A DNA stretch of 44,318 nt from Candidatus Methylomirabilota bacterium. Lineage in GTDB: Bacteria > Methylomirabilota > Methylomirabilia > Rokubacteriales > CSP1-6. A model generated the notes under the pieces. It saw nothing but the letters and a program-made list of their open reading frames with translations, was not told the origin of the DNA and did no database searches. A program made the translations under genes and the position numbers. The stretch is from assembly GCA_035709005.1 (NCBI GenBank), contig DASTFB010000092.1, positions 1-44,318 on the forward strand, written 5' to 3'. Of the stretch, positions 1 to 44,318 are shown in pieces. Each line of letters begins with the position of its first letter. Position 1 is the first letter of the stretch.

Positions 1-1410
1 CCGGAGCTGCTCGGTGCGCACCCGGACCTTCTCCTCCAGGCCCCGGCTGAGCTCCTCGATGGTCTGGAAGCTCTCGGCCCGGTCCACGGCCATGGCCACA
101 TGGTTGGCCACGGCCGCCAGCAGCTCGGCGTCGCTCTCGCCCAAGCGGCCGGGCTCGCTGGCAGCCAGGGTGAGGACGCCGAAGACGCGGCCTTTGACCC
201 TGAGCGGCAGCGCGACGAAGCTGCGGACGTTGAAGGCGCGGACGCTCTCTCTATGGACCGGTTCGTCGGCGGCGTCGACGTCGTGCACGAGCACGGGAAC
301 GCCGGTGACGGCGGCTTTCGCTGAGCCGCTGACCCCGGCCTCGAGCGGAATCTCGTATCCTTCGAACCGCGGACCGGCGCCCGCACCGACGGCGCGATGG
401 CCCCGGAGCACCCCACGGTCCTGGTCGACGAGGAACAGGTGGGCGGCGGGATAGCCCATGCGGTGGACCAGCCGATCGAGCGCCTGGTCGTAGATCCGCT
501 CGGGATCGAGGGCGGCGTTGACGGCAGCGGACAGCTCGATGAGCAGCGAGAGCTGCTCGATCTTGGATTCCAGGTCGCGGAACTTCTTCTCCAGCTCGTT
601 GTTGGAGTAGATGACCTCCTCGCCCTGGAGGTCGAGCAGGCGCTCCGTGTGCCGGCGCCGCTCGCGCTCGCGCAGCCCGAGGCCGAAGGCGACGCCCGAC
701 ACGAGGGACAGCCCGACCGCGATGGCGTAGGCGGCCCAGGGCAGGCCGGGGAGCGCAAACGCCCCCAGCGCCGCCAGGATGACACCACCGATGCCGCCGG
801 CGACGGTCGCAATCCAGAAGCGCCGGCCCAGCGAAGGGTTTTTCCAGCGAACCTCGATCAGACAAGCTTCGTCCCCGCGGGCCGCGCAGGTGCGCTCGAC
901 GACTACGGCCCGGGGTAACCCCCAGTTCGTCGGGAACCGCTCGAAGACGATGTTCCGCATCCGACAGGCCCATAGGGGGGCCCGGAACCCCGGCAGCGGG
1001 GTGCTGCGGAACCGGGCGTGAGCGCGACCCACCTCGAGGGTCTCGAACTTGCCCCAGCGCATCTGCTGGTGCTGAAAGATGTCCTGCCGCAGGTACACCG
1101 TCCGGGGGTCGCCGATCCCCATGGAGTACGTCCCCAGGTACGAGCGCTCCTCCCGCGACGGCTTCCAGTCCATCGCGAATTCCCAGAGCTCCCGCTGGAA
1201 ACGCTCCTCGTCGGCCTCGCCCGCGAGCTGCTGGGCCAGCCGCATGAGCTCATTGGCCAGCCCCAGGGGAATCCAGTTATGGTCGGCCATCAACCAGTCC
1301 CGAGGGCGCCCGGCGGCGCGACAGATCGCCGCGACGCCCTCGGGGCCGGCCCGCCGCTCCACGAAGGGGATCAGGACCTTCGTGACCAGGCAGTTCACTT
1401 CACCCGGCAT
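1..1410 (-). CDS. Membrane-anchored GAF sensor protein, probable histidine kinase (3' end beyond the window)
   Basis: The open frame runs 470 codons from ATG 1410 to base 1 without a stop, so the C-terminus lies outside the window. Residues 1-190 form a soluble N-terminal region containing CAARGDEAC (about 175-183). This resembles the cysteine-containing end of V4R/heme-NO-binding-like sensory domains, but that match is only a guess. Two hydrophobic helices follow (about 198-240), then a charged coiled coil, a GAF domain (about 295-440; RSFVALPLRVKGRVFGVLTL is characteristic) and a second coil containing EEKVRVRTEQL, which normally leads into a histidine kinase core. The kinase core itself is not visible. 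The start lies 5 nt beyond the OsmC stop, so the gene is probably last in the ROK-hydrolase-OsmC run. A diguanylate cyclase or phosphatase output is also possible. Confidence 0.75.
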   Translation of the reverse strand, partial: MPGEVNCLVTKVLIPFVERRAGPEGVAAICRAAGRPRDWLMADHNWIPLGLANELMRLAQQLAGEADEERFQRELWEFAMDWKPSREERSYLGTYSMGIGDPRTVYLRQDIFQHQQMRWGKFETLEVGRAHARFRSTPLPGFRAPLWACRMRNIVFERFPTNWGLPRAVVVERTCAARGDEACLIEVRWKNPSLGRRFWIATVAGGIGGVILAALGAFALPGLPWAAYAIAVGLSLVSGVAFGLGLRERERRRHTERLLDLQGEEVIYSNNELEKKFRDLESKIEQLSLLIELSAAVNAALDPERIYDQALDRLVHRMGYPAAHLFLVDQDRGVLRGHRAVGAGAGPRFEGYEIPLEAGVSGSAKAAVTGVPVLVHDVDAADEPVHRESVRAFNVRSFVALPLRVKGRVFGVLTLAASEPGRLGESDAELLAAVANHVAMAVDRAESFQTIEELSRGLEEKVRVRTEQLR

Positions 1411-1415
1411 GCGGG

Positions 1416-1979
1416 TCAGCGCGGCTTGTACACGAAGTTGGAACTCACCTTCACCGGCGCGGTCAGGGCATCGAGGACGGGCGACTTGCGGTCGATGGTC
1501 TCCTTGCACCGGCGGACCTTGTCCTCGGGGGCCGAGCTCTTGATCGTCACCGTGTAGCGGATGTCGCTGAAGCCGTTGCGCACCGTCTTGTCGTGCCCGA
1601 GCAGGCCCCGCAGGTCGATGTCGGCTTCCATGTCGATGTCGAGGCCGTCGATCGGCACCTCGAAGAGGGCGGCATTGGCGGCGATCCCCGCGGTCAGGCA
1701 GCCAGCGAGCGCCCCCAGCAATACCTCGATGGATGCCGGCGCGCCGTCGACCCCGCCCAGCCCGGGAGGCGCATCGCCGGTCATGATGAAGCTGCGGGTC
1801 CGGGGCGTGGCCCGTCCGTTGACGCCCTGATGCTCCCCCAGCTCCACGAGGGACTTGGTCCCCCGGAGCCACGAGGACCGGACCTTCACGGTGCGCTTGC
1901 CGAGGGCCGGGTTCTCGCGAACCTTGCGATCGAGCTCCTTCATCGCCTCGACGTTGACGTCGTTCATCTGATCGGCCAT
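1416..1979 (-). CDS. OsmC family protein
   Basis: A 187-residue member of the OsmC/Ohr fold family, thiol-based proteins that often reduce organic hydroperoxides. The family core is seen in APASIEVLLGALAGCLTAG, which carries the first conserved cysteine, and in the C-terminal RKSPVLDALTAPV. There the second (resolving) cysteine position is serine, so a standard two-cysteine peroxidase cycle is doubtful; serine is seen in some OsmC subfamilies. The start is ATG 1979, because AAAGGAGA lies just upstream and would fall inside the coding region if the ATG at 1997 were used. It follows the hydrolase-glycosyltransferase stop by 14 nt and precedes the sensor gene by 5 nt, so co-transcription is likely. 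Confidence 0.85.
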   Translation of the reverse strand: MADQMNDVNVEAMKELDRKVRENPALGKRTVKVRSSWLRGTKSLVELGEHQGVNGRATPRTRSFIMTGDAPPGLGGVDGAPASIEVLLGALAGCLTAGIAANAALFEVPIDGLDIDMEADIDLRGLLGHDKTVRNGFSDIRYTVTIKSSAPEDKVRRCKETIDRKSPVLDALTAPVKVSSNFVYKPR

Positions 1980-1993
1980 GGGGAATTCTCCTT

Positions 1994-4045
1994 TCACAAG
2001 AGGTCGGCGATCAGCCGGGCGGCGCGCTCGGTGCCGCCCGACGCGGGTTCACTCCAGTGCACGGGCTTGCCCAGGTGATCCAGGATGGCGGCGCCCAGCT
2101 CCTCGGGCGTCGTCCGATCGTAGTCCATCCGCGCGCCGGCGCCCAGCCGCTCCAGGCGCCGGCTGACGAAGAACGTCTGCTCGAAGTGATTGCGCAGCGG
2201 GAAGTACAGGAACGGAGTGCGCAGAGCCGCCAGCTCCATCGTCGTGGTCAACCCTCCCTGGACGATGGCCAGGTGCGCGGCGGCGTGGTGGCGGAAGAGG
2301 CTCGGCACGAAGGGCCGCACGTCCAGGCGGGGATGCCGCGGCAGCTCGCTCGGGTCGAGCCGGGGTCCCGCGACCAGGATCATGCGGGCGTCGGGAATCC
2401 GGCCGGCGATCAGCCGGAAGGCCTCGGCGCACTTGAGGAGCAAGCTCTTGCCGACTCGCGTGCCCCCCACGGACACGACGATGATCCGCTCATCCTCCCT
2501 GAAGCCGAGCTGGCGGCGGAGGGCGGCCCGGTCCCGGAAGTCGGCGGGGTCGAACTGGTAAGTGTACCCCGAGAAGCGAAAATGCTCGCGCGCCCACTGG
2601 CGCATGTTGGGCAGGTCGGGCCCGAAGGGCCGGTCGAGCACGTCCTCCTCGTCGCCGACCATGAGCGAGAGGTCGCGCACGTCGGGGTGCAGGCGCAGGT
2701 GGTCGATGTTCTCGGCATTCTTCTCCCAGGCCCGCTTGAATTCGAGCGAGGCCGGGTCGTCCCGCATGGGCAGCATGCCGATGAAGTCGGTCATGAACAC
2801 GTACGGGGCCGACTTGATCTCGGGGTTCTCGTGCAGGTAGTAATCGAGGTCCCAGCCCTCGTCGCCCACCCACAGGTCGTAGCCGCCGCCCTCCACCACG
2901 TCGGCGAACACCATGAAGTTGGCGGCCATGATCTCGTCCATGTCCCAGAGCGCGTTGAAGGCGTGCAGCTCGTGGTCGGCCGTGACCCAGCTCTCCATGT
3001 GAGCGCTCTCGTTCAGCAGGAGCTCCGTGGCCGGGTGCAGGCGCTCGCCCATCTCCTGGACGACACGCCGGGCCGGGTCGGCGGCCAGGAACTCCACCGT
3101 GGCGTCCGGATGGATCGCTCGGATCTGGCGGGCGATGGCGATGTCGCGCTGGATGTGGCCCAGGCCGATGGGGCTCGACAGCCACAGGATGCGCCGCCGG
3201 GATGACCGCTGCGGCGGCCGGGACGGGACCTTTCGCTCGGCCATGGGCGGGATGCGCTGAGACTCGACGGGCCGGTCGAGAACGAAGTCACGGATGAGCC
3301 GGTTGACCTTGGCCGCCTCGCGGCCCGGCAGCCCGTGCCCGCCCTTGGCGAAGGTGACGAGGCGGGCGCCCGGGACCGCCTCGGCGAACTTGCAGCCGTG
3401 CGAGTAGGGCACGATGGGGTCGTCGCTGCCGTGCAGCAGCAGCACGGGAATTCTGAGCTGGCCCAGGAGATCGCCCACGTTGTCCTTCTCGAGCTGGCGC
3501 AGGGCCTCCACGAAAATGTCGGGCGTGGTCTCCCCCATCCACCGGATCGCGTCTTCCACGCCCTTGAGCGAGTGGGGTTCGGGGTACGCCTTGGTAACCA
3601 GCCGGGTCCGCCAGCCGTCGAAGTCCTCGCGGATCACCCGGGCTACCCGCTCCTCGAAGGGCTTGGGCAGGGACTGCGCGTACTGGGGAGCAATGCCGAC
3701 AAGGCGACTCACACGCTCCGGATGCTCGACGGCGTAACGGACCGCCAGCATGCTCGCGCAGGAGTAGGCGACGAGGACGACCGGATACCGCGCCGTCTCG
3801 TCCAGCACGGCGACCATGTCGTCGTAGCGGCTGGCGAAGTCGTACCCCGTCGCGGGCCGGCTCGAGCGTCCGTTGCCCCTCGGGTCAAGGGTGATCACGC
3901 GGAAGTACCGCGCAAGGTACGCGATGTTGTTCTTCCATAGTCGGCTGTAAAAAGCGGGCTGAGAGGGGGGATGGAGCAAGATGTCGCAGGGGCCACTCCC
4001 CGTCGTCTGATAGTAGATCCGCGCCCCGGGGCGTTCGAGATACAT
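1994..4045 (-). CDS. Alpha/beta hydrolase fused to a MurG-like glycosyltransferase
   Basis: A single 683-residue frame joins two enzymes. Residues 1-260 are an alpha/beta hydrolase: oxyanion region LLHPPSQP, nucleophile elbow AYSCA (Ser95 in place of GxSxG), acid GSDDP (about 207-211) and His237 in GGHG. After an Arg/Pro-rich linker (about 262-285), residues 286-683 resemble GT-B glycosyltransferases (glycosyltransferase family 28 C-terminal type): an N-terminal glycine loop SPIGLGHIQRD, a central VVSVGGTRVGKS, and QGGLTTTMELAALRTPFLYF, which matches the nucleotide-sugar-binding part. Start ATG 4045 has GAGGTGA about 7 nt upstream; the open frame reaches 4213 but the extra residues have no family match. 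It follows the ROK kinase by 25 nt. Substrates cannot be told from sequence. No internal stop or frameshift was seen, so the fusion looks real. Confidence 0.8.
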   Translation of the reverse strand: MYLERPGARIYYQTTGSGPCDILLHPPSQPAFYSRLWKNNIAYLARYFRVITLDPRGNGRSSRPATGYDFASRYDDMVAVLDETARYPVVLVAYSCASMLAVRYAVEHPERVSRLVGIAPQYAQSLPKPFEERVARVIREDFDGWRTRLVTKAYPEPHSLKGVEDAIRWMGETTPDIFVEALRQLEKDNVGDLLGQLRIPVLLLHGSDDPIVPYSHGCKFAEAVPGARLVTFAKGGHGLPGREAAKVNRLIRDFVLDRPVESQRIPPMAERKVPSRPPQRSSRRRILWLSSPIGLGHIQRDIAIARQIRAIHPDATVEFLAADPARRVVQEMGERLHPATELLLNESAHMESWVTADHELHAFNALWDMDEIMAANFMVFADVVEGGGYDLWVGDEGWDLDYYLHENPEIKSAPYVFMTDFIGMLPMRDDPASLEFKRAWEKNAENIDHLRLHPDVRDLSLMVGDEEDVLDRPFGPDLPNMRQWAREHFRFSGYTYQFDPADFRDRAALRRQLGFREDERIIVVSVGGTRVGKSLLLKCAEAFRLIAGRIPDARMILVAGPRLDPSELPRHPRLDVRPFVPSLFRHHAAAHLAIVQGGLTTTMELAALRTPFLYFPLRNHFEQTFFVSRRLERLGAGARMDYDRTTPEELGAAILDHLGKPVHWSEPASGGTERAARLIADLL

Positions 4046-4070
4046 CGCGATCACCTCTCTCTGGTCGCCG

Positions 4071-5075
4071 TCATGGTTGCGATGCGGTCGCCGGACGTTC
4101 CCCCCGTCGGCCCAGCTCGTAGAGGACGAGCGCGGCGCCGCCCCGCACGGTCTGCCGTTTGTCGACGGGGACGAAGCGGATCGACGTGCCGGCCAGGGCG
4201 GGAGCCAGCGCATGGGCCGCGACGGCGGCGCGAATGTCCGGCTCGAAGCGGGCCAGCGACGTCGCCACCCCGCCGGTGATGATGATCAGCCCGGGGTCGA
4301 CCGCGTTGATGATCGCCCCGACCGCAACGCCCAGGGCCTGACAGGCCCCGTCGACCAGCTGCCGGGCCAGCGGATCTCCCGCCTCGGCAGCTTCGAAAAT
4401 GCGAGCGGCCGTGATCTCCTGGGTATCGCCGTCGGCCAGCCCGGAGAGGCTCGACGCCATCCCCATGGCCAGCAAGCGGGTCGCCGTTTCAGCCAGCGCC
4501 CTGCCTCCCACCCGTTGATTGAGACAGCCCCGCCGCCCACAGATGCATGGTGGGCCGTCACGTTCGACGGGCATGTGCCCGAACTCCCCCGCGCAACCAC
4601 TGTGGCCGCGAACGAGGCGGCCGTCCAGGACGAGAGCCCCGCCCACTCCGGTACCGACGGCGACCACGGCCAGCGAGCGCGCGCCCCGGCCCAGTCCGAA
4701 CGTCAACTGCCCGACGGCGAGGGCATTGACGTCGTTCTCCACGAACGCCGGCACGCCGGTGGAGGCCTGTAGGTGCTCGGCCACTGCCACGTGGGCGAGC
4801 TCGGGGACGAGATTCATCGAGCTCACCACCATGCCTCGGTCGATGTCGACGATACCAGGCAAGCCGACACCGACGCCTTCGAGGTGGAAGCGGCGGTTCC
4901 GGGCGCGCTCGACCAGCTCATCCACGACCGCCATCAGGGTGTCCAGCGCGTTGCCCTGCCGACGCGTGGGCGACTCGACGGCCGTCAGCACCTCACCCTG
5001 CGGCGTGAGCAGCCCTCCGGAGATGGACGTCGCTCCCACGTCGATCCCGATGATCACCGGCTCCATGGCCTTCAT
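4071..5075 (-). CDS. ROK family sugar kinase (glucokinase-like)
   Basis: A 334-residue ROK protein (repressor, ORF, kinase family) without a DNA-binding N-terminus, so it is expected to be a cytoplasmic ATP-dependent hexose or N-acyl-hexosamine kinase. The phosphate loop is GIDVGATSISGG (10-21), the catalytic aspartate is Asp115 in ENDVNA, the ROK motif GEFGHMPVE carries His167, and zinc is bound by CICGRRGC (Cys177, 179, 184). ATG 5075 has GGAG close upstream; ATG 5066 with AAGG is an alternative. The gene heads a run with the hydrolase-glycosyltransferase, OsmC and sensor genes. The neighbouring glycosyltransferase suggests sugar metabolism, but the sugar is unknown. Confidence 0.9.
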   Translation of the reverse strand: MKAMEPVIIGIDVGATSISGGLLTPQGEVLTAVESPTRRQGNALDTLMAVVDELVERARNRRFHLEGVGVGLPGIVDIDRGMVVSSMNLVPELAHVAVAEHLQASTGVPAFVENDVNALAVGQLTFGLGRGARSLAVVAVGTGVGGALVLDGRLVRGHSGCAGEFGHMPVERDGPPCICGRRGCLNQRVGGRALAETATRLLAMGMASSLSGLADGDTQEITAARIFEAAEAGDPLARQLVDGACQALGVAVGAIINAVDPGLIIITGGVATSLARFEPDIRAAVAAHALAPALAGTSIRFVPVDKRQTVRGGAALVLYELGRRGERPATASQP

Positions 5076-5136
5076 GCTCCGGCAAGAGGCGTGCCCAGCG
5101 TGGCGGGCAGAAATTCCGCGGGTTTACCAGGGGCGA

Positions 5137-5155
5137 ATGCAAGCTGACGTTGCAT
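5137..5155. promoter_or_regulatory. Inverted repeat upstream of the ROK kinase gene
   Basis: The sequence ATGCAA-N7-TTGCAT forms a perfect 6-bp inverted repeat about 60 nt upstream of the ROK kinase start, in the short gap after the MmgE/PrpD gene. Spacing and symmetry fit an operator for a dimeric regulator. No matching regulator is encoded nearby, so the role is a guess. Confidence 0.3.
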
Positions 5156-5207
5156 CTGGACGCCGTCCGGCACGCTCGAACGCAATCCCAGCTTGCGGGC
5201 GCGCGGG

Positions 5208-6590
5208 CTACGGCCGGAGCGCGGCAAGGAGCTCGCCCAGAGGGGGGTCGGCCGCGAGCCCGTCCACAGTCCTGATCACCCGTTCGGCCTGTTCGCGAGG
5301 CAACACGAGCGAGGCGTTGCCGACGAACTTCGCCTGCACTTCCTGCCGCGTGAGCGGGGAATCCGGCCCGCCCCGCGGCCGGTCACGGCGCTCGCGGACC
5401 ACCCGGCCGCCGGCGAGCGTGATCTCGACGTCGCCCACGAACTGACGGGGGTAGTCGATGGTCGGATCGATTTCGTAGCCGACCCGCCGGGCGACGTCGA
5501 GCACCTCGGGATCGCGGACGGCCTCGTCGGTGAACTCGGCCAGCCCGGCCCGGCCCTTGATCAGGATCACGGCGACCAGGTACGGCAAGCTGAACTTCGC
5601 GGCATAGCCGTTGGGTGGTCGGTGCTTGGCGGCGAGCGGCTCCCACAGGCGGGGCAGCGGCCCCGCCGCGGTGCGGCAGCGGACGGCCGTGACGTCTCCG
5701 GCCCGGATCCGATGCGCCTCGCGCAGCCGGAGCGCGCAGTCCATGTACGGCTGCGCGATCGAGCCGCAGGGATAGGGCTTCAGCGTGAGCTGCTCGAGCT
5801 CCCATGCTCGCCCCAGACTCTCCAGGAGCGCCTGGAGCCGGGTGGGGTCGTGAGAGCCGGCAAAGGCCGCGTAGAGACCGTGCGCGCCCTCGAACACGCT
5901 CTCGGGCCCGGTGAAGCCTGAGCGGGCGAGCAGCGTGGCCACGACGCCGGCGTGGGCGGCCCAGCCGGGGTGCAGCCGCTTCGTCCACGACCCGTCCGCG
6001 AGGTACTCGATGATGCCGGCCGCCTGGCTGCCGCATACGCCGAACGCGTGCACGAGCTGGTCCTCGGCGAGGCGATAGAGCCTCCCCGCGGCGGCGGCGG
6101 CCGCGAAGCCGCCGGCGATGGCCGTCGGATGGAAGTGGCGGGCATGCAGCGCGCCGGGAACAGCCAGACCCACGCGGCACATGACCTCGACACCCGCGAT
6201 CAGGGCCTCCAGCACCGCCTGGCCTCGCGCCCCCACCGCCTCGCCCACCGCCAGCGCGGTCGTCACGGCGACGCAGCCGGTGTGGACGATGGCATCCTCG
6301 CGCGTGTCGTCGAAATCCAGGCCGTGGGCCAGCGTGGCGTTGGCCAGGACGGCATTGGCCGATGCCGTCCGGGCCCGGGTGCCGAGCAGCCCGCTCTCGG
6401 GCGTCCCGCCCAGGCGCTCGGCCACGTCGAGCACGGCGCGGCCGAAGTCCTCGCGTGACGCCGCCAGGCCGTTGCCGAGGGTATCCAGCGCGAGCAGCGC
6501 GGCCTTGTCGACTACCGGCGCCGGCACCCGGTCCAGCGTGAGGCCCAGGACGAAGCGGGCAAGCTGTCTGGCGGCGGTGGCAACAGCCAC
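5208..6590 (-). CDS. MmgE/PrpD family protein
   Basis: A 460-residue MmgE/PrpD protein, close to the usual family length. Members include 2-methylcitrate dehydratase and other dehydratases or epimerases acting on small carboxylic acids. Typical family signatures are LANATLAHGLDFDDTRED near the N-terminus, ARHFHPTAIAGGFAAAAAAG, FGVCGSQAAGIIEYL, DGSWTKRLHPGWAAHAG and LKPYPCGSIAQPYMD. The start is taken as GTG 6590, with AAGGGG 6 nt upstream; the frame is open further upstream but that part has no homology and crosses the region of a plus-strand remnant. No prpB or prpC lies beside it, so methylcitrate cycle membership is not shown, although a citrate/methylcitrate synthase homologue lies 5 kb away. 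Confidence 0.88.
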   Translation of the reverse strand: MAVATAARQLARFVLGLTLDRVPAPVVDKAALLALDTLGNGLAASREDFGRAVLDVAERLGGTPESGLLGTRARTASANAVLANATLAHGLDFDDTREDAIVHTGCVAVTTALAVGEAVGARGQAVLEALIAGVEVMCRVGLAVPGALHARHFHPTAIAGGFAAAAAAGRLYRLAEDQLVHAFGVCGSQAAGIIEYLADGSWTKRLHPGWAAHAGVVATLLARSGFTGPESVFEGAHGLYAAFAGSHDPTRLQALLESLGRAWELEQLTLKPYPCGSIAQPYMDCALRLREAHRIRAGDVTAVRCRTAAGPLPRLWEPLAAKHRPPNGYAAKFSLPYLVAVILIKGRAGLAEFTDEAVRDPEVLDVARRVGYEIDPTIDYPRQFVGDVEITLAGGRVVRERRDRPRGGPDSPLTRQEVQAKFVGNASLVLPREQAERVIRTVDGLAADPPLGELLAALRP

Positions 6591-6684
6591 GAGGCCCCTT
6601 CTACGCCGGGGCCGGCGCCGTTGACAAGCCCTCGCCTTCCCGGTACCGTCCCCTCTCGATCCCAGGCGGGGCAGATGCCCCGGC

Positions 6685-6855
6685 ATGGTCGACCTCAAGG
6701 ACGCCGTGCGGGTCGCCAGCGCCGAGGGCAAACGCTTGGACCGGGCGATGAAAGAGGTCAAGCTGCCCAAGTACGAGTCGTCGGGCCGCTACAACGAGTT
6801 CTTGCCCATGAACGTCGAGCGGCTGTGCCTGTACTGGCGCAACGGCTGGCAGTAG
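6685..6855 (+). pseudogene. C-terminal remnant of a metallo-beta-lactamase-fold gene
   Basis: A 56-codon frame from ATG 6685 to TAG 6855 reads like a natural C-terminus: RLDRAMKEVKLPKY followed by a segment ending YWRNGWQ. The pattern of a 'mu-LP-x-Y' helix followed by a conserved Asn and aromatic residues is what I recall from the tail of MBL-fold hydrolases related to the quinoprotein relay group. The catalytic HxHxDH part is absent and nothing upstream encodes it, so this looks like a decayed gene. It lies 49 nt before the thioredoxin-fold gene on the same strand. It could instead be a short standalone protein, but the Shine-Dalgarno site is poor. Family recognition is from memory and tentative. 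Confidence 0.45.
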
Positions 6856-6904
6856 CGGAGGTGCGTGAGCACGTCTGACGTCCACATCACCAAGGAGACA
6901 TGAC

Positions 6905-7504
6905 ATGGCCCAGTTGAGGATTCCCCTGGATGCGCAGCGGTTCTCCAAAGGCCTGACCTGGAAGGACTACATGGCCCAGATGGGAGACACGCGCGCCCGC
7001 ACCGAGCAGAACTACAAGAACTCGGAGCTGACCCCCGAGGAGAAGAAGTTCTTCGGTAGCATCACGCAGGTCCCCTACGTCATGATGCTGGCCGAGAACT
7101 GGTGCGGCGACGTCCACCGCAACTCCCCGCTCGTCGCCCACATCTGCGAGGCGATGCAGAACTGCGACTTGCGCGTCTTCTTCCGCGACAAGGAAACGGA
7201 CCTGCGCGACACCTTCCTCAACAACGGCTACCAGTCCATCCCGGTCGTCGTCTTCTTCGACAAGGACTGGAACGAGATCGGCCGCTGGGTCGAGCGCGCG
7301 CACGCGGCGACGGCCAAGGTCGCCGGGATCCGGTCCCGGACGGTGGAGGCGGCTCCTCCCGACAAGCAGGAAGCCGCCATGGGCGAGTACCGCAAGCAGG
7401 TCCAGGCCGAGTACGAGGTGCCCGGGGGCCCGCTGTGGCGGTCCGCCGCCCAGGAGATCAAGGCGCTGCTGGAGCAGCGGCTCGGGCTCGCCGCCAAGAA
7501 GTAG
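6905..7504 (+). CDS. Thioredoxin-fold protein with a single active-site cysteine
   Basis: A 199-residue cytoplasmic thioredoxin family protein (similar to the Thioredoxin_9 group). The active-site region is MLAENWCGDVHRNSP (Trp66, Cys67), so the usual WCxxC or WCGDC lacks its second cysteine (Val70). The cis-proline loop is SIPVVVFFDKDWNEIGRW (Pro113). A helical C-terminal extension (about 135-199) is charged. AAGGAGA lies 7 nt before ATG 6905, a good ribosome site. One cysteine only suggests a monothiol exchange, peroxiredoxin-like or purely binding role rather than a disulfide reductase. It ends 14 nt before an inverted repeat that may terminate it. Confidence 0.85.
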   Translation: MAQLRIPLDAQRFSKGLTWKDYMAQMGDTRARTEQNYKNSELTPEEKKFFGSITQVPYVMMLAENWCGDVHRNSPLVAHICEAMQNCDLRVFFRDKETDLRDTFLNNGYQSIPVVVFFDKDWNEIGRWVERAHAATAKVAGIRSRTVEAAPPDKQEAAMGEYRKQVQAEYEVPGGPLWRSAAQEIKALLEQRLGLAAKK

Positions 7505-7518
7505 TCCGTTCCGCGCCC

Positions 7519-7563
7519 GGTCCTGACACCTTTCCGCCCCAAGGTCGGGAGGGTGTCAGGACC
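7519..7563. repeat. 12-bp perfect inverted repeat between the thioredoxin and LivM genes
   Basis: GGTCCTGACACC (7519-7530) and GGTGTCAGGACC (7552-7563) are perfect reverse complements separated by 21 nt. The right arm overlaps the GTG start of the permease gene at 7553. It may be a transcription attenuator, a REP-like palindrome or the terminator of the thioredoxin gene; no T-run follows on the plus strand. No second copy was noticed in the window. Confidence 0.55.
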
Positions 7564-8596
7564 CGGCGATGCCTCGCCTGTGCGGATCGAGACCCCTACC
7601 ACGGCGCCCCGTCGGGCCGCCGTCCTCGTGATCGTCCTGCTCGGCTTGCTGCTGTCCGTCCCCGGCCTGGTGGGCGCTTACTGGGTGATCGTCATCAGCT
7701 CGGCGCTCGCCCTGTCCATCGCGTGTCTGGGCGTGAACCTCCTGCTCGGCTACACCGGGCTTCTCTCGCTCGGCCACGCGGCCTATTTCGGGACGGGGGC
7801 CTACGCCGGCGCCTTTCTCTATGCGTTCGGCGACGCCGAATCGCTGGAGACGTATCTGGCCGCGGGCGTCGGCGCCGCCACGGCCCTGGCCGCCGTCTCG
7901 GGACTCGTCTGCGTCCACGCCACGCGCCTGCACTTCAGCATCCTGACCGTGGCACTGGCCCAGGTGCTGCACTCGCTCTTCGTCGGCGGCGCGGTATTCC
8001 TGCCCTTCGGCGACCGGGGCAAGGGCTTCTACCTCGTCGGGCACGGCGGCTTCCACATCCCCCGGTTCACCATCGCCGGGATCGATCCGGGCCCGGAAGC
8101 CTTCGTCACGGTCCTGTACTACATCATCCTGACGGCGTTCCTGATCTCCCTCGGGCTCATGTGGCGGCTCGTGAGGTCACCCTTCGGCACGGCGCTGCGC
8201 GCCATCCGGGACAACGCCACCCGGGCGGCCTGCGTGGGCATCCCCGTGCGGAGCTATCGCTGGCGGGCCTTCGTCATCTCGGCCATGTTCACCGGCCTGG
8301 CCGGCGGACTCACCGGCCAGCTCGACCGACAGATCACTCCCCAGCAGCTCGACTGGTTCTTCTCGATCCAGCTCGTCGTGGCCACCGTCCTGGGCGGGCC
8401 CGGGCGCTTTTTCGGCCCGGTGGGCGGCGCCTTCCTCGTCGTGGCCCTGAAGGAGGTCGCGCTGCGATTCGCCCTCTACCACAACGCGATCCTGGGTGTC
8501 CTGCTCGTGGCGATCGTGATCGCCCGCCGTCGCGAGCGGGCCGCCACTCCCGACCGCTTCATCCCGGAGGTGGGCCGATCGGCGCCCTGGGCCTGA
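7553..8596 (+). CDS. livM: Branched-chain amino acid-type ABC transporter permease LivM
   Basis: A 347-residue inner-membrane permease of the LivM type, one of two channel subunits of branched-chain amino acid/urea/amide ABC importers. About eight hydrophobic helices are visible. Family signatures are GVNLLLGYTGLLSLGHAAYFGTGAYAG near the N-terminus, TLHFSIL-type helix RLHFSILTVALAQVL, the EAA-like cytoplasmic loop SPFGTALRAIRDNATRAACVGI, and VVATVLGGPGRFFGPVGGAF. The first usable start is GTG 7553, inside an inverted repeat; GTG 7580 is an alternative. LivH, LivG, LivF and a binding protein are not in the window, so it is an orphan here. It converges with the phosphotransferase gene, stop to stop, 8 nt apart. 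Confidence 0.9.
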   Translation: MSGPGDASPVRIETPTTAPRRAAVLVIVLLGLLLSVPGLVGAYWVIVISSALALSIACLGVNLLLGYTGLLSLGHAAYFGTGAYAGAFLYAFGDAESLETYLAAGVGAATALAAVSGLVCVHATRLHFSILTVALAQVLHSLFVGGAVFLPFGDRGKGFYLVGHGGFHIPRFTIAGIDPGPEAFVTVLYYIILTAFLISLGLMWRLVRSPFGTALRAIRDNATRAACVGIPVRSYRWRAFVISAMFTGLAGGLTGQLDRQITPQQLDWFFSIQLVVATVLGGPGRFFGPVGGAFLVVALKEVALRFALYHNAILGVLLVAIVIARRRERAATPDRFIPEVGRSAPWA

Positions 8597-8604
8597 CGTC
8601 AGCT

Positions 8605-9672
8605 TTAGTCGGCGCCGAACGCCCGCTGCACGAGGGCCCACGCCGCCTCGGCGAGCGGGCGAGCCCGACGACCGCGATCGCGAGCGTTGGGGTCGTTGGC
8701 GGTCCCGGCCAGTACCCGCCCCATGATCCCCTGGGCGATGGCGGCGAGCCGGAACATCGCGAAGGCGATGTAGAAGTCCCACTGCGGGATGCCCGGGCGC
8801 CCGGTGCGCCGGCAGTACCAGTCCAGGTATTGCGCCTCGGACGGGATACCGGCCGGACGTTCCTGGCCGGCAAAGCCCTCGAACTGCTCGTGGCGCAGGC
8901 GAAAGGGCAGGCAGTTGTAGCCGAGATCGGCCAGCGGGTGACCGAGCGTCGACAGCTCCCAGTCCAGCACGGCGGCGATCCGCGGTTCGCTCGGATAGAT
9001 CAACATGTTGCCGAGCCGGAAATCGCCGTGGACCAGGGTCGTCTCGTCGCCCGGCGGGATGTGGGCGGGCAGCCACACGATGAGGCGCTCCATGGGCTCG
9101 ATCGTTTCGGTCGCCGACGCCCGGTACTGCGAGGTCCAGCGATGGAGCTGCCGCGCGAAGTAGTTCCCCGGCTTGCCGAAGTCCTCCAGCCCGGCCGCCC
9201 GCCAGTCCACCGTGTGCAGCCGCGCCAGAACGTCGGCCAGCGCCTCGTAGATCCCGGCCCGGTGCTCCGGCTCGACGCCGGGCAGCCGCGGGTCCTTGAA
9301 CACACGGCCCGGCACGTACTCCATCACGAAGAACGGCGTGCCGGCGACGGCCGGATCCTCGCACAACGCGTAGGTGCGAGGCACGGGGACGCCGCGGCCG
9401 GCCAGCGCCGTCATCACGCGGTACTCGCGCTCCACGGCGTGCGCGGAAGGTAGCAGCTTGCCCGGTGGCTTGCGACGCAGCACGTACTCCCCGCTGCCGG
9501 CCTGCAGGTAGTACGTCGGATTCGACTGCCCCCCCACGAACTGCCGCATCGTGAGAGGGCCCCGGAAGCCTTCGACGTGACCCTCCAGGTATCGCTCCAG
9601 CGTCGGCACATCGACCCGATGGGTCTCCAGCACGTCGATCGTTCCGGCCAGGGGCGCCGCAGGGTGCGTCAT
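8605..9672 (-). CDS. Phosphotransferase family protein (APH/ACAD10-11 kinase-like)
   Basis: A 355-residue protein of the aminoglycoside phosphotransferase (APH) fold, in the group related to the kinase-like domain of ACAD10/ACAD11, which is linked to hydroxyacyl-CoA and fatty acid metabolism rather than drug resistance. The N-lobe has the glycine-poor loop FVGGQSNPTYYL and an ATP-binding Lys in VLRRKPPG. The catalytic loop is LVHGDFRLGNM and the metal-binding motif is VLDWELSTLGHPLADLGYN. ATG 9672 fits the family better than the TTG at 9684; no clear ribosome site is visible. Both directions around it are tight: 8 nt to the convergent LivM gene, and about 90 nt to the LOG fragment upstream. 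Confidence 0.88.
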   Translation of the reverse strand: MTHPAAPLAGTIDVLETHRVDVPTLERYLEGHVEGFRGPLTMRQFVGGQSNPTYYLQAGSGEYVLRRKPPGKLLPSAHAVEREYRVMTALAGRGVPVPRTYALCEDPAVAGTPFFVMEYVPGRVFKDPRLPGVEPEHRAGIYEALADVLARLHTVDWRAAGLEDFGKPGNYFARQLHRWTSQYRASATETIEPMERLIVWLPAHIPPGDETTLVHGDFRLGNMLIYPSEPRIAAVLDWELSTLGHPLADLGYNCLPFRLRHEQFEGFAGQERPAGIPSEAQYLDWYCRRTGRPGIPQWDFYIAFAMFRLAAIAQGIMGRVLAGTANDPNARDRGRRARPLAEAAWALVQRAFGAD

Positions 9673-9762
9673 CGCGACCAACAAGATAGGCCAAGGCCGC
9701 CGGCCGCGCCATCTCGACTTCGCCGGCGCCCTTCCTGCCGGTGCGAGGGCGGCTCCGGGAGG

Positions 9763-9996
9763 CTAGAGTTCCACCCAGGCCCGAGCCATCGCCAGGCCCT
9801 GGGGAATGACGCCGATGCCCTCCCCGCCTTCGCTCAGCACCGTGTCGGCGAGCACGCCCGTCAGCCCGACCGAGCCGCCGCCGTAGACGAGGCCCAACCG
9901 GCGGCGCGCCAGCTCAACCCCGCGCGCCCGTGCGGCCCCCGCGTACTCGGGCCGCGCGCCCGCCGACGATCCGGCAAAGACGCAGACGCGGGTCAT
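9763..9996 (-). pseudogene. Truncated LOG family (TIGR00730, lysine decarboxylase-like) gene
   Basis: The frame encodes 77 residues that match the N-terminal half of LOG family nucleotide 5'-monophosphate phosphoribohydrolases: RVCVFAGSSAGARPEY, LVYGGGSVGLTGVLADTVL and GGEGIGVIPQGL. Complete members have about 190 residues with the active-site PGGxGTxxE motif, which is missing. After TAG 9763, no other frame continues the family. The gene overlaps the DapF-like stop by ATGA, so it would be translated by coupling. It is most simply a truncated, inactive gene. Confidence 0.75.
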
Positions 9997-10862
9997 CGGG
10001 CCAGGACGTGGGCTTCGACGAACTCCCGGCTGAGCGTGCCCGTGCAGGTCTCCTCCACCGGTCCTTCCAGGCGCAGCGACCAGTCGGGCCGCACGTGTAC
10101 GGCGAGCTCACCTCCCGGCATGCGCACCAGGACGCGGCCGTGGTCGCAGACACCCCGGCGGACGGCCGCGGCGGCCGCCCCGCAGGAGGACGAGCCGGAG
10201 GCCAGCGTATAGCCGGCACCGCGCTCCCAGATGAGGATGTCCAGCGCGTCCCGTCCGGTCACCCGGGCGAATTGCACGTTGGTGCGGTTGGGAAACGCTT
10301 CATGGGTCTCGAGCTGCGGACCCAGCCGCCGGCAGGCCGCCTCCTCCAGCCTGTCGACGAACACCACGCAGTGCGGGTTGCCCACGGACACCGCCGTCAC
10401 CAGGAGCCGGGTGCCATCGGCCAGGCGCAGTGGGACGTCCACGGCCTCGTCGGCGTCCGCGCGGATGGGGACCTCGTGGGGGCGAAACGTGGCGCGTCCC
10501 ATCTCCACGGTGACGTAATGGACCCGGCCCTGCTGGACATGGAGCCGGCACTCGACGATGCCGCCTTTAGTGTCCACCGTGAACGTGTCCCGCTTGGCGT
10601 GGCCGTGGTCCCACAGGTACTTGGCGAAGATCCTGAGCCCGTTGCCGGACTTCTCGGCCTCGCTGCCGTCGGGATTGAAGATCCGCAGCCCGAAGTCGGC
10701 CCGGGGCGACGGGACCCGCAGCAGAATGCCGTCGGAGCCGACCCCACGATTGCGATCGCAGATCCGGACGATGGCCTGACCGCTCAGTGGCCCCGGCAGG
10801 TCGCGCTGGTCGACGACGAGATAGTCGTTGCCCAGGCCGTGGCTCTTGACGAACGGGATCAC
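9993..10862 (-). CDS. DapF-like epimerase fold protein with Ser in place of both catalytic Cys
   Basis: A 289-residue protein with the two-domain diaminopimelate epimerase fold. Family features are KSHGLGNDYLVVD at the N-terminus, IFNPDGSEAEKSGNGLRIFA (61-80), VSVGNPHCVVF and ERGAGYTLASGSSSCG (213-228). True DapF enzymes carry one catalytic cysteine in CGNG and another in ACGTG; here these are Ser72 (SGNG) and Ser222 (ASGS). A proton-transfer mechanism like DapF is therefore unlikely, unless serine substitutes as in some proline racemase-superfamily relatives. Start GTG 10862 matches the family N-terminus; GTG 10907, directly after the citrate synthase stop, is the longer alternative. Neither has a clear ribosome site. 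Annotation pipelines would call it dapF, but I would not assign lysine biosynthesis. Confidence 0.8.
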   Translation of the reverse strand: MIPFVKSHGLGNDYLVVDQRDLPGPLSGQAIVRICDRNRGVGSDGILLRVPSPRADFGLRIFNPDGSEAEKSGNGLRIFAKYLWDHGHAKRDTFTVDTKGGIVECRLHVQQGRVHYVTVEMGRATFRPHEVPIRADADEAVDVPLRLADGTRLLVTAVSVGNPHCVVFVDRLEEAACRRLGPQLETHEAFPNRTNVQFARVTGRDALDILIWERGAGYTLASGSSSCGAAAAAVRRGVCDHGRVLVRMPGGELAVHVRPDWSLRLEGPVEETCTGTLSREFVEAHVLAR

Positions 10863-10863
10863 G

Positions 10864-10881
10864 CGCGGTCCGCAGACCGCG
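10864..10881 (-). promoter_or_regulatory. Small hairpin directly before the DapF-like start
   Basis: On the minus strand a perfect 7-bp stem (CGCGGTC/GACCGCG) with a 4-nt loop ends 1 nt before the GTG at 10862. It could limit translation of the DapF-like gene, or simply be coding sequence if the GTG at 10907 is the true start. No T-run follows, so it is not a normal terminator. Confidence 0.3.
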
Positions 10882-10907
10882 GGTGGATGGCGGGGCTCGT
10901 CCCCCAC

Positions 10908-12038
10908 CTACCGTCGGTCAGGCGGCACGTAGGGCTGGCGCGCCGGCCCCGTGTACTCGGCGCGCGGGCGGATCAGCCGGTTGTGGGCGTGCTGCTCCAG
11001 CACGTGCGCCGCCCAGCCGGCGACCCGGCTCATCGCGAAGATCGGCGTGAACTGGTCGGTGGGGATCCCCATGCAGGCGTAGGCGGCGCCCGAGTAGAGG
11101 TCGACGTTGGGATAGATCTTCTTCTCCTCGCTCACCACCCGGGCCACGATATTGAGGATCTCGACGTAATGCGTCCGCCCCGTCTGCTGGCCCAGTTCGG
11201 TGGCCAGCCGCCGCAGGTGCTTGGCTCGAGGGTCCTCCACCCGGTAGACCCGGTGACCGAAGCCCATCACCCGGGTTTTGTCGGCCAGGGCCTTGCGGAT
11301 CCAGGCCTCCGCGCGGGCAGGCGTGCCGATCTCCTCCACCATCCGCATCACCTGCTCGTTGGCGCCGCCGTGCAGCGGACCTTTCAGCGCGCCGATTCCC
11401 GAGACGATGGCCGAGTGCAGATCGGAGAGCGTGGCCGCCGTCACCCGGGCCGCGAACGTCGAGGCGTTGAACTCGTGGTCGGCGTGCAGGATGAGCGCGA
11501 CGTCGAACGTCTTGGCGGCGAGCTCGGTGGGTTTCTTGCCCGACAGCATGTAGAGGAAGTTGGCGGCGAGGTTGAGACGCGGGTTGGGCGCCACCGGAGA
11601 CTTGCCGCGCCGCAAGCGCTCCCAGGCCGCGACCAGGGTGGGCAGCTGGGCGGTCAGCCGTGTGGCCTTGCGTATGGTGGCCTCGCGGGAGTTGTCGGCG
11701 GCATCGGGGTCGAACGCCGACAGCGCGGAGACGCCGGTGCGCGCGACCTCCATGGGCGTGGTCTTCTTCGGCAACTGCCGGAGCATCGCCACCAGCTTGG
11801 GCGACAGCTTGCGCGACGCGGTGGCCGACAGCGCCTTGACGTGGGCGTCGAGCTCCTTGCGGCTCGGCAGGCTGCCATGCCAGAGCAGGTAGACGACCTC
11901 CTCGAACGAGGAGTGCTGGACGAGCTCGTCGACGTCGTAGCCGCGGTAGAGCAGGCGCCCCTGGCGCCCGTCGATGAAGCAGATCTCCGAGGTCGAGACG
12001 ACGACATCCTCGAGACCTTCCTTGAAGCTTTCGCTCAT
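10908..12038 (-). CDS. Citrate synthase (citrate/2-methylcitrate synthase family)
   Basis: A 376-residue short-form citrate synthase that condenses oxaloacetate with acetyl-CoA (or propionyl-CoA for 2-methylcitrate synthase). Key segments are the substrate histidine in LILHADHEFNAST, GALKGPLHGGANEQVM with the second histidine, MGFGHRVYRVEDPRAK, and the catalytic aspartate region YPNVDLYSG. Length and LLYRGYDVDEL near the N-terminus fit Gram-positive/archaeal-type enzymes. ATG 12038 has GAGGGGCAGGT upstream. The promoter probably lies in the 75-bp divergent region shared with the methyltransferase gene. The DapF-like gene follows directly. Specificity for acetyl- or propionyl-CoA cannot be read from the sequence; the MmgE/PrpD gene 5 kb away leaves the methylcitrate option open. 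Confidence 0.92.
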   Translation of the reverse strand: MSESFKEGLEDVVVSTSEICFIDGRQGRLLYRGYDVDELVQHSSFEEVVYLLWHGSLPSRKELDAHVKALSATASRKLSPKLVAMLRQLPKKTTPMEVARTGVSALSAFDPDAADNSREATIRKATRLTAQLPTLVAAWERLRRGKSPVAPNPRLNLAANFLYMLSGKKPTELAAKTFDVALILHADHEFNASTFAARVTAATLSDLHSAIVSGIGALKGPLHGGANEQVMRMVEEIGTPARAEAWIRKALADKTRVMGFGHRVYRVEDPRAKHLRRLATELGQQTGRTHYVEILNIVARVVSEEKKIYPNVDLYSGAAYACMGIPTDQFTPIFAMSRVAGWAAHVLEQHAHNRLIRPRAEYTGPARQPYVPPDRR

Positions 12039-12077
12039 ACCTGCCCCTCGCCCGGGTGTTTGGAGACGGATTGCTTT

Positions 12078-12084
12078 TATCATA
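12078..12084. promoter_or_regulatory. Overlapping divergent -10 elements
   Basis: The 7-bp TATCATA reads TATCAT on the plus strand and TATGAT on the minus strand, each one base from TATAAT. It sits between the citrate synthase gene (minus, start 12038) and the methyltransferase gene (plus, start 12113). No convincing -35 box was found for either. Confidence 0.4.
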
Positions 12085-12112
12085 GCTGCCAGGAGCCTTC
12101 AAGGCACGCCCC

Positions 12113-12931
12113 GTGAGTCTCAGCGAGTTCTACGACCACCACCCCATCGACGAGGAACACGTCCTGACGAGCGCGGCACGCCGGCGCGGGACGCTGGCGG
12201 GGCTGCACGCCGAGGACTTCTTCGACTTCGATCAGGACCACTACGGCGGCCTGGCCGCGGTCGAGACCCTGGCCCGGCGTGCCGCCATCGGGCCCGGGTG
12301 CCGCGTGCTCGACGTGTGCGCCGGCCTGGGCGGTCCGGCGCGCGTTCTGGCCCAGCGCCTGGGCTGCCGCGTCGTGGCCCTGGAGCTGAACCACCGGCGC
12401 GCGGCCGGTGCGGCGCGGCTCACCCGCCGCGTGGGCCTGGCGGGACCGGTCACGGTCGTGCGCGGCGACGCCGCCAGGCTCCCGCTGGCGGCCGGCCGGT
12501 TCGACGCGTGCCTGAGCCAGGAGGGGTTGCTGCACGTCGCGGACAAGCCGGCGGTGCTCGGCGAGTGCCGCCGCGTGCTGGTGCCCGGAGGGCGCCTGGC
12601 GTTCACCGATTGGATCGCGCGGCCTCGCCTGGCCGACCGTGAGCGCGCCCGACTGCGCGACTGGATGGCGGCGACGACGCTGCAGACGCTGGACGGCTAC
12701 CGGGCCCTCCTGGGCCGGGCTGGCTTCGGCGCCATCGAGGTCGAGGACATCACCGACGAGTGGCGGCCCCTGCTGCGGCGGCGCCTGCACGTGCACCGCG
12801 CCCTGCAGGACGAGACGGCAGCCCGCTTCGGGGAGCGCTGGTCGCGGGAGTTTCTGGAGCTGGATCGATTCTTCGTGGAGCTGGTCGAGGCCGGCAAGCT
12901 CGGCGGTGGCCGATTCACCGCGCTCCGCTGA
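12113..12931 (+). CDS. Class I SAM-dependent methyltransferase
   Basis: A 272-residue cytoplasmic methyltransferase. Motif I is VLDVCAGLGGPARVLAQ (about residues 65-81), followed by the acidic VVALELN, the VRGDAARLPL motif and FDACLSQEGLLHVADK, then RVLVPGGRLAFTDW. Order and spacing resemble the UbiE/sarcosine-dimethylglycine or phosphoethanolamine N-methyltransferase group acting on small molecules. The C-terminal quarter (LHVHRALQDE onward) is helical and basic. GTG 12113 is the start, with AGGAG about 20 nt and a weaker AAGG 10 nt upstream. It converges with the AsmA gene, with 9 nt between the stops. The substrate is unknown. Confidence 0.85.
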   Translation: MSLSEFYDHHPIDEEHVLTSAARRRGTLAGLHAEDFFDFDQDHYGGLAAVETLARRAAIGPGCRVLDVCAGLGGPARVLAQRLGCRVVALELNHRRAAGAARLTRRVGLAGPVTVVRGDAARLPLAAGRFDACLSQEGLLHVADKPAVLGECRRVLVPGGRLAFTDWIARPRLADRERARLRDWMAATTLQTLDGYRALLGRAGFGAIEVEDITDEWRPLLRRRLHVHRALQDETAARFGERWSREFLELDRFFVELVEAGKLGGGRFTALR

Positions 12932-12940
12932 GGGCTCGCC

Positions 12941-14557
12941 TCAACGCAGCTTTCGCAGGATGTCCTTCAACCCTTCCTCGATCCGCCGCTGCTCGCCTTC
13001 GCGCAGCAGGGATCCGGGCGCGATGGCGATCTTCGGCGCGGCGGCGGTCCCCGTCACCCGTGCCCGCAGCTGGCGGCGCGAGGCGGTGACGTTGAGCTCG
13101 ACGTTCATGGCGCCCGAGGCCAGGGCATAGGTGCCGGCGGCGGTGGCCTTGAGGGCGCGCCCGCTGAGCGTGAGATCGCGCGTGGACACCACGCCGTTGG
13201 TGATCGTGTAGGTGGCGGTGATCGAGTCGTAATCGAGGGCCGAGTCGAGCGCGCCGGCCGGCAGCTCGCCGCCCAGCACCGACTCCAGGGCGCCGCCCAG
13301 GCGGACGACGCGGTCCAGCAGCGCGAGGGCCTGGGCGCCCACGACCTTCCCCGCCCCCACGCGGAGCCGGCCCTTGCCGTCGAGGGTCGTCCACAGCGCG
13401 GCCGGCTGCGCCGCCGCCGAGCCGGTGAGATCCAGCGGCCCCGTGACCGCGTATCCCTGGCAGAGGAAGTCCACCAGGACCTTGTCCAGCGGCACGGCCT
13501 TGAGGGCGAGATCGCCGAGCTCCGCGCGCATGGGCGTTCCGAGCGTCGCCACCAGATTGGTGGTGATCGTGCCCTTGCCGATCGCGGTCGTCACCGGTCG
13601 CACCGTGACCCGTAGATCCTCATAGGTCAGATTCAGCTTGACCGGCTCCAGCGCCAGCGTGCGGCGCTTGGGATCCGGGCACTGCGGGTTGCGCTGGGTG
13701 ATCGTGACGTCGGTCAGCTCGACCTCGCCAGCGGCGCGCGGCTTGCCCACGGTGCCGCCGAGGGTCAACGCGCCTTTCAGCCCGCCGGCGATGGCCGGCT
13801 CGGGCCCCAGGGCCGCCGCCACCAGCTCGCGCACCTGCTTGCCCTCGAGGGCGACGGTCCCTCGTACGGGAGCGCCGGTCACCGTGCGCGAGCCGTTGAG
13901 GCCGATCGTGCCCTCGCTGATCCTCAGCACGAGGTCCCCCGGCGTGACGCGAGCGTTGCCGCGAAAGCCCAGAGGCCCCGCGCTCGGCGTCAGCGTGAGG
14001 TCGAGATCCTCCACCCGGTAGCGCTGGGCCTCGCCGCCGGTGCGCGACTCGTAGACGACGACGCCGTCCTCGATCTTCACCTGCGAGGCGATCACGCCCG
14101 CCGCCCCGGGGCCGGGGCCGCCGGGACCCTTGGGCCGGGCGGGCGGCGCCTCGGCCGGGCCACCCAGCGTGGCGACGTTCCAGGTGCCGTCGGCGGCCTG
14201 AACCAGCGAGATGACCGGCTCCTTGAGCACGAAGTCACCCAGCTCGACCCGCAACCGGAGCAGCGGCCAGAAGCGGAGCCGCACCTCGGCCCGCTCCAGC
14301 TTGAGGAACGGCGTCTTGCCGAACTTCGGGTCCTCGGCCACTTCGAGGTCGCGGAGGACGACCGCCGGCCGCGGAATGACCGACACGGACACCGACGAGA
14401 ACCGCACCGGGCGACCGAGCGCCTGGCTGGCGGTGTTGGCGATCAGCGACTGGATGCGCGGCGTGTCGACCAGGAAGGGGACGGCGATCACCGCAGCGAG
14501 CACGAGGACGAGGATCGCCGCCAGGGCGACGGCGATCCACGTCCATACACGCCTCAT
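12941..14557 (-). CDS. AsmA family protein
   Basis: A 538-residue inner-membrane-anchored periplasmic protein of the AsmA/TamB-related bridge group thought to move lipids between membranes. Residues 8-30 form one N-terminal hydrophobic helix (WTWIAVALAAILVLVLAAV), followed by the AsmA-typical IQSLIANTASQALGRPVRF and PRPAVVLRDLEVAEDP, and a long beta-rich repeat region ending in a short helical tail. A Pro/Gly/Ala-rich stretch near residues 136-153 is probably a linker. ATG 14557 is preceded by TACAAT exactly 7 nt away and by no ribosome site, which suggests a leaderless transcript. Presence of such a protein is consistent with a two-membrane cell envelope. Confidence 0.85.
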   Translation of the reverse strand: MRRVWTWIAVALAAILVLVLAAVIAVPFLVDTPRIQSLIANTASQALGRPVRFSSVSVSVIPRPAVVLRDLEVAEDPKFGKTPFLKLERAEVRLRFWPLLRLRVELGDFVLKEPVISLVQAADGTWNVATLGGPAEAPPARPKGPGGPGPGAAGVIASQVKIEDGVVVYESRTGGEAQRYRVEDLDLTLTPSAGPLGFRGNARVTPGDLVLRISEGTIGLNGSRTVTGAPVRGTVALEGKQVRELVAAALGPEPAIAGGLKGALTLGGTVGKPRAAGEVELTDVTITQRNPQCPDPKRRTLALEPVKLNLTYEDLRVTVRPVTTAIGKGTITTNLVATLGTPMRAELGDLALKAVPLDKVLVDFLCQGYAVTGPLDLTGSAAAQPAALWTTLDGKGRLRVGAGKVVGAQALALLDRVVRLGGALESVLGGELPAGALDSALDYDSITATYTITNGVVSTRDLTLSGRALKATAAGTYALASGAMNVELNVTASRRQLRARVTGTAAAPKIAIAPGSLLREGEQRRIEEGLKDILRKLR

Positions 14558-14564
14558 GCCCAGA

Positions 14565-14570
14565 ATTGTA
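14565..14570 (-). promoter_or_regulatory. -10 element TACAAT for the AsmA gene
   Basis: TACAAT lies exactly 7 nt before the ATG at 14557, so transcription would begin at or next to the start codon. No -35 box or ribosome site is obvious. Confidence 0.5.
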
Positions 14571-14584
14571 GCCCGGGCGGCGAG

Positions 14585-15553
14585 CTAGGGCAGCAACAGC
14601 ACCTTGCCGGTGGTCCGGCGGCTTTCCAGGGCCCGGTGGGCCTCCGCCGCATCCTTGAGCGGGTACTCGAACTCGGTGCGCAGCTTCAGCTTGCCGTCCC
14701 GAATCCAGCCCAGCACCTCGCCGGCTCGCGCCACGAGCTCGTCCCGGGTCCCGATGTAGTGGAAAAGGCTCGGGCGCGTGAGGAAGAGCGAGCCCTTCTG
14801 GTTGAGGATCTGCGGGTCGATCTGGCCGATGGGCCCGCTGGACTGGCCGAAGAGGGCCATGAGCCCGCGAGGCGCCAGACTGTTGAGGCTCTTGTCCCAG
14901 GTGGTCTTGCCCACGGAATCGTAGACGACCTGCACGCCCTTGCCGCCCGTGATCCGCTTGACCTCCGCCTCGAAGTCCTGTTGCGTGTAGAGGATGGTGT
15001 GATCGGCGCCGGCCTCGCGGGCGAGCTTGGCCTTGTCCTCGCTCGACACGGTGCCGATCACGCGGGCCCCCCGGAGCTTGGCGATCTGCACGAGGAGCAA
15101 TCCCACCCCCCCGGCCGCCGCATGCACGAGGCACGTCTCGCCCGCCTTCAGCGGATACGTCGAGCACGCCAGGTAGTGGGCCGTCATGCCCTGCAGCATG
15201 GCCGCCGCGCCTTGCCTGGTGGTGACCCCGGCCGGAAGCTTGACGAGGCGGGCGGCGGGCACCGCGGCCAGCTCCGCGTAGGCGCCGGCGGCGCCGGTGT
15301 AGGCCACCTTGTCGCCGACCTTGAGGTCGGTGACGCCGGAGCCCAGTGCGGTGACGGTGCCGCCGCCCTCCATGCCCAACGTGAAGGGCACCTCGGTCTT
15401 GTAGAGACCCGTCCGGTAGTACACGTCGATGTAGTTCAGCCCGGCGGCATCGATCTTGATCAGCGCCTCGCCGGCCTTGGGTGTCGGTTCCGGCACGTCT
15501 TCGTAGCGCAGCACCTCGGGACCGCCGGTTGTGTGAATGCGAACGGCTTTCAT
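14585..15553 (-). CDS. NADPH:quinone oxidoreductase (medium-chain dehydrogenase/reductase)
   Basis: A 322-residue zinc-independent MDR enzyme of the QorA/zeta-crystallin type that reduces quinones or other enones with NADPH. The catalytic-fold motif AGLNYIDVYYRTGLY, the glycine-rich VGDKVAYTG segment, the nucleotide loop HAAAGGVGLLLVQIAK and the acid YDSVGKTTWDKSL are typical, and the zinc ligands of alcohol dehydrogenases are absent. ATG 15553 has GAGGAGG 6 nt upstream. A perfect TATAAT lies 45 nt upstream (15599-15604), overlapping the end of the DUF2236 gene. It ends 27 nt before the AsmA start. Confidence 0.93.
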   Translation of the reverse strand: MKAVRIHTTGGPEVLRYEDVPEPTPKAGEALIKIDAAGLNYIDVYYRTGLYKTEVPFTLGMEGGGTVTALGSGVTDLKVGDKVAYTGAAGAYAELAAVPAARLVKLPAGVTTRQGAAAMLQGMTAHYLACSTYPLKAGETCLVHAAAGGVGLLLVQIAKLRGARVIGTVSSEDKAKLAREAGADHTILYTQQDFEAEVKRITGGKGVQVVYDSVGKTTWDKSLNSLAPRGLMALFGQSSGPIGQIDPQILNQKGSLFLTRPSLFHYIGTRDELVARAGEVLGWIRDGKLKLRTEFEYPLKDAAEAHRALESRRTTGKVLLLP

Positions 15554-15598
15554 CGACGACCTCCTCAACGTGGTGAGTTCTGGCGCGGGGTGCGGCGG

Positions 15599-15604
15599 AT
15601 TATA
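15599..15604 (-). promoter_or_regulatory. -10 element TATAAT for the quinone oxidoreductase gene
   Basis: A perfect TATAAT on the minus strand includes the TAA stop of the upstream DUF2236 gene. A start near 15592 would give a leader of about 40 nt with a strong ribosome site. No -35 box was recognised. Confidence 0.45.
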
Positions 15605-16445
15605 GCACCGGGTGCGTGCGCGCCCGGGCCCGCCGGGCCGACCGCGCCATCGGCCACTGCCGCAGCGGCGGCGGCACCAGCGGCCGCGCGTGGCGCACGA
15701 GCCAGGCCAGCGCCACGAGGGCCCGACGGTGCCGGGCGGTCCAGCGTATGCCGTAGGCCTCGCGGATCGCGTCCGGCAGCAGGCCGACCGCGGTGAGCTG
15801 GAGCAGCCAGCGAACCGGCCAGCAGTGACGCAGCACGGGGGGCGTCAGAAGCTCCCGGGCCAGCCGGCGCGCCGTCGCCGTCACGACGATGTCGCCGCTG
15901 GCCAGCATGCGGGCCATATAGGCGTCCAGCTCGGCCTGGCTGCGGGGCAGCGAGCTCGGGGACAGGCCCAGCAGCGGGGCGGCGGCGGCGCTCTCCGCGC
16001 AATACCGGTCCTTGTCGTCCCCGGTGAGCGGGCCCACGTAGAGCTCGTAGGCGCTCATGAAGGCATGCAGGCACGTCGCATGCACCCAGGCCAGCAGCGC
16101 CGGATCGTGAGCCGTGTACCGCGTGCCCCGCGGAAATGGGCCTTCGGCGTCGGTCAGGGCGCCGTGCACGCGGTCGTGCACGGCGTTGATGGCGCCGGCG
16201 ATGCGCCGGGCCGCTTCCTCGCCCCCGAACGTCAGCGTGACCATGGCGTGCAGCGTGCGGTGCAACCGCCGCCAGGGGGCCAGCCATCCCCGGCGGAAGC
16301 CGCTGTGGTCGGCGACGCCGCGGGCCACCAGCGGGTGAGCGAATTGCAACAGGATGGCGCTGCCCCACCCCAGGAGCAGCACGACCTCGCCGTGGATCTT
16401 CCACGACACCTCCGGCACGTCGAGCACCGACGAAGCTGTGCTCAC
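15600..16445 (-). CDS. MpaB/DUF2236 family oxygenase-like protein
   Basis: A 281-residue mostly helical protein of the DUF2236/oxygenase MpaB group, heme- or iron-dependent oxygenase-like proteins; latex clearing protein Lcp is a relative. Family features are EVVLLLGWGSAILLQFAHPLVARGVADHS, RLHRTLHAMVTLTFGG and a histidine-rich DPALLAWVHATCLHAFMSAYE; the conserved histidines in these are likely metal or heme ligands. The C-terminus is basic. GTG 16445 overlaps the stop of the small secreted protein gene by GTGA, so translation is coupled. The substrate is unknown, and a link with the M16 peptidases upstream is only by operon position. Confidence 0.82.
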   Translation of the reverse strand: MSTASSVLDVPEVSWKIHGEVVLLLGWGSAILLQFAHPLVARGVADHSGFRRGWLAPWRRLHRTLHAMVTLTFGGEEAARRIAGAINAVHDRVHGALTDAEGPFPRGTRYTAHDPALLAWVHATCLHAFMSAYELYVGPLTGDDKDRYCAESAAAAPLLGLSPSSLPRSQAELDAYMARMLASGDIVVTATARRLARELLTPPVLRHCWPVRWLLQLTAVGLLPDAIREAYGIRWTARHRRALVALAWLVRHARPLVPPPLRQWPMARSARRARARTHPVL

Positions 16446-17014
16446 CGCATCTCCGCCAGGTCGATGGGGAATCGGGCGATCGGTTGGCCGTTCGCATTGG
16501 CGATGATGAGGATCAGCTTGGCGGTTGCCTTGAGATCCCGGGTGGGAAACCAGTATTCACAGCGCGCCAGGAACCGGCCGGCGTCGGGACGGGCCGTGTG
16601 CTCGTTCTGGACCAGCGCCGGGGCGATCTCGCGGTCGCCGGCCAGCAGGCGCGGCCGCAGATGCCGGGCGAAGTCCGGGCGCGCTCCGTAGAGCTGCACC
16701 GACAGCGTGATCCGGTCCCGGTAGTCGCGCAGGACGCGCTGCCGATCTTGCTGCGTGAGCGCCTCGTTGCGGAAGGCGGCGTGGCGCGCGGCCAGAGCCA
16801 GACGGTGGAAGGGCGTCAGGACGCTCACGCTCTCGCCGGAGCCGTTCACCACCCGCCACTCGTCACCGAAGCTCTCGCTGATGATGCTGCGCTCGCCCTC
16901 GCGCAGCGCCTCGGCCTGTGCCTGTTCCCCGAGCGTGAAGGAGGCCGCGCCGGCGGCCGGCGCGGCCGTGGCCAGCGCCACGGCCAGCCACGCCACCCGG
17001 GCCCCGCCCTTCAC
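16442..17014 (-). CDS. Secreted protein of unknown function in the M16 operon
   Basis: A 190-residue protein with an N-terminal signal peptide (hydrophobic WLAVALATAAPAAG, cleavage likely after GAA/ASF). The mature part has LGEQAQAEALREGERSIISESF, SVSVLTPFHRLALAARHAAF and a C-terminal segment rich in beta structure (CEYWFPTRDLKAT, ILIIANANGQPIARF). No named family was recognised. GTG 17014 overlaps the upstream M16 stop by GTGA and its own stop overlaps the next start by GTGA, so it is tightly coupled to both. One internal cysteine is present. It probably works outside the inner membrane, perhaps with the peptidases, but this is inference. Confidence 0.7.
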   Translation of the reverse strand: MKGGARVAWLAVALATAAPAAGAASFTLGEQAQAEALREGERSIISESFGDEWRVVNGSGESVSVLTPFHRLALAARHAAFRNEALTQQDRQRVLRDYRDRITLSVQLYGARPDFARHLRPRLLAGDREIAPALVQNEHTARPDAGRFLARCEYWFPTRDLKATAKLILIIANANGQPIARFPIDLAEMR

Positions 17015-18372
17015 GGCGGCTGTCCGACCACTACGCGGTGAAAGTCGCCCGGGTCGAAATACCGCATGGCCACCCGCTGGACGTCGGCCGCCGTCACCTG
17101 GCCGATGCGCTCGCGGTAGCGGTCGGCGTAATCCAGACCGAGCCCCAGCTCCTCGACGGCGACGATGAAGTCGGCGACCTTCGCGGAGGTGTCCAGACGC
17201 AGGGGAAAGCTGCCGATGAGGTAGGCCTTGGCCAGCTCCAGCTCGCGCTCCCCCACCGGCGTCCGGGCCATGCGGGCCAGTTCCTCCTCGAAGATCCTGG
17301 TCACCCTCGGGACTTCCTGGTTTCGCGTCTGGGCCGACACCCTGAAGGAGGCGCCGTACTTGCCGGGCGCCAGATAGCTGAAGACGGCGTAGGCCAATCC
17401 GCCCTCGTCCCGCACGCGGGCGTACAGGCGCGAGGCCGATCCGCCTCCCAGGATGTATGAGGCGACGGTGAGTGGATAGTAATCGGGGTGCCGCTGGTTC
17501 ACGGCCTGCCGGCCGAGCACGATCGTGGCCTGGGTGAGATCCCGCTTGACCGTCTCCGAACCGGCCGCCATGCCGACGGGCGGCGACGGCGGTGTCGGCG
17601 GCGTCCCGCCCGGCCGCGGCCACGCCCCGAACCGGGCGAGAATCTCCCGGCGGGCCTGGGCCGCGGTCACCGCGCCCACCATCGCGATGATCGTGGAATC
17701 GGGACGCACGAACTCTCCCCAGAACTTCACGACATCGTCGCGCCCGAGCCGTCCCACGGACTCTCGCGTGCCTTCCACGGGCGTCGCATAGGGATGGCCC
17801 GGGAACAGGAGGCGGGACAGAGCGCGGGCCGCAACGACCTCGGGACTCTCCTCCGACCGCTGGATGGCCGCCTGGATCTCGGCCACCTTGCGCTTGACCT
17901 CGGCCTCGGGAAACTTCGGGCGCAACACCACGTCGGCGAGCAGGTCGAGCCCCAGCCTCACGTCCTTGGCCAGGACCGCCAGCGACACGGTGAGCCCGTC
18001 GCGCCCGGCTCCGGCCTCCAGCCGGCCGCCCACGAACTCGATGGCCGCATCGATCTCCTGGCCCGAGCGCGTCCCGGCGCCCCGGGTGAGCACCGTGCCG
18101 GTGAGGTTGGCCAGCCCTTCGCGCCCGGCCGGATCGAAGACGGCGCCGGCCCGGTGCAGCACGCGCACCGCGACGATGGGAATGGCTGGCCGCTCGGCCA
18201 CCAGTAACACGATGCCGTTGGGCAGGACCTCGCGATGGGCGAGCGGTCGCCCGGCCGCCGTCGCCGGGGCCGACGCGACCGCGAGGAGCGCGAGCAACAG
18301 CAGCAGGCTCGCCATCGGCCGGCGCCGGCGCGGCAGTCGGCCGTCAAGGCAGCGGTAGCAAGACACCGACAT
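17011..18372 (-). CDS. M16 family peptidase homologue lacking the zinc motif
   Basis: An M16 (pitrilysin-type) fold protein of 453 residues with an N-terminal signal sequence (LLLLLALLAVASAPATAAG). The zinc motif HxxEH is replaced around REGLANLTG, so it is the inactive partner that completes a heterodimeric M16 peptidase. Both halves are recognisable: LPNGIVLLVAERPAIPIVAV near residue 50, VGAVTAAQARREILARFG mid-protein, and the conserved GGGSASRLYARVRDEGGLAY. ATG 18372 is taken as start, overlapping the active partner by 29 bp; ATG 18315 without ribosome site is the alternative and would still give a signal peptide. It is coupled to both neighbours and presumably acts in the periplasm. Confidence 0.88.
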   Translation of the reverse strand: MSVSCYRCLDGRLPRRRRPMASLLLLLALLAVASAPATAAGRPLAHREVLPNGIVLLVAERPAIPIVAVRVLHRAGAVFDPAGREGLANLTGTVLTRGAGTRSGQEIDAAIEFVGGRLEAGAGRDGLTVSLAVLAKDVRLGLDLLADVVLRPKFPEAEVKRKVAEIQAAIQRSEESPEVVAARALSRLLFPGHPYATPVEGTRESVGRLGRDDVVKFWGEFVRPDSTIIAMVGAVTAAQARREILARFGAWPRPGGTPPTPPSPPVGMAAGSETVKRDLTQATIVLGRQAVNQRHPDYYPLTVASYILGGGSASRLYARVRDEGGLAYAVFSYLAPGKYGASFRVSAQTRNQEVPRVTRIFEEELARMARTPVGERELELAKAYLIGSFPLRLDTSAKVADFIVAVEELGLGLDYADRYRERIGQVTAADVQRVAMRYFDPGDFHRVVVGQPP

Positions 18373-19666
18373 TCTTTCGATCGGCCGGGAAGTACATTCG
18401 GGCTACGCGCTGCACGTCGGCGGCCGTCACCGCCCGAATGCGATCCACGTAGGCGTCGAGGAGCCGGTAGCCGCCGATCATCTCGAACCGGGCCAGGAGC
18501 GCGGCGCGCCGGTACACGGAATCCTGCTGGAAGACGAATGAGGCCTCGACCTGGTTCCGGGCCCGCGCGAGCTCCTCGGCGGCCACCGGCTCGCTGCGCA
18601 GCTGCTCCATCTCGTCCAGGAGCGCCTGTTCCAGCGTCTCGGGCGTCTGGCCGGGCATCGGGGTGGCCCAGAACCAGAAGAGGTTCGGATCGAGCGAGAA
18701 GTAGGAATAGTCACCGCCCGCCTCCAGGGCCAGCCGGCGGTCGTAGACGAGGCTGCGGTAGAGCCGGGAGGCCCGCCCCCCGGACAGGATCACGGACAGC
18801 GTCTCCAGGGCCGGCGCGTCGGGGGATTTCTGGCTGGGCACATGCCAGGCCAGATACACGATCGGGAGCTTCGCCTGCTTCTGGATGATCACGCGCCGCT
18901 CGCCGTTCTGGACCGGCTCGGTGACCACCACCGGGGGCGGATCGGCGCCGCGGGCGATGCCGCCGAACTGCCGCTTGACCTGATCGAGCACCGCCGGCGC
19001 CTCGATGTCCCCCACCACGACCAGGGTCGCGTTGTTGGGGACGTAGTGGACGTCGTAGAAGGCCCGGATCTCGGCCGGCGTGATGCGTTTCAGGTCCTCC
19101 ATCCAGCCGATGATCGGCGCGCCGTAGGGGTGGGCCTTGAACGCGAGAGAGCTGACCTCCTCGCCGAGGAAGCTGCCGGGATCGTCTTCCGTCCGCGTGC
19201 GCCGCTCCTCGATGACGACCTCTCGCTCGGCGTTGATCTCCTTGGGCTCGAGGAGCAGGTTGCGCATGCGGTCGGCTTCCAGCTCGAGCACGAGGCCGAC
19301 CTTGTCGGCCGCGATGTTGACGAAGTACGACGTCAGGTCCTGAGTGGTGAAGGCGTTGTCCTGGCCGCCGTTCTGTTCGATCAGCCGGGCGAACTGACGG
19401 GGTCCATACCGATGGGTACCCTTGAACATCATGTGCTCCAGGAAGTGGGCGATCCCGGTGGCGCCCGGCCGCTCGTTGCGGGAGCCCACGCGGTACCAGA
19501 GCTGGACCGACGCGATCGGGCTGCGGTGGTCTTCGAGCAGGAGCACGCGCAGGCCGTTGTTCAGGGTCGTCGCCAGCACGGCCGCGGTGCCGGCCGAGGG
19601 CGCCTGGGCGACGACGGGAGCGACGGAGACGCCGACCAGGACGACGGCGAGGAGCAGACGCTGCAC
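18344..19666 (-). CDS. M16 family zinc metallopeptidase (catalytic subunit)
   Basis: A 440-residue secreted zinc peptidase. The signal peptide MQRLLLAVVLVGVSVAPVVA is followed by NNGLRVLLLEDHRSPIASV and the inverted zinc motif HFLEH (74-78, in GIAHFLEHMMFKGT) with a downstream glutamate helix (VLELEADRMRN). The second M16 lobe carries PIVYLAWHVPSQ and ILSGGRASRLYRSLVYD. It pairs with the motif-less partner encoded next. GTG 19666 is preferred because it gives a clean signal peptide and follows TATAAT by exactly 7 nt; the GTG at 19684 would lie upstream of that -10 box. Likely substrates are misfolded or short periplasmic peptides. Confidence 0.93.
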   Translation of the reverse strand: MQRLLLAVVLVGVSVAPVVAQAPSAGTAAVLATTLNNGLRVLLLEDHRSPIASVQLWYRVGSRNERPGATGIAHFLEHMMFKGTHRYGPRQFARLIEQNGGQDNAFTTQDLTSYFVNIAADKVGLVLELEADRMRNLLLEPKEINAEREVVIEERRTRTEDDPGSFLGEEVSSLAFKAHPYGAPIIGWMEDLKRITPAEIRAFYDVHYVPNNATLVVVGDIEAPAVLDQVKRQFGGIARGADPPPVVVTEPVQNGERRVIIQKQAKLPIVYLAWHVPSQKSPDAPALETLSVILSGGRASRLYRSLVYDRRLALEAGGDYSYFSLDPNLFWFWATPMPGQTPETLEQALLDEMEQLRSEPVAAEELARARNQVEASFVFQQDSVYRRAALLARFEMIGGYRLLDAYVDRIRAVTAADVQRVARMYFPADRKNVGVLLPLP

Positions 19667-19673
19667 GAGAACG

Positions 19674-19679
19674 ATTATA
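19674..19679 (-). promoter_or_regulatory. -10 element TATAAT for the M16 operon
   Basis: Perfect TATAAT 7 nt before GTG 19666 predicts a transcript starting at the start codon (leaderless). It would drive the four-gene operon down to 15600. No -35 box was recognised. Confidence 0.55.
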
Positions 19680-19703
19680 CCCACGGAACCGGCGGGGCCT
19701 GTC

Positions 19704-20426
19704 CTATTGCAGCCGTTCGCGCGCGGTGACGAACACCTGGCGCAGCATGGCCCGGGTCAGCTTGCCGGTGAAGGTGTTCTGTTGGCTCGGATGGTAACTG
19801 GCGATGAGGGTCACCCCGTCGGCGAACGTCGTCTCGGCGCCGTGACCGAAGGTGGGCAGTGGCGTGGGGAGCTCGAGCCCGAGGGCCCGGCGGGCGCCGA
19901 GGTAGGCACGCCAGCCGATGTGGCCCAGGCCGACCACGACGCGGACCCGCGATAGCAGGCGCAGCTCCTCGAGCAGGTATGGCCGGCAGTTGGCGATCTC
20001 GTCGATCTGCGGGCGGTTCGCCGGCGGCGCGCAGCGAATGGTCGCGGTGATGTAGGCGTCGCGCAGCCGCAGGCCGTCGGTCCGCCGCACCGAGTCGGGC
20101 TGGTTGGCGAAGCCGGCCTCGTAGAGCGCGCGGAAGAGCCAGTTCCCGCTCTCGTCCCCGGTGAACATGCGCCCCGTGCGGTTGCCGCCGTGGCCGGCCG
20201 GCGCCAGCCCGATGAGCAACAGCCGCGCGCGCGGATCCCCGAAGCCGGGCAGCGGCCGGGCCCAGTACGCCTGCCCCTGAAACCGCCGGGGCGGGGCCGT
20301 GGCCACCGCCTCGCGGTGGGCGACGAGGCGCGGACACCGACGGCACCGCACGATGCGCGCGTTGAGGCGCTCCAGCGAGACCTGACCGGGCACGGCGGGC
20401 GGATTGTGCCACGAGCGAGTCGTCAT
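19704..20426 (-). CDS. Family 5 uracil-DNA glycosylase (UdgB-type, Fe-S)
   Basis: A 240-residue DNA repair enzyme that removes uracil (and related lesions) from DNA. Family 5 signatures are GLAPAGHGGNRTGRMFTG (73-90), the C-terminal loop HPSQQNTFTGKL, and iron-sulfur cluster cysteines CRRC (28, 31) together with a Cys in TIRCAPPANRP and Cys in ANCRPYL. Lack of the family 4 motif and the 'AHGGNRTGR' type sequence point to UdgB. ATG 20426 has GGGAG about 6 nt upstream. It is divergent from the isoaspartyl peptidase gene and ends 37 nt before the M16 start. Confidence 0.92.
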   Translation of the reverse strand: MTTRSWHNPPAVPGQVSLERLNARIVRCRRCPRLVAHREAVATAPPRRFQGQAYWARPLPGFGDPRARLLLIGLAPAGHGGNRTGRMFTGDESGNWLFRALYEAGFANQPDSVRRTDGLRLRDAYITATIRCAPPANRPQIDEIANCRPYLLEELRLLSRVRVVVGLGHIGWRAYLGARRALGLELPTPLPTFGHGAETTFADGVTLIASYHPSQQNTFTGKLTRAMLRQVFVTARERLQ

Positions 20427-20438
20427 CGGCTCCCGTAG

Positions 20439-20489
20439 TAGAATCCGCCCACCGTGAGCAGTGACGCCGGCCGCGAAGGCCCGAAGTGA
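20439..20489 (+). promoter_or_regulatory. TAGAAT -10 element and 11-codon upstream ORF before the asparaginase gene
   Basis: TAGAAT (20439-20444) is followed by a short frame from GTG 20454 to TGA 20489 encoding 11 residues. Its TGA overlaps the GTG start of the isoaspartyl peptidase gene (20486) by GTGA, the same coupling found between other genes here. The short frame may prime translation of the gene, or be chance. Confidence 0.35.
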
Positions 20490-21388
20490 GAGGACACGAC
20501 GGCCGCCGGGCCCGGGTGCCCGCCGTCGTGGTCCACGGCGGCGCCGGCGCCTCCCCGGCCGAGGGGCGCGACGAGCTGCGCGCCGGCGTGCAGGCGGCGG
20601 CGCTGGCCGGCTGGGGCCGTCTCGAGGCAGGTGGCAGCGCTGTGGACGCGGTCGAGGCTGCCGTCCGCGTGCTCGAGGATCATCCGCACTTCAACGCGGG
20701 GCGGGGCTCCGTGCTCACCACGGCCGGGACGGTGGAAACCGATGCCTCGATCATGGAAGGCGACCGCCTGCGCTGCGGGGCGGTCGGCGCCGTGTCCGGC
20801 ATCGCGAATCCCGTCACCCTGGCCCGTCGGATCATGGAGGACGGACGACACGTGTTGCTGGTCGCCGAGGGCGCTCTCGGCTTCGCCCGCGTCCACACAG
20901 TGCCGGAGTGCGATCCCCGGACCCTGATCACCGACCGGGAGCACCGGCGCCATCGGGAAGCCCTGGCCCGGGCCGGCCCGGGCGGCGGCACGGTGGGAGC
21001 AGTGGCCCTGGACCGGCGCGGCACCCTCGCGGCGGCGACCTCCACCGGCGGAATGGCCGGCAAGCTGCCGGGTCGCGTCGGGGACAGTGCTCTGATCGGC
21101 TGCGGAACGTACGCCGATAGCACGATCGGTGGCGCCTCGTGCACGGGCCGGGGGGAAGCTATCATTCGCGTGGTGCTGGCTCGCCGGGCGCTCACGTATC
21201 TCAAGGACGCTGACGACGCCGACTACGCTGCCCGGGTGGCAGTGGACCTGCTCGTCGAGGAGGGAGGCGGCGACGGCGGACTCATCCTGCTGGACTGGCG
21301 CGGCCGGTTCGGCTGGGCCCACTCCACCCCCCTGATGCCCGTCGCCTGGATGTCCCCCGGCCTGGATGAACCCGGAGTCAATTGCTGA
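20486..21388 (+). CDS. Isoaspartyl peptidase/L-asparaginase (plant-type, Ntn hydrolase)
   Basis: A 300-residue precursor of a type 2 asparaginase/isoaspartyl dipeptidase, which cleaves itself to give an N-terminal nucleophile threonine. VVVHGGAGA marks the N-terminus, HFNAGRGSVLTTAGTVETDASIM the substrate-binding segment, and GPGGGTVGAVALD carries the autocleavage site before Thr169. ATSTGGMAGKLPGRVGDSALIGCGTYAD follows as usual. Cellular role: breakdown of isoaspartyl dipeptides or asparagine. GTG 20486 is the start; GTG 20516 is an alternative. The end overlaps the open frame of the threonine ammonia-lyase gene by a few bases. Confidence 0.93.
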   Translation: MRGHDGRRARVPAVVVHGGAGASPAEGRDELRAGVQAAALAGWGRLEAGGSAVDAVEAAVRVLEDHPHFNAGRGSVLTTAGTVETDASIMEGDRLRCGAVGAVSGIANPVTLARRIMEDGRHVLLVAEGALGFARVHTVPECDPRTLITDREHRRHREALARAGPGGGTVGAVALDRRGTLAAATSTGGMAGKLPGRVGDSALIGCGTYADSTIGGASCTGRGEAIIRVVLARRALTYLKDADDADYAARVAVDLLVEEGGGDGGLILLDWRGRFGWAHSTPLMPVAWMSPGLDEPGVNC

Positions 21389-21486
21389 ACCATCGTCAGG
21401 ACTCTGATCGCGCGACAGATGCACCGCACAGCGCGGTTCCGGCGGGGCATGGGCGTGGCGAAGCCCGGGTGCCCATGCCCTGTCCA

Positions 21487-22695
21487 ATGATCGCCGAGAT
21501 CGAGGCGGCCCGAGAGCGCCTGCGTGGCGCCATCTACGAGACACCGTGCGCGTACTCGGCGACGCTGTCCGAGCTGACGAAAACCCGGTGCTTCGTGAAG
21601 CTCGAGAACCTCCAGATGACCGGCTCCTTCAAGGAGCGCGGCGCGGCCAACCTCCTGCTCCAGCTCGACGAGTCCCAGCGGCCGCGGGGCGTGGTGGCGG
21701 CCAGCGCCGGCAATCACGGTCTGGCGGTGGCCTTCCACGCGGCGCGCCTGAACATCCCGGCGGTGATCGTGATGCCGGAGTGGGCGCCGCTCATCAAGGT
21801 GACGTCGGCCCGTCGCTACGGGGCCGAGGTGATCCTGCACGGCGCCGACTACGACGAGGCCTACCGCCGGGCGCGCGAGCTCGAGGACAGTCGTGGGCTC
21901 CTGCTGGTACATCCGTTCGACGACCCCCGGGTCATCGCCGGTCAGGGCACCATCGGCCTGGAACTGCTGGAGCAGCGCCCGGACCTCGACGCCGTGCTGG
22001 TGGCGGTCGGCGGCGGCGGCCTCGCGGCGGGTGTCGCCCTGGCCATCAAGAGCCGCCGCCCCGAGGTGCGGGTGATCGGCGTGGAGGCCGACGTGCTGCC
22101 GGCCATGCGCCGTTCGCTGGACGCAGGGGAGCGCGTCACCCTGGCGCCGGCCTCGACGATCGCCGACGGCATCGCCGTGCGCCGCGTGGGCGAGCGGACC
22201 TTCGCGCTCACCCGCAAGCTGCTCGACGACGTCGTCACGGTGGGCGAAGAGGAGCTGGCTAACGCGATCCTGCTCCTGCTCGAGATCGAGAAGACCGTGG
22301 TCGAAGGCGCCGGCGCCGCCCCGCTGGCCGCCCTCGTCAATCGCGCCTTGAACCTCGAGGGCGCGCGCGTGGTCCTCGTGCTGTCGGGAGGCAACATCGA
22401 CGTCACGATGCTGGCGCGCATCATCGAGCGGGGGCTGGTCAAGGACGGACGGCTGGTGCGGGTGGGCGTGCTGCTCAAAGATCGCCCGGGCGAGCTGGCC
22501 CGGCTGGCCGCGCTCATCGCGGACGAGCGGGCGAACATCGTGCACATCGAGCACAACCGGGCGTTCTCCCGGGCCGCCATCGGCAGCACCGAGGTCGATC
22601 TGACCCTGGAGACCTCCGGCCGGCCCCACGTCGAGCGCTTGCGCGAACGCCTGGCCGCCGACGGCTACCGCGTCGTGGAGCGCCCCCGCGACTGA
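21487..22695 (+). CDS. Threonine ammonia-lyase with C-terminal ACT domain
   Basis: A 402-residue PLP enzyme that deaminates threonine to 2-oxobutyrate. The PLP lysine is in GSFKERGAANLLL, the glycine loop in VVAASAGNHGLAVAFHAARL, the phosphate-binding GGGGLAAG mid-protein, and the C-terminal serine/glycine loop in LVLSGGNIDV. The last about 70 residues (VGVLLKDRPGELARLAALI) form one ACT-like domain, as in the short catabolic-type or Gram-positive IlvA enzymes. ATG 21487 begins the conserved IEAARERLRGAIYETP; ATG 21475 or GTG 21469 are possible. Frame overlap with the previous gene is minimal. Its 3' end overlaps the convergent PlsC gene by 31 bp. Confidence 0.92.
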   Translation: MIAEIEAARERLRGAIYETPCAYSATLSELTKTRCFVKLENLQMTGSFKERGAANLLLQLDESQRPRGVVAASAGNHGLAVAFHAARLNIPAVIVMPEWAPLIKVTSARRYGAEVILHGADYDEAYRRARELEDSRGLLLVHPFDDPRVIAGQGTIGLELLEQRPDLDAVLVAVGGGGLAAGVALAIKSRRPEVRVIGVEADVLPAMRRSLDAGERVTLAPASTIADGIAVRRVGERTFALTRKLLDDVVTVGEEELANAILLLLEIEKTVVEGAGAAPLAALVNRALNLEGARVVLVLSGGNIDVTMLARIIERGLVKDGRLVRVGVLLKDRPGELARLAALIADERANIVHIEHNRAFSRAAIGSTEVDLTLETSGRPHVERLRERLAADGYRVVERPRD

Positions 22696-23324
22696 GCGTC
22701 GGCGCCGGCTCCGCCGGGATGCTCCAGCGCGCTGATGATCGCCTGCTGCGTCCGGGCCGCGAGCTGGCGCGCCGCCTCCCGGGGCCCCAGCGAAGGGTCC
22801 GACCACTGCAGCGGGTGATACGTGATCGCGATGCGCGCGCGTCGCGGCAACAGCCGCTGCGGCGGCCACGCCTGGTGACCGCCGACGATCGTCACCGGCA
22901 GGACAGGCGCCCGCACGGCCACGGCCAGGCGAAAGGCCCCCGCGCGGAAGCGACCGATCCGGCCATCGAGGCTGCGGCCCCCCTCGGGAAAGATCATCAC
23001 TGCCGCGCCAGCCTGGAGCAGCCGAACGGCCTCGCGGGTCGCCCGGGAATCGGTCGAGTCGATGTCGACGGGAAAGGCGCGAAGCAGGCGGATGACCTGG
23101 CCGAACACGGGCACCTGGAAGAGTCGGCTCCACGCCATGTAGTGAACGGGTCGGCGGACGGGTAGGCTGACGAGGGGAGGGTCGGCGTACGTCTGGTGGT
23201 TGGGCGTGATCAGCACCGGGCCCGTCGTCGGGATGTTCTCGACACCGTGCAGGTCCAGGCCGAAGTAGCCGCGGGCCAACGCGTGGGCCAGGGGACGGAA
23301 CAGGTCGAGGACGGGCGTCGACAC
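22665..23324 (-). CDS. 1-acyl-sn-glycerol-3-phosphate acyltransferase (PlsC family)
   Basis: A 219-residue membrane-associated lysophosphatidic acid acyltransferase-like enzyme. It contains the catalytic NHQTYAD (His43 and Asp48 of HX4D) and FPEGGRS (112-118) with GRFRAGAFRLAV and VLPVTIVGG. A short N-terminal hydrophobic part (LFRPLAHALARGYFGL) fits a membrane-associated enzyme. GTG 23324 is the start; the frame is open far upstream, but that part overlaps the dksA-like gene and its terminator. TACTGT lies 6 nt before the GTG and AGGGG overlaps the same space. It converges with the threonine ammonia-lyase gene, overlapping it at the 3' end. Confidence 0.9.
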   Translation of the reverse strand: MSTPVLDLFRPLAHALARGYFGLDLHGVENIPTTGPVLITPNHQTYADPPLVSLPVRRPVHYMAWSRLFQVPVFGQVIRLLRAFPVDIDSTDSRATREAVRLLQAGAAVMIFPEGGRSLDGRIGRFRAGAFRLAVAVRAPVLPVTIVGGHQAWPPQRLLPRRARIAITYHPLQWSDPSLGPREAARQLAARTQQAIISALEHPGGAGADAQSRGRSTTR

Positions 23325-23330
23325 GCCCCT

Positions 23331-23336
23331 ACAGTA
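23331..23336 (-). promoter_or_regulatory. -10-like TACTGT before the PlsC gene
   Basis: TACTGT lies 6 nt before GTG 23324 and 4 nt beyond the T-run of the upstream terminator. A start at or near the GTG is possible. The intervening AGGGG could alternatively be a ribosome site, so the evidence is modest. Confidence 0.35.
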
Positions 23337-23339
23337 CAC

Positions 23340-23374
23340 AAAAGCGCGCGGGACCGGGTCACCCCGGTCCCGCG
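23340..23374 (-). terminator. Intrinsic terminator of the DksA-like gene
   Basis: On the minus strand a perfect 12-bp G+C-rich stem (arms 23374-23363 and 23358-23347) closed by a GTGA tetraloop is followed by CGCTTTTG. It begins 19 nt after the DksA-like stop and ends just before the PlsC start. This is the clearest intrinsic terminator in the window. Confidence 0.75.
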
Positions 23375-23392
23375 GTCTCACACCAAGAGGGT

Positions 23393-23794
23393 CTAGTCGT
23401 CGTCGTCTTCGACGGAATCGAGCTGGACTTCGACCGCCTCGAGACGCCGCCCCAACCGCTCCAGCCGGTCCTGGCATCGCACGCAGGTCTGGACCTCGGG
23501 CAGCGCCCGCAGCCGCGCGACCGCGATGGGCTCGCCACATTCCACGCACGTGCCATAGCCCCCGTCGCGAAGCCGCTCGAGCGCCGCCTGCAGCCGCTGG
23601 ACGCGCGCGACCAGCAACTCGCGTGTCGCGAACCCGATCTCGCGCCGGACCGTCTCCTGGATCTCGTCGAACTCGTCGCCATCGACGGCGATCGGTCCTG
23701 GAAGTTCCTCTAGGGCGACGGCCCCGTCCATCTGGCGAAGCCGCCCCACGGCGGTCATCAGATCCTGCTCCAGCCGCTCCTTGACTCCGTTCAT
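23393..23794 (-). CDS. DksA/TraR family zinc finger protein
   Basis: A 133-residue member of the DksA/TraR family, which bind in the secondary channel of RNA polymerase with ppGpp. An N-terminal coiled coil (about 1-75) with EEIQET-type acidic residues (GDEFDEIQET) precedes a four-cysteine zinc finger, CVEC (83, 86) and CVRC (104, 107), in a segment GGYGTCVECGEPI typical of the family. The C-terminus ends in an acidic run of Asp. ATG 23794 has GGGAGGGG 6 nt upstream. The DxxDxA tip of E. coli DksA is not evident, so it may be a DksA-like rather than a true DksA. It is followed by an intrinsic terminator. Confidence 0.9.
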   Translation of the reverse strand: MNGVKERLEQDLMTAVGRLRQMDGAVALEELPGPIAVDGDEFDEIQETVRREIGFATRELLVARVQRLQAALERLRDGGYGTCVECGEPIAVARLRALPEVQTCVRCQDRLERLGRRLEAVEVQLDSVEDDDD

Positions 23795-24023
23795 TGGCCC
23801 CCCTCCCGTCTGCGTGACGGCACCCGGGGCGGTGCAACTTGGGTGCCGAGCCTTCAGACGTAGGACGGGGCCGACTAATTCATTGAAAAGTCGGGACGAC
23901 GACGACGACGAACGGCGAAGCACATCGGGGGCCGCGTGGGCAGAATGCGCCCAGGTGTGCCAGTCTGCCTTCAGCCGGGTGACCAAAATCAGGCGACGAG
24001 CACGAGTCCCGGCCCGGCCAGCG

Positions 24024-25460
24024 CTAGCGCGCCCGGCCGGACACGGGGCGAGGCCGGCGGCGGGCCACCCCGGTGCGGATGGCGGCTTGCGCCACCGCCG
24101 CGGCGACCGCCTCCGGCACCCGTCGGTCGAAGACGGACGGGGTGATGTACTCCTCGCCCAGCTCGTCCTTGCCCACGATGCCGGCCAACGCCTCGGCCGC
24201 GGCGATCTTCATGGCATCGTTCACCCGCCGGGCCCGCACGTCGAGCATGCCCCGGAAGAATCCGGGGAAGCAGTTCACGTTGTTGATCTGGTTGGGATAG
24301 TCCGAGCGACCGGTGGCCATGACTCGCACGTGGGACCCGGCCTCCTCCGGTCGGATCTCCGGGATGGGGTTGGCCATCGCGAACACGATGGCGTCCCGGT
24401 TCATCGTCTTCACGTCCTTGGCCGAGATGACGCCGGGCCCGGACAGCCCGATGAACACATCGGCGCCGGTCAGCGCGTCGCTCAGCGACCCGTGAATTCG
24501 CCGGGGATTCGTGTGCCGGGCGAACCACTCCTTCATCGGGTTCATGTTCTCGGTCCGCCCCCGGTACAGCGCGCCCGCGCGATCGCAGGCCACGATGTGC
24601 CGGGCCCCCACCTTCATGAGGAGCTTGGCGGTAGCGATCGCCGAGGCTCCGGCCCCGGAGAACACGATCCGGGCGTCGGCCAACCGCTTCTTGACGATCT
24701 TCAGGGCATTGAGCAGGGCGCCCAGCACCACCACCGCCGTGCCGTGCTGATCGTCGTGGAAGACCGGGATGTCCAGGTCCCGCTGTAGGCGCTCCTCGAT
24801 CTCGAAGCAGCGGGGCGCCGAGATGTCTTCGAGGTTGATGCCGCCGAAGACCGGCGCAATCGCCTTCACGATGAGGACGATCTCGTTCACGTCCTGCGTG
24901 GCCAGACAGAGAGGAAACGCGTCGACGCCGGCCAATTCCTTGAAGAGCAGAGCCTTCCCCTCCATCACGGGCTGGGCCCCGCTGGGGCCGATGTCGCCCA
25001 GGCCGAGGACCGCCGAGCCATCGGTCACGACGGCCACGGTGTTCTGCTTGATCGTCAGCGCGTAGGCCTTCTCGGCGTCCTGGTGGATGGCCAGGCAGAC
25101 GCGGGCCACGCCGGGGGTATAGGCCATGGACAGGTCGTCGCGGGTCTTGACCGAGACCTTGCCCCGGACCTCGATCTTGCCGCCCAGATGCATGAGGAAC
25201 GTACGGTCGGAGGCGTTGACCACGCGGACGCCCGGCACGGCCCGGACACGATCGACGATCTGCTGGGCGTGGCGTTCGTCGCTGGCCTTGAAGCTCAGGT
25301 CGCGGGTGATGGTCGTCTTGTCGACCTCCACCAGGTCGATGGCGCCGATATCGCCGCCCGCCCGGCCGATGGCGGAGGTGAGCTTGCCCAGCATGCCGGG
25401 GCGGTTCGTGATCTGAAGCCGAACGGTCATGCTGTAGCTCGCACTGGGCGGGTTGGTCAT
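24024..25460 (-). CDS. NAD(P)-dependent malic enzyme with N-terminal ACT domain
   Basis: A 478-residue malic enzyme (oxaloacetate-decarboxylating) that converts malate to pyruvate and CO2. Residues 11-85 look like an ACT regulatory domain (LQITNRPGMLGKLTSAIGRAGG), giving the type sometimes named malic enzyme with ACT. The malic domain follows: SMAYTPGVARVCLAI, TDGSAVLGLGDIGPSG (metal/malate loop), EDISAPRCFEIEERL and FHDDQHGTAVVVLGAL. NAD binding is FSGAGASAIATAKLL and VFAMANPIPEIRPEEA is the second signature. ATG 25460 has AGGAG 7 nt upstream. TAGAAT lies 44 nt before the ATG. It is divergent from the DUF169-UroD gene. Confidence 0.94.
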   Translation of the reverse strand: MTNPPSASYSMTVRLQITNRPGMLGKLTSAIGRAGGDIGAIDLVEVDKTTITRDLSFKASDERHAQQIVDRVRAVPGVRVVNASDRTFLMHLGGKIEVRGKVSVKTRDDLSMAYTPGVARVCLAIHQDAEKAYALTIKQNTVAVVTDGSAVLGLGDIGPSGAQPVMEGKALLFKELAGVDAFPLCLATQDVNEIVLIVKAIAPVFGGINLEDISAPRCFEIEERLQRDLDIPVFHDDQHGTAVVVLGALLNALKIVKKRLADARIVFSGAGASAIATAKLLMKVGARHIVACDRAGALYRGRTENMNPMKEWFARHTNPRRIHGSLSDALTGADVFIGLSGPGVISAKDVKTMNRDAIVFAMANPIPEIRPEEAGSHVRVMATGRSDYPNQINNVNCFPGFFRGMLDVRARRVNDAMKIAAAEALAGIVGKDELGEEYITPSVFDRRVPEAVAAAVAQAAIRTGVARRRPRPVSGRAR

Positions 25461-25503
25461 GATGCGCTCCTGTCCGAGCCTCTCGGGCTCCCGAGTGAGC
25501 GGT

Positions 25504-25509
25504 ATTCTA
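25504..25509 (-). promoter_or_regulatory. -10 element TAGAAT for the malic enzyme gene
   Basis: TAGAAT on the minus strand would place a start near 25497 and leave a leader of about 37 nt. No good -35 box was found. Confidence 0.35.
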
Positions 25510-25570
25510 CCTCTGTTGGAGCGCGCCGCCGCCCGCCAATCCCGGCGGGGCGCGCGGGCCCGGCGGGCGT

Positions 25571-25600
25571 TTGCGGCGCGTCGCCGGGGCGTAGTACGCT
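25571..25600 (+). promoter_or_regulatory. Possible promoter for the DUF169-UroD gene
   Basis: TTGCGG (25571-25576) and TACGCT (25595-25600) are separated by 18 nt; TAGTAC at 25592 is an alternative -10 with 15-nt spacing. Each box matches the sigma-70 consensus only partly. Confidence 0.35.
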
Positions 25601-25630
25601 CAGCCGGACCGGCAACATCGAGGAGGACGC

Positions 25631-27490
25631 ATGATCGACGTCAAGACCGCCGACCGGGAGCTGATGACCTACATCCGGCCGCAGACCTTTCCGGTGGCGA
25701 TCCGGATGCTGAGGCCCGGCGAGGAGATTCCCGAGAAGGCCAAGCGCCCGGCCAGGGACTTCAAGAAGCTCAGCATGAACTGCCAGGTCATCGACATGGC
25801 GCGCCGATATGGCTGGACCATCGCCCTGACCCGCGAGGATCACATCTGCTCGCTGGGGATCGCCGCCCTCGGCTTCGAGAAGCCGACGCACCTGCACAAC
25901 TCCGGCACGCTGTGCGAGGGCATGTACACGGAGACCAAGGAGGCCGGTCAGCGCTCGGAAGTCGCCGTCGATCGCTTCGAGCCGGGTGAGTTCTCCGCGC
26001 TGCTGGTCGCTCCCCTGGAGCGGGCGTCGTTCGAGCCCGACCTGGTGTGTGTCTACGGCAACCCGGCCCAGATCATGCGCCTGGTCCAGGCCGCCCTGTG
26101 GAAACAGGGGGGCAAGCTCACCTCGTCGTTCGCGGGGCGCGTGGCCTGCGCCGACATCATCGTGACGACCATGCAGACCGACCGCCCTCAGGTGATCATG
26201 CCCTGCTCGGGTGATCGGATCTTCGGCCAGACGCAGGACCACGAGATGGCCTTCACGATTCCCTGGCCCCAGATGGAGGACATCCTGGCCGGTCTGCGCG
26301 GCACGCACGCCGGCGGCATCCGCTACCCCATCACGCAGTTTCTGGAGTACGAGCCGAAACTGCCGCCCCGCTACCTGGAAGCCAACCGGGTGTGGGACGC
26401 CGAGCAGGGCCGCGCCCCCTACACGCCCCGCGACCGGGTCGTGGCCGCTTACAAGCGGACCTTCGCCGACCGCGTGCCGACGTACCCGATCGTGGCATCG
26501 TTCGCGGGGACGCTCGACGGGCTCTCCATCGAGGAATACTGCACGAGCCCCAGCAAGGCCATCAAAGCCATGCTGAACTACTTCGAGCGGTATCAGCCGG
26601 ACGTGGTGCTGGCCTACAACGATCTGGCCAAGGAAGCGGAGGCCTTCGGCTGCCGGGTCAAGTACTCCGACTACGTGGTCCCGTCCATCGACGTCCACGT
26701 ACTGGCCGAGGACAAGGCCCGGCTGGCCACGCTGGCCATGCCCGATCCGTACCGCACGGCTCGGCTGCCCGGATTCCTCGAGCAGTGCGAGGCGCTGGTG
26801 AACGCCCGCCCGCCGACGGCCATCGGAGCCGTGGCCGTGGGCCCCTGGACGATCGCCATGCTCCTGCGCAACCCGGAGACCATGCTGCTCGACACGTTCG
26901 AGGACCCGCAGTTCATTCACGACCTCATGCGGGTCGCCACGGACTTCTGCAAGCTGTGGGGCGACGCGATCGTGAAGACCGGGATCGGGCTGAGCTTCTC
27001 CGAGCCCACGGCGTCCATCAGCCTGATCTCGCCCGACAATTACCGCGACTTCATCGCTCCCTATCACAAGGAGCTCGTCGCCCATTTCAAGGCCAAGAAA
27101 GTGGGTGTGACCACCCACATCTGTGGCACGACGTACCCGATCTATGAGGACCTCATCCAGTGCGGCTTCACCACGATCTCCTTCGATCTGGACCAGCAGG
27201 CCGATCCCAGCCTCTACGTGGACCAGCTCGACCGCTTCATGCAGGTCGCCCGGGGGCGGGCGGTGGCGATCGGCAACGTCGACGCCACGAAGTTCGAACG
27301 GGCGACGCGGGAGGAGATCGAGGCCGAAGTCAAGCGCTGCATCGACAGCGCGGCGCGGCACTCCGGCTTCATCCTGTCGACGTCGTGCGAGATCCCTCCG
27401 CGCTCGAACCCGGACATCGTGCGCTGGTTCATGGACACCGCCCGGGAGTACGGACGCTACGACCGGATCTTTAGCTCGGAGAGCGGCTAG
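25631..27490 (+). CDS. DUF169-UroD (MtaA-type methyltransferase) fusion protein
   Basis: A 619-residue fusion. Residues about 8-245 match the DUF169 family (COG2043), with cysteines at 51, 73, 95, 140, 173 and 192 and the segment MPCSGDRIFGQTQDHE. Residues about 265-615 match the UroD/MtaA/CmuA clan. There the methyltransferase zinc site is seen as His497 and Cys499 in THICGTTYP and Cys586 in STSCEIPPRSN, while the arginine-rich porphyrin pocket of true uroporphyrinogen decarboxylase is not visible, so a corrinoid-dependent methyl transfer is more likely than heme synthesis. ATG 25631 has GAGGAGG 5 nt upstream. No corrinoid protein lies beside it, but one is encoded 16 kb away. The DUF169 half may be metal- or cluster-binding; its role is unknown. 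Confidence 0.85.
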   Translation: MIDVKTADRELMTYIRPQTFPVAIRMLRPGEEIPEKAKRPARDFKKLSMNCQVIDMARRYGWTIALTREDHICSLGIAALGFEKPTHLHNSGTLCEGMYTETKEAGQRSEVAVDRFEPGEFSALLVAPLERASFEPDLVCVYGNPAQIMRLVQAALWKQGGKLTSSFAGRVACADIIVTTMQTDRPQVIMPCSGDRIFGQTQDHEMAFTIPWPQMEDILAGLRGTHAGGIRYPITQFLEYEPKLPPRYLEANRVWDAEQGRAPYTPRDRVVAAYKRTFADRVPTYPIVASFAGTLDGLSIEEYCTSPSKAIKAMLNYFERYQPDVVLAYNDLAKEAEAFGCRVKYSDYVVPSIDVHVLAEDKARLATLAMPDPYRTARLPGFLEQCEALVNARPPTAIGAVAVGPWTIAMLLRNPETMLLDTFEDPQFIHDLMRVATDFCKLWGDAIVKTGIGLSFSEPTASISLISPDNYRDFIAPYHKELVAHFKAKKVGVTTHICGTTYPIYEDLIQCGFTTISFDLDQQADPSLYVDQLDRFMQVARGRAVAIGNVDATKFERATREEIEAEVKRCIDSAARHSGFILSTSCEIPPRSNPDIVRWFMDTAREYGRYDRIFSSESG

Positions 27491-27508
27491 GCGGCGATCT
27501 TTCTTCTA

Positions 27509-27564
27509 TTAGTTTGAAGGGGGGCGCGAGACGCGCCCCCCTTCAAACTTCCCCCGTTCACGTG
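27509..27564. repeat. 56-bp palindromic repeat, copy A
   Basis: Columns 3-41 fold into a perfect 18-bp stem (27511-27528 with 27532-27549) with an AGA loop, followed by CCCCCGTTCACG. Copy B at 34866 is 49/56 identical without gaps, and all seven differences are transitions. Read on the minus strand it lies 37 nt after the stop of the RRM gene. It also lies about 20 nt after the DUF169-UroD stop on the plus strand. No T-run follows in either direction. Confidence 0.75.
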
Positions 27565-27601
27565 AGGTGCGACGCAGTTCCGGAGCGAGCCGCGCTCGGC
27601 G

Positions 27602-27991
27602 TCACCACTTGATGGGCTTGGAGGGCCGGTGCGCGTAACCGCTCTCGCGGCCGCCACCACCGCCGGGCCGCCGACCACCGCCTCCGCCGCCGGGACGTCC
27701 GCCCCCGCCCGGCCGACCGCCACCGCCGCCACCGGTGCGGGGCGCTTGCGGGTTGGAGATTTCCACGACGATGCGGCGGCCGTCGAGCTCGCGGCCGTTC
27801 AGCTGGGCGATGGCGTTCTGCGCATCCTCGGTGGTGCCCATCTCGACGAACCCGAAGCCCCGGGATTGCCCGGAGAAGCGATCGGTGATGACGGTCGCGG
27901 AGACCACGTTGCCGGACTGTGCGAAGAACTCCCGTAGGGCTTCGCTGGTGGTGGAGTAGGAAAGACCGCCGATGTAGAGTTTCGCCGCCAT
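27602..27991 (-). CDS. Glycine-rich RRM RNA-binding protein
   Basis: A 129-residue cytoplasmic protein with one RNA recognition motif: RNP2 as LYIGGLSY and RNP1 as RGFGFVEM, then a glycine/arginine-rich tail of GGGGGR-type repeats (about residues 85-120). Such bacterial proteins bind RNA and are often cold-induced. ATG 27991 has GAGGAGGTGA 8 nt upstream. A candidate promoter lies about 100 nt upstream, leaving a long leader, which would suit temperature- or structure-dependent control. Downstream, 37 nt after the stop, is palindromic repeat copy A. Confidence 0.93.
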   Translation of the reverse strand: MAAKLYIGGLSYSTTSEALREFFAQSGNVVSATVITDRFSGQSRGFGFVEMGTTEDAQNAIAQLNGRELDGRRIVVEISNPQAPRTGGGGGGRPGGGGRPGGGGGGRRPGGGGGRESGYAHRPSKPIKW

Positions 27992-28091
27992 CTGTGTCAC
28001 CTCCTCGACTCTTCCCAGACCGACTCGCACGCCCCGTGGACGGAAGAGCGACGTCGGAGGCGAGGTCCGGCCATACCGGCAGACGTTCCTC

Positions 28092-28119
28092 AGTCTACAC
28101 AGGTCCGACCCGGGCGCAA
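28092..28119 (-). promoter_or_regulatory. Promoter for the RRM gene
   Basis: On the minus strand TTGCGC (28119-28114), a 16-nt spacer and TAGACT (28097-28092) resemble a sigma-70 promoter. Start near 28085 gives about 95 nt of 5' leader. Confidence 0.45.
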
Positions 28120-28150
28120 GCGTCGCGATGACCTGAGCCGACGAGGGTGC

Positions 28151-28540
28151 TCACGCCGCCGGCGGGCAGTACATCGCGAGCAGATGATCGAGGTACCGCA
28201 GGTCCAAAGGCTTCGGCACGTACATGACTGCACCGTCCTTGAGCGTCTCGCCGGCCTGGGCGGCGTTGGCCTTTCCCGTCAGCATGACGACCGGGATCGT
28301 GGGATCGAGGTTGTGGATCTTGCGGAGCACGACGAGCCCGTTCGGCCCGGGCATGTCGACGTCGAGGATGATCAGGTCGGGCCGGTGACGAACGAGGAGG
28401 TCCAGCCCCTCCGATCCGTCGCGCGCCGTCTCCACGACGCACTCCGCCGGCGGCCGCCGGGTCTCGATGTATTCCTTGAGGACGCTGAGCAGCGCGGGCT
28501 CGTCGTCGATGATGATGACGCGGTGACGGGGGGAGGCCAT
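28151..28540 (-). CDS. Single-domain response regulator (receiver only)
   Basis: A 129-residue CheY-like receiver. The acidic pocket is IIIDDEP (Asp12, 13), the phospho-acceptor Asp60 lies in LIILDVDMPG, and the switch Thr/Lys are in VVMLTGKANA and YVPKPLD. There is no output domain, so it probably works by protein contact or as a phosphorelay member. ATG 28540 follows the double-receiver stop by 3 nt, so the two are almost certainly co-transcribed and perhaps translationally coupled. Confidence 0.92.
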   Translation of the reverse strand: MASPRHRVIIIDDEPALLSVLKEYIETRRPPAECVVETARDGSEGLDLLVRHRPDLIILDVDMPGPNGLVVLRKIHNLDPTIPVVMLTGKANAAQAGETLKDGAVMYVPKPLDLRYLDHLLAMYCPPAA

Positions 28541-28543
28541 CGC

Positions 28544-29350
28544 CTAGCGTCCCGCCCGGGTCGTGGCCAGCGCCGTCTCCACGGTCTGGGTCAGGTATTC
28601 GAGGTCGATGGGCTTCATCACGTAGTCGAAGGCGCCCGCGGCCAGCGACTGCTTGGCGACGTCGCTGTTCGGGCTTCCGCTCACCATGATCACCTTCGCA
28701 CGGGGGGCCAGCGTCAGGATGGCCGGCAGCGCGTCGGAGCCCTTCAGGCCCGGCAGCTCGATGTCGAGCAACACCAGGTCCGGCGCCTCGTGACCGATCA
28801 TGCGGAGCGCGGCGACGGCGTCGTTGGCCACCTGCGCGCGATGGCCGTGCGCGACCATGAGCTCCTCCAGGGCGGCGCGCAGCTCCGGATCGTCGTCGAC
28901 GATCAGCACTAGCCGGCGCGGCCCCGGCGTGACGACCGCTGCGAGCGCCTCCGCCTCGCCCACATCGGCCGCGGCGGATGGAGAAGAGGGCGGCGGCCCG
29001 ATGGCCGCGTCCAGGGCGGCCAAGTCGAGCGGCTTGGTCAACACCACGCTGGCGCCCAGCCGCAAGGCACGATCGTGCAGGGCCCGGTCGGCATCCCCGG
29101 TGACCACGATGACCTTGGCCGTGCGGTCCACGGCCCGGATCCGCTGGACGGCATCGAGCCCATTGAGGCGCGGCATGTGGAGGTCCAGGACGATGACCTG
29201 CGGGCGTTCCCGCTTGACGTGCACCAGCGCCTCGAGCCCGTTGGCGGCCTGGCGGACCTCGAATCCCGACATGGCGAGGTAGTCGGCGAGCATCGACCGG
29301 ATATCGGTGTCGTCGTCGACGACCAGGCCCAGCTGACGTCCGGGATCCAT
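28544..29350 (-). CDS. Double-receiver response regulator
   Basis: A 268-residue protein of two receiver domains (REC1 about 5-115 with Asp56 in VIVLDLHMP; REC2 about 145-265 with Asp196 in LVLLDIELP), joined by a Pro/Ser/Ala-rich linker (about 119-142). Both have their acidic pockets (VVDDDTD, IVDDDPE) and Lys (TKPLDL, MKPIDLEYL), so both could be phosphorylated. No output domain exists. It sits between the NtrC-type regulator (39 nt upstream) and the single receiver (3 nt downstream), indicating a multi-step phosphorelay. Confidence 0.92.
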   Translation of the reverse strand: MDPGRQLGLVVDDDTDIRSMLADYLAMSGFEVRQAANGLEALVHVKRERPQVIVLDLHMPRLNGLDAVQRIRAVDRTAKVIVVTGDADRALHDRALRLGASVVLTKPLDLAALDAAIGPPPSSPSAAADVGEAEALAAVVTPGPRRLVLIVDDDPELRAALEELMVAHGHRAQVANDAVAALRMIGHEAPDLVLLDIELPGLKGSDALPAILTLAPRAKVIMVSGSPNSDVAKQSLAAGAFDYVMKPIDLEYLTQTVETALATTRAGR

Positions 29351-29389
29351 CGCCTACGACCGACGGTAGCATGAGCCCCGGGGAATCGC

Positions 29390-30738
<1,349 letters not shown>

Positions 30739-30742
<4 letters not shown>

Positions 30743-33255
30743 ACCGGTAGCACCACGCGGAAGACGGAGCCTTTGCCGACCCGGGACGTGACTTCGATGC
30801 GGCCGCCGTGGTCGGTGACGATGCCCTGGGCGATGGCCAGCCCCAGGCCCGTGCCCTGCCCCGGTGGCTTGGTCGTGAAGAAGGCGTCGAAGATACGGCC
30901 GAGCAGCTCGTCGCTGATCCCCGGCCCCTCGTCTTCGAATTCCACCTCGACTTCGTCGCGCAGCCGCCGGGAGCGGACGTGCAGCGTTCCCTCGCCGCCC
31001 ATGGCCTCCAGAGCGTTGGCGGCGATGCCCAGAAACACCTGGCGGAGCTGTCCCTCGTTGATGGTGACCAGCGGCAGCTCGGGATCGAGCGCGGAGGCGA
31101 ACTGGCGGTCCTTGAATCGGGACTGGTGCGACAGCAGGTCGATCGTCTTCAAGACGAGCGCATTGAGGTCGGCGGGGGCGCGCCGGCTGCCCGGCTCCCG
31201 CACGAACTGCAGCAGGCTCGCCGTGATCTCCTTGCACCGATAGGCCTCCTCCTCGATGAGGCCCAGGTACTGGCGGAACTCCTCGATCGCCGGCGCGTGA
31301 GCGAGCGTGCCCTCCCGGCTGCGGGCCAGGAGCGACTCGGCGCACCCGGCGATCGTGGCCAGTGGGTTGTTCAGCTCGTGGGCGACCCCGGCCGCCAGCC
31401 GCCCCGCAGTGGTCAGGCGCTCGGTGAGCAGCATCTGGCGCTCCAGTCGCTTGGCCAACGTGATGTCCTCCACGAGCAGGACGAGGTGGTCGGTGGACGG
31501 CTCGATGGGCGCCGCGGTCAGGCGCAGGAGCTTCGTCCCGTCCCCGATCATCATCTCCACCTCGGTCGAGGCCACCCGGCGCGCGGCCAGGACGCCGCGC
31601 GCCAGCTCCTCTACGGCCGTGGCGCGCTCCGTGGACATCAGCTCGGTCAGGCGCGCACCCGCCGGCTCGCCGCATCCCAGCACCCGGGCGGCATGCCGGT
31701 TGGCGCGGACCACACGCAGCTCCGTGTCGAGCACGAACACTCCCAGCGGCAACGTTTCCAGCACGACCTCCACGAAGCGCTTCTGGCCGTCGAGCTCGCG
31801 GGTGCGCTCGGCGACCATACCTTCGAGCTGGGTGTACAGACGCGCGTGCTCCAGGGCGATGGCCGCCTGGTCGGCGAGGGCCAGCAGCAGCTCCTCTTCC
31901 GACGCCGAGAAATGATGGACGTCGCGCCGGAAGACGCTGAGGGTGCCCGTGATCCGGTCGCCCACCCGGAGCGGCACCGCCAGCATCGAGCGAAATCGAG
32001 TGAGCCGGGGAATGTCCGGATACTGGACGCGGCCGTCGGTGAACAGGTCAGCGCTCTTCACGGGGCGTCCTTCGCTGACCGCCCGACCGGTGATGCCTTC
32101 GCCGGCGCGCATCTGGATCTGCGTCAGCATCTCGTGCGGCAGATCCAGGCTGGCCAGGATGGTGAGCAGGCCGGTGGCTGGTTCCAGCGTCGCCACGCTG
32201 CACGATTCCACGCCCAGCACACGGCGCGCCTCGTCCAGGATGACCCGGATCGTTTGCTGGATGTCCAGACTGGCCGAGACCGCTCGCCCGGCCTGCAGGA
32301 GCGCACGCGTCTGGTCGGCATGCCGCCGGCTGTCCTCGTGCAACCGCCGCTGGTCGATGGCGGAGGCCAGGGGCAGGGCCAGGCCGCCCACGACCTCGCC
32401 GTCGGCGTCGTCGAAGGCGGCCGGGCGACGCGAGGTCAGCATGACCCCACCCGCCACCGTGCCGCGCGACATCAGGGGCACCAGGAGCGCCGAGCGGTAA
32501 CCGCGGGCGGCCAAGGCTTGCCGGCTCAGCGGCGGCACAGTGGCGGCAGCGAGGTCATCCACCCGCACCGGCGTACCGCTGGCGGCCATCTGCGCGAGCA
32601 GCGTCCCCTCCAGCGGCATGCGGGTGTCCCGCCGGGCCCCCTGGCCGAGCGTGCGCGCCGGTAGATCGACGATGGTGAACTCTCGCCCCTCGGCCTCGAT
32701 CAACGAGACGCCGATGGAATCGAACGACACCAGGCCGGCCACGCCCTCGGCGAAGGCGCGGTAGACGGCGTCGAGCGGCTCCCCCGAGCGGCCCAGGCGC
32801 GTGAGCTCGGTGGCGACGCGCATGCGCCGCATCTCACGGTGGTGGCGCCAGGCCTGCTCCACGGCCAGGCCCAGCTCGCGGGGCAGATCGCGGGGCAGCG
32901 TGGTCCGGGTCAGGCGGCCCAGCAGCGCCAGCTCGGCCCGGGCGCGACGGGGAGGGCCCAGGGGCACGCGCAGCAACACCGTCCGCTCCGGCACGCCGGC
33001 CGGCGCCACGCGGGCCAGTCGTAGCCCGCGGGCAGGCGGCCCGGCCAGGCGCCGGGCGAGCCAGTCTTCGACGGCTCGGGGCGCGCGGCCGCTCAACGCG
33101 GTGACCACCTGCGCCTCCGCCCGGTCGGGGCGATAGGCCAGCGCTCCGGCGGTGGCGCCGGTCAGGGTGAGCAAACGGCGCAGCGCCCGCTGCAGCCCTT
33201 CCTCCCAGGAGGCGCCGGTCTCGAGCTCCCTGACGACCGGGCCGCTGGCGATCAC
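30739..33255 (-). CDS. Multi-GAF/PAS histidine kinase
   Basis: An 838-residue kinase without clear membrane helices, so probably cytoplasmic. Domains in order: a divergent GAF-like region (about 5-130), GAF (about 155-300), GAF (about 325-480; GITGRAVSEGRPV and SMLAVPLRVGD), PAS (about 500-610; VEVVLETLPLGVFVLD), HisKA with H-box AGVAHELNNPLATI (His626), and HATPase with N-box GIAANALEAM, DEGPGIS and GQGTGLGLAIAQGI. The C-terminal part is of the NtrB/ZraS type, fitting the NtrC partner. Its GTG start at 33255 overlaps the D-aminoacylase stop by GTGA. Ligand unknown. Confidence 0.94.
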
Positions 33256-34850
33256 GGCAAACGCAACACGCGACCGGGCAGGCTGCCGGTGTGCTCACCG
33301 TCTCGGACGACCAGGCGGCCGTTCACCATGACGTGCTCGATGCCCGCCGGATAGCGGTGGGGATCGCCATAGGTGGCCCGATCGGCGACGAGCTTGGGAT
33401 CGAACACCACGAGATCCGCGCGAGCGCCCACCCGGATGATACCGCGATCCTTGAGGCCGAGACGCCGGGCGGGCAATCCCGTCATCTTGTGGACCGCCTG
33501 GGCCAGCGACAGCACGCGCTGCTCACGGGCGTACTCGCCGAGCACCCGGGGAAAGGTCCCGTAGCTGCGCGGGTGGGGTTTGCCTTCCCCGAGCGGCCCG
33601 TTCGGGGCCAGGCTCGAGCCGTCGGAGCCGACCATCACGCGGGGGTGCTGCAGGGCCCGCCGCACGTCCTGCTCGTCGAGCTGGAAGAGGATCACGTACC
33701 CTCGACCGTCTTCGTCGGCGATGAGCTCGAGGGCCGCGTCCAGCGGATCCAGGCCTCGGGCGATGCCCACCTCGCTGAGCCGCCGGCCCTCGGCGTCCTT
33801 CCGCCGGGTGCAGGAAGCGACCATGATGTTCTCCCAGCCGATCCGATCGACCAGGCTCTGCCCGTTGGCGGGCGAGACGACGTCGCGCCGCACGCGCTGG
33901 CGCGTCTCGGGGTCGCGCAGCCGCGCCAGCATCGCGTCGATGCCGCCCTCCAGCGCCCAGTCGGGCAGCAACGTGCGCAGCGTCGTGCTGGACGCCGTGT
34001 ACGGGTAGCAGTCAGCCGTCACGTCGAGACCGTCGGCGACCGCCGCATCGATGCGATCGAGAGCCGCACCGACCTGACCCCAGTTGGGCCGGCCGGCCGC
34101 CTTGATGTGGCTCACCTGCACCGGCAGATCCGCCTCACGCCCGATCCTGATCGCCTCGTCCACCGCCGTCACCAACGTGGACCCTTCCCCGCGGATGTGG
34201 CTGGCGTAGAACCCCCGCCGTCGCGCTCCCCGAGCGACGGCCACGATCTCGTCGGTGGTCGCATACGAGCCCGGCGCGTAGATGAGCCCCGTGGACAGTC
34301 CCCACGCGCCGTCCTCGACGGCCGCCTCCAGCATCCGCTGCATGAGCCCGAGCTCTCCCGCGCTCGGCGGCCGCCGGGCGAACCCCATGGCGGCCACCCG
34401 CAGCGTGCCGTGGCCGACGAGCTGAATCACATTGAGGCCGGTGCCCTCGCCGTCGAACGCGTCGAGATATTCGCCGACGGAGCGCCAGCGGAAGTCCATG
34501 CCGCGTGGCAGGTACAGGGCGAAGCCGCGGAGATCCTCGAGGTGTTCCGCCGACACCGGCGCCGGAGAAAATCCACAGTTGCCCACCACCTCGGTGGTAA
34601 CGCCCTGGCGGATCTTGGATTCGGCCCGGCGGTTGTCCCACAACCGCCAGTCCGAGTGCGAGTGCATGTCGATGAAGCCCGGGGCCACCACGCGTCCGGC
34701 TGCGTGGATGGTGCGCCCGGCGGACTCGCGGGACAGATCGCCCAGCGCCACGATGGTCTCGTCCCGGATGCCCAGGTCGGTGCGCCCGCCGGCGGTGCCG
34801 GTCCCGTCGATCACCGTAGCGCCCTCGACTTTGATATCGAGCTGGGTCAT
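33252..34850 (-). CDS. N-acyl-D-amino-acid deacylase (amidohydrolase superfamily)
   Basis: A 532-residue metal-dependent amidohydrolase, similar to D-aminoacylase/N-acyl-D-glutamate deacylase. Metal and fold motifs are PGFIDMHSHSDW, the bridging cysteine in VVGNCGFSP, SHIRGEGS, QVSHIKAAGRPNWG, and the aspartate in VMVGSDGSS. Substrate arginine lies in RRKDAEG. It probably releases D-amino acids from N-acyl forms. ATG 34850 lies 15 nt downstream of palindromic repeat copy B, on the 3' side of the amidase gene. The stop overlaps the histidine kinase start by GTGA, so the enzyme is translated in line with the signalling genes. Confidence 0.9.
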   Translation of the reverse strand: MTQLDIKVEGATVIDGTGTAGGRTDLGIRDETIVALGDLSRESAGRTIHAAGRVVAPGFIDMHSHSDWRLWDNRRAESKIRQGVTTEVVGNCGFSPAPVSAEHLEDLRGFALYLPRGMDFRWRSVGEYLDAFDGEGTGLNVIQLVGHGTLRVAAMGFARRPPSAGELGLMQRMLEAAVEDGAWGLSTGLIYAPGSYATTDEIVAVARGARRRGFYASHIRGEGSTLVTAVDEAIRIGREADLPVQVSHIKAAGRPNWGQVGAALDRIDAAVADGLDVTADCYPYTASSTTLRTLLPDWALEGGIDAMLARLRDPETRQRVRRDVVSPANGQSLVDRIGWENIMVASCTRRKDAEGRRLSEVGIARGLDPLDAALELIADEDGRGYVILFQLDEQDVRRALQHPRVMVGSDGSSLAPNGPLGEGKPHPRSYGTFPRVLGEYAREQRVLSLAQAVHKMTGLPARRLGLKDRGIIRVGARADLVVFDPKLVADRATYGDPHRYPAGIEHVMVNGRLVVRDGEHTGSLPGRVLRLP

Positions 34851-34865
34851 GTAGTTCCGATCTTG

Positions 34866-34921
34866 TTAGCTTGGAGGGGGGCACGAGACGCGCCCCCCTC
34901 CAGACCTCCCCCGTTCACGCG
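34866..34921. repeat. 56-bp palindromic repeat, copy B
   Basis: Gapless match to copy A at 27509 (49/56). The stem is retained: A-T at columns 9 and 35 in copy A is replaced by G-C here, and three of the remaining changes keep G-U pairs only if the RNA is read from the minus strand. On that strand it lies 32 nt after the amidase stop, almost the same distance as copy A after the RRM stop, and 15 nt before the D-aminoacylase ATG. Confidence 0.75.
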
Positions 34922-34953
34922 CGCCGACACCATGCTCGCCGTCTCACCTGTCG

Positions 34954-36270
34954 TCACAGGGGGGGGCGCGCGGTGAAGTTCAGCACGCGTTCGCACCAGG
35001 CGGCCACCCCGAGCAGTCGGGTCGTGGCCCCGGTGGCCTGGACCAGCTGAACCGCGTAGGGCAGCCCGGACGGCGCCAATCCGCTGGGCAACGTGATGGC
35101 CGGCACCCCCGCGTTGCTCCAGGGCGCGCAGAACGACCCGTCGCCGGTGGAGCCCAGACCGGCCGGGGCCGGCCCCGGCGCCGTGGGCATGATCAGCGCA
35201 TCGTGAGCGGCGAGCAGCGGCATGATGTCGTCGCGAAAGGCGAGCCGCTGCCGGTTGGCGCGCGCGTACTCGGTGGCGGCGCGCTTGAGGCCCGCCTGGA
35301 TCAGGCCCCGGATCTCCGGACCGTACTCGCCGGCGTGCTGAGCGAACGACTTCTCGTGGTAGGCCGCCGCCTCCGCCTCCAGCACGATGGCCCCCGCCTC
35401 CCGGCCCGCCGCGTACGAGGACGGCAGAGCGACCGTGACGATCTCGGCGCCGGCAGCGGCGAACCGGTCGGCCACCGCCTTCACGTGCGCGGCCATGTCG
35501 GGCGCGGAGGCCTCCAGGGCTTCGGGCGCCAACGCCAGACGGGGCCGGCTGACGGCGGCCGGCTCGACGTCCCGGCCGGCCAGGATGCCGAAGCCCAGCG
35601 CCACGTCCTCCACGGCGCGCGCGAATACGCCGACGTGGTCCAGCGACCAGGCGAGCGGTACCACGCCGTCCACGGGCACGATGCCGTAGGTGCTCTTGAA
35701 GCCCACCACGCCGCAGTAGGCGGCCGGGCGCAGGACGGAGCCGACGGTTTGAGAGCCCAGGGCCAGCGGCACCATGCCGCTGCTCACGGCCGCCCCCGAG
35801 CCCGCCGAGGAGCCGCCCGGGGTGTGGGCGCGGTTCCACGGGTTGCGAGTCGGCGCCGGATCGCGGTAGGCGAACTCCGTGGTGGCCGTCTTGCCCAGCA
35901 CGATGGCTCCGGCCGCGCGCAGCCTGGCCACGCAGGTTGCATCCGTGGTCGCGCGCCGGTGCGCCCAGGCTCGCGCGCCCGCCGTGGTGGGCATTCCCGC
36001 CACGTCGATGATGTCCTTGATCCCCACGGGGACACCGTGCAGCGCGCCGGCGAACCGTCTGGCCTGCGCTTCGGCCTCGCACTCGCGCGCAAGAGCCAGG
36101 GCGCCAGCCTCGTCGACGTGGACCCACGCGCGCAGCTCCCCGTCCAGCGCCTTGATCCGGGCCAGGCAGGCTTCCACGAGCGCGACGGGAGACAGTCGGC
36201 CGGCGCGAATCGCCTGGGCCGCCTGGCGCGCCCCCAGCTCGGTCTGCGCGGGGGAATCAGTGGAGGGCAT
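34954..36270 (-). CDS. Amidase (amidase signature family)
   Basis: A 438-residue amidase signature enzyme. The Ser-cisSer-Lys triad region is visible: Lys in PVGIKDIIDVAG, the glycine/serine stretch TPGGSSAGSGAAVSSG, and the nucleophile serine in ALGSQTVGSVLRPAAYCG. A variation is QTVGSV where GSDTGGS is more common. It hydrolyses an amide of unknown identity, and GatA-type Glu-tRNA amidotransferase function is unlikely since gatB and gatC are absent. The start overlaps the homocysteine methyltransferase-MetF stop by 14 bp. D-aminoacylase follows after 103 nt, with the repeat between. Confidence 0.9.
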   Translation of the reverse strand: MPSTDSPAQTELGARQAAQAIRAGRLSPVALVEACLARIKALDGELRAWVHVDEAGALALARECEAEAQARRFAGALHGVPVGIKDIIDVAGMPTTAGARAWAHRRATTDATCVARLRAAGAIVLGKTATTEFAYRDPAPTRNPWNRAHTPGGSSAGSGAAVSSGMVPLALGSQTVGSVLRPAAYCGVVGFKSTYGIVPVDGVVPLAWSLDHVGVFARAVEDVALGFGILAGRDVEPAAVSRPRLALAPEALEASAPDMAAHVKAVADRFAAAGAEIVTVALPSSYAAGREAGAIVLEAEAAAYHEKSFAQHAGEYGPEIRGLIQAGLKRAATEYARANRQRLAFRDDIMPLLAAHDALIMPTAPGPAPAGLGSTGDGSFCAPWSNAGVPAITLPSGLAPSGLPYAVQLVQATGATTRLLGVAAWCERVLNFTARPPL

Positions 36271-38107
36271 CGAGCACTTCGGCGACGACCTCGAACCGGC
36301 CGAACGAAGGCATCAGATAGACGCCGGCGTAACGGCGGCGAATGGCCTGGATCAGCTCCTGGGCCATCTCGATCCCCAGACGCAGCGCGCCTTCGCCGGC
36401 CGAGCGCAGGCGGGCGCGCACCGCATCCGGAATCGTGATGCCCGGCACCTCGTTGTGCAGGAACTCGGCGTGGCGGAAGCTGTGCAGGGGCAGCACACCG
36501 ACCACGACCGGCACCGGCGAGCCACCCGCCCGCTCGAAGAAGCGGTCGAGCGCCTGCAGATCGTAGACTGGTTGGGTCTGGACCCAGCGCGCCCCCGCCG
36601 CCACCTTGCGCTGGAAGCGCTCGATCTCGCGGCCCGGATCGGGGGCCAGCGGGTCCAGGGCGGCGCCGTAGCAGAAGCTCGTCGGCTCGCCGATCCCGTT
36701 GCCAGTGGCGTCCAGGCCCTCGTTCATCCGGCGCAGGACTTCCATGAGACCAACGGCGTCGACGTCGAACACCGCGGTCGCGTTGACGTAGTCGCCGGCC
36801 CGCGGGGGATCGCCGGTCATGGCCAGGATGTTGCGGATGCCCAGCGCGTGGCCGCCCAGCAGATCGGCCTGGATGCCCATGAGATTCCGGTCCCGACAGG
36901 TGAAGTGCATGTTGATGTCGAGGCCGGTAGCCTCGCGCACCAGGATGGCGGTGGGCAGGACCGACATGCGGACGCGGCCCAGCGAGCCGTCGTTGATGTC
37001 GACGACCTCCACGCCGCGCTCCTTGAGGAGCTTGGCGCCCTGGATCAGCTTCTCCACACTGTGCCCACGCGGCGGGTCGAGCTCCACCGTCACGATGAAG
37101 TCGCCCGCCTCGAGCTTGCGGCCCAGGAGCGTGGGCGCGGCCGCGCCGCGGAGGCCCGGGCTCTCCAACGCCTCGCCCGAGCGCACGCTCACCACCGGTC
37201 GCTGAGCCGGCCGGCGCACGGGAGCCCGCCGGTCGACGACGTCGCGCATCGCCGCGATGTGGAGCGGCGTGGTGCCGCAGCAGCCACCGACGATCCGGGC
37301 CCCCGCCTCGAGCATGCGCCCCGCCCACTCCGCCATGTAGGCCGGCGAGGACAGGTACATCAGGCGCTCGCCGACGCGACGGGGCAGTCCGGCGTTCGGC
37401 TGGATCGCCAGCGGGACGCCGCCGGCCTCGGGCAGCATGTGCTCCAGCACTTCGTAGAGGACGCTGGAGCCCACCGAGCAGTTGGCCCCCAGCACCGTCA
37501 CGTCCAGGGCGCGCAGGGCCCGCGCCACCTCGCCGCCCGTGCGGCCGGTGAAGGTCAGTCCTTCGTCGGTGAACGCCATCTGGGCCACGATCGGCAGGTC
37601 GGTCACCGACCGGATGGCCTCGATGGCCAGCGTGATCTCTGCGAGGTCGGAGAACGTCTCCACCACGAAAGCGTCGACCCCGCCCTCCAGCAGCGCCTCG
37701 GCTTGCTCGCGGAACGCCGCTGCCGCCTCGTCAGCCGTGACCGTGCCCAGGGGCGCCAGGTACTTCCCCAGCGGTCCCAGCGAGCCCAGTACGAACACGT
37801 CGCGCCCGCTGCTCTCGCGGACGTCGCGGGCCAGCTTCACCCCCTTGAGATTGATGGCCCGCACGTCGCCGGCGGCGCCGTGGACGGCCAGCTTGAAGCG
37901 GTTGGCGCCGAACGTGTTGGTCTCGATGCAGTCGGCACCGGCGGCGATGTAGTCACTGTGCACCGCCTCGACGAGCTTGGGCTGGTTGATGTTGAGGAGA
38001 TCGAAGCAGGCATCCATGGACACCCCGCGCGCGTAGAGCAAGGTGCCCATCGCGCCGTCGCAGAGCAGCGGCGCTTCGGCGAGCCGGCGGCTAAAGGCGT
38101 GCGGCAT
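36257..38107 (-). CDS. Bifunctional homocysteine S-methyltransferase/methylenetetrahydrofolate reductase
   Basis: A 616-residue fusion. Residues 1-300 form a homocysteine S-methyltransferase domain (BHMT family) with DGAMGTLLY, ETNTFGANRFKL, zinc ligands Cys210 (LGANCS) and Cys276/277 (GGCCGTTP). Residues about 330-616 form a MetF-type reductase (VTVELDPPRGHS, NILAMTGDPPRAGDYV, VQTQPVYDLQALDRFF), which reduces 5,10-methylene- to 5-methyl-tetrahydrofolate with NAD(P)H and FAD. YitJ of Bacillus has the same layout. The fused form probably couples methyl-folate supply to the methionine cycle; no corrinoid domain is present. ATG 38107 overlaps shikimate kinase by 17 bp, and its stop overlaps the amidase start by 14 bp. 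Confidence 0.94.
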   Translation of the reverse strand: MPHAFSRRLAEAPLLCDGAMGTLLYARGVSMDACFDLLNINQPKLVEAVHSDYIAAGADCIETNTFGANRFKLAVHGAAGDVRAINLKGVKLARDVRESSGRDVFVLGSLGPLGKYLAPLGTVTADEAAAAFREQAEALLEGGVDAFVVETFSDLAEITLAIEAIRSVTDLPIVAQMAFTDEGLTFTGRTGGEVARALRALDVTVLGANCSVGSSVLYEVLEHMLPEAGGVPLAIQPNAGLPRRVGERLMYLSSPAYMAEWAGRMLEAGARIVGGCCGTTPLHIAAMRDVVDRRAPVRRPAQRPVVSVRSGEALESPGLRGAAAPTLLGRKLEAGDFIVTVELDPPRGHSVEKLIQGAKLLKERGVEVVDINDGSLGRVRMSVLPTAILVREATGLDINMHFTCRDRNLMGIQADLLGGHALGIRNILAMTGDPPRAGDYVNATAVFDVDAVGLMEVLRRMNEGLDATGNGIGEPTSFCYGAALDPLAPDPGREIERFQRKVAAGARWVQTQPVYDLQALDRFFERAGGSPVPVVVGVLPLHSFRHAEFLHNEVPGITIPDAVRARLRSAGEGALRLGIEMAQELIQAIRRRYAGVYLMPSFGRFEVVAEVLDALH

Positions 38108-38615
38108 CGGCCTCGCGCAGCGCGGCCAGCACGCGGCCCACGACCTGGTCGGGCCCCAGGCCCGTGGTGTCCACGGTGAGGTGGGCCTGAGCGTAGTACG
38201 GCTCGCGGGCGCGGTAGAGCGCCGCCACCTCCGCGGCGGCGCGGCCGGCCAGCATCGGCCGATCGCCGCTGCGCCGGGCCCGCGCGCACAGGTCGTCCAG
38301 CCGGCCCCGCAGCCAGACCACGGTGCCCAGCGCGCGGAGCGCCTCCATCCGGCCCGCCCGGCAGGGAAACCCGCCGCCGGTGGCGACGACGTCCCCGGAT
38401 TTCAGCGCGAGCGATGTCAGGATCTCGGCCTCGAGGCTGCGGAACCGCTCTTCGCCGTCGGTCCTGAAGATCTCGGGGATCGAGCGTCCCTGTCGAGCGA
38501 CGATCATGTCATCGGTCTCGACGAAACAGCGCCCGAGCCGCCGGGCCAGCAGGCGGCCGCAGACGGATTTCCCCGCGCCCATGAACCCCACCAGGATGAT
38601 GCTGCCACGCTGCAT
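38091..38615 (-). CDS. aroK: Shikimate kinase
   Basis: A 174-residue kinase that phosphorylates shikimate with ATP in chorismate synthesis. Walker A GFMGAGKS (10-17), the Asp pair in FVETDDMI, the arginine region EERFRSLE and GGG (80-82, VATGGGFP) are as in AroK. The lid arginine is seen in RPMLAG. ATG 38615 is used as the start; the ATG at 38624 lies inside TAGGATG, the -10-like element 7 nt upstream. An AGGA there may also serve as a ribosome site. No other aro gene is in the window. The product end overlaps the MetF fusion by 17 bp. Confidence 0.92.
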   Translation of the reverse strand: MQRGSIILVGFMGAGKSVCGRLLARRLGRCFVETDDMIVARQGRSIPEIFRTDGEERFRSLEAEILTSLALKSGDVVATGGGFPCRAGRMEALRALGTVVWLRGRLDDLCARARRSGDRPMLAGRAAAEVAALYRAREPYYAQAHLTVDTTGLGPDQVVGRVLAALREADAARL

Positions 38616-38622
38616 GTCCCGC

Positions 38623-38628
38623 ATCCTA
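38623..38628 (-). promoter_or_regulatory. -10 element TAGGAT for the shikimate kinase gene
   Basis: TAGGAT lies exactly 7 nt before the ATG at 38615, fitting a leaderless transcript. The AGGA inside could also act as a ribosome site for the same ATG. Confidence 0.4.
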
Positions 38629-38648
38629 TCAGATCGCGGGGAACCGAC

Positions 38649-39662
38649 TCAGCAGGCGTCGGGCTGTAGGTAGAGGCCCCGGACGATCTCCCACACCGCG
38701 GCCAGAAAGGGCACGGCCACCAGGGCGCCGATGAGCCCGGCCAGGTGAGCGCCGGCCAGCAACGCCACCAGGACGACCAGCGGATGCAGACCGGTCGCCC
38801 GCCCCACGAATTGGGGAGCGAGCAGCTTGCCTTCGAGGAGATTCGTCCCCCAGAACAGCACGGCCGTCCCGATGGCCAGCCCGATCGACTCGCTCAGCGC
38901 GGAAAGAATGCCCAGGATGGCGGCCAGGAGCGAGCCCACGAAGGGGACCACGTTGAGCACCGCAGCCAGGGCCCCGATCAGCAGCGCATAGCGCACTCCC
39001 AGCAGCCCCATCCCGACGGCCAGCACGACCCCCACGCAGAGGCTCGATAAGATCTGGCCGCGCACGTATCCGCCGATGCGCCACAGGACGGGCTGGGCCA
39101 GGCTGGCCACCCGTCCTCGGTACGTGGGGGGCACGATACGCAGCAGATCCCGTCCGATGCTGTCGGCGTCGATCACGAGGTAGGCGGCGATGACGATGAC
39201 CGCCAGCAGGCCCACCACGAAGCCGACGACCCCCGCGGTCACCTGCAGCGTGTTGGCCAGCAGGGTGCCGACCAGGCCCTGCAGGTCCTCGGGCTTGGGA
39301 ACCGGCAGGGAGGCGCCCCATCGCCACAGGAACACGTCGAAGCTGCCCATCCAGCGCTGGACGTTCTCGATGAGCTTGGGCAGTTGCTCCATGAACTGCG
39401 TCCACTGCTCGGTCAGCGCCGGCCACAGCAGGCGTCCCATGACGGACAGGACAGTCGCGGCCACCAGATAGACCACGAGGATGGTGACCCCCCGCCGCAC
39501 GCGGTAGCGCTCGCCCAGACGGGCCGCGGGAAGGATGGCCGCGGCGACGATCAGCGCCGTGAAGGCCAGCAGCCAGATCTGCCAGGTCCGCACCACCAGC
39601 CAGACGGCGGCGATGACGCCGAGGACCTGGAAGACGAGGGGCCAGGGCAGCCTGGATGTCAC
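38649..39662 (-). CDS. AI-2E family transporter/permease
   Basis: A 337-residue inner-membrane protein of the AI-2E (PerM/TqsA-like) family with about eight hydrophobic helices. Family features include an early helix pair (VFQVLGVIAAVWLVVRTW), the amphipathic QWTQFMEQLPKLIENVQRW, RVASLAQPVLWRIGGYVRGQ, and the C-terminal GRATGLHPLVVLVALLAGAHLAGLIGALVAVP. Substrate is uncertain: members range from autoinducer-2 exporters to sodium/proton antiporters. GTG 39662 overlaps the CoA-transferase stop by GTGA. It is unusual to find this gene in a CoA-metabolism run. Confidence 0.9.
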   Translation of the reverse strand: MTSRLPWPLVFQVLGVIAAVWLVVRTWQIWLLAFTALIVAAAILPAARLGERYRVRRGVTILVVYLVAATVLSVMGRLLWPALTEQWTQFMEQLPKLIENVQRWMGSFDVFLWRWGASLPVPKPEDLQGLVGTLLANTLQVTAGVVGFVVGLLAVIVIAAYLVIDADSIGRDLLRIVPPTYRGRVASLAQPVLWRIGGYVRGQILSSLCVGVVLAVGMGLLGVRYALLIGALAAVLNVVPFVGSLLAAILGILSALSESIGLAIGTAVLFWGTNLLEGKLLAPQFVGRATGLHPLVVLVALLAGAHLAGLIGALVAVPFLAAVWEIVRGLYLQPDAC

Positions 39663-40861
39663 CCCGGCGGAGTCGTCTCCGAGTGCACGACGCCGGCCCG
39701 GGCCAGGCGCTCGATGTCCGCCGCCGGGATCCCCAGCTCGCGCAAGACCTCGGTGGTGTGCTCGCCCAGCCGCGGCGCCGGGCGGCGGATCCGCACGGGT
39801 CCCGCCGACAGGCGGTAGGGAAAGGCTAGCATCCGGACCGGCCCCAGGTCCGGCTGGTCGACCTGGGCCACCAGCTCCAGGTGGCGCACCTGGGCGTCGT
39901 CGAACACTTCGTCGAACTCATAGATCGGCCCGCAGGCGATGCTGGCCTTCTCGAACCGTGCCACCCAGGCCGCCGTGTCCTCAGCGGCCAGGGTGGCCTC
40001 CACGCGGGCCCGGAACTCCTCACGGTTGGCCACGCGGGCGTCGTTCGTGGCGAAGCGGGGATCGGTGGCCATGGCCCGGTCGCCCAGCGCCTCGCAGAAC
40101 CGTTCCCACTGGTCGGGGTTCATGATCACGACGTTGAGGTGACCGTCCCGTGTGCGGAATGCCTCGGCCGGCGCCAGACTGGGATTCCGATTGCCGGCGC
40201 GCGCGGGCCGTACGCCGCCCGAGGCGAAGAAGTGCGCCACCGGATCGGGCAGCAGGGCCAGCGTCGAGGCCAGCAGATTCACGTCGAGGTACTGTCCTTG
40301 TCCGGTTCGGAACCGATGGACGAGCGCGGCGCAGACGCCGCCGAAGGTGAGGAAGGCGGCGGCCAAGTCGGCCACCGAGCCGCCGACCTTGGTCGGCGGC
40401 TGGTCAGGCATCCCGGTGAGGGCCATGAGCCCGCTCATGCCCTGGGCGATGGTGTTGTAGCCGGAGCGTTGCGCATACGGGCCCGTCTGGCCGAATCCCG
40501 TCACCGAGGCATACACGACGGCCGGGTTGTCCGCGCTCACCGCTGCGTAGCCCACGCCCAGCCGGTCGGCCACGCCAGGCAGGAAGTTTTCGATGACGAC
40601 GTCGGCCTGTTGGGCCAGCAGCCTGGCCAGCCGCGCGCCCTCCGGATGCTGCAGGTCCACGGCCACACAGCGCTTGTTCCGGTTGATGGCCGCGTAGACC
40701 GGGCTCATTCCCTGGCCGCCGCGCCAGTGACGAAGGTCGTCCCCACGTCCGGGGCGTTCCAGCTTGACGACGTCGGCCCCGAGATCGGCGAGCAGCGTGG
40801 CGCAGTAGGGCCCGGCGATGACCCGGGAGAGGTCGAGAACGCGCAGTCCGGCGAGGATCAC
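39659..40861 (-). CDS. CaiB/BaiF family CoA-transferase (family III)
   Basis: A 400-residue family III CoA-transferase, moving CoA between acyl groups (carnitine, formyl, succinyl or similar). LAGLRVLDLSRVIAGPYCATLLADLGADVVKLERPGRGD marks the N-terminus, and the catalytic aspartate is in the SVADLAAAFLTFGG segment. RTRDGHLNVVIMNPDQWERF is characteristic of the middle. GTG 40861 overlaps the enoyl-CoA hydratase stop by GTGA, so the two act together, probably activating and hydrating an acyl substrate. The acyl group is unknown. Confidence 0.93.
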   Translation of the reverse strand: MILAGLRVLDLSRVIAGPYCATLLADLGADVVKLERPGRGDDLRHWRGGQGMSPVYAAINRNKRCVAVDLQHPEGARLARLLAQQADVVIENFLPGVADRLGVGYAAVSADNPAVVYASVTGFGQTGPYAQRSGYNTIAQGMSGLMALTGMPDQPPTKVGGSVADLAAAFLTFGGVCAALVHRFRTGQGQYLDVNLLASTLALLPDPVAHFFASGGVRPARAGNRNPSLAPAEAFRTRDGHLNVVIMNPDQWERFCEALGDRAMATDPRFATNDARVANREEFRARVEATLAAEDTAAWVARFEKASIACGPIYEFDEVFDDAQVRHLELVAQVDQPDLGPVRMLAFPYRLSAGPVRIRRPAPRLGEHTTEVLRELGIPAADIERLARAGVVHSETTPPG

Positions 40862-41586
40862 TCGCGGTCGAGAAAGCCTTCGGTCATCGCATTGACCTCC
40901 GGGAGTCCGGTGCGGGCGATGGCATTGATCCGGGCCTTGACCTCGGCCAGCGGCCGGGCCGGCTTGGCGGCGAGCCGCTCGGCGAGCGCCCGCGTCGCCT
41001 TGCCCAGCTCGTCCCCGGCAACCACCTGGTGCAGGAGGCCGAGGGCGCGAATTTCGTCCGCCGTGTAGCGCCGGCACTCCATGATGATCTCCTTCGCCCG
41101 GGCGGGGCCCACCAGCCGCACGAACCGCGTCGTGGAGCCCACGCCCAGCGGGACCCCGAGGTCCACCTCGGGAATCCAGAAATCCGCCCCGGCCGCGGCG
41201 ATCCGGAAATCGCAGGCCAGGGTCAGCCCCCAGCCGCCACCCACGGCGTGACCGTTGATGGCGGCGATCGTGGATTGCTCGAGCCCTTCCAGCAGGGTGG
41301 TCACGCGCTCGAACAGCCGGCGGAACTGGCTCTGCCGGCGGCCGAACGCCTGCCGGCGCTCCTCGTCCGACATGCCCCGCCGCAGCGGCGCGTCGGCACC
41401 GGCCGAGAAGACCGGTGGGGCGCCAGTGAGGACGACCACGCGCGAGGTGGCATCGTCGCGTAAGTCGGCGAGGGCCCTTGCCAGCTCGGAAAGCAAGGCG
41501 TCGCTGAGCGCGTTGCGGCGGTCGGGGCGGTTCAGCGTGACGCAGGCGATCGGCCCCTCGCGAATCAGCGTGATGTTCTCACTCAT
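40858..41586 (-). CDS. Enoyl-CoA hydratase/isomerase family protein
   Basis: A 242-residue crotonase-fold enzyme. CoA oxyanion-hole segments are VFSAGADAPLRRG and AAINGHAVGGGWGLTLACDFRIAA. In classical hydratase the first catalytic Glu would be in GGGxEL; here the sequence is GGGWGL, while an acidic residue remains in WIPEVDLGV, so the reaction may be isomerisation, lyase or thioesterase rather than simple hydration. ATG 41586 begins the family-like N-terminus; no clear ribosome site is visible. It is coupled to the CaiB/BaiF gene. Confidence 0.9.
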   Translation of the reverse strand: MSENITLIREGPIACVTLNRPDRRNALSDALLSELARALADLRDDATSRVVVLTGAPPVFSAGADAPLRRGMSDEERRQAFGRRQSQFRRLFERVTTLLEGLEQSTIAAINGHAVGGGWGLTLACDFRIAAAGADFWIPEVDLGVPLGVGSTTRFVRLVGPARAKEIIMECRRYTADEIRALGLLHQVVAGDELGKATRALAERLAAKPARPLAEVKARINAIARTGLPEVNAMTEGFLDRE

Positions 41587-41661
41587 CGTGGCTGGCGGAC
41601 GGTAGCACGGCGACACGTCGCCCTGCAATGCGCGGGTCCAACGCCCGGCGAGAGCGGGCCG

Positions 41662-42387
41662 TCAGGCGCGACGGACGGGCCGGCGGATCGGAGCGCGCCG
41701 GTACTGACAGTCGGCCATCCAGCAGCGGGCGCACTGGCTGAAGTAGTGATCGACGCGGGCTTCGGGCCCAGCCCCGATCAGCAGCGAGATGGACTTTTCC
41801 GGCGTCATGAAGCAGGCCTCGTTGAGGTGCACGCCGACCGGCGCTCCCGGGCACAGCCGAAACAGCCGGGTCTGATCCCCCACATCCCAGGCGCCGTACC
41901 CAGGGCTGATCCGGTTGGTGACCTTCCAGCCGCGGGTCAGTCCTTCCTGGCAGAGCAGATCGTTGACGTACTCGGCCAGGCTCTCCACCGCCCCCGAGCC
42001 GACGCTGTCCAGCATGGCGGCCAGAGGCATCTCCCGCGCCTCCCAGAGCTGGCCCATGCGGCGCTCGAGGGCGTCGCCGATCGTCACGATGCCGGCGGCC
42101 AGATGGCGGACGGCACCCCAGCCGCGGGACACGCCAGGAATCGTGAGCGTGACGTCGTCCGCCTCCAGGGTGTCGCCTTGCTGCCGGCGCACGGCGGTCC
42201 AGCGGATGGCGGCCCGGGGCACGATCAGCCGCCGGCCGAGCGCGAGGGCTTCCTCGAAGAGGGCCAGCACGTCGGGGTCGGGCACGTCGATGCCGCGCTT
42301 GTAGCCCTGGAAGCGCAGCACCTCCTCGGGATCTATCTCGAGGGGGAGGTCGGTGAGGACGCTGACCTGTTCTTCCCTGAGCGCCAT
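41662..42387 (-). CDS. Standalone methionine synthase-type B12 reactivation protein
   Basis: A 241-residue protein matching the AdoMet-binding reactivation domain of MetH as a separate gene. Characteristic is RISPGYGAWDVGDQTRLFRL together with TPEKSISLLIGAGPE; this domain reduces and re-methylates cob(II)alamin formed by oxidation, using AdoMet and reduced flavodoxin or ferredoxin. Thermotoga maritima TM0269 is a known separate example. A C-terminal cysteine cluster (CARCWMADCQYR) may bind a metal or cluster, as in corrinoid reactivators. ATG 42387 follows the homocysteine methyltransferase stop by 28 nt. The next gene, the hydratase, starts 75 nt downstream. Confidence 0.9.
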   Translation of the reverse strand: MALREEQVSVLTDLPLEIDPEEVLRFQGYKRGIDVPDPDVLALFEEALALGRRLIVPRAAIRWTAVRRQQGDTLEADDVTLTIPGVSRGWGAVRHLAAGIVTIGDALERRMGQLWEAREMPLAAMLDSVGSGAVESLAEYVNDLLCQEGLTRGWKVTNRISPGYGAWDVGDQTRLFRLCPGAPVGVHLNEACFMTPEKSISLLIGAGPEARVDHYFSQCARCWMADCQYRRAPIRRPVRRA

Positions 42388-42415
42388 TTCACCGCTCGCC
42401 TCGGGCGCCGGCCGC

Positions 42416-43342
42416 CTATCGGCGGCTCGTCGCCCTGCGGCTGCGCACTACATCTGCAATCAGCCGGAGGTGGGCGGGGGTGGAGCCGCAGCAGGCGCCG
42501 ACGATGTTGCAGCCGGCGTCGAGGAGGGCCGGGTACTCGCGGGCCATCGCCTCGGGTCCCAGCTCGTAGGTCACGCTGTCGCCGGTGGTGACGGGCAGCC
42601 CGGCATTGGGATAGGCCACCAGCGGGGCGTCGGTTGCGGCCCGCATCTCGCCGATGATGGCGATGGCCCGGTCGGGGCCGCGGCCGCAGTTCATCCCGAC
42701 CACGTCGGCGCCGGCAGCGAGCAGGTTGCGCGCGACCTCGGTGGGACTCTCGCCCCACATCGTGCGGTCGCGCTCGTGCAGCTCCTCGTACTGGAAGAAC
42801 ATGGTGGCCATCACGGGCAGGTCGGCCACGGCCTTGCAGGCGTGGATCGCGGCGACCGCCTCCTGCGGGAACATCATGGTCTCCACCGCGAAGAGGTCCA
42901 CGCCGCCTTCGGCCAGGGCCGTCGCCTGCTCCCTGAAGGTCTCGAAATACTCTTCGTCGGTCGTGTCGCCGAGCGGCTCGTACTCGGCGGGCAACCGGCT
43001 GGTGGGGCCGATGGAGCCGGCCACGTAAGCGCCGGGGGGAGCCACCGAGCGGACCAGCTCGGCGCCCTTGACGTTGAGCTCGCCGGTCCGGTCGCCCAGC
43101 GCATACTCGTTGAGCTTCAGCCGGGAGCCGCCGAAGGTATTGGTCTCGACGATCTCGCTGCCGGCCTCGAAGTAGCCTCGGTGGATCCCCCGCACCACCT
43201 CGGGGTGCGTGGCGTTCCACAGCTCCGGGCAGGCGCCGTTGAGCAGACCGGCGGCGAAGAGCATCGTGCCGTAGCCGCCGTCGAACAGGAGGACCTCGCC
43301 CCCGCGGATCCGCTCCACGATCTCCCAGCCGCGCGCCTTCAT
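42416..43342 (-). CDS. Homocysteine S-methyltransferase module (BHMT family)
   Basis: A 308-residue protein with DGGYGTMLFAAGL near the N-terminus, ETNTFGGSRLKLNEY, and zinc ligands Cys219 (VGMNCGRG) with Cys284/285 (VGACCGST). It corresponds to the N-terminal homocysteine module of MetH, but no folate, B12 or reactivation domain is attached; these last two are encoded by the neighbours. The usual role is methyl transfer from methyl-corrinoid to homocysteine, giving methionine. Other thiols or zinc-activated acceptors are possible. ATG 43342 overlaps the corrinoid protein stop by ATGA. It is a paralogue of the N-half of the MetF fusion encoded at 36257. Confidence 0.92.
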   Translation of the reverse strand: MKARGWEIVERIRGGEVLLFDGGYGTMLFAAGLLNGACPELWNATHPEVVRGIHRGYFEAGSEIVETNTFGGSRLKLNEYALGDRTGELNVKGAELVRSVAPPGAYVAGSIGPTSRLPAEYEPLGDTTDEEYFETFREQATALAEGGVDLFAVETMMFPQEAVAAIHACKAVADLPVMATMFFQYEELHERDRTMWGESPTEVARNLLAAGADVVGMNCGRGPDRAIAIIGEMRAATDAPLVAYPNAGLPVTTGDSVTYELGPEAMAREYPALLDAGCNIVGACCGSTPAHLRLIADVVRSRRATSRR

Positions 43343-44007
43343 CCGCGGACCTCCGCGGCCACGCCGAGGAGGGCTTTGGCCTTGACCACGGCCATGGTGG
43401 AGTCTTTGGCGTAGCCGTCGGCGCCGATCTCGTCGGCGAATGCCTGGCTGACCGGCGCCCCGCCGACCATGACCTTGACGCGTTCGCGCAGGCCGGCCTT
43501 GATGAGGGCGTCGATCGTGCGCTTCATGCCTGGCATGGTCGTGGTCATCAGCGCGGAGATCCCGACGATGTTGGCGCCGTGTTCCTGCACCGCGGCCACG
43601 AACTTCTCGGGCGCCACGTCGCGGCCCAGGTTCACCACCTTGAAGCCGGCTCCCTCGAGCATCATGGCGACGAGGTTCTTGCCGATGTCGTGCAGGTCGC
43701 CCTGGGCGGTGCCGATCACCACCACGCCGAGATGGTCGCCGGGGCGGGCGCTGGCCGTGATGAGCGGCTTGAGGAGATCCAGGCCGGCGTACATCGCGCG
43801 AGCCGAGAGCAGGACCTGGGGCACGTAATACTCGTTGCGCCGGAACTTCTCTCCGACGACGTCCATCCCCGGAATGAGCCCCTTGAAGATGAGGTCCTTG
43901 GGGTCCATCGCGAGCTCCAGCCCTTCCCGGGTCTTGCGGGCCACCGTGTCCTTGTCGCCCAGTATCAGCGCGCGCGCCATGGCCGGATAATCGAACGCGT
44001 CGCTCAT
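43339..44007 (-). CDS. Corrinoid (B12-binding) methyltransferase protein, MtbC/MtaC type
   Basis: A 222-residue two-domain corrinoid protein. Residues 1-85 form the helical cap (AMARALILGDKDTV, LIPGMDVVGEKFRRNEYYVPQVLLSARAM), and residues 92-222 the Rossmann-type cobalamin domain with GDLHDIGKN (103-111; His106 as lower cobalt ligand), GISALMTTTM and VMVGGAPV. Such proteins carry the methyl group in MetH and in methylamine/methanol methyltransferases. ATG 44007 starts the operon with the homocysteine methyltransferase and reactivation genes. The promoter is not evident; a PilZ-like remnant ends 21 nt upstream. Confidence 0.95.
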   Translation of the reverse strand: MSDAFDYPAMARALILGDKDTVARKTREGLELAMDPKDLIFKGLIPGMDVVGEKFRRNEYYVPQVLLSARAMYAGLDLLKPLITASARPGDHLGVVVIGTAQGDLHDIGKNLVAMMLEGAGFKVVNLGRDVAPEKFVAAVQEHGANIVGISALMTTTMPGMKRTIDALIKAGLRERVKVMVGGAPVSQAFADEIGADGYAKDSTMAVVKAKALLGVAAEVRG

Positions 44008-44028
44008 GTCGTTGTTCTTAACACACCG

Positions 44029-44181
44029 TCAGGAGCCCGGCAACGCCGCGTCGATCGGCGGCGCGGTGAACTCGATGCCGGCCGTGGCGGCGTCACGCCA
44101 CACCACGACCCCTTCGGCGACGAGCGGCTTGGGCAGCGCGCCGCCCGCGCAGCGGATCTCCACGCGGGACGCCGGGACCAC
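44029..44181 (-). pseudogene. C-terminal half of a PilZ-like domain (remnant)
   Basis: A 50-codon frame from GTG 44181 to TGA 44029 contains LPKPLVAEGVVVWRDAAT and AGIEFTAPP, the typical second half of a PilZ (cyclic-di-GMP-binding) domain. An in-frame TGA lies directly before the GTG, and the RxxxR start of PilZ domains is missing. It is probably a truncated gene. It lies between the divergent metallo-beta-lactamase-fold gene and the corrinoid gene. Confidence 0.45.
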
Positions 44182-44231
44182 TCACGAGGGCGCGAGCCGC
44201 GAGGATGCGGGAGGACACCTAGAACCTATGC

Positions 44232-44237
44232 TACCCT
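44232..44237 (+). promoter_or_regulatory. -10-like TACCCT before the right-edge gene
   Basis: TACCCT ends 7 nt before GTG 44245. As with the other examples in this window, that spacing would give a leaderless transcript. The match to the -10 consensus is moderate. Confidence 0.35.
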
Positions 44238-44244
44238 ATTCACG

Positions 44245-44318
44245 GTGAAAATCCGCGTGCTCGGCGCCTACGGGGCCGAAGGCTTGGCCCAGCGCCCGTC
44301 GGCGTTCCTCGTGGACGA
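44245..44318 (+). CDS. Metallo-beta-lactamase-fold (cyclic nucleotide phosphodiesterase-like) protein, N-terminus only
   Basis: Only the first 24 codons are present. KIRVLGAYGAEGL and RPSAFLVD match the beginning of MBL-fold proteins of the 3',5'-cyclic-nucleotide phosphodiesterase/RNase Z-like group, in which the glycine turn comes before the first strand of the fold; catalytic histidines lie beyond the window. GTG 44245 is the likely start, 7 nt after TACCCT. The divergent PilZ remnant is next to it. The assignment rests on the short N-terminus alone. Confidence 0.6.
   Translation, partial: MKIRVLGAYGAEGLAQRPSAFLVD

Follow-up and report, generated by a model that had tools for sequence, protein, structure and literature searches.

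A stretch of DNA of 44,318 nucleotides from a Candidatus Methylomirabilota bacterium (contig DASTFB010000092.1; hereafter "the window") contains a reading frame which an earlier note had described as an alpha/beta hydrolase fused to a GT-B glycosyltransferase (GT). This locus raises two questions, i.e., whether its 683-residue product is one protein or two adjacent genes joined by a sequencing error at the linker, and what a protein of this architecture may do. Both domains were found in a single frame, each half has its own Pfam match (see below), and a structure prediction of the whole protein yielded a model with both domains present (mean pLDDT 86.9, pTM 0.85); the one-chain architecture thus holds, and so does the view that the pairing is unusual. 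A longer frame is open from position 4213, and the methionine start at 4045 is common, in the alignment, to the window copy and to those of genomes G002, G089, G082 and G095. The coordinates of the gene, its domains and its neighbors are given in Table 1.

Table 1. Coordinates in the window of the hydrolase-glycosyltransferase fusion gene, its parts and the adjoining genes.
Feature	Position	Strand	Remarks
GAF-domain sensor kinase gene	1..1410	minus	ATG 5 nt past the OsmC stop; runs off the contig end; GAF_2 74.5 bits
OsmC-like gene	1416..1979	minus	ATG 14 nt past the fusion stop, preceded by AAGGAG; OsmC 59.7 bits; kept in 7 genomes
Hydrolase-GT fusion gene	1994..4045	minus	683 aa; start codon ATG at 4045, final sense codon to 1997, stop codon 1996-1994; 15 full-length copies
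GT-B glycosyltransferase-like domain	1997..3199	minus	residues ~283-683; Glyco_tran_28_C, model and fold match
Linker	3197..3271	minus	residues ~258-283; differs from clade to clade in the alignment
Alpha/beta hydrolase domain	3272..4045	minus	residues ~1-258; S95/D209/H237; Abhydrolase_1 and fold match
ROK-family kinase gene	4071..5075	minus	upstream of the fusion, at 25 nt; ROK 194.4 bits; kept in other genomes

The joining of two genes by an error at the linker, which the earlier note had named as the finding that would speak against a fusion, was ruled out by 15 stop-free copies from 12 genomes that cross the linker. Of these 12 genomes, seven belong to the window's phylum (G000, G001, G002, G030, G036, G082 and G089) and five (G132, G238, G334, G441 and G491) to the phylum of G095, a record titled Gemmatimonadales. 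Excluded from this set were the copies in G033 (in two pieces, at contig edges), G095 (at a contig edge), G029 (apparent frameshift near residue 639) and G007 (a hydrolase remnant only, the GT half being lost), as well as the copy on the Deinococcus sp. QL22 plasmid NZ_CP097150.1 (L069:20019-22070), where an in-frame stop at codon 472, counted from the annotated start, has led to the annotation of two separate genes. Trees of the hydrolase half and of the GT half showed the identical three clades, with support of at least 0.99 at the clade-defining splits; the two trees disagreed at 7 of 12 splits, every one of which lies within clades. Purifying selection on both halves is indicated by the dN/dS ratios of six chosen pairs, which were 0.20-0.40 in the hydrolase part and 0.15-0.25 in the GT part. 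Tandem or near-tandem second copies of the fusion were present in G001, G002 and G030 (loci L070, L071 and L072); the paired copies belong to clades A and B and are approx. 45% identical, with the triad intact in both. Overall, it is nearly certain that the hydrolase and the GT are truly parts of one polypeptide chain.

The N-terminal half belongs to the Pfam family Abhydrolase_1 (PF00561; 98.4 bits, gathering cut-off 25.8). Residue conservation was assessed in an alignment of 17 of the 21 gathered rows, from which four fragments had been dropped. D209 and H237 are kept in all 17 rows and S95 in 16, the 17th row being a contig-edge fragment with a gap at this position; the triad follows the order seen in PF00561 members, and the description of an intact Ser-Asp-His triad in the earlier note was therefore correct. 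The textbook serine elbow of alpha/beta hydrolases is G-x-S-x-G, and the superfamily tolerates variation in this motif. The window copy carries A-Y-S-C-A in place of G-x-S-x-G; by clade, the elbow reads x-S-C-A in the A clade, to which the window copy belongs, and S-R-(G/S) or S-x-G in the others, with S-x-S-x-G in the C clade.

A fold search with the model of the whole protein gave an aryl esterase as the best match (Z 30.1, rmsd 2.5, 255 residues aligned), along with Est816 (Z 28.9, rmsd 2.5, 249 aligned), D14 (Z 28.8, rmsd 2.6, 251 aligned) and RsbQ (Z 27.7, rmsd 2.9, 253 aligned). With the aryl esterase, the enol-lactonase PcaD and the AHL-degrading Est816, the window protein shares the fold and the Ser-Asp-His triad (Z 28.7-30.1 over ~250 residues); unlike these hydrolases, it has an A-Y-S-C-A elbow and a fused GT. 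Among the NCBIfam hydrolase subfamilies, it scored under every curated cut-off given (e.g., PcaD, 87.7 vs. 255.85). LipJ, a hydrolase-adenylate cyclase, is similar in that an alpha/beta hydrolase is attached to a second functional domain; in the window protein, however, this second domain is a GT-B fold, and its score against the LipJ model was 49.8 bits as compared to a cut-off of 800. The N-terminal half may hydrolyze an ester, a lactone or a thioester.

As D14 and RsbQ rank just behind the esterases in this search, one could also hypothesize, by analogy with D14 strigolactone receptors, RsbQ, hydrolase-cyclase and hydrolase-LuxR proteins, that the hydrolase would act as a sensor, gating the attached GT through the binding or slow cleavage of a signal. 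Two-component genes lie within the same gene run as the fusion, the hydrolase at locus L018 is the C-terminal part of a kinase/cyclase-type protein, and a hydrolase-LuxR fusion in genome G299 adjoins a partial gene for MddA (methanethiol S-methyltransferase); all of these would be consistent with a sensory role. The D14-like scores, however, fall inside the spread of ordinary esterases, and we consider this hypothesis very improbable.

The C-terminal half is a member of Glyco_tran_28_C (PF04101), with 26.4-27.8 bits against a gathering cut-off of 22; in one relative the same match reached 49.9 bits. As only hydrolases were listed when the whole model was used for the fold search, the GT half was folded (pLDDT 86.3) and searched separately. 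The GT-B fold was found to span the whole half, with matches to GtfD (Z 26.9, rmsd 3.8, 351 residues aligned), a macrolide GT (2iya; Z 26.8, rmsd 3.5, 341 aligned), MurG (Z 25.5, rmsd 3.5, 308 aligned) and UDP-GlcNAc 2-epimerase (Z 24.5, rmsd 3.9, 327 aligned), as well as YojK and CalG. As the GT-B fold also includes epimerases (i.e., UDP-GlcNAc 2-epimerase), this fold does not in itself prove sugar transfer.

In a profile search, the C-terminal part of the GT half aligned with UGT109A1, YjiC, OleD and MurG. The protein thus resembles both the small-molecule GTs of family GT1 (MGT, YjiC, OleD and GtfD) and MurG (GT28) in its two-Rossmann GT-B fold and its alignable C-terminal sugar-nucleotide region. 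H297 and R300 are invariant (17/17 rows), as are Q596-G597-G598, E604 and E622-Q623 (16/16 rows reaching them). Unlike GT1, the fusion has an invariant Q-G-G where the two GT1 alignments displayed have H-G-G, and the N-terminal G-L-G-H pattern of the GT half is one that we take to be closer to MurG than to GT1. The GT half scored well under the cut-offs for both MGT and MurG; for MGT (TIGR01426), the scores were 36.8 bits for the whole protein and 38.3 bits for the GT half alone, as compared to a cut-off of 260. The UDP/TDP-sugar donor site of this half appears to resemble that of small-molecule glycosyltransferases, and sugar transfer would be the predicted activity.

The distribution of the fusion is rare and patchy. 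Within the window's phylum, 9 of 95 genomes gave matches to the GT half at E < 1e-100, and the fusion was found in 5 of 395 genomes of the second phylum (Gemmatimonadota), where a sixth match (G357) represents a hydrolase only. Two further, overlapping samples contained the fusion in 4 of 245 and 4 of 396 genomes and added one genome (G491), while a genome-contig scan yielded three loci (two from Rokubacteria and one labelled Gemmatimonadales). Phyla beyond these two were sampled via plasmid and phage records only; query coverage of at least 80% was observed for one of 72,556 plasmid records and none of 50,697 phage records. A viral or phage origin was rejected, as the GT half had no relative among viral contigs and the phage matches, none of which covered 80%, were to the hydrolase half only. 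An anti-phage defence system was likewise rejected (0 PADLOC families at E ≤ 0.01). The Gemmatimonadales metagenome-assembled genome G095 (L090; JAUYMC010000083.1) shows the Rokubacteria-type ROK-fusion arrangement, with 68% identity to the window's type, on a contig of only 3.3 kb, and this contig may therefore be misbinned or transferred. Overall, the fusion is a rare pairing of known folds, and the pairing itself is new; we found no paper on such a hydrolase-GT fusion in the open-access literature.

In the window, the ROK kinase, fusion, OsmC and GAF sensor kinase genes form, in this order, a tight run, and the GAF kinase matches a full GAF-HATPase_c homologue in L070. The same fusion-OsmC-GAF kinase arrangement was observed in seven members of the window's family (G000, G001, G002, G030, G033, G082 and G089); the ROK gene is upstream of the fusion on one contig in six of these, and in G033 it is on the contig with the other end of the gene. 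Further upstream in the window, on the same strand as the ROK gene, is an MmgE/PrpD family gene (5208-6656, minus strand). The earlier note had reported a ROK kinase next to the fusion, as is indeed the case (25 nt upstream), and had proposed a sugar pathway on this basis. While conservation of the ROK gene in the window's family agrees with that proposal, no ROK gene was found at five Gemmatimonadota-phylum loci, which instead have TetR and (in four of the five) MddA, and a sugar pathway is thus part of the picture only.

One possible explanation along these lines would be biosynthetic tailoring of a secreted or cell-envelope glycoside, with the ROK kinase providing a sugar phosphate, the GT building the glycoside and the hydrolase trimming an acyl group. 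The close placement of the ROK gene in the window's family, the MurG/natural-product GT fold of the C-terminal half and the tandem second copies in G001, G002 and G030 would all fit such a role. On the other hand, the scanned neighbors included no other sugar-nucleotide or glycoside-pathway gene, no ROK gene was found at the five loci mentioned above, and the genes that adjoin the fusion (OsmC, GAF kinase) are of a stress or sensing type. Tailoring is thus an unlikely explanation.

A different neighborhood was observed outside the window's family. In four genomes (G238, G132, G334 and G491), TetR, the fusion and MddA are located in this order on one strand; the MddA proteins scored 352, 348, 351 and 362 bits, respectively, against the methanethiol S-methyltransferase model (NF045656; cut-off 270). 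MddA is thus directly downstream of the fusion in 4 of the 5 genomes of the Gemmatimonadota phylum in which the downstream gene can be seen, and a class I SAM methyltransferase occupies its place in G441. The TetR proteins of the Gemmatimonadota-phylum loci and the Deinococcus plasmid, where the same TetR is upstream of the broken fusion (L069), are approx. 65-74% identical; the TetR range given for G491 holds one stop and extends into the start of the fusion gene. In the window's phylum, MddA above the cut-off was found in 1 of 95 genomes (G007), where it adjoins ROK and the fusion remnant and contains an in-frame TAG. A contig-edge MddA piece with 241 bits (below the cut-off) adjoins the alpha/beta hydrolase-LuxR-type HTH fusion of G299 (L134; C71:717-1835, minus strand). 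No mention of a hydrolase-GT partner of MddA was found in the open-access literature, including the accessible portions of PMC5607357 and PMC12904073, nor was a paper found there that treats MddA, methanethiol and a glycosyltransferase together.

In G029, the gene order is TetR, fusion, an SBP56 family gene, SCO1/SenC and then a GntR-type regulator. The accessible portions of PMC5739008 describe mtoX with SCO1/senC and mauG as a methanethiol-oxidase arrangement; the SBP56 protein of G029 scored 254.5 bits, far under the MtoX cut-off of 650, and no mauG was seen beside it at this locus. The window's genome (G000) has an MtoX above the cut-off (747.9 bits; C23:49774-57449, L143) on a contig other than that of the fusion, with an SCO1-like gene nearby, and also a second, weaker SBP56 gene. 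Co-occurrence of MtoX with the fusion was not supported, as matches at E ≤ 1e-60 were found in 5 of 10 genomes with the fusion or a remnant as compared to 48 of 95 genomes overall. A selenium route (SBP56, OsmC-like selenoprotein model) was also rejected; the OsmC protein scored 62.5 against a cut-off of 95 for OsmC_like_Se, no selenosugar synthase was among the GT-half matches listed, and one passage of PMC5322559 was of no help. Similarly, a neighbor of the Deinococcus copy was rejected as the sulfur enzyme SfnB (74.9 vs. 430.9 bits), as HsaA scored higher.

The association with MddA was further assessed in the sample of 395 genomes, in which MddA above the cut-off was found in 10 genomes, the fusion in 5 and both, in adjoining positions, in 3; the probability of this overlap by chance is ~1e-4 if relatedness is ignored. 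Seven of the ten MddA-bearing genomes in this sample had no fusion, and the four fusion-MddA pairs, all within a single phylum, are possibly not independent of each other. No MddA match was found on the Deinococcus plasmid or in the window's own genome, and any sulfur link for the window protein is thus drawn from its relatives.

The presence of TetR upstream of the fusion could alternatively reflect inactivation of a xenobiotic or antibiotic unrelated to sulfur, where an esterase or lactonase together with a GT would disarm a natural product (e.g., a macrolide), TetR would sense it and MddA would be an incidental thiol or other methyltransferase. The best, though weak, family matches are macrolide esterases for the hydrolase half and MGT/Mgt for the GT half, and the structure of the latter matches GtfD, CalG and macrolide GTs. 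These family matches are all far under curated cut-offs, however (36.8 vs. 260 for MGT), and such families are the usual nearest neighbors for any divergent member, whereas MddA is well over its own cut-off. We regard inactivation as possible, yet rather unlikely.

The explanation that we propose is a two-step enzyme by which a small (thio)ester or lactone is hydrolyzed and then glycosylated as part of reactive-thiol or organosulfur handling; we advance it tentatively, at somewhat short of an even chance. The N-terminal serine hydrolase would open a small ester, lactone or thioester, and the C-terminal GT-B half would add a sugar to the freed group or to the same scaffold, or else to the partner of the freed product. 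The suggestion in the earlier note that the hydrolase may take off an acyl or ester group, either prior to glycosylation or following it, is plausible. Coupling in one chain could allow an unstable or toxic intermediate to be passed between the two sites, and the module would serve reactive-thiol or organosulfur handling, with MddA, co-encoded in relatives, methylating methanethiol. The fusion and its conservation, the triad, the folds of the two halves and the gene neighborhoods are observed; the two catalytic activities, the passing of an intermediate from site to site, the small-molecule nature of the substrate and the thiol connection are inferred, and the thiol connection is the weak part of the whole explanation. 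A more specific version, in which the hydrolase would release a thiol (e.g., methanethiol) from a thioester or a compound akin to it, the GT would cap the partner or the thiol as a glycoside and MddA would methylate the volatile thiol, appears distinctly doubtful.

Without the sulfur link, the finding is a conserved serine hydrolase and GT-B pair in one chain, which is useful for annotation, where the two halves receive separate names or the whole protein carries the name of just one of them. Should the MddA link prove functional, the protein would be newly placed in the pathway from methanethiol to dimethyl sulfide in soil, in uncultured phyla. If, moreover, the reading with thiol release and glycoside capping were true, the fusion would add a source or sink not seen before to the cycling of methanethiol and dimethyl sulfide by soil bacteria.
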